Origin: Arthrobacter sp. FW306-07-I
GTDB lineage: Bacteria; Actinomycetota; Actinomycetes; Actinomycetales; Micrococcaceae
Length of the DNA stretch: 64,000 bases
NCBI RefSeq assembly: GCF_021800405.1
Contig: NZ_CP084550.1
Span: forward strand, 1,860,001-1,924,000
Direction of reading: 5' to 3'
Position numbers and translations under genes: made by a program. Below the pieces are notes generated by a model that was not told the DNA's origin, did not search any database, and was given only the letters and a program-made list of their open reading frames with translations. Shown piece by piece: positions 1 to 64,000 of this stretch (position 1 is the stretch's first letter; each line of letters begins with the position of its first letter).

Positions 1-291
1 GCGCTCCGCTTCTACTTCGAATTCCACCGGCATTACGACCAGGGGTACCTGGCCCACGTCCACGATTTTTTCGCCGCCGGAGTCGCCGCCGGCACGCTCG
101 AGTACACCGCCCGGCCCGCCACCGTGGACGTGGAAACGGACTCACCGCTCCTGGTGGGGACCACCGTGGCTGACTTCCGCGGGCTCTGGGGCGCGCCGCC
201 GAACGCCCGGGTGGTGTCCGGGAACAACCCCCGGCAGGCCTTTGGTGAGCTGGTGTCCGCCGTCGGGAGACTGGCCCGCCGCGTGGGGTAG
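1..291 (+). CDS. Nucleoside hydrolase, C-terminal part (gene cut by window start)
   Basis: Only the last 96 residues are present, in frame 1, ending with TAG. The fragment carries a V-D-V-E strand, a G-T-T-V-x-D-x-R-G turn and a P-P-N-A-R-V-V segment. This is the usual C-terminal pattern of inosine/uridine-preferring nucleoside hydrolases, which split ribonucleosides into base and ribose in the cytoplasm. The catalytic N-terminal D-x-D-x-x-x-D-D calcium site lies outside the window, so activity cannot be judged. It lies just upstream of an ECF transporter in the same orientation, which hints that the transporter handles a nucleoside, base or related compound. A separate promoter-like element follows at 371. 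Confidence 0.7.
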   Translation, partial: ALRFYFEFHRHYDQGYLAHVHDFFAAGVAAGTLEYTARPATVDVETDSPLLVGTTVADFRGLWGAPPNARVVSGNNPRQAFGELVSAVGRLARRVG

Positions 292-370
292 CCGGAGGGC
301 AGGCGAACAGGGGTAAAACGGGCTGCACCGGGTGGTGGTCCTCCACGGGACGCTGCCGGGGAATGGCCGG

Positions 371-492
371 TAGAATGGGCACCGGACCGGCCCGGCGCAG
401 TTGCCGCCGGCTGCTGCCGAGGTGACATAGGCAGCCACACTCCGGCCCGGTACTGGCCGGGCCACTGCCTGCACCCCAAAGGAACATTCCCC
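371..492 (+). promoter_or_regulatory. Promoter and structured leader of the ECF transporter genes
   Basis: A TAGAAT -10-like hexamer lies at 371-376, about 110 bases before the ATG. No good -35 is visible. The leader can fold two mutually exclusive ways: GGCTGC (409-414) with GCAGCC (431-436), or AGGCAG (429-434) with CTGCCT (465-470). The second form encloses a hairpin GGCCCGG/CCGGGCC (444-450/457-463). An AAAGGA ribosome binding site follows at 478-483. The alternative pairing suggests a riboswitch or attenuator, but no known aptamer was recognised. Confidence 0.4.
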
Positions 493-1347
493 ATGTCATC
501 GCCCTCTCTGACGCTCCCGTCACAGGAACGCTCACCGGCGCGCCGCCGCCTGCTGGAGATCCTCGGCGCCCTGGCCATCGCCGCCACCTACATCTACCTT
601 GTGCTCAACCAGCCGGCCGATATCACCGGCGGCCCGGGCAGCGCGTCCGCCCTGATTGCCCTCACCGGCTTCCTTGCGGGGGCCGTCCTGCTGATCGTCG
701 CCGTCCTGCCCACCCTGCCCGCGTCCACCCTGGTGCTGATCCCCGTGGCCCTGGTCCTCAACATCGTGCTGGGGCAGTTTGTCGGCAGCACCCTGGTGCC
801 CTTCTACCTCGATGCCATCGGCACGGTGCTGATCGCAGTCCTGGCCGGACCGGCAGCCGGCGCAGCCACCGGTGCCCTCAGCAGCATCGTCTGGTCCTTC
901 TTCAACCCCACGGTGCTGCCGTTCGCTGCCGGCGCCGCGCTCATCGGTTGCCTGGCAGGACTAGCGGCACGCTACGGACTGTTCCGCCGTTTCTACCTGG
1001 CTCCGATCGCCGGCTTCATCACCGGGATCGTCGCGGGCGTGGTCTCCGCTCCGGTGGCCGCCTTCGTTTTCGGCGGAACCTCCGGTGTGGCGACGGGCGC
1101 CATCGTCAGCGCCTTCCGGGCCATGGGGGACAGCCTGCTGGGTGCCATCACGAAGCAGGCCTTGATCTCCGATCCCATGGACAAGGCGATCGTGTTCACC
1201 ATCGTCGCCATCCTGGCCTACGCGCTGCCCCGCCGGGCACGCCAGCAGTTCCCGTTCATCCGGCGCCACCGAGTCCTTGCCGGAGACGCCTCGTCTGCCG
1301 AGGCCCGCACGGACGCCCCGGCCCCGGGTACAGCTGCGAAAGGCTGA
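493..1347 (+). CDS. ECF transporter S component (substrate-binding membrane subunit)
   Basis: A 284-residue hydrophobic protein with about six membrane segments (first near residues 25-40, last near 230-245) and alanine/glycine-rich helices, as in S components of energy-coupling factor importers. The following genes encode the T and A subunits, which fixes the assignment. The ATG has an AAAGGA site nine bases upstream. The substrate cannot be read from the sequence. The neighbouring nucleoside hydrolase argues mildly for a nucleoside, nucleobase or pyrimidine-type vitamin precursor. Residues 256-284 form a polar, Ala/Pro-rich cytoplasmic tail. It is 9 bases from the next gene, so all three are probably one transcript. 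Confidence 0.8.
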   Translation: MSSPSLTLPSQERSPARRRLLEILGALAIAATYIYLVLNQPADITGGPGSASALIALTGFLAGAVLLIVAVLPTLPASTLVLIPVALVLNIVLGQFVGSTLVPFYLDAIGTVLIAVLAGPAAGAATGALSSIVWSFFNPTVLPFAAGAALIGCLAGLAARYGLFRRFYLAPIAGFITGIVAGVVSAPVAAFVFGGTSGVATGAIVSAFRAMGDSLLGAITKQALISDPMDKAIVFTIVAILAYALPRRARQQFPFIRRHRVLAGDASSAEARTDAPAPGTAAKG

Positions 1348-1356
1348 CCGGACCCT

Positions 1357-2145
1357 GTGACAGCATCCCCGGCAGGCAGGACCGCGGCGGGCGCCAGGCG
1401 GACGCGGCTTAATCCGCTGACCCTGCTGGCGGCTGCCGGCAGCACGGCGGCCATTACGACGGCGGCAGCAAGCTGGCAGCTGTCAGTCGCCGTGGTTGCC
1501 GCGTCGCTTGGCCTGTCGCTGGCAGGTGGCACAGCCCGCCGCGTGCTGCCGGCGGCCGCAGCGGTCCTGGTTCCGCTTGGCCTGTCACTGCTTGTCCTGC
1601 ACGGATTGTTTTTCCCTGAAGGCCGCACGGTCCTGGCCGAGTGGGGACCTGCCCGCATCACGGCAGAGGGCCTGGACTTCGCGGGCCGGCGGATCCTGCA
1701 GCTGGCCGCCGTCGTTCTGGCGCTGCTGCTGTTTTCCTTCAGCGTTAGGGTGCCTGACCTTGTGGCCGCGTTGTCCGCCCGCGGCGTGCAGGGCCGGTTC
1801 GCATTCGTGCTGGCGTCCACCCTGACCTTGCTGCCTGCCATCACCGCACGCGCACAACGGATCCGGCAGGCCCAGGAATCACGTGGCCTGGTGGTCACCC
1901 GCAGCCTGGTGTCCCGGGTTGACGCGTTCCGGCTGCAGGCCGTCCCCCTGGTGCTGTCGCTGATCGAGGATGCCGGAACCAGGGCGGCGGCTTTGGAGGC
2001 GCGGGGACTGAGCAATCCCGGCCCACGGACCAGCTTCCGCGAGGTTCCTGATTCCAGGCTGCAGCGGGCCGCACGCGCGGTCCTGGTGTTGATGGCCCTG
2101 GCAGCGGTGGTGCTCCGCCTGGTGCAGGCAGGTCCGGGTGGCTGA
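1357..2145 (+). CDS. ecfT: ECF transporter T component (EcfT)
   Basis: A 262-residue membrane protein that couples ATP hydrolysis by the A subunits to movement of the S component. It starts with GTG. Hydrophobic segments occur near residues 20-60, 65-85, 105-125 and 235-255. The long cytoplasmic coupling region carries the two short Arg-Gly motifs typical of EcfT, seen here as Q-E-S-R-G-L and L-E-A-R-G-L. These bind grooves on the two ATPase domains. The 3' end overlaps the ATPase gene by 8 bases (its GTG lies inside), which implies coupled translation. Confidence 0.85.
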   Translation: MTASPAGRTAAGARRTRLNPLTLLAAAGSTAAITTAAASWQLSVAVVAASLGLSLAGGTARRVLPAAAAVLVPLGLSLLVLHGLFFPEGRTVLAEWGPARITAEGLDFAGRRILQLAAVVLALLLFSFSVRVPDLVAALSARGVQGRFAFVLASTLTLLPAITARAQRIRQAQESRGLVVTRSLVSRVDAFRLQAVPLVLSLIEDAGTRAAALEARGLSNPGPRTSFREVPDSRLQRAARAVLVLMALAAVVLRLVQAGPGG

Positions 2146-3742
2146 GCGCATGGCCACGGAAGGCCCACGGAACGCAGGCAAGGCGGGCAATGACAGTAGT
2201 GCGGGCAATGACAGTGCTGCTGCCGCGCCTGTGCTCGCGGCCGGGATCCGGCATTTCACCTTCCATGACGGGCAAGCCCCGGCACTGCGGGAGGTGGGTG
2301 TTTCCTTTCCGCCCGGGTCCTTCACAGCCGTCCTGGGCGCCTCGGGGAGCGGCAAATCCACCATGGGCCGTCTCCTGGCCGGCTGGCTGCCACCGGGCGG
2401 CCATGGGACCCTGTCAGGATTCCTTGAGCTGTCAGGCACCAGGTTGGAGTTCGACGGCGGCCCGGGGGATCCGCGGATCAATCCCGCCGAGTGGGGCCGC
2501 CAGGTGGGTTTCGTCCCGCAGGACCCCGCCACTGTGCTGTCCACCGTCCGGGCGACGGTGGCCGAGGAGCTGGCGTTCGGATTGGAAAACGCCGGGATCG
2601 AGCGCGGCGCCATGGTGGCGGCGGTGGAACGCACCGTGGGGCTGCTGGGACTGCGGAGCAAACTGGACGAGGACCCGGCACGGCTCTCCGGTGGCCAACT
2701 GCGCCGCCTGGCCATTGGCTGCGCGATCATCGCCGGGCCGCCGGTACTGGTCATGGACGAGCCTTTGGCCTCCCTGGACGCGGCAGGGACTGCGGAGCTT
2801 GCAGCCCTGGTACGCGACCTCCTGAACCGCGGCACCGCCGTCGTGATCCTCAGCCAGACCATTGATCCCCTGCTGCAGGGTGCCGGCTCCTGGCTGGTGC
2901 TGTCGGACGGTACGGTCACCGCCAGCGGTCCGCCGGCGGCCATGGAAAGCAGTCCAGGGTCGCTGCCGGCATCGATCCGGCGCCCTGGCACCGTGCAGGC
3001 TCCGGCAAGCTCCCTTCCGCGGACACTGACAGTCAAGCGTGGTGCCCCTTCGCTGCAGTTGCAGGGCGTGTCTTTCGGCTACCCGGCACCGCCCAGGGGC
3101 AGGAGACAGCGGAAAGTATTAAGGCGGAAACCCTCAACCCCGGTGCTGCAGGACATAAACCTGGTCGTCCATCCGGGGGAGATCGTGGCCGTGACCGGAC
3201 CCAACGGCGCCGGCAAGTCGACCCTCCTGCGGCACTTCAACGGCCTGCTGCGGCCCACATCGGGCAGCGTGGCAGTCGGCGGCGCTGACATCGCCGGAAC
3301 CCCGGTGGGGAGGACGGCGGCCGCGGTGGGCCTGCTGTTCCAGCAGCCGCGTGACCAGTTGTTTGAGCGGACCGTGCACCGGGAGGTCAGCTTCGGGCTG
3401 GACCGCCTGGTGGGCCCGGCAGCGGCGAAGGACCGTGCCGCCTCGGCACTGCAGGCGGTGGGCCTGGCGGCTGCGGCTGAAGACCATCCGGCCGAGCTGC
3501 CGGCGTCAGCCCAGCGCCTCCTGGCCCTGGCTACCGTCCTGGCCCGCAAGCCCGCCGTCCTGGCGCTGGACGAGCCCACCGTGGCGCTGGATGCGGACGG
3601 GCTGGCCCTGCTCGACGCCGCCGTACGGTCAGCAGCGGCGGGGGGCGCCGCCGTCGTGCTGGTTACCCATGACCTGGCCTATGCACGCTCGGCGGCGGAC
3701 CGCATTCTGGCGCTCGACGGCGGCCGGCTGGTGCCGGCCTGA
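2138..3742 (+). CDS. ecfA: Fused ECF transporter ATPase with two ABC domains
   Basis: 534 residues carrying both ATPase domains that are usually separate EcfA1 and EcfA2. Domain 1 (about 25-270) has Walker A GASGSGKST, signature LSGGQ (near 183) and Walker B VLVMDEP, but its H-loop reads LSQTID, with Gln where His is expected. Domain 2 (about 305-530) has Walker A GPNGAGKST, Walker B VLALDEP and H-loop VTHD, but its signature is degenerate (ELPASAQRL, near 453). Pairing head-to-tail gives one complete ATP site (domain 2 Walker plus domain 1 signature) and one with both the signature and the switch His missing. It starts with GTG inside the ecfT end. A strong hairpin follows the stop. Confidence 0.9.
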   Translation: MAERMATEGPRNAGKAGNDSSAGNDSAAAAPVLAAGIRHFTFHDGQAPALREVGVSFPPGSFTAVLGASGSGKSTMGRLLAGWLPPGGHGTLSGFLELSGTRLEFDGGPGDPRINPAEWGRQVGFVPQDPATVLSTVRATVAEELAFGLENAGIERGAMVAAVERTVGLLGLRSKLDEDPARLSGGQLRRLAIGCAIIAGPPVLVMDEPLASLDAAGTAELAALVRDLLNRGTAVVILSQTIDPLLQGAGSWLVLSDGTVTASGPPAAMESSPGSLPASIRRPGTVQAPASSLPRTLTVKRGAPSLQLQGVSFGYPAPPRGRRQRKVLRRKPSTPVLQDINLVVHPGEIVAVTGPNGAGKSTLLRHFNGLLRPTSGSVAVGGADIAGTPVGRTAAAVGLLFQQPRDQLFERTVHREVSFGLDRLVGPAAAKDRAASALQAVGLAAAAEDHPAELPASAQRLLALATVLARKPAVLALDEPTVALDADGLALLDAAVRSAAAGGAAVVLVTHDLAYARSAADRILALDGGRLVPA

Positions 3743-3750
3743 CCGCGTGT

Positions 3751-3778
3751 GCTGCCTGGCCCTTGCGGGCCAGGCAGC
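3751..3778. terminator. Bidirectional hairpin between convergent ecfA and fadB
   Basis: Perfect 12-base inverted repeat GCTGCCTGGCCC / GGGCCAGGCAGC with a TTGC loop, placed in the 45 bases between two converging genes. There is no long T run, as is common in high-GC actinobacteria. Confidence 0.75.
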
Positions 3779-3787
3779 CTGCCGCTG

Positions 3788-5950
3788 CTAGCCTTGCGCC
3801 GGTGAGGCGACGCCGGGGGCCAGGAAACGCTTGCCGTTGACCCGTTCCGAGGCGCCCACGCGGTCCAGGTACGGCGTGATGCCGCCCAGGAACATGGGCC
3901 AGCCCGCGCCAAGGATCATGCAAAGGTCGATGTCCTCGGGCCCTGCCACGACGCCCTCGTCCAGCATGAGTCCGATTTCCTCAGCCAGGGCATCCTGGAC
4001 GCGGTGCAGCACCTGCTCTCCGGTGGAAGGGCTGGTACCGAAGGACATCAGCTCCAACGTGGAAGCCGGGATGGCCCGCGAGCCGTCCGGCGCAGCCTCC
4101 CACAACGCCTTGACGTTGTTGTCGATGAGCTTCTTCAGGTTGTCGGACACCGGGAAGCGCTCCCCGAAAGCTGCATGCAGCGATTCCTGGACGTGCTGTG
4201 CCACCGGCAGGCCCACCATGGCCAGCAGCGTGAAAGGCGTCATAGGCAGGCCCATGGGACGCAGCGCGGTGTCTGCCACCTCCGCCGGAGTGCCTTCGTC
4301 GAACGCAGCCGTCACTTCGCCCATGAGCCGGAGCAGGATGCGGTTGACCACGAACGCCGCGGCGTCCTTGACCAGAACGCCCGTCTTCTTCAGGGCTTTG
4401 GCCAGTTCGAAGGCGGTGGCCAGGACAGCGTCATCGGTCCGCGGGGCCCGGACGATCTCCAGGAGCGGCATGACGGCGACCGGGTTGAAGAAGTGGAAAC
4501 CCACCAGCCGCTCGGGGTGCTGCAGGTCGGCGGCCATCTCCGTCACGGACAGGGAGGACGTGTTGGTGGCCAGGATGCACTCCGGCCCCACGATCCCCTC
4601 CAGCTCGGCGAACACCTGCTTCTTGATGTGCAGTTCCTCGAAGACGGCCTCGATCACGAAGTCGGCGTCCGCGAACACCTCTTTCGACACCGATCCCGTC
4701 ACCAGTGCCTTGGTGCGGTTGGCGGCGTCCTGGCTGACACGCTGCTTGGCCAGCAGCTTGTCCACCTCGGCATGGACGTAGGCCACGCCCTTGTCCACCC
4801 GCGCCTGGTCGATGTCGGTCAGGACCACCGGCACCTTCAACTGGCGGGCGAACAGCAGTGCCAGCTGGCCGGCCATCAGCCCGGCGCCCACCACGCCCAC
4901 CTTGGTGACAGGGCGGGCCAGCTTGCGGTCGGGGGCTCCGGCGGGGCGCTTGGCACGCTTCTGCACCAGGTCCAGGAACGCGTAGACCGTGGAACGGAAC
5001 TCGTCCGTCTGCATGAGTCCGGCCAGCGTCTCGCATTCCAGGGCGGCGGATTCCGCGGCCGTCATGGTCCGGTTGGCCTCGAGGAGTTCCAGGACCTTGG
5101 CGGGGGCCGGGGAGGCATTGGAGGTCTTGCCCTCCACGAACCTGCGGCCGCCTTCAACCGCGGCGGTCCAGCGGGCCGCAGCGTCGGGGGAGGAAGGGTC
5201 GACGGCGTTGGGCCGCTCCGGGACCACCTCGCCGGAGATGACGCCGGCTGCCCAGGCCAGTGACTGTTCCAGGAAGTCGGCGGGCTCGAAGACGGCGTCC
5301 GCGATGCCCATGGCGAAGGCCTGGGTGCCGGTGAGGGTCCGGTTGTTGCTGAGCGGGTTCTCGATCATGACCTTGACCGCGTTCTCCGGACCCACCAGGC
5401 GGGGCAGGATGTAGACGCCGCCCCAGCCGGGCACCAGGCCAAGGAATCCCTCCGGCAGCGCCAGGGCGCCGGCCCCCGTGGAGACCGTGCGGTAAGTAGA
5501 CTGCAGGGCGATCTCCAGGCCCCCGCCCAGGGCAGCGCCGTTGATGAACGCGAAGCTGGGGACGCCCAGGTTGGCCAGTGTGGCGTAGACGTCATGGCCC
5601 AGCTGTGCCATCCACAGTCCGTGCTCGCGTTTTTCCAGTGACTTCACGGCGGAGAGGTCCGCGCCGGCCACCAGGTAATGCGGCTTGCCGGTGACGCCGA
5701 CGCCCACGATTTCGCCGCGGGCCGCGCGGTCCCGCAGGCCCTCCAGCACGGTCCCCAGCTCCACCAGGGTGTTGGGGCCCAGGGTGGTGGGCTTGGTGTG
5801 GTCCAGGTCGTTGTCCAGGGTGACCAGGGCGAAGGTGCCGGGGCTTGGTTTTCCTGCCGTGGCCGGGAGGGTGATGTCCTGCACGTAGGAATGGGTCACG
5901 GTTTCGTTGGGGAAGAGGTCGGCCAACTTGCGGAAGTCTGCGGCGCTCAT
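3788..5950 (-). CDS. fadB: Fatty-acid oxidation complex alpha subunit (enoyl-CoA hydratase / 3-hydroxyacyl-CoA dehydrogenase)
   Basis: A 720-residue bifunctional enzyme that hydrates trans-2-enoyl-CoA and oxidises the L-3-hydroxyacyl-CoA product with NAD. The N-terminal crotonase domain (about 1-320) shows the oxyanion-hole region GAALGGGLEIAL. The NAD-binding domain begins near residue 345 with GVVGAGLMAGQLA, and HFFNPVAVMPLLEIV marks the dehydrogenase family. The C-terminal helical domains end near 715. The ATG at 5950 sits in an ATGA overlap with the end of the thiolase gene, so longer upstream starts are unlikely. The pair matches the two-subunit fadBA arrangement. Confidence 0.92.
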   Translation of the reverse strand: MSAADFRKLADLFPNETVTHSYVQDITLPATAGKPSPGTFALVTLDNDLDHTKPTTLGPNTLVELGTVLEGLRDRAARGEIVGVGVTGKPHYLVAGADLSAVKSLEKREHGLWMAQLGHDVYATLANLGVPSFAFINGAALGGGLEIALQSTYRTVSTGAGALALPEGFLGLVPGWGGVYILPRLVGPENAVKVMIENPLSNNRTLTGTQAFAMGIADAVFEPADFLEQSLAWAAGVISGEVVPERPNAVDPSSPDAAARWTAAVEGGRRFVEGKTSNASPAPAKVLELLEANRTMTAAESAALECETLAGLMQTDEFRSTVYAFLDLVQKRAKRPAGAPDRKLARPVTKVGVVGAGLMAGQLALLFARQLKVPVVLTDIDQARVDKGVAYVHAEVDKLLAKQRVSQDAANRTKALVTGSVSKEVFADADFVIEAVFEELHIKKQVFAELEGIVGPECILATNTSSLSVTEMAADLQHPERLVGFHFFNPVAVMPLLEIVRAPRTDDAVLATAFELAKALKKTGVLVKDAAAFVVNRILLRLMGEVTAAFDEGTPAEVADTALRPMGLPMTPFTLLAMVGLPVAQHVQESLHAAFGERFPVSDNLKKLIDNNVKALWEAAPDGSRAIPASTLELMSFGTSPSTGEQVLHRVQDALAEEIGLMLDEGVVAGPEDIDLCMILGAGWPMFLGGITPYLDRVGASERVNGKRFLAPGVASPAQG

Positions 5951-7227
5951 GCCAGGGCTCCTTCGGAAACGGTAGCGGCGGCGGTCTCGCCGGAGGGGGT
6001 TCCACTGTAGTCGGGGTGGTGCGGGTTTTCCCAGATCACGGTGCCGCCCATGCCCAGGCCGACGCACATGGTGGTGATCCCGTAACGGACGGACGGGTCT
6101 TCCTCGAATTGGCGGGCCAGCTGGATCATCAGCCGCACGCCGGAGGAAGCGAGCGGGTGGCCCACCGCAATGGCGCCGCCGTACCGGTTGACCCGGGGGT
6201 CGTCGTCGGCAATGCCGTAATGGTCCAGGAAGCTCAGGACCTGGACGGCGAATGCCTCGTTGATTTCGAACAGGCCGATGTCATCAATGGTCAGTCCTGC
6301 GTTCTGCAGCGCCTTTTCGGTGGCGGGGACAGGGCCGATGCCCATGACTTCGGGCTCCACGCCGGCGTAGGCGTAGCTGACCAGCCGCATCTTCACCGGC
6401 AGGCCCAGTTCTGCGGCGGCGTCGGAGGAAGCCAGGACCGCCGCAGTTGCACCGTCGTTGAGGCCGGCCGCGTTTCCGGCGGTGACCCGGCCGTGTGCGC
6501 GGAACGGCGTGCGCAGCCCGGCCAGGTCGTCCAGGGTGGTGCCGGGCCGGGGAGGCTCGTCCTTGCTGTGCACCGTCCAACCCTCGCCGGGCTTGCGGGC
6601 GGCGACGGGAACCAAGTCGGGCTGGATCTGCCCGTCCTGGTAGGCGGCTGCCAGCTTGTCCTGCGAGGCCACCGCGTACGCGTCGGTGCGCTGCTTGGTG
6701 ATGGCGGGGAAGCGGTCGTGCAGGTTCTCTGCAGTGTTGCCCATGTTCAGGGCCGCAGGGTCCACCAGGCGTTCGGACATGAACCGCGGATTGGGGTCCG
6801 CCCCGGAGCCCATCGGATGGTGGCCCATATGCTCCACGCCGCCGGCAATCACCACATCGTAGGCGCCGAAGCCGATGCCGCCGGCCGTCGTCGTGACAGC
6901 AGTCATGGCGCCGGCGCACATGCGGTCGATGGCGAACCCGGGGACGGAGCGGGGCAGGCCGGCCAACAGGGCCGCGGTCCGGCCCAGCGTGAGGCCCTGG
7001 TCGCCGGTCTGGGTGGTGGCGGCAATGGCCACCTCATCGATCCGCTCCGGCGGGAGGGACGGGTTGCGGCGCAGCAGGCCGCGGATGCATTTCACGATCA
7101 GGTCGTCGGCCCGGGTTCCGGCGTAGATTCCTTTCTCGCCGGCCCTGCCGAAGGGTGTGCGGATGCCGTCCACAAAGACGACGTCGCGGACAGTGCGCTG
7201 GGATGCGCCGCTTCCGTGCTGGCTCAC
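5947..7227 (-). CDS. fadA: Acetyl-CoA acyltransferase (3-ketoacyl-CoA thiolase)
   Basis: 426 residues of the thiolase fold, cleaving 3-ketoacyl-CoA to acetyl-CoA and a shortened acyl-CoA, the last step of beta-oxidation. Visible family marks are VDGIRTPFGRAG near the start, the active-site Cys in IDRMCAGAM, NEAFAVQVL, GGAIAVGHPLASSG with the catalytic His, and the C-terminal Cys in TTMCVGLGMGG. The start is GTG at 7227, preceded by GAGGAG at good spacing. It is the promoter-proximal gene of a two-gene operon with fadB. The promoter (7302-7330) contains a palindrome, so a fatty-acid-responsive repressor probably controls it. Confidence 0.93.
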   Translation of the reverse strand: MSQHGSGASQRTVRDVVFVDGIRTPFGRAGEKGIYAGTRADDLIVKCIRGLLRRNPSLPPERIDEVAIAATTQTGDQGLTLGRTAALLAGLPRSVPGFAIDRMCAGAMTAVTTTAGGIGFGAYDVVIAGGVEHMGHHPMGSGADPNPRFMSERLVDPAALNMGNTAENLHDRFPAITKQRTDAYAVASQDKLAAAYQDGQIQPDLVPVAARKPGEGWTVHSKDEPPRPGTTLDDLAGLRTPFRAHGRVTAGNAAGLNDGATAAVLASSDAAAELGLPVKMRLVSYAYAGVEPEVMGIGPVPATEKALQNAGLTIDDIGLFEINEAFAVQVLSFLDHYGIADDDPRVNRYGGAIAVGHPLASSGVRLMIQLARQFEEDPSVRYGITTMCVGLGMGGTVIWENPHHPDYSGTPSGETAAATVSEGALA

Positions 7228-7301
7228 GTGTAACTCCTCATCGAGACGTAACGCGCCGGTGCATGCCGAAGGACGGCAGCAGCCTGACGTGGGTCACCTC
7301 G

Positions 7302-7330
7302 ATGTTACTCGTGAGTAACTTAGCCTGCAA
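7302..7330 (-). promoter_or_regulatory. fadA-fadB promoter with embedded palindromic operator
   Basis: Read on the minus strand: -35 TTGCAG (7325-7330), a 17-base spacer, -10 TAACAT (7302-7307). The inverted repeat GTTACTC-GT-GAGTAAC (7304-7319) fills the spacer and overlaps the -10. This position suits a TetR-family repressor of fatty-acid genes. The regulator itself is not next door. Confidence 0.65.
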
Positions 7331-7348
7331 GGGCTGGAATCGCGCGGG

Positions 7349-8683
7349 CTACTGGCCGCCCGCCGTTGCAGGCGCCTTGGCCTCCTTGGGCGGCAGCGGC
7401 TGCGGGTCAAGGAACGCACCGGCGATCAGGGGAGCGGTGAGTTCAACCTGCCACGTTCGGGCGCCGAGCGCCAGCAGCTCTGCGGCGATCGAATCCACCG
7501 TGACCTCGGCCGGCGGCCGCCACGCCACCCGCCGCAGGTAGTCCGGCGTCAAGAGGTTTTCCAGCGGCAGGTCCAGTTCCTCGGCTTTCGCCTGGAGCAG
7601 GGGCCGGGCCGTGGCCAGGCGGGCGGCTGCTTCCGGATCCCGGTCAGCCCAGACCCGGGGCGGCGGCGGAGCGTTGGTGGCCAGGTGCAGCGGAGGCAGT
7701 TCCTCCAAGGCGCGGGCCGCAGAGATGCAGCGCAGCCAGCGGGGAGCTTCGCGCTGTGCGGCTCGGCCGTGGAACCCCTTGGTGGTGAGCAGTTGCGGAA
7801 CAGTGGCCGGCATGGCCTTCGCCGCTGCCACAAGGGCTGAATCGGGAAGCAGCCTGCCGGGGGCCACGTCGCGTTTTTGCGCCAGCGAATCGCGTTCCAG
7901 CCACAGCTCGCGGACCGCGGCGAGCTGGCGGCGGTCGCGGATCTGGTGCAGGCCGGAGGTCTTGCGCCACGGGTCCACGCGCGGGGGAGCGATGCCGGCT
8001 GCCAGGATGGCTGCGAATTCCTGCTCGGCGTACTCCAGTTTTCCGTTGGCCTGCAGCAGTTCGATGAGTTCCTCGCGCAGTTCGGCCAGGACTTCGACGT
8101 CAAGTGCAGCGTAGCGCAGCCATGGCTCAGGCAGTGGGCGGGTGGACCAGTCGGCCGCGGAGTGCTCTTTGGCCAGCCCGAACCCCAGCAGCTGTTCGAT
8201 GACCGCGGCCAGCCCTACGCGGGGCAGCCCCGCAAGCCGGGCGGCGAGTTCGGTGTCGAAGAGCTTGTCCGGCCACATGCCCAGCTCGGACAGGCAGGGC
8301 AGGTCCTGGCTGGCAGCGTGCAGGATCCATTCGACGCCGCGCAGGGCGTCGTTGATAATCTCCAGGTTTCCGAACGGCTCCGGATCGATCAACCATGTGC
8401 CGGCGCCCTCGCGGCGGATCTGCACCAGGAAGGCGCGTTGCCCGTAGCGGAAGCCGGAAGCGCGTTCGGCGTCCACGCCCGCGGGTCCGGTCCCGGCGGC
8501 GATGGCAGCGGCGCAGCGCTCCAGGCCGGACTGGGTCTCGATAACCAGCGGAACGCCATCCCGTGGAGCGTCAAGGTCGATGATTTCGGGGATGGGGCTG
8601 TCAAAGCCCTCCACGGTGATGTGGGGTGCGGCAGCAGCAGCCGGGACGCCGGCTGTGGTGTTTTCCGGAGTGTTTAGGGTCAT
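7349..8683 (-). CDS. rnd: Ribonuclease D with HRDC domain
   Basis: 444 residues. The 3'-5' exonuclease domain (about 45-230) shows DEDD-family acidic motifs: GVDAERASGFRYGQ (Asp-x-Glu), the LHAASQDLPCL helix, and YAALDVEVL with the last Asp. An HRDC helical domain follows (about 245-325). Such enzymes trim the 3' ends of stable RNAs in the cytoplasm. The ATG is 12 bases after the DUF3000 stop with a GGGGG binding site, so the two are an operon. The C-terminal 120 residues have a second HRDC-like region seen in actinobacterial members. Confidence 0.9.
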   Translation of the reverse strand: MTLNTPENTTAGVPAAAAAPHITVEGFDSPIPEIIDLDAPRDGVPLVIETQSGLERCAAAIAAGTGPAGVDAERASGFRYGQRAFLVQIRREGAGTWLIDPEPFGNLEIINDALRGVEWILHAASQDLPCLSELGMWPDKLFDTELAARLAGLPRVGLAAVIEQLLGFGLAKEHSAADWSTRPLPEPWLRYAALDVEVLAELREELIELLQANGKLEYAEQEFAAILAAGIAPPRVDPWRKTSGLHQIRDRRQLAAVRELWLERDSLAQKRDVAPGRLLPDSALVAAAKAMPATVPQLLTTKGFHGRAAQREAPRWLRCISAARALEELPPLHLATNAPPPPRVWADRDPEAAARLATARPLLQAKAEELDLPLENLLTPDYLRRVAWRPPAEVTVDSIAAELLALGARTWQVELTAPLIAGAFLDPQPLPPKEAKAPATAGGQ

Positions 8684-8695
8684 GATGCCCCCAGT

Positions 8696-9385
8696 TTACC
8701 GGGCTGTGCCATAACCGTTCTGTTGGCTTCGGCGCCGGGGCGGGAGCGCGGTGACGCCGTCGGGCAGCGGTGGGAGGCCGGCGAACGTGCACACCATGTC
8801 GGACCAGGCCTCAAGGTGGGCCTGGACGTCGGAGGAATCGGGGGTCCAGGAGGCCCGGAGTTCGATGTCGATCGACCCCGGCCGCTCCGCCAGGGTGCCG
8901 AAGCTTTCGGAGAGGACCCGGGTTGCGGTGCCGCCCGCTGCCCGGTAGCCGGCCTTGTGGTTTTCCAGTGCCTCCACCAGCCAGGTCCACGCCACGGTCC
9001 CCAGCATCTGGTCGTTACCCATCTCCGGTTCCAGCTCGGCGCGGATGTAGGTGACGATGCGGAATTCCCCGCCCCACACCGCGGAGCCCTCGGGGTCGTG
9101 CAGCAGGATGAAGCGCCCGGTGGCGAGTTCCGTTTCGTCCTCATCCGCCGCAGGGCCGGCCGTTCCGGAGGCGGCGGCGAAGGCCAGCGCCGCCGGTCCG
9201 TGCACGGGGGTGGAAGGCGTAGCAACGCCGGGCGCCATGACTTCGGCGCCCAGCGCGACGGCGAAGGGTGCCAGGCGTGCAGGGGCAGGGATCTCCGCGA
9301 GCCGCAGTTCCTTGCGGCACCGGGCTTTCCTGAGGGTTCCCAAGGCATGGAGAAAATCCGGGGGAACCTGGTCAAGTGCGTTCAC
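8696..9385 (-). CDS. DUF3000 family protein
   Basis: 229 residues matching the actinobacterial DUF3000 family, which usually sits directly upstream of RNase D, as here. No enzymatic motif is recognised. The sequence is soluble, rich in Leu, Ala and Pro, with a Trp-rich second half (WTWLVEALE, ELRASWTPDSSD). It starts with GTG. A TAATCT hexamer lies six bases before the start, so the mRNA is probably leaderless. Function is unknown; the fixed linkage to rnd suggests a link to RNA processing, which is inference. Confidence 0.75.
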   Translation of the reverse strand: MNALDQVPPDFLHALGTLRKARCRKELRLAEIPAPARLAPFAVALGAEVMAPGVATPSTPVHGPAALAFAAASGTAGPAADEDETELATGRFILLHDPEGSAVWGGEFRIVTYIRAELEPEMGNDQMLGTVAWTWLVEALENHKAGYRAAGGTATRVLSESFGTLAERPGSIDIELRASWTPDSSDVQAHLEAWSDMVCTFAGLPPLPDGVTALPPRRRSQQNGYGTAR

Positions 9386-9391
9386 CTTGGC

Positions 9392-9397
9392 AGATTA
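9392..9397 (-). promoter_or_regulatory. Leaderless-type -10 element of DUF3000-rnd
   Basis: TAATCT on the minus strand, 6 bases before the GTG at 9385. There is no Shine-Dalgarno sequence. Confidence 0.5.
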
Positions 9398-9443
9398 CGG
9401 TGCGGGGCGGTGCGGGGCAGGAAGGCTCGCCGTCAGCGGACGC

Positions 9444-10553
9444 TCAGCCGGCCTGCGGGTCCCGGTAATCCCGGAGCTCATGGCGGATTGCTGCGGCAAA
9501 GGCATCAACGTCCTCCTCGGTGGTGTCAAAGGAACACATCCACCGGACTTCCCCTGTGGCTTCGTCCCAGTCGTAGAACCGGAAGGAGTTGCGCAGCCTG
9601 TCCGCCACACCGGGAGGCAGGACGGCGAAGACGCCGTTGGATTCGGTCTTCTGGGTGGGCCGTACGCCGTCGATGGTGTCGACGGCGGCGCGGAGCCGGG
9701 CAGCCATGGCGTTGGCGTGCGCGGCCGAGCGCAGCCACAGGTCGCCTTCCAGCAAAGCGATGAACTGGGCGGACATGAAGCGCATCTTGGAGGCGAGCTG
9801 CATGTCCATCTTGCGCAGGTAGAGCAGGCCGTGGGCTGCTTCCGGGTTCAGCGCCACGACCACTTCGCCAAAGAGCAGTCCGTTCTTGGTGCCGCCGAAG
9901 GACAGGATGTCTACCCCGGCGTCCCTGGTGAAGGCGCGCAGGGGCACGCCAAGGTGGGCGGCCGCATTGGCCAGCCTCGCGCCGTCCATATGCAGCTTCA
10001 TGCCTTTGGCGTGCGCGTGGTCGGCAATGGCGCGTATCTCTTCCGGTGTGTAGCAGGTGCCCAGTTCCGTGGTCTGGGTAATGGACACGGCCAGCGGCTG
10101 GGCCCGGTGCTCGTCGCCCCAGCCCCAGGCCTCCCGGTCAATCAGTTCGGGGGTCAGCTTGCCGTCGGGGGTGGGAACGTGCAGGAGCTTGAGGCCGCCG
10201 ATGCGTTCCGGAGCACCGTTTTCGTCCATGTTGATGTGGGCGGTGGAGGCACAGACCACGGCACCCCAGCGGGGGAGCAGCGACTGCAGGGACAGGACGT
10301 TGGCTCCGGTGCCGTTGAACACCGGGAAGCATTCAATGCCGGGCCCAAAGTGCTCAACCATCAGTTCCTGCAGCCGTGCGGTGTAGTCGTCTTCGCCGTA
10401 GGAGACCTGGTGCCCTTCATTGGCCGCGGCCAGGGCCGCCAAAACCTCAGGGTGGACGCCGGAATAGTTGTCCGAAGCGAAGCCGCGCACGTTGGGATCG
10501 TGCAGCCGCAGCGCCGTGCCGGTTTCTGCTGTTGTCGTCATAGGGTTGCTCAC
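9444..10553 (-). CDS. ltaE: Low-specificity L-threonine aldolase
   Basis: 369 residues of the beta-eliminating lyase / aspartate aminotransferase fold. The PLP-binding lysine is in SFGGTKNGLLFGE. FASDNYSGVHPEVL and YGEDDYTARLQ match the N-terminal substrate region, and HMDGARLANAAAHLG carries the Asp that contacts the pyridine nitrogen. The enzyme splits L-threonine and allo-threonine to glycine and acetaldehyde. It starts with GTG six bases after TAAACT, so it may have its own leaderless promoter. It also sits 28 bases downstream of the SDR gene and could be read through from there. Confidence 0.88.
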   Translation of the reverse strand: MSNPMTTTAETGTALRLHDPNVRGFASDNYSGVHPEVLAALAAANEGHQVSYGEDDYTARLQELMVEHFGPGIECFPVFNGTGANVLSLQSLLPRWGAVVCASTAHINMDENGAPERIGGLKLLHVPTPDGKLTPELIDREAWGWGDEHRAQPLAVSITQTTELGTCYTPEEIRAIADHAHAKGMKLHMDGARLANAAAHLGVPLRAFTRDAGVDILSFGGTKNGLLFGEVVVALNPEAAHGLLYLRKMDMQLASKMRFMSAQFIALLEGDLWLRSAAHANAMAARLRAAVDTIDGVRPTQKTESNGVFAVLPPGVADRLRNSFRFYDWDEATGEVRWMCSFDTTEEDVDAFAAAIRHELRDYRDPQAG

Positions 10554-10559
10554 GCTTTC

Positions 10560-10565
10560 AGTTTA
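10560..10565 (-). promoter_or_regulatory. Leaderless-type -10 element of ltaE
   Basis: TAAACT on the minus strand, 6 bases before the GTG start at 10553, between the SDR stop and ltaE. Confidence 0.5.
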
Positions 10566-10581
10566 GGGACAGTCACGGCCG

Positions 10582-11325
10582 TCAGTCCGCCAGCCGGAGC
10601 CGGGCACCGTTGAGTTCGGTGGACGGGGTGTCGAAAAGCCGTACGACGGCGGCAGCAAGGTCGGCTACGTCCGTCGCTCCCGGGAACTTCCGCTCCGGGT
10701 GGGCGCGGCGGAGTTCGTCGTCCACCAGCGCCTTGACCACCAGGATGGTGGCAGCGGCGTTGCCGCCGCCGGCCTCGGACGCCCGGCGGAAGCCGTCGGC
10801 TACGGCCATGGTCCAGGCTTCCGCCGCTGCCTTCGCTGCGACATAGCTGGCTACTGCCGCGGTGGGCTTGTCCAGCGCGGTGGACGACACTATCGCAACC
10901 CTGCCGGAGGCGGACGCCGCGATATCTTCGAAGAAGACCCGCGACACGTTCCGCAGCGTGGTGACGGCGCCGCGTTCCAGGAAGTCCCAGTCGTCGTCGG
11001 TCTGGTCGGGGATCCCTTTGGCCCCGCGCCAGCCACCCACCAGGTGGATCACGGCGTCCACGGGCCCGAAGGCTGCGCCGACCTCGCCGCGCAGCTTCCT
11101 GACATTTTCCAAATCCGCCAGGTCGCACGTGAAGGGGGTGACGCCGTCGCCCGCTTTCTCCGCGGCCGCCCTGATCCTGGCCTCATCCGAGCCCACCGTC
11201 GCCACGCGGTGGCCGGCCGAGGCGAGGGCGCGGGCCACGGCGATCCCCGAGGCGCCGCTGCCGCCCGTGACCAGGACGCGCGCCGGCGCAGAGCCAGTCG
11301 CGGCGCCTGTGGCCGTACTTGTCAC
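10582..11325 (-). CDS. SDR family NAD(P)-dependent oxidoreductase
   Basis: 247 residues with an N-terminal Rossmann nucleotide-binding motif VTGGSGASGIAVARAL and a catalytic Tyr-x-x-x-Lys pair in ASYVAAKAAAEAW, preceded by the active-site Ser in VSSTALD. The substrate is unknown. The gene starts with GTG inside the stop of the upstream DUF6421 gene (GTGA overlap), so the two are co-translated. Threonine aldolase follows after 28 bases. Glycine-rich loop spacing (GGSGASG) is slightly atypical, as in some NAD-dependent epimerase-like SDRs. Confidence 0.8.
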   Translation of the reverse strand: MTSTATGAATGSAPARVLVTGGSGASGIAVARALASAGHRVATVGSDEARIRAAAEKAGDGVTPFTCDLADLENVRKLRGEVGAAFGPVDAVIHLVGGWRGAKGIPDQTDDDWDFLERGAVTTLRNVSRVFFEDIAASASGRVAIVSSTALDKPTAAVASYVAAKAAAEAWTMAVADGFRRASEAGGGNAAATILVVKALVDDELRRAHPERKFPGATDVADLAAAVVRLFDTPSTELNGARLRLAD

Positions 11326-12689
11326 AGCGCGGAACGGCCGGTGATGCCGGCGGTGGACTCAATAACCGGGCGCATCTTCTTCTCCAGTGCCTCGTAGAAC
11401 ATGGACAGCGGGAATTCGTCATCCAAGACCTGGTCCGTGAGGCCGCGGGGTGTCCCCGCCAACGGCAGTGCATCGGGGCCCTTGGCCCACACGGAGGCCG
11501 GGTTCGGGGTGACGGTGGCGGACACCAGCTTATAGGCCGCCAGCCAGTGGGCGGTCTTGGGCCGGTCGATGGAACGCCAGTACAGTTCGTCGATGCCGGC
11601 TCCCAAAGCGATGACGGCGTCCGCCACCTCATCCCAGTCGATGGTAAGCCGCGTGTCCGTCCAGTGCAGCACGTGCTGCTGGTGCAGCCACGCGAACAGG
11701 AGTTGGCCGCCCAGGCCGTCGTAGTTGCGGATCCGGCTGCCGGTGATGGCGAAGCGGAAGATGCGGTCGAAGATGATGGCGTACTGCACCAGCTTCGCGT
11801 GCCGCCGGGCTTCGGGGTCGGCGTCCTCGTCCTTTTCGATCCGCACAGACTCGCGGAAAGCGGTGAGGTCGCAGCGCAGTTCCTCCAGCGAATACAGGAA
11901 GTAGGGCATCCGCTGCTTGATCATGAAGGGGTCGAACGGCAGGTCGCCGCGCATGTGGGTCCGGTCGTGGATCAGGTCCCACATCACGAAGGTGGCCTCG
12001 GTGAGGTCCTGGTCCGCCAGGAGTTCCGCGGCGCCTTCCGGCAGCTCCAGGGAGGTGATCTCGGCGGCGGCCTTCAGGACGCGGCGGAACCGGGCGGCCT
12101 CGCGGTCGGCGAAGATGGCACCCCAGGTAAAGGTAGGGGTCTGGCTGACCGCCACCGTCTCGGGGAACAGGACGGCAGAGTTCGTGTCGTAGCCCGGGGT
12201 GAAGTCGACGAACCGGATGGGGACGAACAGCTTGTTGGAGTATTCCCCTGCTTCCAGCCCGTTGATGAACTCCGGCCAGATCACCTCGACCAGCACGGCC
12301 TCCACCAGGCGGTTGCTGCTGCCGTTCTGGGTGTACATGGGAAAGACCACCAGGTGCTGCAGGCCGTCCTGGCGCAGTTCCTGCGGCTGGAACGCCAGCA
12401 AGGAGGACAGGAAGTCCGGCACCGCAAAGCCGCCGGCGGCCCATGCCTCGAAGTCGGCGCAGGCAGCCTCGAGGTAAGCGGCGTCGTGCGGGAAGGCGGG
12501 GGACAGGGCCCTGATCGCCGTCACGATGGTTTCCACGTGGCCGGCTGCCCCGATGTGATCGGCAGGGTCCGGGATGGACCCGTCCTTGACCTGCAGCGCC
12601 TGCAGCGCCGTGGCTGCCGTCTTCAGGCGGAGCCAGTCCTGGTTCTGGGGGGAAATACCGGTAACAGCGGTGGTCAGGGTCTCTGTCAT
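11322..12689 (-). CDS. DUF6421 family protein
   Basis: 455 residues of a conserved actinobacterial family without known activity. I chose the ATG at 12689, which begins MTETLTTAVTG and has an AAAGG site nine bases upstream. The open frame extends further, but the extra sequence looks non-coding (Arg/Pro-rich). The protein is soluble and Trp/Phe-rich, with a His-Asp-rich central stretch (DLIHDRTHMRGDLPFDPFM) that could bind a metal, which is inference. It is first in a GTGA-coupled operon with an SDR and possibly ltaE. An imperfect palindrome 80 bases upstream may be an operator. Confidence 0.7.
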   Translation of the reverse strand: MTETLTTAVTGISPQNQDWLRLKTAATALQALQVKDGSIPDPADHIGAAGHVETIVTAIRALSPAFPHDAAYLEAACADFEAWAAGGFAVPDFLSSLLAFQPQELRQDGLQHLVVFPMYTQNGSSNRLVEAVLVEVIWPEFINGLEAGEYSNKLFVPIRFVDFTPGYDTNSAVLFPETVAVSQTPTFTWGAIFADREAARFRRVLKAAAEITSLELPEGAAELLADQDLTEATFVMWDLIHDRTHMRGDLPFDPFMIKQRMPYFLYSLEELRCDLTAFRESVRIEKDEDADPEARRHAKLVQYAIIFDRIFRFAITGSRIRNYDGLGGQLLFAWLHQQHVLHWTDTRLTIDWDEVADAVIALGAGIDELYWRSIDRPKTAHWLAAYKLVSATVTPNPASVWAKGPDALPLAGTPRGLTDQVLDDEFPLSMFYEALEKKMRPVIESTAGITGRSAL

Positions 12690-12768
12690 CGTCGGCTGCC
12701 TTTCTGGGTGCTTGCGTCTCTCTGGTGAGCGTAACAAGCGGCAAGAACGGCTTATGCCCGAAGGGGGG

Positions 12769-12787
12769 ATGAGTAAGAAATACTTAT
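12769..12787. promoter_or_regulatory. Imperfect palindrome upstream of the DUF6421 gene
   Basis: ATGAGTA-AGAAA-TACTTAT, six of seven arm bases pairing, about 80 bases upstream of the start codon. It sits in the local AT-rich patch where a promoter would be expected. Possible operator. Confidence 0.3.
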
Positions 12788-12815
12788 GCTCGGTGGGTGC
12801 GGGCCTGGTACGAGA

Positions 12816-12850
12816 CCAGCCCCCGGCTGTTGGAACAGCGCGGGGGCTGG
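12816..12850 (-). terminator. Compound hairpin downstream of msrB
   Basis: Perfect outer arms CCAGCCCCC / GGGGGCTGG enclose an inner GCTGTT-GG-AACAGC hairpin. It is placed about 70 bases after the msrB stop and before the next promoter, so it most likely ends the msrB transcript. Confidence 0.55.
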
Positions 12851-12922
12851 GGAGGCCTTGCTTGGTGCTTGGCCTGTGATGGTGCGCCTGGGCCCGCCTG
12901 GCCCGGGGGCCGGGGGTGCGCC

Positions 12923-13426
12923 TTAGCCTTGCGAACCGCCTTCGGCGTCGTCCTTGCTGACCAGCCGGAGGGACACCGAATTGATGCAGTAGCGCTGGTC
13001 GGTGGGTGTGCCATAGCCCTCGCCCTCGAACACGTGGCCCAGGTGGGAGTCGCAGGACCCGCACCGCACCTCGATCCGTTCCATACCCAGGGTGCGGTCG
13101 TGGATGTAGCGGACCTTCCCCTCAGCCAGCGGAGCCCAGAAGGAGGGCCAGCCGCAGTGCGAATCGAACTTCTCGTTGCTGGTGAACAGTTCGGCACCAC
13201 AGGCACGGCACTGGTACACGCCCTCGGTATGGGTGTCCCAGTACTCGCCGGTGTAAGGCCGTTCCGTCCCGGCCTGGCGGAGGACGTGGTACTCCTCCGG
13301 GGTCAGCTCCTCCCGCCACTGGGCGTCGGTTTTCTGGACCGCGTTTGCCGGTGCGGCGTTTTCCTGGCCGCCACCAATCATGTCCGTTGCCTTGTTACCG
13401 AAGATGCTGTTTCCAAAGATGCTCAT
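12923..13426 (-). CDS. msrB: Peptide-methionine (R)-S-oxide reductase
   Basis: 167 residues. It reduces R-methionine sulfoxide in proteins, using thioredoxin. The catalytic Cys lies in QRYCINSVSL. Two C-x-x-C pairs (CRACGAELF and VRCGSCDSHLGH) form the structural zinc site. HCGWPSFW is the substrate pocket. The first 35 residues (starting MSIFGNSIFGNKATD) are a non-catalytic extension. It follows the 163-residue protein gene by 14 bases and is probably co-transcribed. Confidence 0.93.
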   Translation of the reverse strand: MSIFGNSIFGNKATDMIGGGQENAAPANAVQKTDAQWREELTPEEYHVLRQAGTERPYTGEYWDTHTEGVYQCRACGAELFTSNEKFDSHCGWPSFWAPLAEGKVRYIHDRTLGMERIEVRCGSCDSHLGHVFEGEGYGTPTDQRYCINSVSLRLVSKDDAEGGSQG

Positions 13427-13440
13427 AGCATTTCCAACGC

Positions 13441-13932
13441 TCAGGAGTCGCCGATAAATCCCGAACCGGCGTACAGATGGAGCACAGGGACGCCCAGCTG
13501 GTCCTGTGCCTTGTTGGCCCAGTCCGTGTGGAAGGTGTCGGCCACGGCATGCGGCCTGGTGATCACCACGGCCTGGGACGCTCCGGTTTCCCGGACCTTG
13601 GCCACCAGGCTGTCCACGGCCTTGCCGTCCACCACCTGGCCGGTCACCCCGGAACCCAGCCCCTCCAGCGCAGCAAGTGATGCCGCAAGGGTTTCGTCCG
13701 CGTGGGCCCGTTCGACGGCGGCGTCCGGGTTGCGTGCCGCGAGCTCACGGAATGCCTTGGCAACGTCCAGCAGGGACAGGTTTTCGAGGAAGTCCACCAG
13801 CAGGTGCCGCTCCGTGTTTGCCGGCACCAGGACCAGCAGGCGGCTGTCCCCGCCATCCACCAGCCGTTCAATGTTCAGGCGGTCTTCCGCGCCCAGTGGT
13901 TCTTCGGTCAGGATGACGATGGGATCACTCAT
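13441..13932 (-). CDS. Conserved protein of unknown function
   Basis: 163 residues, soluble and acidic. The pattern of alternating strands and helices (ILTEEPLG, RLLVLVPAN, QAVVITRPHAVAD, VPVLHLYAGS at the C-terminus) suggests a Rossmann-like alpha/beta domain, perhaps distantly related to universal stress proteins. No catalytic signature is seen. TAGGCT lies six bases before the ATG, so the message is probably leaderless. It is the first gene of an operon with msrB, hinting at a stress role by context only. Confidence 0.6.
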   Translation of the reverse strand: MSDPIVILTEEPLGAEDRLNIERLVDGGDSRLLVLVPANTERHLLVDFLENLSLLDVAKAFRELAARNPDAAVERAHADETLAASLAALEGLGSGVTGQVVDGKAVDSLVAKVRETGASQAVVITRPHAVADTFHTDWANKAQDQLGVPVLHLYAGSGFIGDS

Positions 13933-13938
13933 GGCCTT

Positions 13939-13944
13939 AGCCTA
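13939..13944 (-). promoter_or_regulatory. Leaderless-type -10 element
   Basis: TAGGCT on the minus strand, 6 bases before the ATG at 13932. Confidence 0.5.
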
Positions 13945-14060
13945 GCGCCGCGCGGGGAGGCCTGCACTGCACTTCCGGTGCACGCCGCACGCCGCCGGGC
14001 GACGTGCCGGTCCCGTCCTGGAATGCAGGTATCGGCGGCAGGGCCGGTAAGAATAGTCCC

Positions 14061-15362
14061 ATGGCACCTTTCCGGCGAGCGCGCCCTGCAATGACTGCAC
14101 CCACCCGGGACTCCGGCGGCATGTCGCCGGGGGCGAAGTGGGCCATCGGCGGGGCGATTGCCGGCGGCTCGGTGGCAAGCCTGCTGGGAGCAGGGTCCTC
14201 AGCGCTCGCCGTGTACTTCGCCCGCCGCGTGATCACCCCGGCCCGGCAACGGGCGGCGGACAAGGAAGTGCTGGCCGTGATCCGTGACGGGCAAAAGCAG
14301 CAGGTGATCCTGGCTGCCAACGATGACACCACGGTGGATGGGGTCTATGGATTCTTTTTCGACGGCGGCAAGGGCCACGCGCGCATCGGCCGCATCATTT
14401 CCTACTCACCGGCGGAACGGACGGTCCTGCGCGAGGTCGAAGCCGTCTACAGCGGGGACCTCTCGACCGCGCGCTGGGGATGGTGGAGCGGCGCCACCTA
14501 CCCGGACCCGGCCGCCGTCGGGATTCCTGCCGAAGATGTGCTGATTCCCGTCGAGCGGGGCGAAGCGCCCGCCTGGCTGGTGCGCGCCAAGGGAACGGCC
14601 CGCACCTGGGCCATCATGGTGCACGGCCGCGGTGCCACCCGGCAGGAGGCCCTCCGGGCCGTGGGCCCGGCCCTGGAACTGGGACTGACCAGCCTGCTGG
14701 TGTCCTACCGGAACGACGGACTGGCGCCCTCGGCTGACGATGGACGGTATGGCCTGGGTTCAACGGAATGGCAGGACATCGAAGCCGCCATCGAATACGC
14801 CCTGGCCCACGGTGCCGAGGAAGTGGTCCTGTTCGGCTGGTCCATGGGCGGAGCCATCTGCCTGCAGACCGCAGACCTCTCCCGCCACCGGCACCTGATC
14901 CGGGCCATGGTGCTCGACGCGCCGGTCATCGACTGGGTCACCGTCCTGGCGCACCATGCGCAGCTGAACCGGATCCCGTCGCTGGTGGGCAGGTACGGGC
15001 AGCTGATGCTGGGCCATCCACTGGGACGCAGGCTCACCGGCCTGTCCGCACCAGTGGACCTCAAAGTCATGGACTGGGTGTCCCGGGCCGTCGAACTGCG
15101 GACGCCCACCCTCATCATCCACAGCGTCGACGACGAGTACGTACCGTACGGACCCTCCGCCCTGCTGGCTGAACGGAACCCGGAGATGGTGACCTTCGAA
15201 ACGTTCAACCATGCGCGGCACACCAAGGAATGGAACGTCGATCCCGAACGCTGGGAGCGGCTGGTGAAGGCGTGGCTCCGTCAACAGCTTGCGCCGCGCC
15301 TCAATCCCGGTTCCAGGCCTGGCCCGGAATCAGCGGCACAACACACCGCAACGGGGGCGTGA
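14061..15362 (+). CDS. Alpha/beta hydrolase, membrane-anchored
   Basis: 433 residues from the ATG at 14061. An internal ATG at 14091 is an alternative. A hydrophobic stretch near residues 28-55 (GGAIAGGSVASLLGAGSS) is a likely membrane anchor. The hydrolase domain begins near 175: the nucleophile elbow is FGWSMGGAI (Ser), the acid is likely Asp in HSVDDEYVPYGP, and the His is in NHARHTKEW. Such proteins are esterases or peptidase-like hydrolases; the substrate is unknown. TAAGAAT just upstream may be a leaderless -10. The stop is one base before the aldehyde dehydrogenase ATG, so both belong to one transcript. Confidence 0.8.
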   Translation: MAPFRRARPAMTAPTRDSGGMSPGAKWAIGGAIAGGSVASLLGAGSSALAVYFARRVITPARQRAADKEVLAVIRDGQKQQVILAANDDTTVDGVYGFFFDGGKGHARIGRIISYSPAERTVLREVEAVYSGDLSTARWGWWSGATYPDPAAVGIPAEDVLIPVERGEAPAWLVRAKGTARTWAIMVHGRGATRQEALRAVGPALELGLTSLLVSYRNDGLAPSADDGRYGLGSTEWQDIEAAIEYALAHGAEEVVLFGWSMGGAICLQTADLSRHRHLIRAMVLDAPVIDWVTVLAHHAQLNRIPSLVGRYGQLMLGHPLGRRLTGLSAPVDLKVMDWVSRAVELRTPTLIIHSVDDEYVPYGPSALLAERNPEMVTFETFNHARHTKEWNVDPERWERLVKAWLRQQLAPRLNPGSRPGPESAAQHTATGA

Positions 15363-15363
15363 C

Positions 15364-16935
15364 ATGGCGAAACAACAGGGGACCGGGGCGCTGATTGACC
15401 GGGGGCGGCTCCTGGCTGCGGATCTTTCCCAACTGGTGGCGGCCGCAGCAGGCCGGCCAAGCCAGGCTTCCCACGCCCCCTTCGACGGGACCCTGGTGGG
15501 CGAAGTGCCCGTGTGCACCACGGACGACGTCGGCGCCGCCGTTGACCGCGCACGCCTCGCCCAGCAGCGTTGGGCCGGGCTCCCGGTCACCGAACGCCGG
15601 GCGGTGGTGCGCAGCTTCCGCAGGCTGCTGCTGGACCGGGAACAGGACATCCTGGACCTGGTGCAGGCCGAAAGCGGCAAGGCCCGGCTGAGTGCCTTTG
15701 AGGAGTTCGCGGACGTCGTGCTGACGGCCAACTATTACGAGCGCAGCGCCGAGCGGTACCTGGGGCCGCGGCGCCGGAAGGGGGCCGCCCCTGTCCTGAC
15801 CCGCACCACCGAATACCGTGTGCCCAAGGGAGTGGTGGGGGTCATCAGCCCCTGGAACTATCCGCTTACCCTCGCGGTCTCCGACGCCCTGCCCGCCCTC
15901 CTGGCAGGCAACGGCATCGTCCTGAAGCCGGATTCCCAGACGCCCTTCACGGCCCTGCTGATGCTCAAACTGCTCCGCGAGGCCGGCCTGCCAGCGGACC
16001 TGTTCCAGATCGTCACCGGACCAGGCCCAGAGATTGGCCCCGCCTTGATCGGGCGGGTGGACTTCCTGATGTTCACCGGTTCCTCGCAGACCGGCAAGAC
16101 CGTGGCCCGGCAATGCGGTGAGCGTCTGATCGGCTTCTCCGCCGAACTTGGCGGCAAGAACCCCATGCTGGTGCTGGCCGATGCGGACGTTGCCAAAGCA
16201 GCCAGCGGCGCCGTCCACGCCTGTTTTTCCAACTCCGGGCAGCTGTGCGTGAGCATCGAACGGATCTACGTCCATGCTGACGTGCATGACGGTTTCCTCG
16301 CGGCGTTTACGGACCAGGTGAAGGCGATCCGGATGGGCCCGGGACCGGACTGGGACATCGGCATGGGGTCACTCATCAGCGTGGCGCAGGTGGAGCGCGT
16401 GGACCGCCACGTCCAGGACGCGCTGGACAAGGGGGCACAACTCCTCGCCGGCGGACGGCGGCGGCCGGACCTGGGACCGTTGTTCTACGAACCCACCGTC
16501 CTGGCAGGAGTCACCCCGGAGATGCTCCTGGCCCGGGAGGAGACGTTCGGTCCCGTGGTGGCCGTCTACCGGGCAGCGGACGACGACGAAGCCGTGGCAA
16601 TGGCCAATGATTCCGACTTTGGGCTGAACGGCAGCGTCTGGTCTGCCCGCCACGGGGAAGAGGTGGGCCGCCGGCTTTTGACGGGAACCGTCAACGTCAA
16701 CGAAGGCTATGCCGCAACCTGGGCTTCCCATGACGCGCCGATTGGCGGGATGAAGGACTCCGGCGCCGGACGCCGCCACGGCCGGGAAGGCATCCTCAAA
16801 TACACCGAGCCGCAAACCGTTGCCGTGCAGCGGCTGCTCAGGGTGGCGCCAACCCCCGGCATGTCCAACCGCGCCTACGCCCGAATCATGAAGGGCGCAG
16901 TCACCCTCATGGGCCGCTTCCCCCGCAGCCGGTAG
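15364..16935 (+). CDS. gabD2: Succinic semialdehyde dehydrogenase
   Basis: 523 residues of the aldehyde dehydrogenase superfamily, oxidising succinic semialdehyde to succinate with NAD(P). The cofactor region is VGVISPWNYPLTLA. The general base Glu is in ELGGKNPMLV and the catalytic Cys in NSGQLCVSIERIY. The best subclass match is the actinobacterial GabD2-like group, so the exact aldehyde is uncertain. Of the possible starts I prefer the ATG at 15364, giving MAKQQGTG, because upstream sequence overlaps the hydrolase gene. An SDR follows 47 bases later. Confidence 0.82.
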   Translation: MAKQQGTGALIDRGRLLAADLSQLVAAAAGRPSQASHAPFDGTLVGEVPVCTTDDVGAAVDRARLAQQRWAGLPVTERRAVVRSFRRLLLDREQDILDLVQAESGKARLSAFEEFADVVLTANYYERSAERYLGPRRRKGAAPVLTRTTEYRVPKGVVGVISPWNYPLTLAVSDALPALLAGNGIVLKPDSQTPFTALLMLKLLREAGLPADLFQIVTGPGPEIGPALIGRVDFLMFTGSSQTGKTVARQCGERLIGFSAELGGKNPMLVLADADVAKAASGAVHACFSNSGQLCVSIERIYVHADVHDGFLAAFTDQVKAIRMGPGPDWDIGMGSLISVAQVERVDRHVQDALDKGAQLLAGGRRRPDLGPLFYEPTVLAGVTPEMLLAREETFGPVVAVYRAADDDEAVAMANDSDFGLNGSVWSARHGEEVGRRLLTGTVNVNEGYAATWASHDAPIGGMKDSGAGRRHGREGILKYTEPQTVAVQRLLRVAPTPGMSNRAYARIMKGAVTLMGRFPRSR

Positions 16936-16982
16936 GGCTTGCCCTGCCCACACCCGTTCCACCAAACACCAGGAGAACCGAC

Positions 16983-17837
16983 ATGGCCAGAGGAACCCGA
17001 CTTTCCGGGGCAACACTGTTGATTACGGGAGGTGGAAGCGGGCTGGGCCGCCGCCTGGCGCTGGGAGCGGCGCGGCGCGGAAGCCGGGTGGTGATCTGGG
17101 ATTTAGATGCTGAAGCAGGGGCAGCGGTTCGTGACGAGATCCGCGCGGCAGGAGGGTCGGCCGAGGCCCATATTGTCGACGTCACCGACAGGGAAGCCGT
17201 GGCGACGGCCGCCGCCGCGGCCGGGCCCGTGGATGTCCTGGTCAACAATGCCGGGGTGGTCAGCGGCCAACCGCTCCTTGATGCCACGGATGAGGCCATC
17301 GAACGGACCATGAAGGTCAACGTCATGGCGCTGTATTGGGTAACGCGCGCGTTCCTCGCCGGGATGGCAAGCCGGCGCCACGGAACCGTCGTCACTGTTG
17401 CCAGCGCCGCCGCACTGGTGGGGGTCGCCCGGCAGACTGACTACTCCGCCAGCAAGTTCGCCGCCTTCGGCTTCAATGAGTCTCTGCGCGCCGAGGTCCG
17501 TGCCGCCCAACTCGGGGTCAACACGCTGGTGGTGTGCCCGTATTACATCGACACCGGGATGTTCGCCGGCGTCCAGACCCGCTGGCCCATGCTCCTGCCG
17601 ATCCTCCAGGAAGAGGACGTGGCCGCCAAGGTCCTCGATGCCATCGAGGCCGGCCACAGGAAGCTGGTCCTGCCGCCCCTGGTGAACCTGCTTCCGGTCC
17701 TCCGTATCCTTCCGGTCAGCGTTTTTGACCGGCTCATGGACGTCCTCGGAGTCAACCGGACCATGGACAATTTCACCGGCCGGCACACTGGTCCTGAAAA
17801 GTCTGCGAACGGCGGAGGTTTACCCGGCCGGAAGTGA
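16983..17837 (+). CDS. SDR family oxidoreductase
   Basis: 284 residues of the classical short-chain dehydrogenase fold: cofactor motif TGGGSGLGRRLALG, structural NNAGVVSG, catalytic Tyr and Lys in YSASKFAAFG. The C-terminal 60 residues contain a hydrophobic stretch (LVLPPLVNLLPVLRILPV) as in membrane-associated retinol/steroid-type SDRs, so it may act on a lipid-like substrate. A GGAGAA site precedes the ATG. The last 18 bases overlap the convergent ybaK gene. With the upstream aldehyde dehydrogenase and hydrolase it may form a small alcohol/aldehyde catabolic set, which is inference. Confidence 0.85.
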   Translation: MARGTRLSGATLLITGGGSGLGRRLALGAARRGSRVVIWDLDAEAGAAVRDEIRAAGGSAEAHIVDVTDREAVATAAAAAGPVDVLVNNAGVVSGQPLLDATDEAIERTMKVNVMALYWVTRAFLAGMASRRHGTVVTVASAAALVGVARQTDYSASKFAAFGFNESLRAEVRAAQLGVNTLVVCPYYIDTGMFAGVQTRWPMLLPILQEEDVAAKVLDAIEAGHRKLVLPPLVNLLPVLRILPVSVFDRLMDVLGVNRTMDNFTGRHTGPEKSANGGGLPGRK

Positions 17838-18320
17838 ACTGATGGGCGCGGTGACCGCGCCCGTCAGGCGGACCAGGTCAGTTGGGGCGAGCTCAATATC
17901 CAGGCCCCGCCTGCCGCCGGACACCAGCACGGTGTCCAGGGCCAGGGCACTGGAATCCAGCACCGTGGGGGACGGCTGGCGCTGGCCCAGCGGGGAGATG
18001 CCACCCAGGACGTATCCGGTGCGCCGCTGGGCTGCAGCAGGATCGGCCATGGCAGCCTTTTTGGCGCCCATGGCAGCGGCCATGGCCTTCAGGTCGAGGG
18101 TCCCGCTCACCGGAACGATGCCCACCGCGAGCCTGCCCTCAACGTCCACCATCAACGTCTTGAAGACGCGGGACGGATCCATGCCCAGGGCCTGCGCAGC
18201 TTCGGCGCCGTAGCTCGTGGCGGAGGGATCGTGGGTGTACGGGTGCAGCACAAAGGGAACCCCGGCCGCGGTCAATGCCGCTGTAGCCGGGGTTCCCTGG
18301 GCTGAGTTTCTGCGCGCCAT
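17820..18320 (-). CDS. ybaK: Cys-tRNA(Pro) deacylase, YbaK/EbsC family
   Basis: 166 residues. YbaK proteins hydrolyse mischarged Cys-tRNA(Pro) made by prolyl-tRNA synthetase, a trans-editing step. VFKTLMVDVEGRLAVGIVPV contains the conserved Lys and the substrate strand, and GKK-like AMGAKKAAMADP and GYVLGGISPLGQ match the family core. Length is usual (about 155-165). It converges on the SDR gene with an 18-base coding overlap. It lies 10 bases after sufE, so it is probably last in a sseA-sufE-ybaK run. Confidence 0.88.
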   Translation of the reverse strand: MARRNSAQGTPATAALTAAGVPFVLHPYTHDPSATSYGAEAAQALGMDPSRVFKTLMVDVEGRLAVGIVPVSGTLDLKAMAAAMGAKKAAMADPAAAQRRTGYVLGGISPLGQRQPSPTVLDSSALALDTVLVSGGRRGLDIELAPTDLVRLTGAVTAPISSLPAG

Positions 18321-18330
18321 GAATGGGCGG

Positions 18331-18792
18331 TCAGGACTGGGCGCCGGACGCGGCGGCCACCTTGCGCTTGATCCTGCCCAGCATGGCGGTCATGCCGCGC
18401 ATGCGCAGCGGCGTGATGGCGCGGGTGAGCCCCAGCAGTTCCGGCATGTCATCCGGGACGGACAGGATCTCTGCTGCGGAAAGGCCGTCCAGCCCCTCGT
18501 GCAGGACACCGGCAAAACCCCGCGTGGTGGGAGCCTCGGCGGGAGCCTTGAAGTAGAGGCGCACTTCGCCGGCGGGACCGGCGTCGTTGGACTCTGTCTC
18601 GATGGTGAGGAACAGCGGCGACTGGCACTCCACCACCTGCTCAAGGAGCTCAGGGTGGTCCTTGAGCCGGTCGGGGAGCTCCGGCAGTCCTTCCGAGAAC
18701 TCCAGCAGCAACTGAAGCCTTTCGGGTTCGGACAGGGCCTGGAAGTCGTCCACAATCGCCGCCAGGGCGGAAGGCAAAGCTTGAGTAGTCAT
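18331..18792 (-). CDS. sufE: SufE family cysteine desulfuration protein
   Basis: 153 residues. SufE accepts sulfur from a cysteine desulfurase for iron-sulfur cluster assembly. The sulfur-accepting Cys is in VVECQSPLFLTIE, matching the family G-C-Q-S-x-V-W loop. The MRGMTAMLGRIKR C-terminus also fits. Directly upstream is a CRIGERS-type sulfurtransferase, the same pair as Rv3283-Rv3284 in Mycobacterium tuberculosis. TAGACT stands seven bases before the ATG, suggesting a leaderless mRNA in addition to any read-through. Confidence 0.87.
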   Translation of the reverse strand: MTTQALPSALAAIVDDFQALSEPERLQLLLEFSEGLPELPDRLKDHPELLEQVVECQSPLFLTIETESNDAGPAGEVRLYFKAPAEAPTTRGFAGVLHEGLDGLSAAEILSVPDDMPELLGLTRAITPLRMRGMTAMLGRIKRKVAAASGAQS

Positions 18793-18799
18793 CGGTCCA

Positions 18800-18805
18800 A
18801 GTCTA
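18800..18805 (-). promoter_or_regulatory. Leaderless-type -10 element of sufE
   Basis: TAGACT on the minus strand, 7 bases before the ATG at 18792. Confidence 0.5.
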
Positions 18806-18822
18806 CGCGGGGGAGCAGAGGG

Positions 18823-19746
18823 TCAGGCTCCGACGGCGACGGGTACGGACCCGCGCTCAGCGCCTTTGACGATGGGAACGCGCACGGCGTTGCCCCACTC
18901 GGTCCAGGATCCGTCGTAGTTGCGGACGGAATCGAAGCCCAGAAGGTACTTGAGCGCGAACCAGGTGTGGCTGGAACGTTCGCCGATGCGGCAGTAAGCC
19001 ACCACGTCGTCACCCTGGGCCAGGCCGGCCTCGCCAAGGTAGATCGCCTCAAGTTCCTCCCGGCTGCGGAAGGTGCCGTCGGCGGCAGCGGCGCGGGCCC
19101 ACGGGACGGACGCAGCGGTGGGGATGTGTCCGCCGCGCAGCGCGCCCTCTTCCGGGTAGGCGGGCATGTGGGTGCGCTGGCCGGTGTATTCCTCGGGGGA
19201 GCGGACGTCGATGAGCGGCTTGCCCAGGTGGGCCAGGACATCGTCCTTGAAGGCCCGGATGGGAGCGTCATCGCGCTCGACCACCGGGTAGTCGCCGCGG
19301 ACAGGCGATGGCTTGTCCTTGGTCAGTTCCCGGCCTTCGGCAACCCACTTGTCCCGGCCGCCGTCGAGCAGCCGGACGTCCTGGTGGCCGAAGAGCGTGA
19401 ACACCCAGAGGGCGTAGGCAGCCCACCAGTTGGACTTGTCGCCGTAGATCACCACGGTGCTGTCCCGGGAAATTCCCTTGGATGCGGCCAGTTCGGCGAA
19501 TGCGGCGCCGTCAACGTAGTCGCGGGACACTTCGTCGTTCAGGTCGGTGTGCCAGTCGATCTTGACCGCGCCCGGAATGTGGCCGGTCTCGTACAACAGC
19601 ACGTCCTCGTCGGACTCCACCACGACGAGTTCGCCGTTTGCCACTGCGCCGCCTTCGATGGCAGCTGCGAGCCACTCGGTGGAAACGAGCCGCTCCGGGT
19701 GGGCATAGGCTGCGAACTTCTCATTCTGTTCAACCGGGTAGGGCAT
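18823..19746 (-). CDS. sseA: Thiosulfate/3-mercaptopyruvate sulfurtransferase (two rhodanese domains)
   Basis: 307 residues from the ATG giving [11 protein letters not shown]. Tandem rhodanese domains: the N-terminal one (about 20-145) is inactive and the C-terminal one (about 165-300) carries the catalytic loop [14 protein letters not shown], as in mycobacterial CysA2/SseA proteins. It transfers sulfane sulfur to cyanide, thiols or acceptor proteins. The sufE gene 30 bases downstream is a plausible sulfur partner. It is read divergently from zapE. A CTGAAAGGCC binding site precedes the start. Confidence 0.9.
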
Positions 19747-19873
19747 GGCTTGGCCTTTCAGTAAGAGCACGGGAAACCGCGGAACATGCGTTGGAACCTC
19801 TTCCCACCCTAGCCAGCGCCCGGGAGGTTGTCCGTATTCCGTTAACAGGGGGAAATGTTGCCTTCATCACGTG

Positions 19874-19901
19874 CCGGGCGGCAGGACGGCCTCCCGCCCG
19901 G
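19874..19901. promoter_or_regulatory. Inverted repeat in the sseA-zapE divergent region
   Basis: CCGGGCGG and CCGCCCGG arms separated by 12 bases, midway in the 214-base gap between divergent genes. A TATCCT -10-like hexamer for zapE follows at 19921-19926. Possible operator, weakly supported. Confidence 0.3.
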
Positions 19902-19960
19902 GTACGGTCAGCATTGCCGGTATCCTTTCTGGGGACCAACCACCAGCAGAACGGACCACC

Positions 19961-20994
<1,034 letters not shown>

Positions 20995-20998
<4 letters not shown>

Positions 20999-22236
20999 CG
21001 GGTTCCCGGTTCGCCGCCGCTGCGTTCCGGCTTCTGCCGGCTGACCAGAGTTGCCCGGACCACCAGGCCGGCCAGGAGTGCCCAGAATGCTGAGCCAATG
21101 CCCGCAAAGGCCAGGCCCGAAGCTGCCATCAAAAAGGTGACGGCGGGGGCGATGCGGTCCTCCGGGTCCGCCAGCGCGGCAGACACGGCTGACGCCAGCG
21201 TGCCCAGCAGGGCCAGACCCGCCACGGCTTCGAGCATTCCCGCCGGCGCCTGGTTCACCACGGAGACCAGGGCGGTGGAGAAGGCGGCCAGCACCAGGTA
21301 GGTCAGTCCGGACGTGAAGCCGGCCACCCATCGCCTGCTGCGGTCGGCGCCGGCCTCATCGCCGGCGGCCAGCGCCGCGCTCAGCGCCGCTAGATTGATG
21401 GCGTGGCCGCCAAATGGCGCCGCCGCAACAGTTCCCGCTCCCGTGACCAGCATGGCCGGCCGCCAGGGTGTTTCATACCCGAAGGAACGAAGCACCGCTA
21501 CGCCGGGCACGTTCTGCGAGGCCATGGTCACCACGAACAACGGGAGGGCGATCCCTGCCATGGCCTGAAGGCTGAATGCGGGCGTGGTCCACGTTAGTGC
21601 AGGCATCAGGGCACCCGAATCCACGGACGTGCCGGCAGAGGCCGACGTAACACCGATCACGGCCAGGGCCACAAGCAAGGCAGCGGGCACGGCCCACCGC
21701 GGAGCGAACTTCATCATCACCAGCCAGCAGAGAATTACCGGCGCCACAAACACGGGCACCGTGCCCAGCGCCTTGAAGGGGGCCAGGCAGAGTTGCAGCA
21801 GGACCCCGGCCAGCATCGCCTGGGCCAGGGAGGAGGGGATCTTCGCCATCACCCTGCCGAGCGCCGGCACAAGGCCGGTCAGGGCCAGCAACACCCCGGC
21901 GGCAATGAAGCCCCCGACGGCAGCCGGCCACCCGCCGTCGGGCATCCCTGACGCCGCAAGCAGCGCCGCGCCCGGCGTGGACCAGGCCAGCGTTACCGGA
22001 ACCTTGGAGCGCCAGGCGAGGACAAGGACGCCAAGGCCGACGGCGAGCGTCAGCGCCAGCAGGCCGGACGCTGCCTGCGCGGGATCGGCGCCCACTGCCC
22101 TGAGCCCGGCCAGGACGACGGCAAACGACGAGGTGAAGCCCACCAGCGCGGTGACGATTCCGGCCACCACCGGACGGGACTCGATCCGGGTCCGGCCGGC
22201 AGGTGGAGTGGTGGAAGGTGCGGGGGGCTTGGGCAT
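20995..22236 (-). CDS. benE: Benzoate/H+ symporter, BenE family
   Basis: 413 residues with about twelve hydrophobic segments, starting MPKPPAPSTTP and entering the first segment near residue 20 (RPVVAGIVTALVGFTSSFAV). WSTPGAALLAASG and PFGGHAINLAALSAALAAG are BenE marks. The family imports benzoate and related aromatic acids at the cytoplasmic membrane. No benzoate catabolic genes lie nearby, so the substrate may differ. TAACCT lies six bases before the ATG, the leaderless arrangement. Confidence 0.85.
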
Positions 22237-22242
22237 ATCCGC

Positions 22243-22248
22243 AGGTTA
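22243..22248 (-). promoter_or_regulatory. Leaderless-type -10 element of benE
   Basis: TAACCT on the minus strand, 6 bases before the ATG at 22236. Confidence 0.5.
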
Positions 22249-22338
22249 CCGGTGGGGCTTGGGGAAGCGGGAATTGCAACGGCATCGCGGTCAACCGGCC
22301 TCAACTGTGCCGCGTATAGACAGTCCTTAAACGCCAAA

Positions 22339-22372
22339 GGCGCGGGCGCCGCCTCGCGGCGGGACCCGCGCC
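22339..22372 (-). terminator. Terminator hairpin of the small antitoxin-family gene
   Basis: Two nested perfect stems, GGCGCGGG/CCCGCGCC outside and CGCCGC/GCGGCG inside with a CTC loop, 38 bases past the stop at 22410. Confidence 0.7.
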
Positions 22373-22409
22373 CCGTTGACGTGCTAGGGCAAGGCCCTGG
22401 CCAAATCCT

Positions 22410-22673
22410 TTACGGAGCCCTGTCAACCGGCGGAACCGGATTTCCAGGAGCAGCCGGGGGAACCTGCCCGGTGGCAGGTGCCTGGCCCGGGGTTCCGTTC
22501 TTGTCCACGAGCTTGGAAGCGCCATCCTGGATCTTGTCGACGTGGCCTGCGTACTTGCCGCCGGTCTTGGTGTCGACGAAATCGCCGGCCTTGCTGATGC
22601 CGTTCTTGATGGCCTGCTCGTTACCGCGGATGAGACCCTGAGCCTTGCCCTTTAGATCGTCAATCAAACCCAC
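22410..22673 (-). CDS. Rv0909/MT0933-type putative antitoxin
   Basis: 87 residues. The core (about 1-55) with AGDFVDTKTGGKYAGHVDKI is the signature of the MT0933-like antitoxin family of actinobacteria. The tail (60-87) is Pro/Ala/Gly-rich and probably disordered. The start is GTG at 22673 with a very good GGGAGGTG site. Antitoxin function rests on family naming; no toxin gene is adjacent, so the protein may act alone or with a distant partner. It lies between benE and the tRNA cluster, transcribed in the same direction as both. Confidence 0.75.
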   Translation of the reverse strand: MGLIDDLKGKAQGLIRGNEQAIKNGISKAGDFVDTKTGGKYAGHVDKIQDGASKLVDKNGTPGQAPATGQVPPAAPGNPVPPVDRAP

Positions 22674-22787
22674 GAGCACCTCCCTTCTATCGCGGAGCCA
22701 GGTTGCTCCTCGCGCATTCGATCCTATCGGGGCGGAGAAGGGGTGCCAAGGGAATCGCGTTCGCCAGCAGCGGATACCCGGAAACGA

Positions 22788-22815
22788 CAAAAGCAGCTCC
22801 GGAGAGCTGCTTTTC
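22788..22815 (-). terminator. Terminator of the minus-strand tRNA cluster
   Basis: AAAGCAGCTC / GAGCTGCTTT hairpin with a CGGA-type loop, followed on the minus strand by a T-rich tail. It lies just after the last tRNA-Val. Confidence 0.8.
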
Positions 22816-22816
22816 G

Positions 22817-22891
22817 TGGTGGGCGATACTGGGATCGAACCAGTGACCTCTTCCGTGTCAGGGAAGCGCGCTACCGCTGCGCCAATCGCCC
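22817..22891 (-). tRNA. tRNA-Val (anticodon GAC), copy 1
   Basis: Acceptor stem GGGCGAT/ATCGCCC, anticodon stem CTTCC/GGAAG around loop CTGACAC, T loop TTCGATC. It is the only tRNA of this cluster whose 3' CCA is encoded. Last gene of the cluster. Confidence 0.95.
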
Positions 22892-22925
22892 CGAACCGGA
22901 AGACCGGTAAGTGGGATAAAAAGAG

Positions 22926-22998
<73 letters not shown>

Positions 22999-23052
22999 GG
23001 ATGCAGGATGTTCCGGTAAACCGGTGGTACTGCGGGCAAGTTTCCTTGCCAG

Positions 23053-23124
23053 TGGGCGATACTGGGATCGAACCAGTGACCTCTTCCGTGTCAGGGAAGC
23101 GCGCTACCGCTGCGCCAATCGCCC
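23053..23124 (-). tRNA. tRNA-Val (anticodon GAC), copy 2
   Basis: Same mature sequence as copy 1 as far as can be read; the 3' CCA is not encoded here. Confidence 0.95.
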
Positions 23125-23161
23125 ATTGAATCCGAAAGATCCGGAATCCATGGTTTTCACC

Positions 23162-23232
23162 GAGGTGGGTACGGGATTCGAACCCGTGTATACGGCTTTG
23201 CAGGCCGCTGCCTCGCCTCTCGGCCAACCCAC
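23162..23232 (-). tRNA. tRNA-Cys (anticodon GCA)
   Basis: Acceptor stem GGTGGGT/ACCCACC, anticodon stem GCGGC/GCCGT around CTGCAAA, T discriminator base typical of tRNA-Cys. Confidence 0.95.
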
Positions 23233-23280
23233 CGTGTTAGCTCCGGTTCCTGGGAACGTTTGCTGTGACAGTGTCCTGCG

Positions 23281-23353
<73 letters not shown>

Positions 23354-23413
23354 ACTTTGGAGGTTGATTCCCTGCCGTTTCCGGCATTTCCTCGCGTTCC
23401 AACGAGTAAAAAC

Positions 23414-23436
23414 AATATAGGAGGTTCCGGGAAACT
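23414..23436 (-). promoter_or_regulatory. Promoter of the minus-strand tRNA cluster
   Basis: TATATT -10 (23414-23419 on the minus strand) with a weak TTTGGA-like -35 about 16 bases further upstream, some 60 bases before the first tRNA-Gly. Confidence 0.5.
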
Positions 23437-23618
23437 CCAAATCGCTCCGGCCGCCTGATGCGGGATGCCCCCGCTTCCGCGTGATTCCGCGGGTTTAGTG
23501 ACTTACAGGCGTGTAATTTTACGACGGCGCCTGGCGGCCTCCTGCGGCCGGGTTGCGGGTGGGAGGTGCTGCTGGAGGCACTTTTGCCGGGAGGCGCCGA
23601 GGCCGCCGAGGCCGATTT

Positions 23619-23646
23619 TTGAAATGCGGCAGAGGTGGGCTAGCAT
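23619..23646 (+). promoter_or_regulatory. Promoter of tRNA-Val(CAC); the rest of the 23354-23658 gap is non-coding
   Basis: -35 TTGAAA (23619-23624), 16-base spacer, -10 TAGCAT (23641-23646), 12 bases before the tRNA. The 305-base gap between the divergent tRNA units holds only these two promoters and GC-rich sequence without a credible gene. Confidence 0.65.
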
Positions 23647-23658
23647 TCAAATGCATCG

Positions 23659-23730
23659 GGGCGATTGGCGCAGTGGTAGCGCGCTTCGTTCACACCGAAG
23701 AGGTCACTGGTTCGAACCCAGTATCGCCCA
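23659..23730 (+). tRNA. tRNA-Val (anticodon CAC)
   Basis: Acceptor GGGCGAT/ATCGCCC as in the GAC isoacceptors, anticodon stem CTTCG/CGAAG around TTCACAC. It differs from tRNA-Val(GAC) mainly in the anticodon arm. CCA is not encoded. Confidence 0.95.
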
Positions 23731-23737
23731 CCCGCAG

Positions 23738-23780
23738 AGGTCCGTTTCCGCTCATCAGCAGCGGAAGCGGACCTTTTTTT
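23738..23780 (+). terminator. Rho-independent terminator of tRNA-Val(CAC)
   Basis: AGGTCCG-T-TTCCGCT pairs with AGCGGAA-G-CGGACCT, followed directly by a run of T residues. Confidence 0.9.
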
Positions 23781-23837
23781 CGTGTGCAGCTCCGGCTCCC
23801 GGAGCTTTTGTCGGCCCCCTGTGAAAGAGTCTTTTGT

Positions 23838-24713
23838 ATGACTGATCCGCTTCTCGCCCATGCCACCGAATACGGTCGGATGTACGCACGGTCAACGTCT
23901 GAGCAGTTCGCCGTCCCTTCCATCACCACCGTGATCAGCCAGCAGCCACACGGCCTCGACGGCTGGTTCGGTTACATGGGTGCCAGCAGCCTGGCCAATG
24001 ACCCGCTGCTCTCGGACTGCCTGGGCAGCCCTGCCAAGATCAAGCAGGCCATCAACCGCGCCGCCAAGGCTGCCGAAACCTACCGGGATGACGCCGCCCG
24101 GCGCGGCGACCGCGTCCATAACTACTGCGAACAGGTGGCGCTGCGCGCACTGGGGCGCCCGCATGCCATGAAGGAAGCCCGCGAAGCCCTGGCCGCCAAC
24201 GGCGAGGAAGCCTTCGCGGTGCGCTTCGATGAATGGTGGGAACTTTTCCGGGTGGAGCCCATCGCTCCCGAGATCACGGTGTGGAACGATTCCGTCGGTT
24301 ACGCCGGAACCCTGGACCTCGTAGCACGTATCAACGGGCGCGTCTGCCTGATTGACTACAAGACCAAGGGCACCACCCGGGACGGGCTGGTCAAGCCCCT
24401 GGATAACAAAGTGGTCATGCAGTTGGTGGCCGGGATGAAGGCGGAAGAGAGCCTCGTGGATGCGGAGGCGGGAACCTGGGAGCCTTGGAAGTATGGGGAA
24501 AATCCCGTCCTGCTTGCCGTCGCCATCGGTGAGACAGAGGTCCGGCCCGTCCGGGCAAACCCTGAAGTCCTTAAGCACCACTGGTGGAAATTCTGCGCGC
24601 TGCGCCGGGTCTGGGAACTGAACGCCGACACGATCAGTGCCGGCACGGCGCTGCTGCCCATCGCACCCCCGCCGCTCGCCCAGGCAGGAGCTGTCCAGGC
24701 GCGCACGGCTTAG
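23838..24713 (+). CDS. PD-(D/E)XK nuclease superfamily protein
   Basis: 291 residues from the ATG at 23838 (MTDPLLAHATEYG). The region near 150-190 has GYAGTLDLVARINGR followed by VCLIDYKTKG, the Asp...Asp-x-Lys arrangement of RecB/Cas4-type nucleases, and a downstream helix KVVMQLVAGM. This supports a DNA- or RNA-processing fold, but no helicase or partner is nearby and there are no Cas4 cysteines. The N-terminal 100 residues (SITTVISQQPHGLDGWFGYMG) are similar to phage-exonuclease-like proteins. It lies between tRNA-Val and def; the substrate is unknown. Confidence 0.65.
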   Translation: MTDPLLAHATEYGRMYARSTSEQFAVPSITTVISQQPHGLDGWFGYMGASSLANDPLLSDCLGSPAKIKQAINRAAKAAETYRDDAARRGDRVHNYCEQVALRALGRPHAMKEAREALAANGEEAFAVRFDEWWELFRVEPIAPEITVWNDSVGYAGTLDLVARINGRVCLIDYKTKGTTRDGLVKPLDNKVVMQLVAGMKAEESLVDAEAGTWEPWKYGENPVLLAVAIGETEVRPVRANPEVLKHHWWKFCALRRVWELNADTISAGTALLPIAPPPLAQAGAVQARTA

Positions 24714-24787
24714 CTCCGTGCAGCCACCAGGACTGCACCTAAACTGGATAGGTTCCAATTGCCGCCAACCGTGAGGACAAACAGCGC

Positions 24788-25390
24788 ATGGCTATTCTGA
24801 ATATCCGCATCATCGGCGATCCTGTGTTGCGCACAGTCGCCGATCCAGTGACGGAATTCGGACCCGAGCTTGCCAAGCTGGTCGCCGACATGACCGAGAC
24901 CATGGAGGACGTCGACGGCGCCGGGCTTGCCGCTCCGCAGATCGGCGTCAGCAAGCGCGTCTTCACCTACCGCATCGACGGCGTCGAAGGACACATCATC
25001 AATCCGGTCCTGGAGAACAGCGAGGACTACCAGCCGGACCATGTGGAAGGCTGCCTCTCCATTCCGGGCCTCGGGTTCCCGGTCCGCCGCTTCCGGTCCA
25101 CACGGGTCACCGGCGTGGACATGCATGGCAACCCCGTCTCCATCGAAGGGGAGGGCATGCTGGCACGCTGCTTCCAGCATGAAAACGACCACCTGGACGG
25201 CATCCTCTACACCGACCGGCTTGAGGGCGAGGACCGGAAGGCTGCACTACGGTCCATCCGCAACGCCAACTATGACGCCGTGACCGAACGCACCACGGCC
25301 AAGCGCGCCAAGAGCGTGGGGTCGAGTTTCGGCGGGTCAAGCTTTGGCGGAAACAGCGCCCCCGGCGCCAGCTTCGGCGCAGCCGGGTGA
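24788..25390 (+). CDS. def: Peptide deformylase
   Basis: 200 residues. It removes the formyl group from the N-terminal methionine of new proteins. The three signature motifs are present: GAGLAAPQIG, EGCLSIPG (metal-binding Cys) and CFQHENDHLDG (H-E-x-x-H type with Asn-Asp). The last 35 residues form a Ser/Gly/Ala/Phe-rich tail with repeated SFGG, absent from most deformylases and probably disordered. The stop overlaps the fmt GTG by four bases, linking the formylation and deformylation enzymes. Confidence 0.95.
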   Translation: MAILNIRIIGDPVLRTVADPVTEFGPELAKLVADMTETMEDVDGAGLAAPQIGVSKRVFTYRIDGVEGHIINPVLENSEDYQPDHVEGCLSIPGLGFPVRRFRSTRVTGVDMHGNPVSIEGEGMLARCFQHENDHLDGILYTDRLEGEDRKAALRSIRNANYDAVTERTTAKRAKSVGSSFGGSSFGGNSAPGASFGAAG

Positions 25391-26307
25391 GGGTCCTCTT
25401 TGCGGGAACCCCCGCGGTCGCAGTCCCATCCCTTGACGCACTCGTCAACGCCGGGTTCGAAGTCGTCGCCGTCCTGACCCGCCCCGATGCACCCATCGGC
25501 CGGAAACGCGTGCTGACGCCGTCGCCCGTTGCGCAGCGGGCCGCTGAACTTGGCATCGACGTCATCCACGCAGCCCGCCTGGACGCTGAGGCCATCGCCA
25601 AAATCTCCGCAGTGCAGCCGGACGTTGCTGCCATCGTCGCCTACGGCGGCCTGGTCCCACCTGCAGCCTTGGACATTCCGCGGCACGGCTGGGTCAACCT
25701 GCATTTCTCCCTGCTGCCCGCCTGGCGCGGTGCCGCCCCCGTCCAGCGGTCCGTCATGGCCGGTGACGACGTCACCGGTGCTGTTACCTTCCAACTCGAG
25801 GAAGGCTTGGACACAGGCCCCGTCTTTGGCACCCTGACGGAAGCCGTCAAACCCCAGGACACGGCAGGGGACCTGCTGGAGCGGCTTTCCCACAGCGGCG
25901 CGGTGCTGCTGGCACAGACACTGTCGGCCATCGATGCCGGAAAGGCCTCCCCCCAGCCGCAGGCCGGCGAGGTGTCGCTTGCGCCCAAGCTGACCCTGGA
26001 GGACGGCCATCTCAACTGGGCCCATCCGGCGCTGGCCATCAGCAGGCAGGCACGCGGCGTTACCCCGGAGCCCGGCGCCTGGACCCTGCTGGACGGACAA
26101 CGGGTCAAACTCGAGCCGGTCCGGCTCCGCCCCGAGGTGACCCACCTGGCCCCTGGCGCAGTGGCGTTCCACGGGAAAGCTGTGCTGGTTGGAACAGGGT
26201 CCCACGCCGTGGAACTCACCCGGATCCAGCCAGCCGGCAAAAAGATGATGGCCGCAGCCGACTGGGCGCGCGGCCTGGCTTCTCTGGAAAGTGTGGTGTT
26301 CGAATGA
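25387..26307 (+). CDS. fmt: Methionyl-tRNA formyltransferase
   Basis: 306 residues. It formylates Met-tRNA(fMet) with 10-formyl-tetrahydrofolate. The N-terminal Rossmann domain begins RVLFAGTPAVAVPSL. The catalytic Asn-His and the SLLPAWRGAAPVQR loop are present, as is LDTGPVFG. The C-terminal OB-type domain (about 205-306) binds tRNA. It starts with GTG in a GTGA overlap with def and ends in an ATGA overlap with the rRNA methyltransferase gene, so three genes are translationally linked. Confidence 0.95.
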   Translation: MRVLFAGTPAVAVPSLDALVNAGFEVVAVLTRPDAPIGRKRVLTPSPVAQRAAELGIDVIHAARLDAEAIAKISAVQPDVAAIVAYGGLVPPAALDIPRHGWVNLHFSLLPAWRGAAPVQRSVMAGDDVTGAVTFQLEEGLDTGPVFGTLTEAVKPQDTAGDLLERLSHSGAVLLAQTLSAIDAGKASPQPQAGEVSLAPKLTLEDGHLNWAHPALAISRQARGVTPEPGAWTLLDGQRVKLEPVRLRPEVTHLAPGAVAFHGKAVLVGTGSHAVELTRIQPAGKKMMAAADWARGLASLESVVFE

Positions 26308-27932
26308 GCAGCTCCGGCGGCAACGCAGGCGGACAAGGCAACGCCGGAGGGCGGGGTGGCGCCGGGAGGAACGGCCAAGGCAGCAGCGGCGGACCCGCCG
26401 GTGGCCGCGGCAGGGGCGGACCTCCGGACACCAGCAGGCGCAATGCCCAGGGACGGGAACGCAACCGCGGGCCCAAACGAAACTTCACCGAGCAGGCGCC
26501 GTCGCAGCGGACCAGGCGCGCCGACCCCGCGCGCCTGGTGGCTTTCGAAGTCCTTCGCGCCGTGGCCCAGGAGGACGCCTACGCCAACCTGGTGCTGCCC
26601 GCCCGCATCCGGCACCACCACCTGGACAAGCGGGACGCCGGCTTTGCCACCGAGCTGAGCTACGGGGCCCTGCGCGGCCAGGGCACCTACGACGCCATCC
26701 TGGCACGCTGCGTGGACCGGCCCCTGTCCCAACTCGATCCCGCCGTCCTGGACGCCCTCCGCATCGGCGCGCACCAGCTGCTGGCCATGCGGGTCCCGGC
26801 GCACGCGGCACTGGACCAGACCGTGGGGCTGGCCCGTGCAGTCATTGGCGCCGGTCCCTCCGCCTTGATCAACGCCGTCCTGCGCAAGGTGTCCGCCCGC
26901 ACCCTTGAAGAGTGGCTGGACCTGCTGGTGGAGGGCGAAACCGACCAGACGAAGATTGCCGCGCTGCGGTTCGCCCACCCCGAGTGGATCGTGCGGGCCA
27001 TGCGCCAGTCGCTTGTGGCACACGGCAGGCCCGCCACCGAAGTCGACGGCCTGCTGGAAGCGGACAATGCCGCCCCGGTGGTCAACCTGGTGGCCCTGCC
27101 CGGGCTGGGCAGCCTGGACGAAGCCCTGGAAAACGGTGCCGCCCCCGGCGAACTGGTGGAAGGCTCCGCGCTCTCCAGCGGCGGGGACCTGGGCCGCCTC
27201 GCGTCCGTGCGGGCCGGCACCACGCGGGTGCAGGACGTTGGGTCCCAGTTGGTGGCCAGGGCCCTTGCTGCCGTGGACCTCGGCGGGGCGTCGGACCGTG
27301 CAGGCGCAGACGGCACAGCGCCGGACTCAACGAAGGAGGCCTGGCTGGACCTCTGCGCGGGACCCGGTGGAAAAGCTGCGCTCCTTGGTGCCCTGGCGCA
27401 CCAGCGCGGTGCCACACTGCTGGCGAACGAACCCGCGCCGCACAGGGCAAAGCTCGTCAGCCAGGCGTTGTCTGCCGTTCCGCACGACACCTGGCAGGTT
27501 CGCACCGGTGACGGCCGGGAAGTGGGGGCCGAGCAGCCGGAACGGTACACCCGTGTGCTGGTGGACGTTCCCTGCACCGGCCTGGGAGCACTGCGGCGCC
27601 GGCCGGAGTCCCGGTGGCGGCGCTCGCCCAAGGACATCACGGACCTCGGCCCGTTGCAGCGCGAACTGCTGGCCTCCGCCCTTGCGGCAGTCCGTCCCGG
27701 GGGAGTGGTGGCCTACGTGACCTGTTCACCGCATCCGGCGGAGACCACTGCTGTGGTGGCGGACGTCCTGCGCAAGCGCGATGACCTGGAACTCCTCGAC
27801 GCCGGCGCCGCCCTTGACGCTGTCAGCCTGACCGGAAGCCTTGAGGCCGGGCACGACATGACGGCCCAGCTCTGGCCCCACATCCACCACACCGACGCCA
27901 TGTTCCTGGCCCTGATCAAGAAGAAGGCCTGA
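26304..27932 (+). CDS. rsmB: 16S rRNA m5C methyltransferase, RsmB/NOP family
   Basis: 542 residues. The first 70 are Gly/Arg/Asn-rich and disordered. Next comes a NusB-like RNA-binding domain (about 75-225), then the methyltransferase domain (about 330-540). SAM site [13 protein letters not shown]; catalytic cysteines in [18 protein letters not shown] and [11 protein letters not shown]. It methylates a cytosine (E. coli C967) in 16S rRNA. It overlaps fmt by ATGA. The disordered N-terminus is longer than in E. coli RsmB (429 residues), as is common in actinobacteria. Confidence 0.93.
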
Positions 27933-28014
27933 ACGGGAGGAAAACCCGTGCAGCTTTCAAACCACCCACGTATTTGTCCGTGGTACCACCGCACCTTCAG
28001 CGAAAGGCACACCC

Positions 28015-28692
28015 TTGACGCAATGCTGCATCAACCCGAGCATCCTCTCCGCCGACTTCGTCAACCTTGAAGCTGAACTTCAGCGGATCAGCAATGCCGA
28101 CGCCGTGCACGTAGACGTCATGGACAACCACTTCGTCCCCAACCTGACCATCGGGCTTCCCGTCGTCCAGCGGATCCAGGCCGTCAGCCCGGTTCCGCTC
28201 GACGCCCACCTCATGATTGCCGATGCCGACCGCTGGGCACCCGGGTTCGCCGACGCGGGCCTGGCGTCGGTGACGTTCCACGCCGAGGCCTCCATTGCAC
28301 CCATCAAGCTGGCCCGGGAGCTGCGCAGCAGGGGAGCCAAGGCGGGGATGGCCCTGCGGCCTGCCACGCCGGTTGAGCAGTACCTGGACATGCTGTCCGA
28401 GCTGGACATGCTGCTCATTATGACGGTGGAGCCAGGCTTCGGCGGCCAGGCCTTCCTGGACGTCACCCTGCCCAAGATCCGCAGGGCCCGCGCAGCCGTG
28501 GACGGATCAGGGGCTGCCGTGGCCATCCAGGTGGACGGCGGCATCACCGAGGAAACCATTGAGCGCGCCGCTGAGGCCGGCGCCAATGTCTTCGTGGCAG
28601 GCTCCGCCGTTTACGGCGCGGACGATCCCGCCGCCGCCATCGACCTGCTGCGCGCCAAGGGTGCGCGGACATTACGTGCGGCGACGGAATAA
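28015..28692 (+). CDS. rpe: Ribulose-phosphate 3-epimerase
   Basis: 225 residues of the TIM-barrel epimerase that interconverts ribulose-5-phosphate and xylulose-5-phosphate. Visible motifs: [21 protein letters not shown] (metal and catalytic Asp), [15 protein letters not shown] and QVDGGIT (second catalytic Asp). The start is TTG at 28015, with GAAAGG eight bases upstream; no in-frame ATG or GTG is nearer. It provides ribulose-5-phosphate chemistry next to the riboflavin operon, which consumes that compound through RibB. Confidence 0.95.
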
Positions 28693-28732
28693 CCGGGAGC
28701 CCCTGCAGGTTGTGGCACAATAACAACACACA

Positions 28733-28880
28733 TACGTGCTCCGGGGTCGGTGTAAGTCCGAACCGGCGGTGACAGTCCGCGACCCGCGAGCCGGTGTTCT
28801 CTTCAGGGGGATCCCGGCGGACGGTTGAACCGGTGGAATTCCGGTACCGACAGTTAAAGTCTGGATGAGAGAAGCACGTA
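28733..28880 (+). ncRNA. FMN riboswitch (RFN element)
   Basis: The conserved aptamer core is readable: outer stem TACGTGCT/AGCACGTA, GGTCGGTGTAAGTCC, CCGGCGGTGACAGTCC, GCGACCCG, GGTGGAATTCCGGTACCG and ACAGTTAAAGTCTGGATGA. It senses FMN and controls the downstream ribD-ribE-ribB-ribA-ribH genes. The expression platform probably involves the hairpin at 28934-28992. Confidence 0.97.
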
Positions 28881-28933
28881 CAGCTGTATCTGTGCAGCCT
28901 TGCGCCGCGCAGCGTTCTGCTGTCGTATCCCCG

Positions 28934-28992
28934 GAGCCATCGCGGTTCGACAGGGAAGGAACGACACACGAATGAACCCCCAGCGATGGCTC
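28934..28992 (+). promoter_or_regulatory. Expression-platform hairpin after the FMN aptamer
   Basis: Perfect 10-base arms GAGCCATCGC (28934-28943) and GCGATGGCTC (28983-28992), followed by TTTAA. The loop contains a GGAAGGA ribosome binding site and the ATG of a small leader ORF. The fold could end transcription or hide leader translation. Confidence 0.5.
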
Positions 28993-29070
28993 TTTAACGC
29001 CGAAACTCCTGCCGCTTTGATGGCAGGCCCACATCCCGCGTCCGCGCTGCCAACAACGGCCGCCGCATGA
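28972..29070 (+). CDS. Possible 32-residue leader peptide coupled to ribD
   Basis: Begins ATG AAC CCC CAG CGA TGG, with GGAAGGA about 11 bases upstream, and ends with a TGA overlapping the ribD ATG (ATGA). The ribD start has no strong binding site of its own (CAACGGCCGCCGC upstream), so ribD translation may depend on this ORF. The peptide (MNPQRWLFNAETPAAL and onward) has no recognised family. It lies inside the riboswitch expression platform. It may be a coupling device rather than a functional peptide. Confidence 0.4.
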   Translation: MNPQRWLFNAETPAALMAGPHPASALPTTAAA

Positions 29071-30206
29071 CGGGCGCCGTGGAACTGCACCCCGCCGCCG
29101 GGGTGGTCACCGCCTTCACCGCAGACGAAACCCGGGCCATGGATCATGCCCTCCAGGCAGCCCTCCAGGGACCGCGCGGTGCAAACCCCCTGGTGGGCGC
29201 AGTCGTCGTCGGTCCTGACGGGAAGGACCTCGTAACGGGTTACCACCGCGGAGCCGGCACCGCGCACGCCGAAGCCGACGCCATTGCCCAGGCTGCCGCC
29301 GTCGGCCTGGATCTTTCCGGCTGCACCATGGTGGTCACGCTGGAACCCTGCAACCACGTAGGCCGCACTGGCCCGTGCACGGAGGCGATCATCGCCGCGG
29401 GGATCACCGACGTCGTCTACGCGGTTGACGACCCCCACGACCCCGCCGCCGGCGGCGCCGCAACCCTGCGCGCGGCGGGCATCCGAGTCAGGAGCGGCCT
29501 TGGCGCCGAGGAAGCGCTGGACCTGAACCGCCAGTGGTTCGAGGCCGTGGCCGCCAAGCGCCCCTTCGTCACCCTCCACATCGCCCAGACGCTGGACGCC
29601 CGGATCGCCGCGGAAGACGGCACCAGCCAATGGATCTCCAGCCCCGAGTCCCTTGCGGACAACCACGGGATCCGCAGCCGCATCGACGCCATCCTGGTAG
29701 GTACCCAGACCGTGCTGGTGGACAACCCCCGGCTGACCGCCAGGGACGCTTCAGGCAATCCCTCGCCCAAACAGCCCGTCCGGGCCGTCATGGGGCTCCG
29801 CGGAATTCCGGCGGACGCCGCCATCCACGGCGACGACGGCCTGGCCGTGCACCTTCCCACCCGCGACCCGCGCGAGGCGCTGTCCATGCTTTACGACGCC
29901 GGCACCCGCCACGTCATGGTGGAGGGCGGCTCCAGCATCCTGAGCTCCTTCCTCGCCACAGGCCTGGTGGATGAACTCATTGTGTACCTGGCGCCGACCC
30001 TGCTGGGATCCGGCACCCCCTCATTGAACGGGCTCGGCATCACCAGCCTCCCGGACGCCCAGCAGTGGGAATGGGACCCGTCCGACGGCGGCGCTGTCCG
30101 TACGCTGGGCCGGGACCTTCGACTGCACCTGAGACCGCAGCGCAAAGTTGCACTCGACCACCAACCAACCCGCGCCACCGCGGAGCAAGCCCAGGGAGGC
30201 TACTGA
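29067..30206 (+). CDS. ribD: Bifunctional diaminohydroxyphosphoribosylaminopyrimidine deaminase / reductase
   Basis: 379 residues. The N-terminal deaminase domain (about 15-160) has the zinc site: THAEADAIAQ and EPCNHVGRTGPC. The C-terminal reductase domain (about 165-360) has ARIAAEDGTSQWISS and VMVEGGSSILSSFL for NADPH and substrate. It carries out steps 2 and 3 of riboflavin synthesis from the RibA product. It is the first enzyme gene after the FMN riboswitch. The stop shares a base with the ribE start (TGATG). Confidence 0.95.
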   Translation: MTGAVELHPAAGVVTAFTADETRAMDHALQAALQGPRGANPLVGAVVVGPDGKDLVTGYHRGAGTAHAEADAIAQAAAVGLDLSGCTMVVTLEPCNHVGRTGPCTEAIIAAGITDVVYAVDDPHDPAAGGAATLRAAGIRVRSGLGAEEALDLNRQWFEAVAAKRPFVTLHIAQTLDARIAAEDGTSQWISSPESLADNHGIRSRIDAILVGTQTVLVDNPRLTARDASGNPSPKQPVRAVMGLRGIPADAAIHGDDGLAVHLPTRDPREALSMLYDAGTRHVMVEGGSSILSSFLATGLVDELIVYLAPTLLGSGTPSLNGLGITSLPDAQQWEWDPSDGGAVRTLGRDLRLHLRPQRKVALDHQPTRATAEQAQGGY

Positions 30207-30868
30207 TGTTCACCGGAATTATTGCCGAGCAGGGGCAGGTGCTGTCCGTGGAGCGTGACGGCGACACCAGCGCCACCCTCCGCTTGCACGCGCCCGGCTC
30301 GACCGAGGGCCTGGCACTGGGTGGCTCCATCGCCGTCAACGGGGTCTGCCTCACGGCAACAGCGATTGACGGCAAGGACTTCAGCGTGGACGTCATGGGC
30401 GAAACCCTGGTCCGCAGCACCATCGGCGAGCTTACCGCCGGGGACACCGTGAACCTGGAGCGCTGCGTTCCCGCCGGCGGCCGCCTGGACGGGCACGTGG
30501 TGCAGGGACACGTGGACGGCGTCGGCGTCCTGCTGGAACGCGAACCCCAGGGCAACTGGGAGCGGCTGCGCTTTGGCGTGCCCGCCAACCTGGCCCGCTA
30601 CATCGCCGAGAAGGGCTCCATCGCCATCGACGGCGTCTCCCTCACGGTGACGGCAGTCAGCCCGGCAGCCGAGCAGGAGCCGTGGTTCGAAGTGGGCCTG
30701 ATTCCCACCACCCTGGCCGAAACCGGTCTGGGAACCAAGACCACCGGCAGTCGGGTGAACCTGGAAGTGGATGTGCTGGCCAAATACACCGAACGCCTGC
30801 TTGCCTTCCGCGGCGCAGGCGAAGCAACCTCCGCCGGCGAAGCCGCAATTGCCGGAGGTGCCCGGTGA
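30206..30868 (+). CDS. ribE: Riboflavin synthase, alpha subunit
   Basis: 220 residues. It dismutates two 6,7-dimethyl-8-ribityllumazine molecules to riboflavin. Two lumazine-binding barrels are visible: [10 protein letters not shown]...[12 protein letters not shown] (about 1-95) and [12 protein letters not shown]...[13 protein letters not shown] (about 97-200). The ATG at 30206 follows GGGAGG. There are about 20 extra residues at the Ala/Glu-rich C-terminus. The stop overlaps the ribB GTG by four bases. Confidence 0.95.
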
Positions 30869-31608
30869 ACGCCGCAGTACACCTGGAATCCCAGGTTGCC
30901 GCCGATCTGGTGTCCGCCGCAGCGCCGGCCGCACCGGCCAGGGGACTGGACACCATCGAGGACGCCGTGCGCGCCATGGCCGCCGGCCACCCCGTTCTGG
31001 TGGTGGACAACGAGGACCGCGAAAACGAAGGCGACATTATCTTCGCCGCCCAACACGCCACGCCGGCACTGATGGGCTGGACCATCCGCTACAGCTCCGG
31101 CGTCATCTGCGTGCCGTTGACGGGAGTCCGTGCCGATGCCCTGGCCCTGCCGCCCATGACGGCCGTCAACGAGGACGCGAAGGGCACCGCCTACACCGTG
31201 TCCTGTGACGCCGCCACCGGTGTCAGCACGGGAATCTCCGCCACCGACCGGGCCCTGACCGCCCGCGTCCTCGCGGACCCGAATGCCGGTCCGGCATCCG
31301 TGACCCGGCCGGGGCATATTTTCCCGCTCCGGGCAGTTGACGGAGGTGTGCGGGAACGCCAGGGCCATACGGAGGCCGCGGTGGACCTGTGCCGCCTGGC
31401 AGGCCTGGAGCCTGTCGGGGTGATCGCGGAAGTGGTGTACGACGACGGTGAAATGATGCGCCTGGACGGGCTCCGTTCGTTCGCAGCTGAACATGGATGC
31501 CCCCTGATCTCCATCGAGGACCTGGTGGCGTATCTTGAAGCCGGGGCCGGGGGAGTCCCGCAGGAGGATGCCCGGGCGGTCCCGGGCGAAGAGAAGGAGA
31601 AGCCATGA
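30865..31608 (+). CDS. ribB: 3,4-dihydroxy-2-butanone-4-phosphate synthase
   Basis: 247 residues. It converts ribulose-5-phosphate to the four-carbon unit of riboflavin plus formate. The metal and catalytic residues are in [17 protein letters not shown], with [23 protein letters not shown] and [13 protein letters not shown] downstream. The GTG start lies in the end of ribE. It is a stand-alone ribB: the GTP cyclohydrolase II part is the next gene, in an ATGA overlap, whereas many relatives have a fused RibBA. Confidence 0.93.
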
Positions 31609-32339
31609 CGGCAGCGGCAGCCAGCGACGACAGCCACCAGGACGGCCACCGGAAGCCCCACGCGGTGTCCGGTGAAGCGCCCCATCCCGTCAGCGGAGGG
31701 CCCATCGTCCAACTCCCCACCGCCTTTGGCGACTTCGTAGCCCAGGCATGGACGGACCTCGTGACCGGCGTTGAGCATCTCGCCGTCAGTTCCCCCAACC
31801 CTCCCACCGACGGAAAAGCTCCCCTGGTGCGCCTGCACTCCGAGTGCCTGACCGGCGATGTCTTCGGTTCCTACCGCTGCGACTGCGGTGAACAACTTGC
31901 CTTCGCACTGGAACTGATCCGGGACAACGGCGGCACCCTGCTCTACCTCCGGGGCCAGGAAGGCCGCGGCATCGGGCTGGCCAACAAGATCAAGGCCTAT
32001 GCGCTGCAGGAAGCTGGCTTCGACACCGTGGAAGCCAATGAGCAGCTGGGCCTGCCCGTTGACGCCCGGTGCTACAAGGCCGCGGCCCAGATCCTCGCCG
32101 AGATGGGGCTGCATGAGGTGCGGCTGTTGAGCAACAACCCGGACAAGCAGAACAGGCTGGCCAAGGCCGGGGTGAAGGTCGTGGAAATGGTGCCCACCGA
32201 GGTGCCGTCCCGCGAACAGAACATCCGGTACCTGCGCACCAAGAAGGACCGCATGGAACACCGCCTGCTGCTGGACACGCAGGCGGCCCCCGTTTCCGTG
32301 CCGGCCCCCGAAGCCCCCTACGACCACGAACAAGACTGA
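31605..32339 (+). CDS. ribA: GTP cyclohydrolase II
   Basis: 244 residues. It opens GTP to the diaminopyrimidine precursor of riboflavin. The three zinc cysteines are in [29 protein letters not shown] and [12 protein letters not shown] (pyrophosphate and base recognition) are conserved. The first 40 residues are polar and low in complexity. The overlap with ribB (ATGA) suggests the pair arose by splitting a fused gene, or is poised for fusion, which is inference. Confidence 0.94.
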
Positions 32340-32371
32340 CGTCTTCAAGAACGAACGGAACAGAAGAACCC

Positions 32372-32860
32372 ATGAGCGGACACGGCGCCCCCGACATTGA
32401 CCTGAGCACCCTCAACCCGGCCGAAACCTCACAGCTGAAGCTGGCGATCATCGCAGCCAGCTGGCACACCCAGATCATGGACGGGCTCCTGGACGGCGCG
32501 CTCCGGGCGGCCAAGGACGCCGGCATCGCCGAGCCCACCGTCCTGCGCGTTCCCGGCAGTTTTGAGCTTCCGGTGGCTGCCGCGCGGCTGGCACCGCACT
32601 TTGACGCCGTCGTTGCCCTCGGCGTCGTGATCCGCGGCGGAACCCCGCACTTCGACTACGTCTGCCAGGCCGCGACGTCGGGCCTGACCGACGTCAGCGT
32701 CTCCACCGGAGTGCCGGTGGGCTTTGGTGTGCTCACCTGCGACAACGAACAGCAGGGCCTGGACCGCGCCGGGCTCCCCGGCTCCAAGGAAGACAAGGGC
32801 CACGAAGCCGTGACCGCAGCGCTGGCCACCGCCGTCGTCCTCAAGCAGTACCGCAGCTAA
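32372..32860 (+). CDS. ribH: 6,7-dimethyl-8-ribityllumazine synthase
   Basis: 162 residues, usual family length. It condenses the RibB and RibD products into lumazine and often forms a 60-subunit shell. [36 protein letters not shown] (catalytic His) and [15 protein letters not shown] are present. An AGAAGAACCC stretch precedes the ATG. Last gene of the riboflavin operon. Confidence 0.95.
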
Positions 32861-32948
32861 ACGCTGCAGCGGACGGGTGCGGTGTGTATTCCCTCACATC
32901 GCGCCCGTCATGCAAGGGCCCGGGAAGCGCCCGTGCGGCCGCAGCAAG

Positions 32949-32954
32949 TAGGCT
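32949..32954 (+). promoter_or_regulatory. Leaderless-type -10 element of hisE
   Basis: TAGGCT, 7 bases before the GTG at 32962. The GGAGGG between them is too close to the start to serve as a normal ribosome binding site. Confidence 0.55.
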
Positions 32955-32961
32955 GGAGGGC

Positions 32962-33225
32962 GTGAAGAATTTCGAGACGCTGTTCGCTGAGCTCAGCGAG
33001 AAGGCAGCCGCCCGCCCGGAAGGCTCCCGCACCGTCGCTGAATTGGAGTCCGGTGTTCACGGCATCGGCAAAAAAGTCGTTGAGGAAGCAGCCGAGGTTT
33101 GGATGGCTGCCGAATATGAATCCGATGAAGCCGCGGCCGAGGAAATCTCCCAGCTGCTGTACCACCTGCAGGTTCTGATGCTCGCCAAAGGCCTGACCCT
33201 GGAAGACGTCTACAAGCATCTGTAG
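32962..33225 (+). CDS. hisE: Phosphoribosyl-ATP pyrophosphatase
   Basis: 87 residues, all-alpha MazG-like fold. It hydrolyses phosphoribosyl-ATP to phosphoribosyl-AMP, step 2 of histidine synthesis. [17 protein letters not shown] and [17 protein letters not shown] carry the metal-binding Glu/Asp residues. The start is GTG (VKNFETLF) directly downstream of a TAGGCT hexamer. hisG follows after 91 bases. Confidence 0.93.
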
Positions 33226-33316
33226 CCACCGGTCCGGCGCGTTTTTGCCGCCGGTTCCTGCCGTGGCCTGCACTGCTTGAACACCTAGACAACTCTAAAT
33301 CCAGAAAGTACTTCCC

Positions 33317-34177
33317 ATGCTGCGAGTAGCCGTCCCCAACAAAGGCTCCCTGTCCGAAGCCGCCTCCGCCATGCTCTCCGAAGCCGGATACCGCCAGCGG
33401 CGCGACAGCCGCGAGCTGGTCATGGTGGACCCCGACAATGACATCGAGTTCTTCTTCCTCCGCCCCCGCGACATTGCCGTGTACGTGGGGCAGGGAACGC
33501 TCGACGTCGGCATCACCGGCCGCGACCTGCTGCTGGATGCCGAGGTGGAAGCCGAAGAGCTGCTTCCGCTGGGATTCGCCGCCTCCACCTTCCGCTTCGC
33601 CGGCCCGGTAGGCGACTTCAGCTCCGCCGCGGAGCTGGAAGGCAAGCGCCTGGCCACTAGTTACGACGGCCTGCTCCGGAACTACCTTGCCGAGCGCGGC
33701 ATCAACGCCAAGGTGGTCCGCCTGGACGGCGCCGTCGAATCCTCCGTCCGCCTCGGGGTCGCCGACGCCATCGCCGACGTCGTGGAAACCGGCAACACCC
33801 TGAAGGCCGCCGGAATGGAAATCTTCGGCGACCCCATCCTCAAATCCGAAGCAGTCCTGATCCGGCGCACCGGCAACGGCGGGGCCGCCAACGGCACGGC
33901 CAAGGAGATCGAAGTCCTGATCCGCCGCCTCCAGGGCGTCCTGGTGGCACGGCAGTACGTGCTGATGGACTACGACATCCGCAAGGAACTGGTGGAAAAA
34001 GCGGCCAGCCTGACCCCCGGCCTCGAGTCGCCCACGGTCTCGCCGCTGCGCGACTCCGACTGGGTGGCCGTCCGGTCCATGGTGCCCAAGAAGGAGACCA
34101 ACCGGATCATGGACGAGCTGTACGACCTCGGCGCCCGCGCCATCCTGGTCAGCAGCATCCACGCCTGCCGCATCTGA
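33317..34177 (+). CDS. hisG: ATP phosphoribosyltransferase, long form
   Basis: 286 residues. It catalyses the committed step of histidine synthesis from ATP and PRPP. It begins LRVAVPNKGSLSE. VGITGRDLLLD and the PRPP loop DVVETGNTLKAAG are visible. The C-terminal about 75 residues (LESPTVSPLRDSDWVAVRSM and onward) form the ACT-like domain that gives histidine feedback inhibition, so no HisZ partner is needed. Confidence 0.95.
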   Translation: MLRVAVPNKGSLSEAASAMLSEAGYRQRRDSRELVMVDPDNDIEFFFLRPRDIAVYVGQGTLDVGITGRDLLLDAEVEAEELLPLGFAASTFRFAGPVGDFSSAAELEGKRLATSYDGLLRNYLAERGINAKVVRLDGAVESSVRLGVADAIADVVETGNTLKAAGMEIFGDPILKSEAVLIRRTGNGGAANGTAKEIEVLIRRLQGVLVARQYVLMDYDIRKELVEKAASLTPGLESPTVSPLRDSDWVAVRSMVPKKETNRIMDELYDLGARAILVSSIHACRI

Positions 34178-34219
34178 CAACCGGCACCCTTCAGCAGCAC
34201 AGAACATCCAGGAGTTCCC

Positions 34220-34996
34220 ATGGCAGTAGCAGTTCGAGTCATTCCCTGCCTCGACGTCGACGCCGGGCGCGTGGTCAAGGGCGTCAACTTCGAAGGCCTC
34301 CGGGACGCCGGCGACCCCGTGGAGCTCGCCCACCGCTACGACAATGCCGGTGCCGACGAACTGACGTTCCTCGACGTCACGGCGTCCTCCGGCAACCGCG
34401 AGACCACCTTCGACGTGGTCCGCCGCACCGCCGAGGAAGTCTTCATCCCCCTGACCGTGGGCGGCGGCGTCCGCGGCGTGGCCGAAGTGGACAAGCTCCT
34501 GCGCTACGGCGCCGACAAGGCCTCGATCAACACCGCGGCCGTGGCCCGGCCCGACGTCATCGACGAGATCACTCGGCACTTCGGTTCCCAGGTGCTCGTC
34601 CTGTCCGTCGACGCGCGGCGCACCCGCCCGGGATCCCAGCCCACGCCGTCGGGATTCGAAGTGACCACCCACGGCGGGCGCACCGGCACCGGGATCGACG
34701 CGATCGAGTGGGCCAGGGAAGCTGCGGACCGGGGGGTGGGGGAGATCCTGCTGAACTCCATTGACGCCGACGGCACCAAGGACGGCTTCGACCTCGAGCT
34801 CATCAAGCTGGCCCGGGCCGCCGTCAAGGTCCCCATCATCGCCTCCGGCGGGGCAGGGGAGCCTGCCCACTTCCCGCCCGCAGTAGCGGCCGGCGCGGAC
34901 GCAGTCCTGGCCGCCTCGATTTTCCACTGGGGCCCGGACAACATGATGCACCAGGTCAAGGACGCCATCCGCGAAGCCGGCTTCGAAGTCAGGTAA
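34220..34996 (+). CDS. hisF: Imidazole glycerol phosphate synthase, cyclase subunit
   Basis: 258 residues, TIM barrel. With HisH it makes imidazole glycerol phosphate and [22 protein letters not shown] contains the first catalytic Asp; [20 protein letters not shown] and the second half-barrel [12 protein letters not shown] are phosphate-binding. AGGAG precedes the ATG by 5-6 bases. It is 42 bases after hisG. hisH and hisA are not in this window. Confidence 0.95.
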
Positions 34997-35087
34997 TGCC
35001 CGCCCGCCCCCTATCCTCGCAAGCTCGGCCAGGGAACCCCTGCGGGCGTGGGCCCATTTCGTCCTCTGTGGTCGTAGGCCTTGTTTT

Positions 35088-35732
35088 CTAGAGCCCTACT
35101 TCGGCTGACTGGAGGAGGGCGACGGCGTCCGGCTGGCCTTCGAAGGTGACCAGGGCGTGGCGGGTGCGGCCGTGGGCGTGCATGAGCAGTTCGCCCGGCT
35201 CGCCGACGATGGCCACGGAAACAGGCGCGCGCTTGGCGACGTGGCGGGGGCCGGACGGGCGCACCAGCACAATGCCAAGGTCCACGCCGCGGTACAGGAT
35301 GGCGGCGCGCTTCACCAGTTCGTCCCACAGCGCGTCGGAGTAGGCCTCATCGAGTGCCCTGGGGGCCCACCGGTCCACGGCGCGCCGGACGTCCTCGGTG
35401 TGCACGAAGTACTCGATCAGGTTGGCGCTTTCGTCCAGCGCCTTGATGCTCATCGGAGAGAGCGCGGGCGGGCCCGCGCGGAAGGTGTTTACCAGCCGGG
35501 CGTAGTCGTCGCTGCCGGTGAGCTTGGCAGCCAGCTTGGCCGTGGCCTGGTCCGATGCCTTGGCCAGCCGCTTGATCACCAGGCCGAGACCGACGGCAGC
35601 CTTGCGCTCGCGCAGGTACAGGTGCGCGGCAAGGTCCCTGGTGCGCCAGCCCTTGCACAGCGTTGGAGCATCAGGGCCCGCCGCAAGCAGGGTTTCGGCC
35701 AGGACTTCTCGGGACGGTTCGACGAAATGCAT
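35088..35732 (-). CDS. TIGR03085 family metal-binding protein
   Basis: 214 residues from the ATG giving [11 protein letters not shown]. The family belongs to the DinB/mycothiol-maleylpyruvate isomerase-like four-helix group. The His residues expected for a metal site are in the segment around [11 protein letters not shown] and [17 protein letters not shown]. The enzyme activity is unknown; related folds use mycothiol or act as metal-dependent transferases. It is transcribed divergently from hisI. TAGTTT lies eight bases before the ATG, consistent with a leaderless or very short leader mRNA. Confidence 0.75.
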
Positions 35733-35831
35733 CACTTGTGAAACTAGCACGAGAGCTGTGGAGTTGGGCAGCACTGGAGCGGCCGGTGGCGTGCCGTTGT
35801 TCACAACAGGAGAGCGGGTGCGTGAAGGCAC

Positions 35832-35837
35832 TAGACT
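35832..35837 (+). promoter_or_regulatory. Leaderless-type -10 element of hisI
   Basis: TAGACT, 7 bases before the ATG at 35845, without a Shine-Dalgarno sequence. Confidence 0.6.
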
Positions 35838-35844
35838 TGACCCG

Positions 35845-36285
35845 ATGTCTGAGCAGCCAACCCCCGTCCAAACCGCAGGACCCGACGTGCCTCACGTGCC
35901 GTCGTCGTCCGTTGAAGCGCCCTCCGCCAGCCCCCTTCCGGAAGGGATCGCCGCGGCACTCAAGCGCGACGCCGCAGGCCTGGTGGCAGCAGTGGTGCAG
36001 CAGTACGACACCAACGAAGTGCTGATGCTCGGCTGGATGGACGATGAAGCCCTGCACCGCACCATGACCACCGGCCGGGTGACGTTCTACTCCCGCTCAC
36101 GCCAGGAGTACTGGCGCAAGGGCGACACCTCGGGGCACGTCCAGTGGGTCAAATCCGTGGCCATGGACTGCGACGGCGACGCACTGCTGGTGCGCGTCGA
36201 CCAGGTGGGTGCCGCCTGCCATACGGGCACCCGGACCTGCTTTGACGGCAGGGACCTGGCCGTGGTGGAAGGCCAGGCGGGCTAG
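35845..36285 (+). CDS. hisI: Phosphoribosyl-AMP cyclohydrolase
   Basis: 146 residues. It opens the adenine ring of phosphoribosyl-AMP, step 3 of histidine synthesis. The metal sites are MDCDGDALL and [27 protein letters not shown] and [16 protein letters not shown] are family signatures. The first 35 residues are a Pro/Ser-rich extension not needed for the fold. It is not fused to HisE, which is a separate gene at 32962. trpE follows after about 110 bases. Confidence 0.95.
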
Positions 36286-36394
36286 GCAGAACCGCTGCCC
36301 GGGCAGGCCCCATCGAGGCTGCAGCCACCCAGCAAGCACACCCAAGGTGCCGGCACGGCCGGCCCTCTCGAAGAACAGGCGGACAAGCATAGCC

Positions 36395-37957
36395 ATGCAG
36401 GACCTTGGAACCATCAGCCCGAGCCTTGAGGAATTCCGGGAACTCGCCGGCCACAGCCGTGTTATCCCCGTCAGGCTCAAGGTCCTGGCCGACGCCGAGA
36501 CCCCCATCGGCCTGTACCGGAAGCTGGCGCAGGGCCAGCCCGGCACGTTCCTCATGGAATCGGCGGCGGTGGGCGGAGCCTGGTCCCGCTACTCCTTCAT
36601 CGGCGCCAGGTCCCGCGCCACCCTGACCACCAAGGACGGCCAGGCGCACTGGCTGGGCGAGCCCCCGGCCGGTGTGCCGGTCAGCGGCAGCCCCGTGGAT
36701 GCCATCCGCGACACCATCGACGCCCTGCGTACCGACCGCTTCGAAGGACTGCCGCCCTTCACCTCCGGCCTGGTGGGCTTCCTTGGCTGGGAAACCGTCC
36801 GGCACTGGGAACGGCTGGTCAGCCCGCCCGAGGACGACCTGCAGCTGCCCGAAATGGCACTTAACCTGGTCACCGACATGGCTGTGCATGACAATGTGGA
36901 CGGCACGGTGCTGTTGATCGCCAACGCGATAAACTTCGACAACAGCTCCGAGCGGGTCGACGAGGCCTGGCACGACGCCGTGGCCCGGGTCAAGGAACTC
37001 CTGGCCAAGATCAGCGCGCCCGTGGTGCAGCCGGTCTCCGTGCTGGAGCCTGCGGCCCTGGACTTTGCCTCCAGCGTGCAGGAACGCTGGGATGAAGCCG
37101 AATACCTCGCAGCGCTGGACCGCGGCAAGGAAGCCATCGTGGACGGCGAGGTTTTCCAGGTGGTCATCTCGCGCCGGTTCGAGATGGAATGCAACGCGTC
37201 CGCACTGGACGTGTACCGCGTGCTGCGCAACACCAACCCCAGCCCGTACATGTACATCTTCAGCCTGGCCGACGCCGAGGGCCGGGAGTACTCCATCGTC
37301 GGGTCCTCCCCGGAAGCACTGGTGACGGTGACGGGCGAGGAAGTCATCACCCACCCCATCGCGGGCTCCCGTCCGCGCGGGAAGACCGTGGAAGCGGACA
37401 AGGCCCTGGCCGAGGAACTCCTGGCGGACCAGAAGGAACGCGCGGAGCACCTGATGCTGGTGGACCTCTCCCGCAACGACCTCTCCAAGGTCTGTGTTGC
37501 CGGTACCGTGGATGTCACCCAGTTCATGGAGGTGGAGCGCTTCAGCCACATCATGCACCTGGTGTCCACGGTGGTGGGCACGCTCTCCCCGCAGGCCAAG
37601 GCGTACGACGTCCTAAAGGCCACGTTCCCGGCCGGTACCCTTTCCGGGGCGCCGAAGCCGCGCGCCCTGCGGCTCCTTGACGAGCTGGAACCGCACCGCC
37701 GCGGCATCTACGGCGGGGTGGTGGGCTATTTGGACTTCGCCGGTGACATGGACATGGCCATCGCCATCCGGTCCGCCCTGATCCGGGAGGGGCGCGCGTA
37801 CGTCCAGGCCGGCGGCGGCATCGTGGCCGACTCCGTGAACCCCACAGAGGCCCTGGAAACCGTCAACAAGGCAGCCGCGCCGCTGCGTGCGGTGCACACG
37901 GCAGGCTCCCTGCACAACATCTCCGCGGAATCACTCCCCGGTGGGGCGGAGTCCTGA
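36395..37957 (+). CDS. trpE: Anthranilate synthase component I
   Basis: 520 residues. It makes anthranilate from chorismate with ammonia supplied by TrpG. LESAAVGGAWSRYSFIG-like N-terminal residues form the tryptophan feedback site. The chorismate domain (about 240-510) shows GEVFQVVISRRFE, GSSPEALV, HPIAGSRPRGKT, LVDLSRNDLSKV and FPAGTLSGAPKPRA. The ATG at 36395 gives MQDLGTISPS. No Trp-rich leader peptide was found upstream. trpG and trpD are absent from this cluster. Confidence 0.95.
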   Translation: MQDLGTISPSLEEFRELAGHSRVIPVRLKVLADAETPIGLYRKLAQGQPGTFLMESAAVGGAWSRYSFIGARSRATLTTKDGQAHWLGEPPAGVPVSGSPVDAIRDTIDALRTDRFEGLPPFTSGLVGFLGWETVRHWERLVSPPEDDLQLPEMALNLVTDMAVHDNVDGTVLLIANAINFDNSSERVDEAWHDAVARVKELLAKISAPVVQPVSVLEPAALDFASSVQERWDEAEYLAALDRGKEAIVDGEVFQVVISRRFEMECNASALDVYRVLRNTNPSPYMYIFSLADAEGREYSIVGSSPEALVTVTGEEVITHPIAGSRPRGKTVEADKALAEELLADQKERAEHLMLVDLSRNDLSKVCVAGTVDVTQFMEVERFSHIMHLVSTVVGTLSPQAKAYDVLKATFPAGTLSGAPKPRALRLLDELEPHRRGIYGGVVGYLDFAGDMDMAIAIRSALIREGRAYVQAGGGIVADSVNPTEALETVNKAAAPLRAVHTAGSLHNISAESLPGGAES

Positions 37958-38637
37958 TGCCCGGTTCCGGAGTAGCCGCAGGCCAGCCAGGTAAGGCAGG
38001 TAAGCCAGGCCAGGCAGGGAAGGCGGCCGAGTCCTCGAGGTCCCGGGCTGTGCCCGTGTGGGCGCGCAAGTCCAACGTGGTGCTGCTGATCACCGTCCTG
38101 GCCCTGGCCGCCTTCGGGACCACTACGCAGACCTGGATGACGGCCACACTCGACCCCAACCAGCTGGGCCAGGCGGCAGCAACCCAAAACGCGATCCAGG
38201 TGCAGGGCAGCAAGGCCGCCACCACCGTGACGGCCCTGGCCCTGGTGGCGCTGGCCGGCGGCCTCGCCGCGGCCATCGCCGGCAGGATCGCCCGCTGGGT
38301 CATCACCGCCATCATCCTTCTTGCTTCAGCCGGCGTGGTGACCGCCGCGGCCATGGTCCTGGCCGACCCCCTCGCCGCGGCGCAGGGAACCATCGCAGGC
38401 GCCACGGGCGTCTCAGGCAGCCAGGCCCACGTTGAGGTCACCGCCTTTCCTGTGCTCGCCGTCGTCGCCGGCTGCCTGCTGGCCCTGGCGGCCCTGTTGA
38501 TCCTGCCCGCGTCCCGCTACTGGAAGACGCGCACCAAATACGACGCCCCGGCCACCGCCGGCAGCGCTGCACCGGCCGGCCCGGTGGACGAGATTGACAG
38601 CTGGGACCGGCTTTCCCGGGGCGAGGACCCCACTTAA
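37957..38637 (+). CDS. Trp biosynthesis-associated membrane protein (TIGR02234)
   Basis: 226 residues with four hydrophobic segments (about 45-62, 92-108, 113-135, 165-187) and a polar, Gly/Lys-rich N-terminus. The short loop with TTTQTWMTATL after segment 1 matches the actinobacterial TIGR02234 family found in trp operons. The molecular role is unknown. The ATG shares a base with the trpE stop (TGATG), so translation is coupled. Confidence 0.8.
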   Translation: MPGSGVAAGQPGKAGKPGQAGKAAESSRSRAVPVWARKSNVVLLITVLALAAFGTTTQTWMTATLDPNQLGQAAATQNAIQVQGSKAATTVTALALVALAGGLAAAIAGRIARWVITAIILLASAGVVTAAAMVLADPLAAAQGTIAGATGVSGSQAHVEVTAFPVLAVVAGCLLALAALLILPASRYWKTRTKYDAPATAGSAAPAGPVDEIDSWDRLSRGEDPT

Positions 38638-38742
38638 GGCCGGGTTTGCCAGCGCCGGGCCGGGCGTTGAAGCCCGGCGGTACGCGGGCGGCAGTCAAAA
38701 AATGGCAGAATGTAAGCAGTATCCATCCTGAGGAGATTTTCC

Positions 38743-39030
38743 ATGAGCAAAGCACCTGCGTCCGTTTCCAAGTCAGGCACCCGCACGGTTGCCCCCGGCG
38801 CCATTGACCACAGCCAGGAACTGGGCCACGGCAACAGCCCGGCAGCCTGGACCTGCGTCATCGTCATGCTCGTAGGCGCACTCATCGCAGCCATCGCATT
38901 CGTCATCGCCAGCACCCCCATCTTCATCGGCGGTGCCGTCGTCATGGTCGTCGGCCTGATCCTCGGCTACATCATGCGCAAGGCAGGCTACGGCGTCGAA
39001 GGCAGCAAGCTGAAGAACTCCGGCCACTGA
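38743..39030 (+). CDS. HGxxPAAW family small membrane protein
   Basis: 95 residues, with the naming motif GHGNSPAAW near position 28-36 and two membrane helices (about 36-57 and 60-80). The family is regularly found between the TIGR02234 gene and trpC in actinobacteria; its function is unknown. GAGGAG lies about 9 bases before the ATG. The stop overlaps the trpC start (TGATG). Confidence 0.8.
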   Translation: MSKAPASVSKSGTRTVAPGAIDHSQELGHGNSPAAWTCVIVMLVGALIAAIAFVIASTPIFIGGAVVMVVGLILGYIMRKAGYGVEGSKLKNSGH

Positions 39031-39851
39031 TGGCGACTGTTCTCGATGACATCAACGCCGGTGTCAGGGAGGATATGGAGGCCAGGAAGCGGCTCGTTTC
39101 CTTGGCTGAGCTGAAGGACCTGGCCCAGGCCGCGGCACCTGCCCGCGACGCTTGGGCGGCTCTCGGCGGAAGCTCCCCAACCCGGGAACAGCTGAAGGTC
39201 ATTGCCGAAATCAAGCGCCGCAGCCCCTCCAAGGGCGATCTCGCCAGCATCGGAGATCCGGCGTCGCTCGCCCGGCAGTACGCCGACGGCGGTGCCTCCG
39301 TCATCAGCGTGCTCACCGAGCAGCGCCGCTTCAACGGGTCGCTGGCCGACCTGGACGCCGTTCGTGCCGCCGTCGACACCCCCTTGCTGCGCAAGGACTT
39401 CACCCTCGACGAGTACCAGATTTGGGAAGCCCGAGCCCATGGTGCCGACCTCATCCTCCTGATCGTGGCGGCCCTTTCCGACGCCCAGCTCGCCGAGTTC
39501 AGCGCCCTCAGCCACGAACTTGGCATGAACGTACTGGTGGAGACGCACACGGAAGAAGAGATCGAGCGTGCGGTCGCGGCCAAGGCGCGCATCATCGGCG
39601 TCAACGTGCGCAACCTGAAGACGCTCGACGTCGACCGTTCAGTTTTTGCCTCACTGGCGGGGAAGATCCCTGCTGAGGCCGTCGTGGTCGCAGAATCCGG
39701 CGTCCGTGACGCTGACGACGTCACGCATTACGCCGCCAGCGGGGCCAACGCCATACTGGTGGGCGAGGCGCTGGTAAGCCACGCGACCCCGCGCGAACGA
39801 ATCGCCGAGTTCACTGCCGCGGGCGCCGCCGCCATCGCGGCCCGCGCCTGA
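39030..39851 (+). CDS. trpC: Indole-3-glycerol phosphate synthase
   Basis: 273 residues, TIM barrel, converting CdRP to indole-3-glycerol phosphate. VIAEIKRRSPSKGDL carries the catalytic Lys; PLLRKDFTLDEYQIWEA, VNVRNLKTLDVD and VAESGV follow in order. It is a monofunctional enzyme, not fused to TrpF. It is translationally coupled to the small membrane protein upstream. Confidence 0.95.
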   Translation: MATVLDDINAGVREDMEARKRLVSLAELKDLAQAAAPARDAWAALGGSSPTREQLKVIAEIKRRSPSKGDLASIGDPASLARQYADGGASVISVLTEQRRFNGSLADLDAVRAAVDTPLLRKDFTLDEYQIWEARAHGADLILLIVAALSDAQLAEFSALSHELGMNVLVETHTEEEIERAVAAKARIIGVNVRNLKTLDVDRSVFASLAGKIPAEAVVVAESGVRDADDVTHYAASGANAILVGEALVSHATPRERIAEFTAAGAAAIAARA

Positions 39852-39902
39852 GGCACGCGAACCTGATCCTGTGGGGCCGCCAGCCGGCCGCGCAGGACCG
39901 CA

Positions 39903-39921
39903 CTCCGGCTCCACGCCGGAG
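39903..39921 (+). terminator. Hairpin between trpC and trpB
   Basis: CTCCGGC-TCCAC-GCCGGAG, about 40 bases before trpB, followed by CAGAAGACTTTTG. It may be a partial terminator or an RNA processing site separating trpC from trpBA. Confidence 0.35.
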
Positions 39922-39962
39922 CAGAAGACTTTTGACCGCCAACTTCGAAGAGGACAGGACTG

Positions 39963-41282
39963 ATGGCTCAAGCACCCTCAGGAAACGCTGACAACAACAC
40001 CGCGGAAGCATTCCTGCAGGGCGGATCCCTCCGCCACGCCCCGGGGCCGTACTTCGGCAACTACGGCGGGCGATGGATGCCGGAGTCCCTCATCGCCGCC
40101 CTGGACGAACTCGAAGAGACGTTCAACAAGGCCAAGGACGATCCCGAGTTCCGGGCCCAGATCGCGGACCTGAACAAGAACTACTCCGGCCGTCCGTCCC
40201 TGCTGACGGAAGCCAAGCGGTTCTCCCAGCACGCCGGTGGAGTGCGTGTGTTCCTCAAGCGCGAGGACCTGAACCACACCGGATCGCACAAGATCAACAA
40301 CGTCCTGGGCCAGACGCTGCTTGCCAAGCGCATGGGCAAGACGCGCATCATCGCTGAAACCGGCGCCGGCCAGCACGGTGTGGCCAGCGCCACGGCAGCC
40401 GCGCTGATGGGCATGGAATGCGTGGTGTACATGGGTGCCGAGGACTGCCGCCGGCAGGCGCTGAACGTTGCCCGCATGGAACTCCTCGGCGCCAAGGTCA
40501 TCCCCGTCACCAGCGGATCGCAGACCCTCAAGGACGCCATCAATGACGCCCTCCGTGACTGGGTGGCCAACGTCGCCAACACCCACTACCTGCTGGGGAC
40601 CGCGGCGGGCGCACACCCGTTCCCGGCCATGGTCCGGTACTTCCACGAGGTGATCGGCGAGGAAGCCCGAGCCCAGATCCTGGAACAGGAGGGGCGCCTT
40701 CCGGACGCCGTCTGCGCCTGCATCGGCGGCGGCTCCAACGCCATCGGCATTTTCCACGGCTTCCTGGACGATCCTTCCGTGAAGATCTACGGCTTCGAGG
40801 CCGGCGGCGAGGGCGTTGAAACCGGACGCCACGCCGCCACCATCACGCTGGGCAAGCCCGGCGTGCTGCACGGCGCCCGCTCCTACCTCATGCAGGACGA
40901 CGACGGGCAGACCATCGAGTCGCACTCCATCTCCGCCGGCCTGGACTACCCGGGCGTCGGCCCGGAGCACTCGTACCTGGCCGACATTGGCCGGGTCAGC
41001 TACGAGCCCATCACCGACAGCGAAGCGATGGAGTCCTTCCGCCTCCTGTGCCGCACCGAGGGCATCATCCCCGCCATCGAGTCCTCGCACGCGCTGGCAG
41101 GCGCCATCAAGGTGGGCCAGCGGCTTGCCGCCGAGGATCCTGCCGCCGCGGGCGACAAGATCGTCATCGTCAACCTGTCCGGGCGCGGTGACAAGGACGT
41201 GGCCACCGCCGCCGAATGGTTTGACCTGCTGGACAAGAATTCCGCCGAATCCGAGATCGGCAAAGAGGGGGAGCAGCTGTGA
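39963..41282 (+). CDS. trpB: Tryptophan synthase beta chain
   Basis: 439 residues. It condenses indole with serine using PLP. The PLP lysine is in [23 protein letters not shown] binds the serine carboxylate; [10 protein letters not shown] holds the phosphate; [10 protein letters not shown] is at the N-terminus. The ATG follows GAAGAGGACAGG. The stop overlaps the trpA GTG by four bases. Confidence 0.96.
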
Positions 41283-42145
41283 GCAGCGCAGAGATCAACG
41301 GCACGGCAGGAACGGCCAACCCGGCACCAGGCACCAGCAAAGCTGCTGCCGCCATCGACAGGGCACGCGACCAGGGCCGCGCCGCCCTCATCGCCTACCT
41401 GCCCGCCGGCTACCCCAGCGTTGAGGAATCCATCACCGCCGGCATCGCAGCGGCCCGGAACGGCGCCGACCTGATCGAGATCGGCATTCCGTACTCGGAT
41501 CCCGTCATGGACGGCCAGGTCATCCAGGCCGCCACCACGGAGGCGCTTGCCAAGGGCTTCCACGTCAGCCAGGTGTTCGACGTGGTTGCCGGCATCACCA
41601 GCCAAACCGACGCCGCCGTCCTGGTCATGACCTACTGGAACCCCGTGGTCCGCATGGGTGTGGATGAATTCTCGCGCCGGCTGGCCGAAGCCGGGGGAGC
41701 GGGGCTCATCACCCCGGACCTCATTCCTGACGAGGCCGCCGAATGGATGGCAGCCTCGGACAAGTACGGCCTGGACCGTGTGTTCCTCGTTGCCCCGTCG
41801 TCCACCCCGGAGCGCATGCAGCGCACCGTGGACGCGAGCCGTGGCTTCGTTTACGCCGTCTCCATCATGGGCGTCACAGGTGCCCGTACGTCCGTGAGCA
41901 GTGCCGCCAAGGATGTTGTCGCCGCAGCACATGGTGCCGGCGCGGAACGTGTCTGCGTAGGCCTGGGTGTGTCCAATGCCGACCAGGTGCGCGAGATTGC
42001 CGCCTACGCAGAAGGCGTCATCGTGGGCACCGCCCTGGTGAAGACCCTGGGCGACGGCGGCGTGGACGCAGTTGCCACCCTCACCAAGGACCTCAGCACC
42101 GGCCTGGCGAAGGTCAACGGGGCCACGCAGGAAAGCGGGGCCTAG
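41279..42145 (+). CDS. trpA: Tryptophan synthase alpha chain
   Basis: 288 residues, TIM barrel, cleaving indole-3-glycerol phosphate to indole, which passes to TrpB. The two catalytic acids are in [15 protein letters not shown] and the FITxGDP-like region [22 protein letters not shown] and [11 protein letters not shown] bind phosphate. The first 25 residues are a polar extension. It starts with GTG within the trpB end. lgt follows after three bases. Confidence 0.95.
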
Positions 42146-42148
42146 TCC

Positions 42149-43315
42149 ATGGAGGCACTCCTTCAGGCAACCGCACTGGCTCCCGCCCTGGTTCCGGCGA
42201 GCATCCCCAGCCCGGACTGGTCCGGTTTCGACATCCCCCTGCCATGGGGCAGCCTGCGGATCCACGCCTACGCGCTGTGCATCCTGGCCGGAATCATCGT
42301 TGGCCTGTGGTTGACCTCCGTGCGGTGGGCCAAGCGCGGCGCCCCTGAAGGCAGTGTCTGGGACATCGTTATCTGGGCCATCCCCTTTGGCATCATCGGC
42401 GGCCGCCTCTACCACGTGGTCTCATCGCCGGACGCCTACTTCGGACCCGGCTTTGACGGCACCGGTGACCTCTCCCTGATCCCGCAAATCCAGCGCGGCG
42501 GGCTGGGAATCTGGGGCGCCGTCGTCCTCGGGGCCGTCGGCGCCTGGATTGGCTGCCGCCGCAGCGGGGTCAAGCTGAGTGCCTTCGTTGACGCCGCGGC
42601 ACCCGGGCTGCTCCTGGCCCAGGCCATCGGCCGGTGGGGCAACTACTTCAACCAGGAACTCTTCGGCGGACCCACCACCCTGCCGTGGGGCCTGCAGATC
42701 GACCCCAACAACCCCAACTTTCCCGCAGGCATGCCTGCAGACACCCTGTTCCACCCCACCTTCCTTTACGAGTCGCTGTGGAACCTGGCCGGCGTACTGA
42801 TCCTGCTCGCCCTGGACCGGCGCTTCCACTTCCGCCGGAGCCGGCTCTTCTGGCTGTACGCCATGTACTACACCCTGGGCCGTGTCTGGATCGAAGCCAT
42901 GCGCATCGATGACGCAGAGCAGATCAGCATCTTTGGCATCACCACACGGCTCAACGTGTGGACCAGCATCTTCGTCTTCCTCGCGGCACTGATCGCCTTC
43001 ATTCTCCTGGGCCTCAAGGGCCGCCCCGATCCGGACACCGTCTATCTGCCCGGCCATGAACCGGAGAGGTCCGTGGAAGCCTCCACGGACTCAGGCGCCA
43101 GTCATGAAGTCCGTGATACGGACCGCGGTGTCTCAGATAGTGATTCGCGTGGTAATCTCCCTGATAACCACAGCGGTTCCAGGCATGCTTCCGACCCCAC
43201 GGAAGACGCCGCGGCGGCACCGGAAGGCTCAAAGCCCGGAACGGATGCCACCGCTGCCGGACACTCCGGCAGCACAGCCACCGGACCCGCGTCGGAGGCA
43301 GGCACCGTCAAGTAG
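42149..43315 (+). CDS. lgt: Prolipoprotein diacylglyceryl transferase
   Basis: 388 residues. Lgt attaches a diacylglyceryl group to the lipobox Cys of prolipoproteins in the membrane. Seven hydrophobic segments lie between about 35 and 290. The signature GRWGNYFNQELFGGPT contains the essential Arg, Asn and Glu; IIGGRLYHVV is also conserved. Residues about 300-388 form a long, acidic, Ser/Asp/Gly-rich cytoplasmic tail that is not needed for catalysis in short homologs. Co-transcription with trp genes is common in actinobacteria. Confidence 0.93.
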   Translation: MEALLQATALAPALVPASIPSPDWSGFDIPLPWGSLRIHAYALCILAGIIVGLWLTSVRWAKRGAPEGSVWDIVIWAIPFGIIGGRLYHVVSSPDAYFGPGFDGTGDLSLIPQIQRGGLGIWGAVVLGAVGAWIGCRRSGVKLSAFVDAAAPGLLLAQAIGRWGNYFNQELFGGPTTLPWGLQIDPNNPNFPAGMPADTLFHPTFLYESLWNLAGVLILLALDRRFHFRRSRLFWLYAMYYTLGRVWIEAMRIDDAEQISIFGITTRLNVWTSIFVFLAALIAFILLGLKGRPDPDTVYLPGHEPERSVEASTDSGASHEVRDTDRGVSDSDSRGNLPDNHSGSRHASDPTEDAAAAPEGSKPGTDATAAGHSGSTATGPASEAGTVK

Positions 43316-43469
43316 GGCGCCGGCCAGGCAGGGCAGCAGAGCCACCGCTCGAAGGGCCCGAAGAACCACAACGTCGTGGCATGGGGCAGTCCGGACAGCC
43401 AGTAATGGCCACCGGTGCTGCCCTGGGCAGGGGCCTGCGTAACCTTTAGTTCCGCAGGCCGCGCTGACC

Positions 43470-43475
43470 TACAAT
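43470..43475 (+). promoter_or_regulatory. Likely -10 of the gltB-gltD promoter
   Basis: TACAAT, about 100 bases before the gltB ATG in the 261-base gap after lgt. The -35 (TAGTTC, 17 bases upstream) is weak. The rest of the gap has no credible gene. Repeated GGCAGCA/TGCTGCC words could pair across 80 bases. Confidence 0.4.
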
Positions 43476-43576
43476 TTCCAGTAATCAACACTTTGTTGTG
43501 CCCATCGCAGCGGCGCCGACGAGTGGGGCCAACGGTGTCCCTTCCATACGCACGATCAGGAGGAAGGACGTCTCCC

Positions 43577-46500
43577 ATGACCCAAACTCTTAACACTCCC
43601 AGCTGGTCCGAACCGGACCAGCCTGAGACTGCACTGTCGCCGTTCAAGCGCTTCGCAGCCATGCCGGAAGCCGCCGGGCTGTACAACCCGGAGCAGGAGA
43701 AGGACGCCTGCGGGCTTGCGATTATCGCGACGCTGCGCGGCGAACCCGGGTACGACATCGTCGACGCCGCGCTGACTGCGCTTCGCAACCTCGAGCACCG
43801 TGGCGCCGTGGGTGCCGACGAGGGCACCGGCGACGGCGCAGGCCTGCTCATGCAGATTCCGGACGAGTTCTTCCGGGCCGTCACGGAGTTCGAACTGCCG
43901 GCCCCCGGCCAGTACGTGGCCGGCACCGCCTTCCTGCCTGCCGAGCAGCGGGAAGCCGACGCCGCCAAGGCCGGTATCGAGGGCCTGGCTGCCGATGAGG
44001 GCCTGAAGGTCCTCGGGTGGCGTGAAGTGCCCATCGTTGCCGATCTGGTCGGTGCCATGGCCCGCGCCTGCATGCCCTACTTCTCCCAGCCCTTCCTGGC
44101 ATCGGCCAACGGTGAGGAACTGGACCGCAACGAGCTGGACTCCCGTGCGTGGCGGATCCGCAAGCGGGCCCAGAACAAGTTCGGCGTGTACTTCCCGTCG
44201 CTGTCCTCCCGGACCATCGTCTACAAGGGCATGCTCACCACCGCCCAGCTGGAGCCGTTCTACCCGGACCTCTCCGACAAGCGGTTCAAGACCAAGCTGG
44301 CGATCGTGCACTCGCGCTTCTCCACGAACACCTTCCCGTCGTGGCCGCTGGCGCAGCCGTTCCGCACCATCGCCCACAACGGTGAGATCAACACCGTCAA
44401 GGGCAACCGGAACTGGATGCGGGCCCGCCAGTCACAGCTCGCCAACCCGCTGCTGGGTGACTCGCCGGAAGAGCTGTACCCCATCTGCACCCCCGGCGCC
44501 TCCGACTCCGCGTCCTTTGACGAAGTTGCGGAGCTGCTCTGGCTCTCCGGCCGCCCCATCACGCACTCGATCATGATGATGATCCCCGAGGCCTGGGAAA
44601 ACCACGCCACCATGGATCCGGCCCGGCGCGCTTTCTACGAGTACCACTCGCTGCTCATGGAACCGTGGGACGGCCCCGCCGCAGTCTCCTTCACCGACGG
44701 CAACCTGGTCGGCGCCACCCTTGACCGCAACGGCCTGCGCCCCGGCCGCTTCTGGATCACCGAGGACGGCCTGATCGTCTTCGCCTCCGAGGTGGGCGTG
44801 ATCGACGTCGAACCCTCCAAGGTGGTCAAGAAGGGCCGCGTGTCCCCGGGCAAGATGTTCCTGGTGGACACCGAGGCCGGCCGCATCATCGACGACGAAG
44901 AGGTCAAGGCCGAGGTAGCCGCGGCGAACCCGTGGGCCGAGTGGGTCAAGGACAACCTGATCGATCTCAACGACCTGCCCGAACGTGAGCACGTGGTGCA
45001 CACGGCTGCGTCCGTGAACATCCGCCAGCGCACCTTCGGCTACACCACCGAGGAACTGAAGATCCTGCTGGGCCCGATGGCCCGCACCGGTGCCGAGCCC
45101 CTTGGCGCCATGGGCTCCGACACTCCCGTGGCCGTGCTGTCCAAGCGCCCGCGCCTGCTGTTCGACTACTTCGTGCAGTCCTTCGCGCAGGTCACCAACC
45201 CGCCGCTGGACGCCATCCGCGAAGAACTGGTCACCTCGCTCACCTGCGCCATCGGACCCAATGGCAACCTCCTGGACACCAAGCAGGTCCGCCAGCCGCA
45301 GGTCCAGCTGCCGTTCCCTGTGATCAACAACGACCAGCTTGCCAAGATCGCCAACATCGAGGACGCCGACGGCAACCGCGTGGCCATGAAGGTCCGCGGC
45401 CTGTACCGGCCCGAAGGCGGCGAAAACGCGCTGCGTGCACGGCTCACGGAAATCTGCGAGCAGGTTTCCGGCGCCATCAACCGCGGCGTGCAGTACATCG
45501 TGCTCTCCGACCGTGACTCCAACGCCCAGTGGGCGCCCATCCCGTCGCTGCTGCTGGTCAGCGCCGTGCACCACCACCTGCTGCGCAGCGCCAACCGCAC
45601 CAAGACCGCCCTTGTGGTTGAAGCCGGTGACGTCCGCGAAACGCACCACGTGGCCGTGCTCATCGGCTACGGCGCCTCCGCCGTCAACCCGTACCTGGCC
45701 ATGGAATCCGTGGAGCAGCTGATCGCCGCCGGTGACGTCACCGGCGTGACCCCGCAGGACGGCGTCTACAACCTGATCAAGGGCCTGGGCAAGGGCGTCC
45801 TGAAGATCATGTCCAAGATGGGCATCTCCACCGTGGCCTCATACACCGGAGCCCAGACCTTCGAGGCATTGGGCCTGGGCCAGGAACTGGTGGACGAATT
45901 CTTCGCCGGTACCCACTCCCAGCTTGGGGGCGTCGGCCTGGACGTCATCGCAGCCGAGGTTTCCGCGCGCCACCAGATGGCCTACCCGGACGGCGGCATC
46001 GAGCAGCCGCACCGCCCCCTGCTGGGTGGCGGCGAGTACCAGTGGCGCCGCGACGGCGAACCCCACCTCTTCAACCCGGAGACCGTCTTCCGGCTGCAGC
46101 ACGCGACGCGTGAGCGCCGCTACGACATCTTCAAGTCGTACACGAAGGGCGTGGACGACCAGTCCACCAACCTGATGACCCTCCGCGGCCTCCTCAAGTT
46201 CAAGAACGAGCGCCCCTCTGTTCCCCTTGAGGAAGTGGAGCCGGTCTCCAGCATCGTCAAGCGGTTCTCCACTGGTGCGATGAGCTATGGCTCCATCTCG
46301 CAGGAGGCACACGAGACGCTGGCCATCGCCATGAACCAGCTGGGCGGCAAGTCCAACACCGGTGAAGGCGGCGAGGATGTTGAGCGCCTGCTGGATCCGA
46401 AGCGCCGCTCCGCGGTCAAGCAGATCGCGTCCGGCCGGTTCGGTGTCACCAGCCTCTACCTGACCAACGCCGACGACATCCAGATCAAGATGGCGCAGGG

Positions 46501-48182
46501 TGCCAAGCCCGGCGAAGGCGGCCAGCTGATGGCCCAGAAGGTCTACCCGTGGGTGGCCCGGACGCGGCACTCGACCCCCGGCGTCGGGCTCATCTCCCCG
46601 CCGCCGCACCACGACATCTACTCCATCGAGGACCTCGCGCAGCTCATCTACGATGCCAAGCGCGCCAACCCCTCGGCGCGGGTGCATGTGAAGCTGGTGT
46701 CGGAAGTCGGGATCGGCACCGTGGCGTCCGGCGTGACCAAGGCGAAGGCCGACGTCGTACTTGTCTCCGGACATGACGGCGGCACCGGCGCCTCGCCGCT
46801 GAACTCGCTCAAGCACGCCGGTGTTCCCTGGGAGCTGGGCCTGGCCGAGACGCAGCAGACGCTGATGCTCAACGGCCTGCGCGACCGCGTGGTGGTGCAG
46901 GTGGATGGCCAGCTCAAGACCGGCCGCGACGTTGTCATTGCTGCCCTGCTGGGCGGCGAGGAGTTCGGCTTCGCTACCGCCCCGCTGGTGGTGGAAGGCT
47001 GCATCATGATGCGCGTCTGCCACCTGGACACCTGCCCCGTAGGTGTTGCCACGCAGAACCCCGAGCTGCGTGCACGCTTCAGTGGCAAGCCCGAGTTCGT
47101 GGTCAACTTCTTCGAATTCCTTGCTGAGGAAGTCCGGGAGATCCTGGCAGAGCTCGGTTTCCGCAGCCTCGAGGAGGCGATCGGCCACGCCGAGGTGCTG
47201 GACACCCGCGAAGCGGTCAACCACTGGAAGGCCGACGGGCTGGACCTGGACCCGATCCTGCACGGCCTGGAGTTCGACGACGACGCGCCGCTGCGCAACA
47301 TGACCGGCCAGAACCACGAGCTGGACAAGCACTTCGACCAGCGCCTGATCACCATGGCCACCGAGGCGCTGACGGACCGCAGCCCGGTGAAGATCACCGT
47401 CGACGTCATCAACACCGACCGTTCGGTGGGCACCATGCTGGGCCACGTTGTCACCAAGACCTTTGGTACCGACGTCCTTGCCACGGACACCATCGACGTC
47501 ACGCTGAACGGCACCGCCGGCCAGTCCCTGGGCGCCTTCCTGCCCGCGGGCATCACCCTGCGGTTGTTCGGTGACTCCAACGACTACGTGGGCAAGGGCC
47601 TGTCCGGTGGCCGGATCATCGTCCGACCGGACCGCACCAACGTTTTCAAGGCGGAGACCAACGTGATCGCCGGGAACGTGATCGGCTACGGCGCCACCAG
47701 CGGCGAGCTGTTCCTGCGCGGCCAGGTGGGCGAACGCTTCCTGGTCCGCAACTCCGGTGCCACCGCCGTCGTCGAAGGCATTGGTGACCACGGCTGCGAA
47801 TACATGACCGGCGGCCAGACGCTGATCATCGGACGCACGGGCCGCAACTTCGGCGCCGGCATGTCCGGCGGAACCGCGTACGTCCTGGACCTGCGGACCA
47901 CCCGCGTCAACAAGCAGGCACTGGAATCCGGTGAGCTGCAGCTGCGCGAGCTGGACGCCGAGGACCGCGACATTGTCCACGGCCTGCTGGTCAAGCACGT
48001 GGAAGAAACTGACTCCCAGCTGGCTGCGCGCCTCCTCGAGAATTTCGACGACACCGCTGCCCGCATCACCAAGGTGCTGCCGCGCGATTACGCGGCCGTG
48101 CTGCAAACCCGCCTCGACGCCATTGAAGAGGGCCTTGACCCCGACGGCGAAGAAGTATGGTCCCGAATCCTGGAGGTTACCG

Positions 48183-48190
<8 letters not shown>
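43577..48190 (+). CDS. gltB: Glutamate synthase (NADPH) large subunit
   Basis: 1537 residues. Glutamine amide nitrogen is transferred to 2-oxoglutarate. The propeptide ends before Cys45 in [15 protein letters not shown], which becomes the N-terminal nucleophile of the class II amidotransferase domain. The central and FMN-binding domains follow (about 480-1250). The 3Fe-4S cysteines are in [13 protein letters not shown]. The C-terminal GXGXG beta-helix lies near 1290-1530. The ATG at 43577 has AGGAAGGA upstream. The stop lies 8 bases inside gltD. Confidence 0.96.
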
Positions 48191-49640
<1,450 letters not shown>

Positions 49641-49692
49641 GACTGCACCGAGGGTTCACCTCGCCGACAACTTAAACAATGCAAGTGACCAA

Positions 49693-49698
49693 TAGGGT
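49693..49698 (+). promoter_or_regulatory. Leaderless-type -10 element of pyk
   Basis: TAGGGT, 6 bases before the ATG at 49705. There is no Shine-Dalgarno sequence in the 64-base gap. Confidence 0.55.
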
Positions 49699-49704
49699 AG
49701 GTAT

Positions 49705-51210
49705 ATGAGACGCGCAAAAATTGTGGCTACGTTCGGCCCGGCAATTGCCAGCTACGAAAACACCCTCGCGGTGCTGGAAGCCGGCGTTGACGTCGCCCGC
49801 ATGAACATGAGCCACGGTGACTACACCGTGCATGACAACACCTACGAGAACGTCCGCAAGGCAGCGTCCGACCTTGGCAAGGCCGTGGCCATCATGGCCG
49901 ACCTCCAGGGACCAAAGATCCGCCTGGGCCGTTTCGTGGACGGCCCGCACGCGCTGGCCGTCGGTGACATCTTCACCATCACCACCGAGGACGTTCCCGG
50001 TACCCAGGAGATCGCCTCCACCACCCTGAAGAGCCTCACCGAGGACGTCAAGGTGGGCGATGCCCTGCTGATCGACGACGGCAAGGTGGCCTTGCGCGCC
50101 ATTGAGGTCGACGACGTCAAAGTGGTTGCCGAGGTGACCGTTGGCGGCATGGTGTCCAACAACAAGGGCATCAACCTCCCCGGCGTGGCCGTCAACGTTC
50201 CCGCGCTGAGCGAAAAGGATGAGGACGACCTCCGTTGGGCCATCCGCCGCGGTGTTGACCTGGTGGCTCTGTCGTTTGTCCGCGACGCATCGGACATCAG
50301 CCGCGTGCACGAGATCATGGACGAGGAAGGCCGCCGCGTACCGGTCATCGCCAAGATCGAAAAGCCGCAGGCCGTGGAGCAGCTGCCCGAGATCATCGAC
50401 GCGTTCGACGCCATCATGGTGGCCCGTGGCGACCTCGGTGTGGAACTGCCGCTGGAGGAAGTGCCGATCGTCCAGAAGCGCGCCGTGGAACTGGCACGCC
50501 GGTGGGCCAAGCCGGTCATCGTGGCCACGCAGGTGCTCGAATCGATGATCGATAACCCGCGCCCCACCCGTGCAGAAGCTTCGGACTGCGCCAACGCCGT
50601 GCTCGACGGTGCCGACGCTGTCATGCTTTCCGGTGAGACAAGCGTGGGGAAGTACCCCATTGAGACCGTGAAGACCATGGCCCGGATCATCGAGTCCACC
50701 GAGGTCCACGGCCTGGAGCGCGTCCCCCCGCTGGGCACCAAGCCGCGGACCCGTGGCGGTGCCATTACGCGTGCCGCCGTCGAAATCGCCGACCAGTTGG
50801 ACGCCAAGTACATTTGTGCGTTCACCCAGTCCGGTGACTCGGCCCGCCGCCTGTCCCGCCTGCGGCCGATCAAGCCGGTCTTCGCTTTCACCCCAGTGGA
50901 GCAGGTCTGGAACCAGATGGCCCTCACATGGGGCATCCAGCCGGTGCTGGTGCAGATGGTGGACCACACGGACGCCATGACCGCGCAGGTTGACCGCAGC
51001 CTCGAAGAGATGGGCCTGGTCCAGGACGGTGACCTGGTGGTCATCGCCGCCGGTTCGCCTCCCGGAAAGGCCGGCTCCACCAACTCCCTGAAGGTGCACA
51101 AGGTGGGCGACCTCGCCGACTCCACCCGCGGGGGAGAGATCGCAAGCAACCGCGAGAAGCTCGGCCCCTGGCCGGAAAAGAAGAAGAAGAACCAGGCCGC
51201 AGAGGCCTAG
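49705..51210 (+). CDS. pyk: Pyruvate kinase
   Basis: 501 residues. The final step of glycolysis, PEP plus ADP to pyruvate plus ATP. MRRAKIVATFGPA starts the barrel; RMNMSHG, IAKIEKPQAVEQ (catalytic Lys) and MVARGDLGVELP (metal-binding) follow, then SGETSVGKYP. The C-terminal allosteric domain spans about 345-475. The last 25 residues are Lys-rich. The start directly follows a TAGGGT hexamer. A strong bidirectional terminator follows. Confidence 0.96.
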   Translation: MRRAKIVATFGPAIASYENTLAVLEAGVDVARMNMSHGDYTVHDNTYENVRKAASDLGKAVAIMADLQGPKIRLGRFVDGPHALAVGDIFTITTEDVPGTQEIASTTLKSLTEDVKVGDALLIDDGKVALRAIEVDDVKVVAEVTVGGMVSNNKGINLPGVAVNVPALSEKDEDDLRWAIRRGVDLVALSFVRDASDISRVHEIMDEEGRRVPVIAKIEKPQAVEQLPEIIDAFDAIMVARGDLGVELPLEEVPIVQKRAVELARRWAKPVIVATQVLESMIDNPRPTRAEASDCANAVLDGADAVMLSGETSVGKYPIETVKTMARIIESTEVHGLERVPPLGTKPRTRGGAITRAAVEIADQLDAKYICAFTQSGDSARRLSRLRPIKPVFAFTPVEQVWNQMALTWGIQPVLVQMVDHTDAMTAQVDRSLEEMGLVQDGDLVVIAAGSPPGKAGSTNSLKVHKVGDLADSTRGGEIASNREKLGPWPEKKKKNQAAEA

Positions 51211-51225
51211 CCTTCTGACAAAGCA

Positions 51226-51259
51226 AAAAGGACCCCTGCCTTCTGGCAGGGGTCCTTTT
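51226..51259. terminator. Bidirectional terminator between pyk and the ANTAR regulator
   Basis: Perfect hairpin AAAAGGACCCCTGCC / GGCAGGGGTCCTTTT with a TTCT loop. The A and T runs on each side let it work in both directions. Confidence 0.93.
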
Positions 51260-51351
51260 CGCTGTCTTGCTTTGGTGACCGGCCACTGTGGTGACCGTTC
51301 CCGGTTGGTGGCCGGGCCGTCGTCGTAATTCCTCCGGGCCCGGCCTGCGCG

Positions 51352-51957
51352 CTAGTTGACCTGGTTGATGATGGTTTCGGCGACCTCGCGCATGCTGAGG
51401 CGGCGGTCCATGGACGTCTTCTGGATCCAGCGGAAGGCTTCCGGTTCCGTCAGGCCCATCTTGGTGGTCAGCAGGCTCTTGGCGCGCTCCACGAGCTTGC
51501 GGGTGGCGAACTGCTCCTGCAGGTCCGAAACCTCGCCCTCGAGGGCCTTGATTTCCTCGTGGCGGGAGAGTGCGATCTCCAGCGCCGGGATGAGGTCTGC
51601 GGGCGTGAACGGCTTGACCACGTAGGCCATGGCGCCGGCGTCACGGGCCCGCTCCACCAGTTCCTTCTGGCTGAAGGCGGTCAGCAGGACCACAGGGGCG
51701 ATGCGGGCCTTGACGATCTTTTCCGCTGCCGAGATGCCGTCCATGACGGGCATCTTGACGTCCATGAGGACCAGGTCAGGCTTGAGTTCCTCGGCGAGCT
51801 GGACGGCCTTCTCGCCGTTGTCCGCCTCGCCCACGACGTCGTAGCCTTCACCGCGCAGGATCTCGATGATGTCGAGGCGGATGAGGGTTTCATCCTCTGC
51901 CACAATGACGCGGCGCGCCGGCTGGGACGTGGGCTTGGACTCCGTCTGTTCAGTCAC
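51352..51957 (-). CDS. pdtaR: Response regulator with ANTAR RNA-binding domain (PdtaR-like)
   Basis: 201 residues. The receiver domain (about 15-130) has the phosphoacceptor Asp in DLVLMDVKMPVMDG, acidic pocket VAEDETL, and the conserved Lys in YVVKPFTP. The ANTAR domain (about 140-200) has KLVERAKSLLTTKMGLTEPEAFRWIQ, which binds paired RNA hairpins to prevent termination. It matches Rv1626 PdtaR in order and length. Its usual kinase PdtaS is not in the window. GGAGATCCC precedes the start; TAAGAT (51993-51998, minus) is the likely -10. Confidence 0.92.
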   Translation of the reverse strand: MTEQTESKPTSQPARRVIVAEDETLIRLDIIEILRGEGYDVVGEADNGEKAVQLAEELKPDLVLMDVKMPVMDGISAAEKIVKARIAPVVLLTAFSQKELVERARDAGAMAYVVKPFTPADLIPALEIALSRHEEIKALEGEVSDLQEQFATRKLVERAKSLLTTKMGLTEPEAFRWIQKTSMDRRLSMREVAETIINQVN

Positions 51958-52113
51958 GGGATCTCCTTGAAAAGGTACGGCGGGACATCACTATCTTAGG
52001 TGCCACCGCGGCTGTACTTGGCTTGCAGGGGTTCGGTTGCGGCGACGGCGGCGCGATTCTGGAATTCAGCCTATCTGCATGTAGAGTAATTCCGCGTACG
52101 TGAAGCGATCGCG

Positions 52114-52142
52114 TTGCTCACAGTCAGCTGTGGGCGTACTTT
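52114..52142 (+). promoter_or_regulatory. Promoter of tRNA-Leu(CAA)
   Basis: -35 TTGCTC (52114-52119), 17-base spacer, -10 TACTTT (52137-52142), 17 bases before the mature tRNA. Confidence 0.6.
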
Positions 52143-52159
52143 CGCTCCTCGTATTCCGC

Positions 52160-52241
52160 GCCCGAGTGGCGGAATTGGCAGACGCGCCGCACTCAAAATG
52201 CGGTATCGAAAGGTGTGTGGGTTCGAGTCCCACCTCGGGCA
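52160..52241 (+). tRNA. tRNA-Leu (anticodon CAA)
   Basis: 82 bases with a long variable arm. Acceptor GCCCGAG/CTCGGGC, anticodon stem CCGCA/TGCGG around CTCAAAA, T loop TTCGAGT. It is followed within 90 bases by an integrase gene, so its 3' end is the probable attachment site of an integrated element. Confidence 0.95.
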
Positions 52242-52279
52242 CAGTGTTTCCGCAGGTCAAGCGCCTGTTGAGCGATTGA

Positions 52280-52309
52280 GTGTGTACAAAAACCGCCAAA
52301 GTGTGTACA
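52280..52309 (+). repeat. Direct repeats between tRNA-Leu and the integrase
   Basis: GTGTGTACA at 52280-52288 and 52301-52309, starts 21 bases apart (two helix turns), with a further GTGTGTG near 52325. Candidate integrase/excisionase arm sites or an autoregulatory operator. Confidence 0.5.
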
Positions 52310-52328
52310 CGAGCGTACCGTTTTGTGT

Positions 52329-53462
52329 GTGGCAAGCATCAGTACTCGCACCAAAAAGGACGGTTCAAAGTCCTTCATGGTGCGCTGGCGGGACCCTAAG
52401 ACCAAAACCGCCCAAGGCCTCACGGTTGCTACAGTCACCGAAGCTGAGACCCTCAAGCGGCTGCTTGACGCCAACGGACAATCGTTTGAGATCGCCCAGC
52501 ACGCCATCCTCACCAACGAGAAACGTCCGCCTACCGTGGCAGAAGTCATCCAAGAACACATCGATCTGCTGGTCCGCCCTTCGAGCGGAACCATCAAGAC
52601 GTATCAAACCATGCTTGATCTCCACATCCGGCCGGTCATCGGTCACGTTCCCGTGGACAAGGTCGACTATCGCGTCATTGCGCACTGGGTGAAGTCAATG
52701 ATGGCCAAAGGCAAGGCACCAAAGACGATCCATAACATCCATGGCCTCATTTCGGCCTCGATGAATACGGCGGAGATGCTCGGCTACATCACCCGAAACC
52801 CCTGCCGGGGCGTGCAGCTGCCGAACATCGAGAAGGCCGAGGATGAGGCCATGTTCCTGACCCATGCCGAGTACCGGCTCATCATGGAGGGGATGGGGGA
52901 GCGGTACAAGGCCTTCACTGACTTCCTGGTCATGACCGGCACGCGTTTTGGAGAAGCCACTGCACTGACTGTTGCGGACGTGGACCTGCTTTCCAAGCCA
53001 CCGACTGCCCGCATCAACAAAGCGTGGAAACGGGATGGGCAGAACCAGTTTTACGTTGGCGCGACAAAGACCGGTGCCGGCAAGAGGACCATCGGGCTGA
53101 ACCCGGCTCTGGTGGAGCTGCTGATTCCGCTGGTGGCAAGCAGGCCAGGTAAGGAACTGGTGTTCACGACGCCCAAGGGCGGCCGGATCGTCCATAAACT
53201 CTTCTGGGCTGACTACTGGGTGCCTGCCGTTCGCACGGCCCAGGCAATTGGCATGACTAAGAACCCAAGGATTCACGACCTTCGCCACACCCACGCGTCC
53301 TGGCTCATCCAGGACGGCGTGCCATTGTTTACCATTTCCCGCCGGCTCAGGCACGCATCCACGAAGACGACTGAGCAGGTGTACGGTCACCTGATGCCCG
53401 AGGCATTGCAGGTGGGCGCTGACGCAACTGAGGGTTCGGTGACAGCTTTTCAGCGTCTTTAG
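52329..53462 (+). CDS. int: Tyrosine-type site-specific integrase
   Basis: 377 residues from GTG at 52329; a TTG two codons earlier is possible. The N-terminal AP2-like arm-binding region starts ISTRTKKDGSKSFMVRWRD. The SAM-like core-binding domain is about 75-160. The catalytic domain has Arg in MTGTRFGEATAL, HDLRHTHASWL, LRHASTKTT and the nucleophile Tyr in EQVYGHLMP. All catalytic residues are intact. It inserts or excises a phage or genomic island at the adjacent tRNA-Leu gene. No second copy of the tRNA 3' end is visible before the window ends. Confidence 0.92.
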   Translation: MASISTRTKKDGSKSFMVRWRDPKTKTAQGLTVATVTEAETLKRLLDANGQSFEIAQHAILTNEKRPPTVAEVIQEHIDLLVRPSSGTIKTYQTMLDLHIRPVIGHVPVDKVDYRVIAHWVKSMMAKGKAPKTIHNIHGLISASMNTAEMLGYITRNPCRGVQLPNIEKAEDEAMFLTHAEYRLIMEGMGERYKAFTDFLVMTGTRFGEATALTVADVDLLSKPPTARINKAWKRDGQNQFYVGATKTGAGKRTIGLNPALVELLIPLVASRPGKELVFTTPKGGRIVHKLFWADYWVPAVRTAQAIGMTKNPRIHDLRHTHASWLIQDGVPLFTISRRLRHASTKTTEQVYGHLMPEALQVGADATEGSVTAFQRL

Positions 53463-53501
53463 CTCGTATTTCGTCGGCTCTCTCAGCGGCCGGTTTCGGT
53501 C

Positions 53502-53837
53502 ATGTTGGTTAGTATGGCAGCACGCATGGACCTGAGAAACCTGCACTTTTCTCTGGAGGACGCCGTGGACATCGAGTTTTTTGAGCCTGCCGAAGCAGCA
53601 GCGCTTATGCGCTGCACGGAGTCCTGGCTGCGCGACGGTGCGACCAGCGGACGCTTCCCTCACGCGTGCTGGGGGAAGGGAAAGATCATCTTTACCTCGG
53701 AACACATCCTGGAGATCGCCAAGTTGAGCGAAATTCTTCCCGGCAAGACTAGTTCTCAGCTTCCCGAAAGCCAGCTGCTGAATAAGCAGCGGCTCATCGG
53801 GACACGGTCGAAGGCCAGATTGTCGCCTGTGAGCTGA
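53502..53837 (+). CDS. Small helix-turn-helix (excisionase-like) protein
   Basis: 111 residues from the ATG at 53502; starts at 53514 or 53526 are also possible. Residues about 25-80 (FFEPAEAAALMRCTESWLRD, then FPHACWGKGKIIFTSEHI) fit the MerR/excisionase-type winged helix HTH_17. Its position 39 bases after an integrase fits a directionality factor or element regulator. The C-terminal 30 residues are polar. No strong ribosome binding site is seen. Not a confident excisionase call. Confidence 0.6.
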   Translation: MLVSMAARMDLRNLHFSLEDAVDIEFFEPAEAAALMRCTESWLRDGATSGRFPHACWGKGKIIFTSEHILEIAKLSEILPGKTSSQLPESQLLNKQRLIGTRSKARLSPVS

Positions 53838-53930
53838 GCAAGGGTTACAACCGCCCCCCACGCTGGTGCTGACAACACGCTTTTCAGGCTAAATGTGATT
53901 CGGACCTCGCAAAGTGGGAGGACCACTGAA

Positions 53931-54395
53931 ATGGTTCGTTCCATCGCTCAATCACTGGCGGCCGTCGCTACTCTTCTTATGGCTGGCCCCCTCGCTGGTT
54001 GTAACTCTGCAGCCGACTCCATCAAATCCATGGAGTCTGCCCCAGGCGTCGCAGCAGATGCACCATGTCTGACGTCCGCCGGCGACGCTGCGAAGGCCCT
54101 TGCCCAGCTGGAGTATATTCCGGTGAAAGGGCGCGCTACGAAGACCGGCTATACGCGGAATGAGTTCGGACCCATCTGGGCCTACGTCGACCATAACGGC
54201 TGCGACACCCGCAACGACATCCTCGCCCGCGATCTGGTAGGCGAAATGTTCAAGGCCGGCACCAATAACTGCGTGGTGGCCGCAGGAGTCCTGGCTGACA
54301 AGTACACCGGTACAACCATCAGGTTTGCCGCTCTATTTCTATATCAACGAGTTCCTGGATCGACGCTGCTTCAGCATGATCGTTTTTGTGAATGA
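53931..54395 (+). pseudogene. Truncated secreted HNH-nuclease-family lipoprotein
   Basis: 154 residues with a lipoprotein signal (AVATLLMAGPLAGC, lipobox LAGC). A mature part follows with PVKGRATKTGYTRNEF, WAYVDHNGCDTRNDILARDL and AGVLADKYTGTTI. This is the N-terminal half of the secreted DUF1524/GmrSD-C-type HNH family. In intact members an I-D-H-V-V-A-L-S motif carrying the catalytic His follows about 15 residues after YTGTTI. Here the frame changes to unrelated sequence and stops. The active site is therefore missing. GGGAGG precedes the ATG. Confidence 0.65.
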
Positions 54396-54612
54396 CGGGA
54401 GTGTCGATGGCGCCCCTGTCGGGCGGCCCAAACAAGTTCATGATCAGTCGCTCTATCGAATGTGTGAACTTCTCCGTGAGGTGCGAACTTCCGATGTCAG
54501 GCATTTCTTAGTCCTCGCTTTCGCGTCTCCGATATCCAGGCTGCCACCCCTGCAGCCGATGCGTGAGGGATAGCTCGTCATGCTGGGTGTTTCAGCTTCG
54601 CCTCTGACTGAG
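54396..54612. other. Apparent junction/remnant sequence without a clear gene
   Basis: AT-richer than the surroundings. An 82-codon plus-strand frame (54325-54573, with YFYINEFLDRRCFSMIVF) overlaps the HNH fragment but matches no family I know. It may be debris from the event that truncated the nuclease gene. Confidence 0.35.
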
Positions 54613-55068
54613 TCATCCGAACCATCTGGAGGGGCCCTGTTGGGTCTGTCTGGCCGGACCTGCTGATAGCGGACGCGCACTTGTGTGGTCCCTGAAGAGG
54701 GCAGTTGCTGCGCACTGCCGGGCATTATGGATGGCGGCGATTGCTGCATTCTTATCCGAAAACGCTCCTGACACGGCTAGGACATCCCCGGCGGGGGAGA
54801 GCAACCTGAATCTAAAATCCCCGGGGCCTGTTACCAAGAGCTCGAATATTCCCGCCATGGCTTGCCTCGTGGCTGAGGGAAGTGCTGGGCCGAATAACAC
54901 GGCAGAAGCGGCTGGATGCGGCTCGAGGTCTGATGGTTCAGGGAACTGGTCAGCGCCTTCGGCCGGGTCCTGGGAGTGGGAGCGTATCTCGGGAAAATCC
55001 CGGGAATTATCTCCTTCAGCCGGAGCCTCACTGTGCATCCGCGTGTTGTCCATGCTTGGTGTGCCCAT
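54613..55068 (-). CDS. YegP family (DUF1508) protein
   Basis: 151 residues from the ATG giving MGTPSMDNTRMH. The C-terminal part (about 75-135) with GIFELLVTGPGDFRFRLLSP, AVSGAFSDKNAAIAAIHNAR is a single DUF1508 repeat; YegP has two. The N-terminal 70 residues are acidic, Pro/Ser-rich and probably disordered. Function is unknown; family members are often stress-induced. A 32-base tandem duplication lies in the upstream region. GAGG stands nine bases before the start. Confidence 0.75.
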   Translation of the reverse strand: MGTPSMDNTRMHSEAPAEGDNSRDFPEIRSHSQDPAEGADQFPEPSDLEPHPAASAVLFGPALPSATRQAMAGIFELLVTGPGDFRFRLLSPAGDVLAVSGAFSDKNAAIAAIHNARQCAATALFRDHTSARPLSAGPARQTQQGPSRWFG

Positions 55069-55088
55069 TATGGAGCCTCTTTTCTCTG

Positions 55089-55152
55089 TACTGCCTTCTA
55101 CTACCGACGGTCCCACTAAGTACTGCCTTCTACTACCGACGGTCCCACTAAG
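55089..55152. repeat. Perfect 2 x 32-base tandem repeat
   Basis: The unit TACTGCCTTCTACTACCGAC plus 12 further bases (GGTCCCACTAAG) occurs twice without a mismatch at 55089-55120 and 55121-55152. It lies in the upstream region of the YegP-like gene, about 20 bases before its start. A recent duplication. Confidence 0.9.
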
Positions 55153-55186
55153 GAAACAGCGTCCACTGCCTTTCCCGGTGTGTTGA

Positions 55187-55480
55187 TCAGAGTAGGGGCA
55201 ACAGGTGATCAGGCAGATCAGGTTCATCCCCCACGAAGAAATAGGCAGCTGTTCCTATCAGCAGCAAGCCCATGACACCTACTTCGACGGCTTGGCATGC
55301 AATGGCCGTGATGAGCAGGACAACGCCGGTCAGGCAGGCCACCGCGGCGAAGTATGACGTGGCCCCGAACGGGCTTTCGATCAGACCGGTGGATAGTTCC
55401 TTGGCCAGATGCGGGTCCTTGGTCACCAGGTCCAGTTCCAGCTCGTCCAGGAGTTTCTGCTCTTTATCTGACAACGGCAT
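55187..55480 (-). CDS. DUF3040 family small membrane protein
   Basis: 97 residues starting MPLSDKEQKLLDELELDL, the typical DUF3040 opening, followed by two adjacent membrane helices (about 43-62 and 66-83) and an acidic C-terminus (GDEPDLPDHLLPLL). Members are common in actinobacteria, often near division genes or stress genes; their role is unknown. The GAGG site precedes the ATG (GGGAGGTTTCAG). A perfect palindrome lies about 90 bases upstream. Confidence 0.8.
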   Translation of the reverse strand: MPLSDKEQKLLDELELDLVTKDPHLAKELSTGLIESPFGATSYFAAVACLTGVVLLITAIACQAVEVGVMGLLLIGTAAYFFVGDEPDLPDHLLPLL

Positions 55481-55567
55481 CTGAAACCTCCCGTGATACC
55501 GCTGCTGCCGTTTCAGGGCTTGCAGCTGGAGCCTCCGAGTAGCTCTCCGCTGCCGGAGGATTCTAAT

Positions 55568-55586
55568 CTAACATTTCAAATGTTAG
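55568..55586. promoter_or_regulatory. Perfect 19-base palindrome (operator) upstream of DUF3040
   Basis: CTAACATTT-C-AAATGTTAG in an AT-rich patch, next to a TAGAAT -10-like hexamer (minus strand, 55560-55565). It has the geometry of a MarR- or TetR-type operator. Confidence 0.5.
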
Positions 55587-55679
55587 TAATTTGACCATAG
55601 GAGCGTTCCTGGGGGAAGTCAAGGAATACCCTCCAAACAGGGGGGGCAGGGTAGGCCCGGTCCCTGTCGAGGCTGAGGG

Positions 55680-56048
55680 TCAGGGCTGCAGGTCTCCGGC
55701 GATGAGGGCGCAGAGCACGGCGGCTTCGCTGATGCCGGGTTCCTTTGTCGCCGTCAGCAGGGTTAGCGGGCCGTGGTCGGCCAATCCCTGGAGGTGTTTA
55801 AGGGCATCAGCAGCTTCGGATGTTTGGAGTTCGGCCAGGTACCGCTGGCTGAACTCCTCAAAACGCCGAGGGTCATGGCCGTACCACCTGCGCAGCTCAT
55901 CTGATGGGGCCACCGCGTTGCACCATTCGTCCAGATGCGCCTTTCCCTTGCTCATACCCCGTGGCCAGAGGCGATCTACGAGGATACGGGCTCCATCTGT
56001 GTCCAGGGGTTCCTCATAGATGCGCCGTACTTTCACTTGTCGGGTCAT
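55680..56048 (-). CDS. DUF488 family protein
   Basis: 122 residues starting MTRQVKVRRIYEEPLDTDGA, with ILVDRLWPRGMSKGKAHLDEW, YGHDPRRFEEFSQRY and LTLLTATKEPGISEA, all typical of DUF488 (YeaO-like). The function is unknown; structures suggest a nucleotide-processing alpha/beta fold. It lies 64 bases after the GH15 gene stop in the same orientation. Confidence 0.85.
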   Translation of the reverse strand: MTRQVKVRRIYEEPLDTDGARILVDRLWPRGMSKGKAHLDEWCNAVAPSDELRRWYGHDPRRFEEFSQRYLAELQTSEAADALKHLQGLADHGPLTLLTATKEPGISEAAVLCALIAGDLQP

Positions 56049-56112
56049 CTGTATGTCTCCTTCATTGCGCAGGCTTGGCCGCTGAGATTTAGACCGTGAT
56101 GCTTTTGCTGGT

Positions 56113-57996
56113 TCAGGAAGGGCTGGGGAGGTCTCCGGGTATCTTGTCGGGGTCCCGCAGGGCGAGGGCGGCCTGGACGAGGGAGGCGTGAGTGAGTGCT
56201 TGGGGGAAGTTTCCGAGGAAGGTGCCTGTGGCAGGATCGATTTCTTCGCTGTAAAGCCCTAACGGGTTGGCGTTCTGAAGGAGTGCTTCGAAAAGTTGGC
56301 TCGCTTCCTGTCGTCTGCCGGTGAGGGCGAGGGCTTGGACGAGCCAGAATGAGCAGGGCAAGAAAGCTCCCTCCGTTCCTGGTAGCCCGTCCTTTCCTGG
56401 CGGATACCGGTAGAGGAATGGGAAGCCGGCAGAAAGCTCTTGGCTGACTGCGTCCACTGTTCCTTTCACTCGGTCAGAGCAAGGGTCCTCAAAGTCGGTG
56501 ACAGGAAGGAGCAGTATCGCAGCGTCCAGGTCGGAGGAGCCGTAGGTGCGGGTGTAGGTGTTTTTGTCCGTGTTGAAGCCCTTGGACCTGATCTCTGCTG
56601 CGAGATCCCGTTGAGCTTGTTGCCAGCGGTCCCGTTGCGTCGTCCGGAGGTGGTGGGTGCGTCCGATCCTCAGGGCCCTGTCCAGGGCCAGCCAGCCCAT
56701 CATCTTGGAGTGCACATGGTGGGCTGCGTCGTCCCGGATTTCCCAGATTCCTGCATCTGGTTCCTGCCACCGCGCTGCCACCTGGTCCGCGAAGCCACGC
56801 ATGGCCCGCCATGTCTCGGAGTAAAGGCGGTGGCCGCTTCGTACGAGGACCCAGGCGGCGTCCAGGACCCAACCGTAGCCGTCGAGCTGGTGCTGGCCTG
56901 CGGCACCATTGCCGGTGCGGACAGGGGTGCTCCCGGCAAATCCCGGCCAGTCGGGAAGCCTGCGTTCCGCCGGGACATGTCCTCCAGCAAGAGTGAGCAG
57001 CGCGGGCAGGCGGGGGCGCTCGAGCCGGCTGGCGTGCAGCATCCATCCAAAGAATTTTCTTGCTTCAGGCGTTTTCCCAACATTGAGAAACGCGCCGACT
57101 CCAATGCTGGCGTCCCTCGGCCAGGCATAGCGGTAGTCCCAATTGCGTATCCCGCCTGGGTCCTCGGGCAGTGATGTGGTGGGGGCAGCTACCGGGGCGC
57201 CGGAAGGGGAATAGGTCAGCAGTTGCAGGGTCAGCAGGCTGCGAAGAACGGCCTCCCGGAACGGTATCTCCTCATCGCTGTCCTCTGTCCACGCCTGCCA
57301 TCGTGCTTCGTCAGCTTCGACGAGGGCCCATGCTGTTGACGGATCCACGTGGATCAGGGGTTCTCCGTACGCGATGGCCATGACAAGAGTGAGAGGACTG
57401 CCAGGGTGAACTGTCACGTAGGTCGGCCGGCCTGGTTCGACGTTCAGTTCCTCACTGCATCCCAACGACAAGGCCAGGGGTCCCCAGTCACAGACGAGGC
57501 CCACTCCCCGGCGGATATGTGGGCGCCGGTGCTGTTCGCCTAGCCGCGGGTCAAAGTTTATGACCGCTGGAAAGGGGGAGCCCCTGGCGCTGAGTCGTCT
57601 GATCAGGAGCGTTGTGGGCAGAAGTTTGCCGGCGACTTCGGCGATCATGGCGTCATGGAGGATGAGCTGGCTCGCACCGGCTGACCAGACGGTTTCAAGA
57701 GTGGCGCTGTGGTGGCGGTACTTGCGGGTGCTCACCTGTGTCTGGACGGAGGGTCCGACCAGAAAGGAGCCGGCTCGGGAGCCGCCCAGGAGGGCACCAA
57801 AGACTGGCTGCCCGTCAAATGCAGGGGCGCAAAGCCAGTCCACGGAGCCGCGGGCGGATACCAAGGCGGCCGTACGGGTGTCACCGACCAGCCCGTAGTC
57901 CGCAATGCAGGAATCGTGCCATGCTCCCGTCCCGTTGGGCAGGGACTCTGCTGATTCCTTTTCGAAGGTCTCGTGCCGGTGGCGCCCAGTCATCAT
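56113..57996 (-). CDS. Glycoside hydrolase family 15 (glucoamylase / trehalase-like)
   Basis: 627 residues from the ATG at 57996. The N-terminal beta-sandwich is about 20-250. The (alpha/alpha)6 barrel follows with NWDYRYAWPRDASIGVGAF, the general acid Glu in DAGIWEIRDDAAHHVHSK and the base Glu in PLGLYSEEIDPATGTFLGN. Both catalytic acids are intact. It probably cleaves alpha-glucosidic bonds in trehalose or malto-oligosaccharides inside the cell (no signal peptide). The start is in an ATGA overlap with the stop of a small membrane protein gene. Confidence 0.88.
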   Translation of the reverse strand: MMTGRHRHETFEKESAESLPNGTGAWHDSCIADYGLVGDTRTAALVSARGSVDWLCAPAFDGQPVFGALLGGSRAGSFLVGPSVQTQVSTRKYRHHSATLETVWSAGASQLILHDAMIAEVAGKLLPTTLLIRRLSARGSPFPAVINFDPRLGEQHRRPHIRRGVGLVCDWGPLALSLGCSEELNVEPGRPTYVTVHPGSPLTLVMAIAYGEPLIHVDPSTAWALVEADEARWQAWTEDSDEEIPFREAVLRSLLTLQLLTYSPSGAPVAAPTTSLPEDPGGIRNWDYRYAWPRDASIGVGAFLNVGKTPEARKFFGWMLHASRLERPRLPALLTLAGGHVPAERRLPDWPGFAGSTPVRTGNGAAGQHQLDGYGWVLDAAWVLVRSGHRLYSETWRAMRGFADQVAARWQEPDAGIWEIRDDAAHHVHSKMMGWLALDRALRIGRTHHLRTTQRDRWQQAQRDLAAEIRSKGFNTDKNTYTRTYGSSDLDAAILLLPVTDFEDPCSDRVKGTVDAVSQELSAGFPFLYRYPPGKDGLPGTEGAFLPCSFWLVQALALTGRRQEASQLFEALLQNANPLGLYSEEIDPATGTFLGNFPQALTHASLVQAALALRDPDKIPGDLPSPS

Positions 57997-58469
57997 GTGG
58001 TCCTTAGCAGCATTCCGAGGACGGCTCCGTACACTACATGGGCGATGATCGTGATGGCGGGTGTTTGGATGCCGTAATTCAAACCAAGCAGGCCCGGGGG
58101 CTCCAGGACTGCTCTGTTGGCGGGGCCCGCCCTGGTGGAAGCCATTCGGGGGTGAACCCCTGGCAAGAGCGGCAGGATTACCGTCAGGGCTACAGCGACG
58201 TGGAGAAGTCCCAGCAGGGCCCCTGCCCACCAGGTGGCCGCACCAAGGAGCGCGAAGGCAGCTGCGTAGCCCAAAGCGAAAACCTGGCCTGCGACCAGAT
58301 GGATGAAGAACCCTGCCACCCGCGCCCGGTCCGGGTCAGGTGTCAGGAACGTGCCCAGCACGAGGGGCAGGTCCAGTCTCGTCCAGCCGGCCATCTGTGC
58401 GGAGATCATCACGACAGTCAGCACAGCCGTGGCAAGCAGCCCGAAGAGGGCCCAGCCGGACCAGTCCAT
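57993..58469 (-). CDS. Small conserved membrane protein
   Basis: 158 residues from the ATG giving MDWSGWALFGLLATAV. About four membrane helices; the signature TPDPDRARVAGFFIHLVAGQVFALGYA is shared with uncharacterised membrane proteins of actinobacteria. The frame is open up to 58580, but that extra part is Arg-rich and looks non-coding. The ATG lies one base after the TGA of a 47-codon ORF that has a good binding site, suggesting re-initiation. It is coupled to GH15 by ATGA. Confidence 0.65.
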   Translation of the reverse strand: MDWSGWALFGLLATAVLTVVMISAQMAGWTRLDLPLVLGTFLTPDPDRARVAGFFIHLVAGQVFALGYAAAFALLGAATWWAGALLGLLHVAVALTVILPLLPGVHPRMASTRAGPANRAVLEPPGLLGLNYGIQTPAITIIAHVVYGAVLGMLLRTT

Positions 58470-58470
58470 T

Positions 58471-58614
58471 TCAGTGACCGCCGGATCCGGGACGAACGAA
58501 CTGCGAAAGTGTTCCTTGCCTTGTCCGTCTTGACGGCGGCAGGAGACCCGGTCCCGGGCGGCTGCCCTGGGCGGTGGCATGCCAAAACCTGTCGGTGACT
58601 ATGCACGGGCCCAT
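58471..58614 (-). CDS. Possible 47-residue upstream ORF coupled to the membrane protein
   Basis: ATG at 58614 with AAAGGAAG six bases upstream, ending TGA-A-ATG at the start of the membrane protein gene, which has no binding site of its own. The peptide (MGPCIVTDRFWHATAQG and onward) matches nothing I know. It may serve only translational coupling. Confidence 0.3.
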   Translation of the reverse strand: MGPCIVTDRFWHATAQGSRPGPGLLPPSRRTRQGTLSQFVRPGSGGH

Positions 58615-58665
58615 GTTCGGCTTCCTTTCGTGGCTGCTCTCGGACGGTTCTTTTTTAAAGTTCGT

Positions 58666-59481
58666 CTACCGTGTGGGGTCGGTGTCGATCTCGGGGCAGT
58701 TGTCAGCGGTTGGCGCTGTTCCGGCTGACTCCTGTGATTCCCGGATCAGGTATCGGAGGAAAAGCATGTCACCACAGCGGAGCACGTGTTGAAGGTGCAT
58801 TCTTCTCGGGGGCAGGTTTTCCTGTGAACTGGCAGCGATGCGCTGGCCCGGCCCTGCTGTCAGCAGGGGACTGACCGACAGGCAGAGCTCATCGACCCGA
58901 CCTGCTTGCTGGAAGGTTCCAAACAAGTGCGGTCCTCCCTCGGAGTGGATCCGGGAATGACCGCGCCGCTCTAATTCCTTGATCAGAAGATCGACATCCA
59001 AGTGCCGCTGCCCGCAGGTGACCACGTCGGCGACCTTCTCCAACGCTTTTCTTCTTACCCGGTTGGCCTCCGCTGTAGTGATCACCAGCGGCGGCTCCTG
59101 TGCTGTGGCGAAGAAGGGCAGGCCGGGGTCAATCCGCAGGCTTCCGGAGACGACGGCAAGTGCTGGTTGGCCGCTTTTGCCTTGGCTTGTGCGCCACTGC
59201 GCACCGGCCGTTCCGATGAGATCCCCGGAGTACCCCTCCGTCCTGACCGTCCCGGCGCCGAGGAGAAGGATATCTGCCGTACGGCGTATGAGACCCATGA
59301 TGCGCCGGTCCCCGGCGTTACCCAGCCCGCCCGAGCGGCCGGCGAGTGTGGCGGCACCGTCAAGACTGGAAACAAAGTTGAAACTCACCCATGGGCTGCC
59401 GTCGGCCGGGTGCGTGTACCAGTTCAGGAGCTGGGTGTCAGTGGCACCCTTGAGAAGTCCGGGCATTATTCGGTCAATCAC
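58666..59481 (-). CDS. RibD_C / dihydrofolate-reductase-like (pyrimidine reductase family) protein
   Basis: 271 residues. It has the NADPH-dependent reductase fold of the RibD C-terminal domain without a deaminase: FVSSLDGAATLAGRSGGLGN, ADILLLGAGTVRTEGYSGD and IHSEGGPHLFGTFQQAGRVD. Such stand-alone proteins include Rv2671 of M. tuberculosis, reported to replace dihydrofolate reductase. Here it is in an ATGA overlap with folP, so reduction of a pterin is a better guess than riboflavin synthesis (a complete rib operon exists at 29-33 kb). Substrate assignment is inference. Confidence 0.8.
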   Translation of the reverse strand: MIDRIMPGLLKGATDTQLLNWYTHPADGSPWVSFNFVSSLDGAATLAGRSGGLGNAGDRRIMGLIRRTADILLLGAGTVRTEGYSGDLIGTAGAQWRTSQGKSGQPALAVVSGSLRIDPGLPFFATAQEPPLVITTAEANRVRRKALEKVADVVTCGQRHLDVDLLIKELERRGHSRIHSEGGPHLFGTFQQAGRVDELCLSVSPLLTAGPGQRIAASSQENLPPRRMHLQHVLRCGDMLFLRYLIRESQESAGTAPTADNCPEIDTDPTR

Positions 59482-60464
59482 GGCAGGTCCTCCGTGCTGC
59501 CGGGTTCCGGACTTGTCATGTTGTGGCGCAGTTCAAGGGGTTTCCGCCAACCCAGGACTGCCTCTGTCAGGTGCAGTGCCGCGACTGCAGGAGCAACGTT
59601 ATGCATTCGAAAGATCCGCGCTCCCTTCATCACGCAAATGACCGCGGCCGCCAGCGATCCTTCGACCCGCTCATTGCGGTCCTTTCCCAATGTCTCGCCG
59701 ATAAAGTCCTTGTTCGACACCGATGCCAGGACGGGGAAACCCAAAGACGTAATGTGTTCAAGGCGACGGGTGAGCTCCAGCGAATGCAGGGTATTTTTAT
59801 TCAGATCGTGCCCCGGATCAAGAAGGATTTGTTCCTCGGCGACACCAAGGGCAATTGCCTGATCGATCTTTCGTTTGAGAAAGTCCGCGACCTCAAGTGA
59901 GATGTCCCGATACCGAGGGGCAGGCCACGGTGTCCTAGGTGGGGCGAGGCTGTGCGTGATGATCAGATGGGCGTCTGAGCCGGCGATGACCGCGGCCATG
60001 TCGGGATTACTCAACCCGGAGGTGTCATTAATGGCGTTCGCACCTGCTTTGATGCTCAGCGCGGCCACCTCAGGATTGAACGTGTCGGCGGAGAGAATTA
60101 TCTCTGATTGGTGCCGGACCGCCTCGATGACAGGAAGGACACGCTCTGCTTCCTCCCGTGGCGTAAGGGGAGTACCGGGAGCGAAGGGCTGGCCGCCGAT
60201 ATCTATCCAGTCTGCTCCTGCGGCCACCGCATCCGCACACGCTTGCACGGCAGCGTCCAGATCGTAGGTCCGTCCTGCGTCATAGAAGGAATCGGGGGTT
60301 CGGTTGATAATGGCCATGAGGGCTGTTTGCCTGCGGAAGTCCAGCGTCGTGGAGCCGAATCGATGCACGGGATGGAGGAAGGTCGGGGTGTAGGCCACAT
60401 TCGGTCCCGGCTCATGGAGGGCCGCTTCCGGGTTGTCTCCAACCAAGGGTTTAGCGGACCTCAT
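59478..60464 (-). CDS. folP2: Dihydropteroate synthase paralog, FolP2 type
   Basis: 328 residues, TIM barrel. MAIINRTPDSFYDAG, INDTSGLSNPDM, LDPGHDLNKNTLHSLEL, SNKDFIGETLGKDRNER and GARIFRMHNV follow the dihydropteroate synthase order. The loop that reads G-E-S-T-R-P-G in true synthases is GGQPFAPG here, and the S-R-K-x-F motif is SNKDF. These changes match mycobacterial FolP2 (Rv1207), a paralog reported to lack normal activity, not FolP1. It overlaps both operon neighbours by four bases. The true reaction is unknown. Confidence 0.8.
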   Translation of the reverse strand: MRSAKPLVGDNPEAALHEPGPNVAYTPTFLHPVHRFGSTTLDFRRQTALMAIINRTPDSFYDAGRTYDLDAAVQACADAVAAGADWIDIGGQPFAPGTPLTPREEAERVLPVIEAVRHQSEIILSADTFNPEVAALSIKAGANAINDTSGLSNPDMAAVIAGSDAHLIITHSLAPPRTPWPAPRYRDISLEVADFLKRKIDQAIALGVAEEQILLDPGHDLNKNTLHSLELTRRLEHITSLGFPVLASVSNKDFIGETLGKDRNERVEGSLAAAVICVMKGARIFRMHNVAPAVAALHLTEAVLGWRKPLELRHNMTSPEPGSTEDLP

Positions 60465-61717
60465 GACAGCTCGCCGAGCGCAACGCCGGGGTCCTCGAGT
60501 TGGACTGTCTGGACTTCTTGTCCGCTGGCTATGAGGAACTTGATGTCGTCCTGGACGTCCCAGATGTTGACGTTCATCCCGGCGACCAGCCTTCCCTTGG
60601 TGGACGAAACCGGGATGAGCCAGAATGCTATGAATTTGCCTGAGGCCGGGTCACCCCTAAGAACGATTTTGGCGTTGGCGGCCAGAGCGGAGTATCCCGA
60701 GTACTCCATCCCCAGGTCGAACTGGTCTGTGTAGAAGTAGGGGACTTCCTCCAACCGAGACGGTTTACCCATCATCGTCCTCGCGGCTACCTTGCCGCTG
60801 TTGATGGCGTTGGCCCAGTGTTCGCTGCGAATGTTGCCGCCCGTAAAGGGGTGAAAGGCGTTTGCTACGTCACCTGCTGCAAGGATCCGGGGGTCGTTAG
60901 TGCGCAAGGATGGGTCTGTGAGGACGCCATTGTCGATGGTTAGCCCGGCTGCTTCTGCGAGTACCGTGTTGGGGGTAACGCCAATGGCGACGACGACCAG
61001 GTCAGCAAGCAAGTGTTCGCCCCTGTCGGTGATGACCCCAGCAGCCCGGCCGTTGCCTTCCACGATCTGCGTGACGGTGGTTTCGGTGGTGAAAACAACT
61101 CCGGCTTCCTTGTGCCGTTCCATGAAGACTGTTCCCAGTTCCGGGCCAATGGCGGCCTCCAGAGGAACTCTGCTTCTGCCTACGACCGTGACGTTAGCGC
61201 CCATGGTTCTGGCTGTCGCGGCGACTTCCATTCCGATCCAGCCCGAGCCGACCAGGATGACGTTGCATTGCTGTTGTCCTGGCTGCAGCCGGAGCAGTGC
61301 CTCTCTGAGGTGCCGGCTGTCCTCCAGGGTGCGGAGGTAGTGGACGCCCGGCAGGTCGGATCCGGGAACGTCAAGGGTGCGGGGGGATGCCCCCGTGGCC
61401 AGGAGGAGCTGGCCATATTTGATCACGGTGCCCTGTGCCAGGGTGACGGTCGACTCATCCCGATCGATGGCTACCGCCGTGGCACCTAGCAGCAGCTCTA
61501 TGTCCTGTTTGGTGTAGTCGTCCAGCGTAAATGGCAGGAGGGATGACTCGTCCTCGCGGCCTGCCAAAAAATCCTTTGACAGCGGCGGACGCAGGTAAGG
61601 ATGGTGATTTTCCTGGCAAAGGAGTGTAATCGTTCCTGTGAAGCCTTCGGCGCGGAGGGTCTGCGCCGCCGTGGCCCCGGCGAGGCCGCCGCCAATGATG
61701 ACGATGTCCCTTTTCAT
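60461..61717 (-). CDS. NAD(P)H-dependent FAD oxidoreductase, ferredoxin-reductase type
   Basis: 418 residues from the ATG giving MKRDIVIIGGGLAGATAA, with AGGAGGAG upstream. FAD motif IIGGGLAGATAA, NAD motif VILVGSGWIGMEVAATAR, second FAD motif RILAAGDVANAF, then a reductase C-terminal domain (about 325-410). It resembles rhodocoxin/putidaredoxin reductases, which feed electrons to small ferredoxins. No ferredoxin or P450 gene is nearby. It lies 49 bases after folE and overlaps folP2 by ATGA. Confidence 0.85.
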   Translation of the reverse strand: MKRDIVIIGGGLAGATAAQTLRAEGFTGTITLLCQENHHPYLRPPLSKDFLAGREDESSLLPFTLDDYTKQDIELLLGATAVAIDRDESTVTLAQGTVIKYGQLLLATGASPRTLDVPGSDLPGVHYLRTLEDSRHLREALLRLQPGQQQCNVILVGSGWIGMEVAATARTMGANVTVVGRSRVPLEAAIGPELGTVFMERHKEAGVVFTTETTVTQIVEGNGRAAGVITDRGEHLLADLVVVAIGVTPNTVLAEAAGLTIDNGVLTDPSLRTNDPRILAAGDVANAFHPFTGGNIRSEHWANAINSGKVAARTMMGKPSRLEEVPYFYTDQFDLGMEYSGYSALAANAKIVLRGDPASGKFIAFWLIPVSSTKGRLVAGMNVNIWDVQDDIKFLIASGQEVQTVQLEDPGVALGELS

Positions 61718-61766
61718 GTCTCTCTCCTCCTGCTCCCGGCCACCGGCCGCCCGGCCGCATGGCCTG

Positions 61767-62393
61767 TTATGTAAAGAAGCGGTCAATCAGGGGTCCTTGT
61801 ACGGCAAGCTCCCCCCGGAAGGCCGTGGTGGTCGTGGTTGTTCCGGCCGCCTGCACACCGCGCAGCGACATACAAAGGTGCTCCGCTTCCAGGACAACCC
61901 CCGCGCCCCGGGCGTCCAGTGTTTCCATCAGCCACTCGGCCGTCTGCACGGTCAGGCGTTCCTGGACCTGCAGGTCCCTGGCGAACATCTCCAACCCACG
62001 GGCAAGTTTTGACAGCCCGATCAACCGGCTGCCCGGGAGGTACCCGATATGGGCGACTCCCCGGAACGGCAACAAATGGTGCTCACACAGCGAATGAAAG
62101 GGGATGTCTCTCAAGATCACCAGCTCCGTGTATCCGTCGCTGTTCGGAAACGTGGTCCACGAGGTTGGACGGGGTGTGAGCAACTCGTCAAACGCCTGGG
62201 CAACCCGACGAGGAGTGTCCGCGAGATGCGGATCGGAAAGGTCTCTGCCCAGGGCGACCAGCAAATCCGCGACGGCCGCGCGGACCCCTTCCAGGTCGAC
62301 TCCGGCAGGGGCGCGCTGGTCGAGGGCCAGCCGGTCAAGGTCACCAACTGCCGCGGAATACGAATCCTGCCGTGTGGAGTACTCAGATAACAT
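61767..62393 (-). CDS. folE: GTP cyclohydrolase I
   Basis: 208 residues. It converts GTP to dihydroneopterin triphosphate. The zinc residues are in FHSLCEHHLLPFRG and EAEHLCMSLRGV; AHIGYLPGSRLIGLSKLAR and LQVQERLTVQTA are conserved throughout. The active site looks complete. The N-terminal 30 residues are a variable extension. The ATG follows AGAGGG. First gene of the pterin operon and divergent from a COG2345 regulator. The organism probably has another folE in its main folate locus, which is inference. Confidence 0.92.
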   Translation of the reverse strand: MLSEYSTRQDSYSAAVGDLDRLALDQRAPAGVDLEGVRAAVADLLVALGRDLSDPHLADTPRRVAQAFDELLTPRPTSWTTFPNSDGYTELVILRDIPFHSLCEHHLLPFRGVAHIGYLPGSRLIGLSKLARGLEMFARDLQVQERLTVQTAEWLMETLDARGAGVVLEAEHLCMSLRGVQAAGTTTTTTAFRGELAVQGPLIDRFFT

Positions 62394-62401
62394 GGCACCC
62401 T

Positions 62402-62450
62402 CTCTAAAGTCGGCTACCTTGAATTTAGAGCGTATAATTATTTCCGTCAA
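62402..62450. promoter_or_regulatory. Divergent promoter/operator of folE and its regulator
   Basis: Minus strand: -35 TTGACG (62445-62450), 17-base spacer, -10 TAAATT (62422-62427), serving folE. The inverted repeat CTCTAAA (62402-62408) / TTTAGAG (62424-62430) overlaps this -10. Plus strand: TATAAT (62433-62438) for the regulator gene. One bound protein could control both directions. Confidence 0.65.
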
Positions 62451-62478
62451 GCTCTTCCGGAGGTGATTGAATTTCCGT

Positions 62479-63144
62479 ATGAATACCTCGCAAATTAACA
62501 TCCGGAATCCGGACGTGGGATCTCTGGCCGATCCCGTGCGGCGCAATCTGTACCAGGCATTGATACGCAGCCCGGTCCCGCTCACGCGCGACCAGCTCGT
62601 AAAAATGTTGAATCTCGCGCCAAGTACCGCTTCCTTCCATCTGGAGAAGCTGGTCAAAGACGGTTTCCTCAAAACGGAAAGCAAGAAGCTCGGATCCAGA
62701 ACCGGGCCCGGCTCCGGGCGACCCAGCAAGCTCTACAGCCCGGCACTGGACGAAGTTCAGCTGTCGGTCCCGGCACGTGAATACGAACTGGCCGGCCGCC
62801 TGCTGGCCTCGGCAATCGAAACCTCCGTCGAAACCGGGGAGCCGGTGGAGAAGTCCGTTATTTCCGCCGCCTACGCTGAAGGCCTTCGGCGTGGCATGGC
62901 TGCCGGAGATCTTGAAAAGGCTCTCAGCGACAACGGGTATGAACCAGAGAGCGACGGGGAAGGGCTGGTCTTGTGTAATTGCCCGTTCCGCCGTTTGGCC
63001 AGTGACCATACCCGGCTTGTCTGCGGGCTCAGCGCCGCCCTCCTCGAGGGTGCACTCGATGGCTCTGGCGACCAGAAGCACCGCGTCGCTCCCGCTCCCG
63101 ACGGCTCGGCATGCTGCGCCCGGCTCACAACCTCGACGGAATAA
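62479..63144 (+). CDS. SufR-like (COG2345) winged-helix regulator with cysteine-rich C-terminus
   Basis: 221 residues from the ATG giving MNTSQINIRNPDVG; a GGAGGTGAT site lies just upstream, though with long spacing, and GTG/TTG starts at 62464/62467 are possible. The ArsR-like winged helix is about 12-80 (LADPVRRNLYQALI, RDQLVKMLNLAPSTASFHLE). The C-terminal domain has LCNCPFRRLA, then RLVCGLSAALLEGAL, then ACCARL. This Cys spacing resembles SufR and its relatives, which bind an Fe-S cluster. It probably senses redox or iron state and controls the divergent folE operon. Confidence 0.75.
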   Translation: MNTSQINIRNPDVGSLADPVRRNLYQALIRSPVPLTRDQLVKMLNLAPSTASFHLEKLVKDGFLKTESKKLGSRTGPGSGRPSKLYSPALDEVQLSVPAREYELAGRLLASAIETSVETGEPVEKSVISAAYAEGLRRGMAAGDLEKALSDNGYEPESDGEGLVLCNCPFRRLASDHTRLVCGLSAALLEGALDGSGDQKHRVAPAPDGSACCARLTTSTE

Positions 63145-63301
63145 TTAACTCCGCACAGCTGGCGGGAAGTGACCATCCGCAGGCCCCGTGTATGACGAGG
63201 CCGGCTGCTCTTTGCCTGAGCATGGTCACCCGCGGAAGGCCGCCGTTGGATGATTGCCGCAAATTCTGGCCAAACGTGCGTTCGGAGTCAACAATGGCTC
63301 A

Positions 63302-63715
63302 ATGGGATATCCGGCCAAACCTGCCTCGTCCGTTCTCTACGTGTCCGAACTCGACCGGTCAGTGGCCTTTTACCGCGACCTGTTTGGATGCGAAGTAACC
63401 CTCCGCTCTGCGGAGGCCGCCCTTCTCCTGGCCGCTGAGGGGTTTCAGCTGTACATCATCGAACGCGGAAAACGTGCTCAGCGCCACCCCAGCGGCCTGG
63501 GATACCACCTGCTCATGTGGGCAACGGACAACCTCCAAGACCTGAAAGCGTTAACGCAATCACTGCAGGAGACCGGGGGATACGTCAACACCCACACTGC
63601 CGGCGATGTTACGTTTGTCGAAGGACGCGACCCGGACGGCCTGCGCGTCGTCATCGCCCACCCCGACCCCGCCCAACAACCACGCTCGGTCTTCGACAGC
63701 CATCTATTCGCGTAG
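63302..63715 (+). CDS. VOC (glyoxalase/bleomycin-resistance) family protein
   Basis: 137 residues from the ATG giving MGYPAKPASSVLYVSEL. The two beta-alpha-beta-beta-beta modules are VLYVSELDRSVAFYRDLFGCEVTL and YHLLMWATDNLQDLKAL through DPDGLRVVIAH. Metal ligands expected in active glyoxalases are not obvious, so it may be a binding protein. The ribosome binding site is weak (GGAG, 14 bases away). It lies 157 bases after the COG2345 regulator in the same orientation. Confidence 0.75.
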   Translation: MGYPAKPASSVLYVSELDRSVAFYRDLFGCEVTLRSAEAALLLAAEGFQLYIIERGKRAQRHPSGLGYHLLMWATDNLQDLKALTQSLQETGGYVNTHTAGDVTFVEGRDPDGLRVVIAHPDPAQQPRSVFDSHLFA

Positions 63716-63773
63716 AGCCTAAGGGCAACGCTGGACTGTAGGCCTTTGTCGATAAAAATGCCATGATGGGGTG

Positions 63774-64000
63774 ATGGTAGCCGTGGACCCCGTTTCACAA
63801 GCCCAGGCCAATCTTAAAGAGGCTGAAAAACAGTTCAAGCATGCGCAGGAACAGTTCAAGCGCGGCGACATCCCGAAGGAGCGGCTCGATGAACTTGATC
63901 GGCTGCGCACTGTTGCTGCAGATGACCTGCGCCGCACAGTGAAAGTGTTCGGATTGCCAATACCGGATGAGGCACGATGGAGTGGGAATTTCAGGCCCGG
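63774..64000 (+). CDS. Coiled-coil-like protein, cut by the window end
   Basis: The first 75 codons of an open frame running out of the window. The segment QANLKEAEKQFKHAQEQFKR is a heptad-like, Lys/Glu/Gln-rich helix, followed by a second helix with RLDELDRLRTVAADDLRRTV and then VFGLPIPDEARWSG. No family is recognised. The start could also be the GTG at 63771. Lys/Glu codon use is less GC-biased than in the housekeeping genes. Confidence 0.55.
   Translation, partial: MVAVDPVSQAQANLKEAEKQFKHAQEQFKRGDIPKERLDELDRLRTVAADDLRRTVKVFGLPIPDEARWSGNFRP

What the first reader, a model, noticed from the sequence alone, without database searches (positions are those of the whole stretch)
58666..63144. 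Packed operon of GTP cyclohydrolase I, ferredoxin-type reductase, FolP2-type synthase and RibD_C reductase under a SufR-like regulator
Seen: folE, a 49-base gap, then FAD reductase, folP2 and RibD_C reductase joined by ATGA overlaps, with a divergent cysteine-rich COG2345 regulator sharing an operator-bearing promoter. Known: FolP2 of mycobacteria lacks normal dihydropteroate synthase activity and has no settled role, and Rv2671-type RibD_C proteins can act as dihydrofolate reductases. Inference: the set makes and reduces a pterin, perhaps a non-folate pterin cofactor or a folate bypass, switched by Fe-S or redox state. FolE could make the pterin head, FolP2 add an unusual group, RibD_C reduce it, and the flavoprotein supply electrons.
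Basis: partly seen in the sequence, partly recalled or inferred. Interest (0 to 1): 0.8.

Follow-up and report, generated by a model that had tools for sequence, protein, structure and literature searches.

The report
Second pterin pathway under iron-sulfur switch
An actinobacterium carries, besides its normal folate genes, a second conserved pterin-making gene set that appears to be switched by an iron-sulfur-type sensor, which suggests a role for two orphan enzymes also known from mycobacteria.

Summary
The five genes are real and placed as stated. They are a second set: the genome has a separate folE-folP-folB-folK run, folA and ribD. Of 80 named loci with this FolP, 66 have RibD_C directly after it; 24 add the reductase, 14 a close FolE, 13 the regulator. 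The FolP groups with mycobacterial-type FolP2 (100/99): pterin/diphosphate residues kept, the pABA-side loop and Arg lost. In another family a GpgS-linked FolP2 is also followed by a RibD_C gene (9 of 14 genomes of one genus). Both RibD_C proteins match Rv2671 best in the PDB. New here: the operator [CT]TCTAAA-N14-16-TTTAGA[AG] overlaps the -10 box and, in this or related genomes, also precedes DoxX-like, lone reductase, DUF3040 and membrane-protein/GH15 genes. Best reading: a small Fe-S-switched redox regulon holding a second, probably non-folate, FolP2-RibD pterin branch. Product, co-substrate and signal are inferred. No title or abstract listed reports this linkage.

The parts
58666..59481 (-). 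RibD_C reductase, Rv2671-like (GTG start, overlaps FolP2 by GTGA)
   Evidence: Pfam RibD_C 1e-27; best PDB match Rv2671 1.2e-45, next 1.9e-14; directly after FolP2 in 66 of 80 named loci
59478..60464 (-). FolP2-type dihydropteroate-synthase homologue
   Evidence: Pfam Pterin_bind 2.6e-61; FolP2 branch 100/99 apart from 28 ordinary FolP; loop 2 and Arg changes; best PDB match M. tuberculosis DHPS 2, 2vp8, 2.5e-54, by a small margin over ordinary DHPS at 1.2e-51
60461..61717 (-). FAD/NAD(P)H reductase of the ferredoxin/rubredoxin reductase class, ATGA overlap with FolP2
   Evidence: Pfam Pyr_redox_2 and Reductase_C; PDB matches 3fg2, 1q1r, BphA4-type
61767..62393 (-). GTP cyclohydrolase I (second FolE of this genome)
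   Evidence: Pfam 9.8e-55; CEHH and HLC stretches intact in the translation; the other FolE is at G000:C1:207788
62402..62430 (.). operator, inverted repeat CTCTAAA-N15-TTTAGAG
   Evidence: one of two sites in the genome at up to 2 mismatches; controls
62422..62450 (-). inferred promoter: TTGACG (62445-62450), 17-base spacer, TAAATT (62422-62427); the -10 box lies inside the operator
   Evidence: read by eye; a TTGAC...TAAAGT arrangement recurs in L075, L109, L111, L125
62467..63144 (+). divergent winged-helix regulator with SufR-like cysteines (start TTG 62467 or ATG 62479)
   Evidence: Pfam HTH_20; the cysteine positions are shared by 18 of 18 distinct regulators aligned (one blank row and one duplicate row dropped)
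57993..58469 (-). membrane protein (weak DUF6789/DUF1440 similarity), possible regulon member
   Evidence: 83% identical to the L326 protein whose pair with GH15 is preceded by the operator in G009; no operator of its own in the window
56113..57996 (-). GH15 glucoamylase/trehalase-like enzyme (likely ATG 57996, by eye; the ORF call began at 58230), possible regulon member
   Evidence: Pfam Glyco_hydro_15 1.5e-61; 71% identical to the L326 enzyme behind an operator
55187..55480 (-). DUF3040 small membrane protein, possible regulon member
   Evidence: Pfam DUF3040 1.3e-15; homologues follow RibD_C with a 4-base overlap in L070 and lie behind an operator in L328 and L329; only a 3-mismatch site before it in the window

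Best explanation
This is a small redox-stress regulon with a second pterin branch inside it. Shown by sequence: a winged-helix regulator with SufR-like cysteines sits beside an inverted-repeat operator that overlaps the inferred -10 box of folE-reductase-folP2-ribD_C, and the same operator precedes a DoxX-like gene and a few others. Inferred: while the regulator holds its Fe-S cluster it covers the promoter; when the cluster is lost or oxidised the genes are expressed. FolE then raises the flow from GTP to dihydroneopterin triphosphate, the housekeeping FolB and FolK turn it into 6-hydroxymethyl-dihydropterin diphosphate, and FolP2 joins that pterin to a nucleophile other than p-aminobenzoate. 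The Rv2671-like RibD_C protein reduces the dihydropterin product to the tetrahydro form with NADPH. The flavoprotein and the DoxX-like membrane protein are electron-transfer clients or partners. FolP2 and RibD_C thus stand to this pathway as FolP and FolA stand to folate.
For: Second copies: folE-folP-folB-folK at G000:C1:207-210 kb, folA and ribD elsewhere. 97 of 197 family genomes hold a FolP2 place at 293 bits or more; the next place scores 153. An ordinary FolP is also present in 54 of 55 genomes with a FolP2, the exception an 82% complete assembly. Tree of 83: both FolP2 kinds together 100/99, apart from 28 ordinary FolP. Residues: N54, T56, N146, D216, S250, K252, R286, H288 in 55 of 55 FolP2 and D127 in 51 of 55; STRP of loop 2 in 27 of 28 ordinary FolP and 0 of 55 FolP2; Arg before the catalytic Lys in 28 of 28 against 3 of 55. 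RibD_C follows FolP2 in 66 of 80 named loci, and follows a GpgS-linked FolP2, one small gene apart, in 9 of 14 genomes of genus g84. Regulator cysteines 18 of 18. Operator: 33 sites against 0 in each of 59 controls; 30 sites in 20 of 27 genomes, reversed control 0. DoxX, FolE, reductase, FolP2 and RibD_C form one run in L118; L123 has the run without a detected reductase; DoxX-FolE-reductase in L291 and L292.
Against: No product, activity or binding was measured. The NCBIfam dihydropteroate synthase model takes this FolP above its cut-off (250.7 against 162.6). Partners are loose: 42 of 80 loci have RibD_C without a detected reductase, and 14 of 80 have neither (2 of these near a contig end), among them Actinoplanes, Nonomuraea and Actinomadura; in L129 and L134 a RibD_C gene is near but on the other strand. 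DoxX and FolP2 do not strictly co-occur: DoxX is in 33 of 120 family genomes, several without FolP2. Nine of 30 DoxX loci lack the site, 7 of 27 genomes gave none, two of them (G038, G151) with the FolP2 gene and a same-genus operon type, and the full repeat is missing in Microbacteriaceae promoters but for a near form in L123. folP2 deletion in M. tuberculosis H37Ra raises sulfamethoxazole sensitivity (PMC7809127 passages), which could point to folate.
Confidence: 0.55

Rival explanations
1. Stress-inducible folate bypass: FolE2, FolP2 and RibD_C are back-up isozymes that make ordinary tetrahydrofolate when the main enzymes are inhibited or damaged, for example by antifolates or metal loss.
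For: Enzymes map one to one onto folate steps; the NCBIfam DHPS cut-off is passed; Rv2671 is described as a dihydrofolate reductase analogue (PMC10530724 passages and its reference list); folP2 loss raises sulfamethoxazole sensitivity in mycobacteria (PMC7809127 passages).
Against: The loop-2 STRP motif is absent in 55 of 55 FolP2; an ordinary FolP is kept in 54 of 55 genomes; M. leprae folP2 does not complement an E. coli folP mutant (PMC1971073 passage); the four operon genes include no FolB, FolK or FolC.
Confidence: 0.2
2. Unconjugated tetrahydropterin: FolE and RibD_C make a tetrahydroneopterin- or tetrahydromonapterin-like cofactor or antioxidant, and FolP2 acts on a pterin without joining a second group.
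For: FolE and a RibD_C reductase are together; FolP2 keeps the pterin and diphosphate residues.
Against: FolP2-RibD_C is the constant pair while FolE is optional, so the FolP2 step appears central.
Confidence: 0.12
3. Fe-S or thiol repair link: the set supports cysteine-desulfurase/MnmA-dependent sulfur chemistry, and the pterin genes are neighbours through that.
For: In several Micrococcaceae the set, or its DoxX or reductase targets, lie beside a class V aminotransferase (read as cysteine desulfurase) and an MnmA gene.
Against: Around the window operon and in the Microbacteriaceae loci listed these two genes are not among the neighbours shown; both are housekeeping genes.
Confidence: 0.08
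4. Flavin pathway side branch: RibD_C acts as a pyrimidine reductase and the pterin genes are incidental.
For: Pfam and NCBIfam place it near RibD pyrimidine reductases.
Against: A separate RibD is present in the genome, NCBIfam scores are below cut-off, and the tie is to FolP2 in two different settings.
Confidence: 0.05

Closest known systems
Mycobacterial FolP2 (Rv1207 kind)
   Same: One branch with the window protein; same loop 2 and Arg changes; best PDB match 2vp8, by a small margin
   Different: Separate sub-branch (96/98 against 100/100); a GpgS gene was seen next to it in 8 of the 19 loci of that branch, several of the others being short; no FolE or such reductase seen there
Rv2671, RibD-like dihydrofolate reductase analogue
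   Same: Best solved-structure match of both the window protein and the GpgS-linked protein
   Different: Window protein scores below the NCBIfam PRK14059 cut-offs; no activity known
SufR Fe-S repressors (Synechocystis SufR, Rv1460)
   Same: Winged helix plus conserved cysteines with similar spacing (C-x13-C-x29-CC in the window protein; C203, C216, C244 in Rv1460)
   Different: Operator lies at DoxX-like, reductase and pterin genes; neither site of this genome was at a suf operon; no direct sequence comparison with SufR was run
Helicobacter FolP fused to a flavin-dependent dihydropteroate reductase (described in PMC1971073 passages)
   Same: A DHPS-type enzyme tied to a pterin reductase
   Different: There it is tied to folate reduction; here the partner is of the RibD_C type and the genes are a second set
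Mycobacterial DoxX (proposed membrane oxidoreductase complex with SodA and SseA; PMC10943396 passages)
   Same: Weakly DoxX-type membrane protein; the mycobacterial one is linked to redox stress
   Different: Pfam scores are below the DoxX cut-off, and the second DoxX-like protein of this genome gave no Pfam match

Membership tests
Ordinary dihydropteroate synthase (FolP) | Pterin-binding fold with N, D, N, D, K, R-x-H residues (roles recalled) | tested here: met
   Pfam and TIGR01496 above cut-off; residues kept
Ordinary dihydropteroate synthase (FolP) | Loop 2 ESTRP and Arg before the catalytic Lys | tested here: not met
   Q92-P-F-A-P and N251 here; 28 of 28 ordinary FolP have E, S, T and P there and Arg at 251
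FolP2 (Rv1207 kind) | Groups with GpgS-linked FolP2 apart from ordinary FolP | tested here: met
   Joint branch 100/99 and 100/100; Rv1207 itself was not a row of the trees, a Tsukamurella relative beside GpgS was (L037)
FolP2 (Rv1207 kind) | Lack of dihydropteroate synthase activity | not testable with these tools
   Needs enzyme assay
Rv2671-like RibD_C | Stand-alone RibD_C domain closest to Rv2671 | tested here: met
   1.2e-45 against 1.9e-14 for the next solved structure
Rv2671-like RibD_C | Score above the NCBIfam PRK14059 cut-offs | tested here: not met
   182.8, 180.6 and 167.7 bits against 226, 274 and 184; so it is called Rv2671-like, not a member; the g8 relative passes one cut-off (192.2 against 184)
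GTP cyclohydrolase I (FolE) | GTP_cyclohydroI domain with the CEHH and Cys metal-site stretches (ligand roles recalled) | tested here: met
   NCBIfam subfamily models passed, TIGR00063 not (160.6 against 181.6)
SufR | Winged helix and Fe-S cysteines | tested here: met
   18 of 18 distinct regulators
SufR | Sequence orthology with SufR and control of a suf operon | not tested
   No SufR sequence was compared; the two sites in the genome are not at a suf operon
SufR | Binds an Fe-S cluster that changes DNA affinity | not testable with these tools
   Needs protein
Ferredoxin/rubredoxin reductase (BphA4/CamA class) | Pyr_redox_2 plus Reductase_C | tested here: met
   the 25 NCBIfam models shown are all below cut-off

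The most novel reading that the evidence does not exclude
Actinobacteria make a second, non-folate reduced-pterin conjugate through a FolP2-RibD pathway. It is a redox cofactor that works with a flavoprotein and a DoxX-type membrane protein and is made on demand through an Fe-S sensor. Mycobacterial FolP2 and Rv2671 would be two enzymes of the same pathway.
Probability: 0.3. Interest if true: 0.9.

Novelty: new variant of a known kind. Interest (0 to 1): 0.72.

Why it matters
FolP2 was long ago noted not to complement folP and suggested to belong to another pathway (PMC1971073 passage), and Rv2671 is treated as a dihydrofolate reductase analogue in antifolate work (PMC10530724 passages). Two different gene neighbourhoods now tie a FolP2 to an Rv2671-like enzyme, and one of them comes with a defined operator and a likely switch. 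That makes the question 'what is FolP2 for' testable with one operon in a laboratory Arthrobacter-type strain. If true, a new pterin cofactor would be waiting in a large bacterial class.

Tried and rejected
Rejected: (1) only folate set of the genome: a second one exists. (2) A chance neighbourhood: 66 of 80 loci. (3) FolP2 replacing ordinary FolP: both present in 54 of 55. (4) A mobile antifolate-resistance set of the Sul kind: Sul models score far below their cut-offs and all 5000 plasmid records kept were under 60% identity (the record limit was reached). (5) A steady DoxX-FolP2 pair: not strict. (6) A strong operator for the window's DUF3040 gene: only a 3-mismatch form at 55561.

Led nowhere: protein database search switched off; the Rv2671 structure paper is not held; paper searches listed nothing on this gene set. 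The fold of the small gene between GpgS-linked FolP2 and RibD_C is that of class III extradiol dioxygenases (mean pLDDT 93.1; 3vsg, E 1.2e-06, TM 0.69 on the query), which gave no clear pathway clue. My simple gene caller mis-set many starts and missed FolP in some loci, so the counts rest on tblastn with the window proteins, which can miss diverged partners. The first FolP tree left the operon type unresolved; the second, with more ordinary FolP, made it one branch.


Full report
OBSERVATION. The window's minus strand holds FolE (61767-62393), a reductase (60461-61717), a FolP (59478-60464) and a RibD_C protein (58666-59481), with gap 49, overlap ATGA and overlap GTGA; a winged-helix regulator runs the other way to 63144.

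SECOND SET. The genome holds three Pterin_bind places (an ordinary FolP, this one, and one in a 1214-aa frame, probably MetH, an inference) and two FolE. The ordinary folE-folP-folB-folK run is at about 207-210 kb, folA at 3175639, and RibD at 1889562, inside the window near 29562 (ten further weaker RibD_C matches, one of them this operon's gene). So the operon is not the only folate-type set of the organism.

WHAT THE FOLP IS. In 197 genomes of the family, 97 places score 293 bits or more and the next 153. In 394 genomes of the class a similar gap separates 24 places of 268 bits or more from those at 236 or less. A tree of 83 proteins puts both kinds on one branch (100/99) apart from 28 ordinary FolP, with the operon kind (96/98) and the other kind (100/100) each one branch; an earlier tree of 76 agreed on the split from ordinary FolP but left the operon kind unresolved. 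Roots are midpoint; some rows, among them the haloarchaeal one, are long. The other kind I call GpgS-linked, as in Tsukamurella (L037), but GpgS was seen next to it in 8 of 19 loci only, several being short; Rv1207 itself was not in the trees. Residues that hold pterin and diphosphate are kept, while the loop-2 STRP and the Arg before the catalytic Lys are gone (residue roles recalled). An ordinary FolP is present beside it in 54 of 55 genomes. NCBIfam's general DHPS model still takes it. I read it as a pterin-diphosphate enzyme with another second substrate.

PARTNERS. The full run regulator | FolE-reductase-FolP2-RibD_C stands in 12 of the 80, labelled Arthrobacter, Specibacter, Leifsonia, Cryobacterium, Microbacterium, Salinibacterium and an unnamed Microbacteriaceae. 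In unnamed genus g84 of family f34 the order is GpgS, FolP2, a 178-aa gene, RibD_C: 9 of 14 genomes searched, with GpgS visible in 8 of the 9; 3 of the 14 had no RibD_C match, G273 had it without these neighbours, and G578 had it with the small gene and GpgS but no FolP2 next to it. In the other genomes whose FolP2 place was listed, RibD_C and FolP2 were not adjacent. Both RibD_C types match Rv2671 best in the PDB. This ties FolP2 to Rv2671-like proteins in two settings.

SWITCH. Eighteen distinct regulators share the cysteine positions (one blank and one duplicate row dropped). The M. tuberculosis SufR homologue needs C203, C216 and C244 (PMC6034842, passages); spacing is similar, not equal. 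The intergenic region holds CTCTAAA-N15-TTTAGAG over the inferred -10 box. The whole genome has two sites at up to two mismatches: this one, and one at 2900912 between a second such regulator and a DoxX-like gene, beside cysteine-desulfurase-like and MnmA genes. Of 30 DoxX loci, 21 carry a site upstream and 27 a divergent regulator. Among 253 non-redundant loci (2.13 Mb), 33 strict sites lie at FolE/reductase promoters (15) or DoxX promoters (18), my tally; 59 permuted half-sites gave 0 each. The loci were chosen for these genes, so this shows specificity within them. In 27 hand-picked whole genomes at up to one mismatch, 20 gave 30 sites, reversed control 0: 12 at the operon, 11 at DoxX, 2 at a lone reductase between the desulfurase and MnmA genes, 1 at membrane protein-GH15, and 4 assigned to DUF3040, of which two were read and two carry the same site letters; 7 genomes gave none. 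Relatives of these extra genes lie in the window beside the operon, and a second DoxX-like gene lies 1.4 kb past the window's right end, without a site. In G007 DoxX carries a site but no regulator was found in the 7 kb read, so the regulator at its operon may act in trans.

HISTORY. The 52-64 kb part of the window has 58-63% G+C against 62-71% before it. In 61 genomes of the genus four have a RibD_C match at 1e-10: this one, G608 with the whole operon, G603 with a lone distant gene, and G597 with fragments. So the operon looks like an accessory item in this genus, though common in its family.

MECHANISM AND DOUBT. The chain FolE, shared FolB and FolK, FolP2, RibD_C follows from the enzyme families; the co-substrate, the product, the electron path and the signal are inference. 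The loose presence of FolE and the reductase fits a core FolP2-RibD_C step with optional boosters. The sulfamethoxazole effect of folP2 loss (PMC7809127, passages) is the best sign against a wholly non-folate role.

LITERATURE. PMC1971073 (passages) already says that folP2 of high-GC Gram-positives lies near cell-wall genes and that M. leprae folP2 does not complement folP. PMC7809127 (passages) treats both folP2 and ribD, but for drug susceptibility. No title or abstract start listed in searches reports an operon or pathway joining FolP2 with RibD, FolE, DoxX or a SufR-like operator; only openly licensed papers are held, and beyond the listings I read passages of five papers.

Noticed in passing
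window 52000-64000: G+C falls to 58-63% against 62-71% in the rest of the window; the operon sits in an accessory-looking stretch.
   Followed up: partly
window 55680-56048 and L296:4319-4675: The 3' part of the DUF488-like gene (name recalled) is repeated in inverted orientation just right of the window end, flanking the operon stretch.
   Followed up: no
L069 / L191 (G597): A broken copy: regulator 77% identical and operator kept, short FolE and RibD_C fragments adjoining, reductase and FolP2 not found, GH15 next to it.
   Followed up: partly
L088 (G452): A FolP2-clade gene lies 22 bases behind a phenylacetyl-CoA epoxidase-like paa run ending in a ferredoxin-type reductase.
   Followed up: no
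L187, L190, L252-L255, L257, L258: GpgS-FolP2-178 aa-RibD_C operon; the 178-aa protein of L187 has a class III extradiol dioxygenase fold and no Pfam match.
   Followed up: partly
L291, L292 (G051, G023): Regulator | DoxX-FolE-reductase stand together without FolP2 or RibD_C in the stretch read; both genomes hold a FolP2 elsewhere.
   Followed up: partly
L085, L036, L159, L160, L178: FolP2-clade genes, several from Nonomuraea, lie before genes of one cluster whose L036 member is a DnaJ-homologue (DJC28) domain protein, without RibD_C.
   Followed up: no
window 63254-63715: A glyoxalase/dioxygenase-superfamily (VOC) gene follows the regulator; weak similarity to extradiol dioxygenases only.
   Followed up: no
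   Followed up: no
L118, L122, L138, L142, L161, L164, L165, L169, L173: Microbacteriaceae promoters share a different block, roughly CTCTAAAA, about 8 bases, CTTGACA, AAGAA, instead of the full inverted repeat.
   Followed up: no
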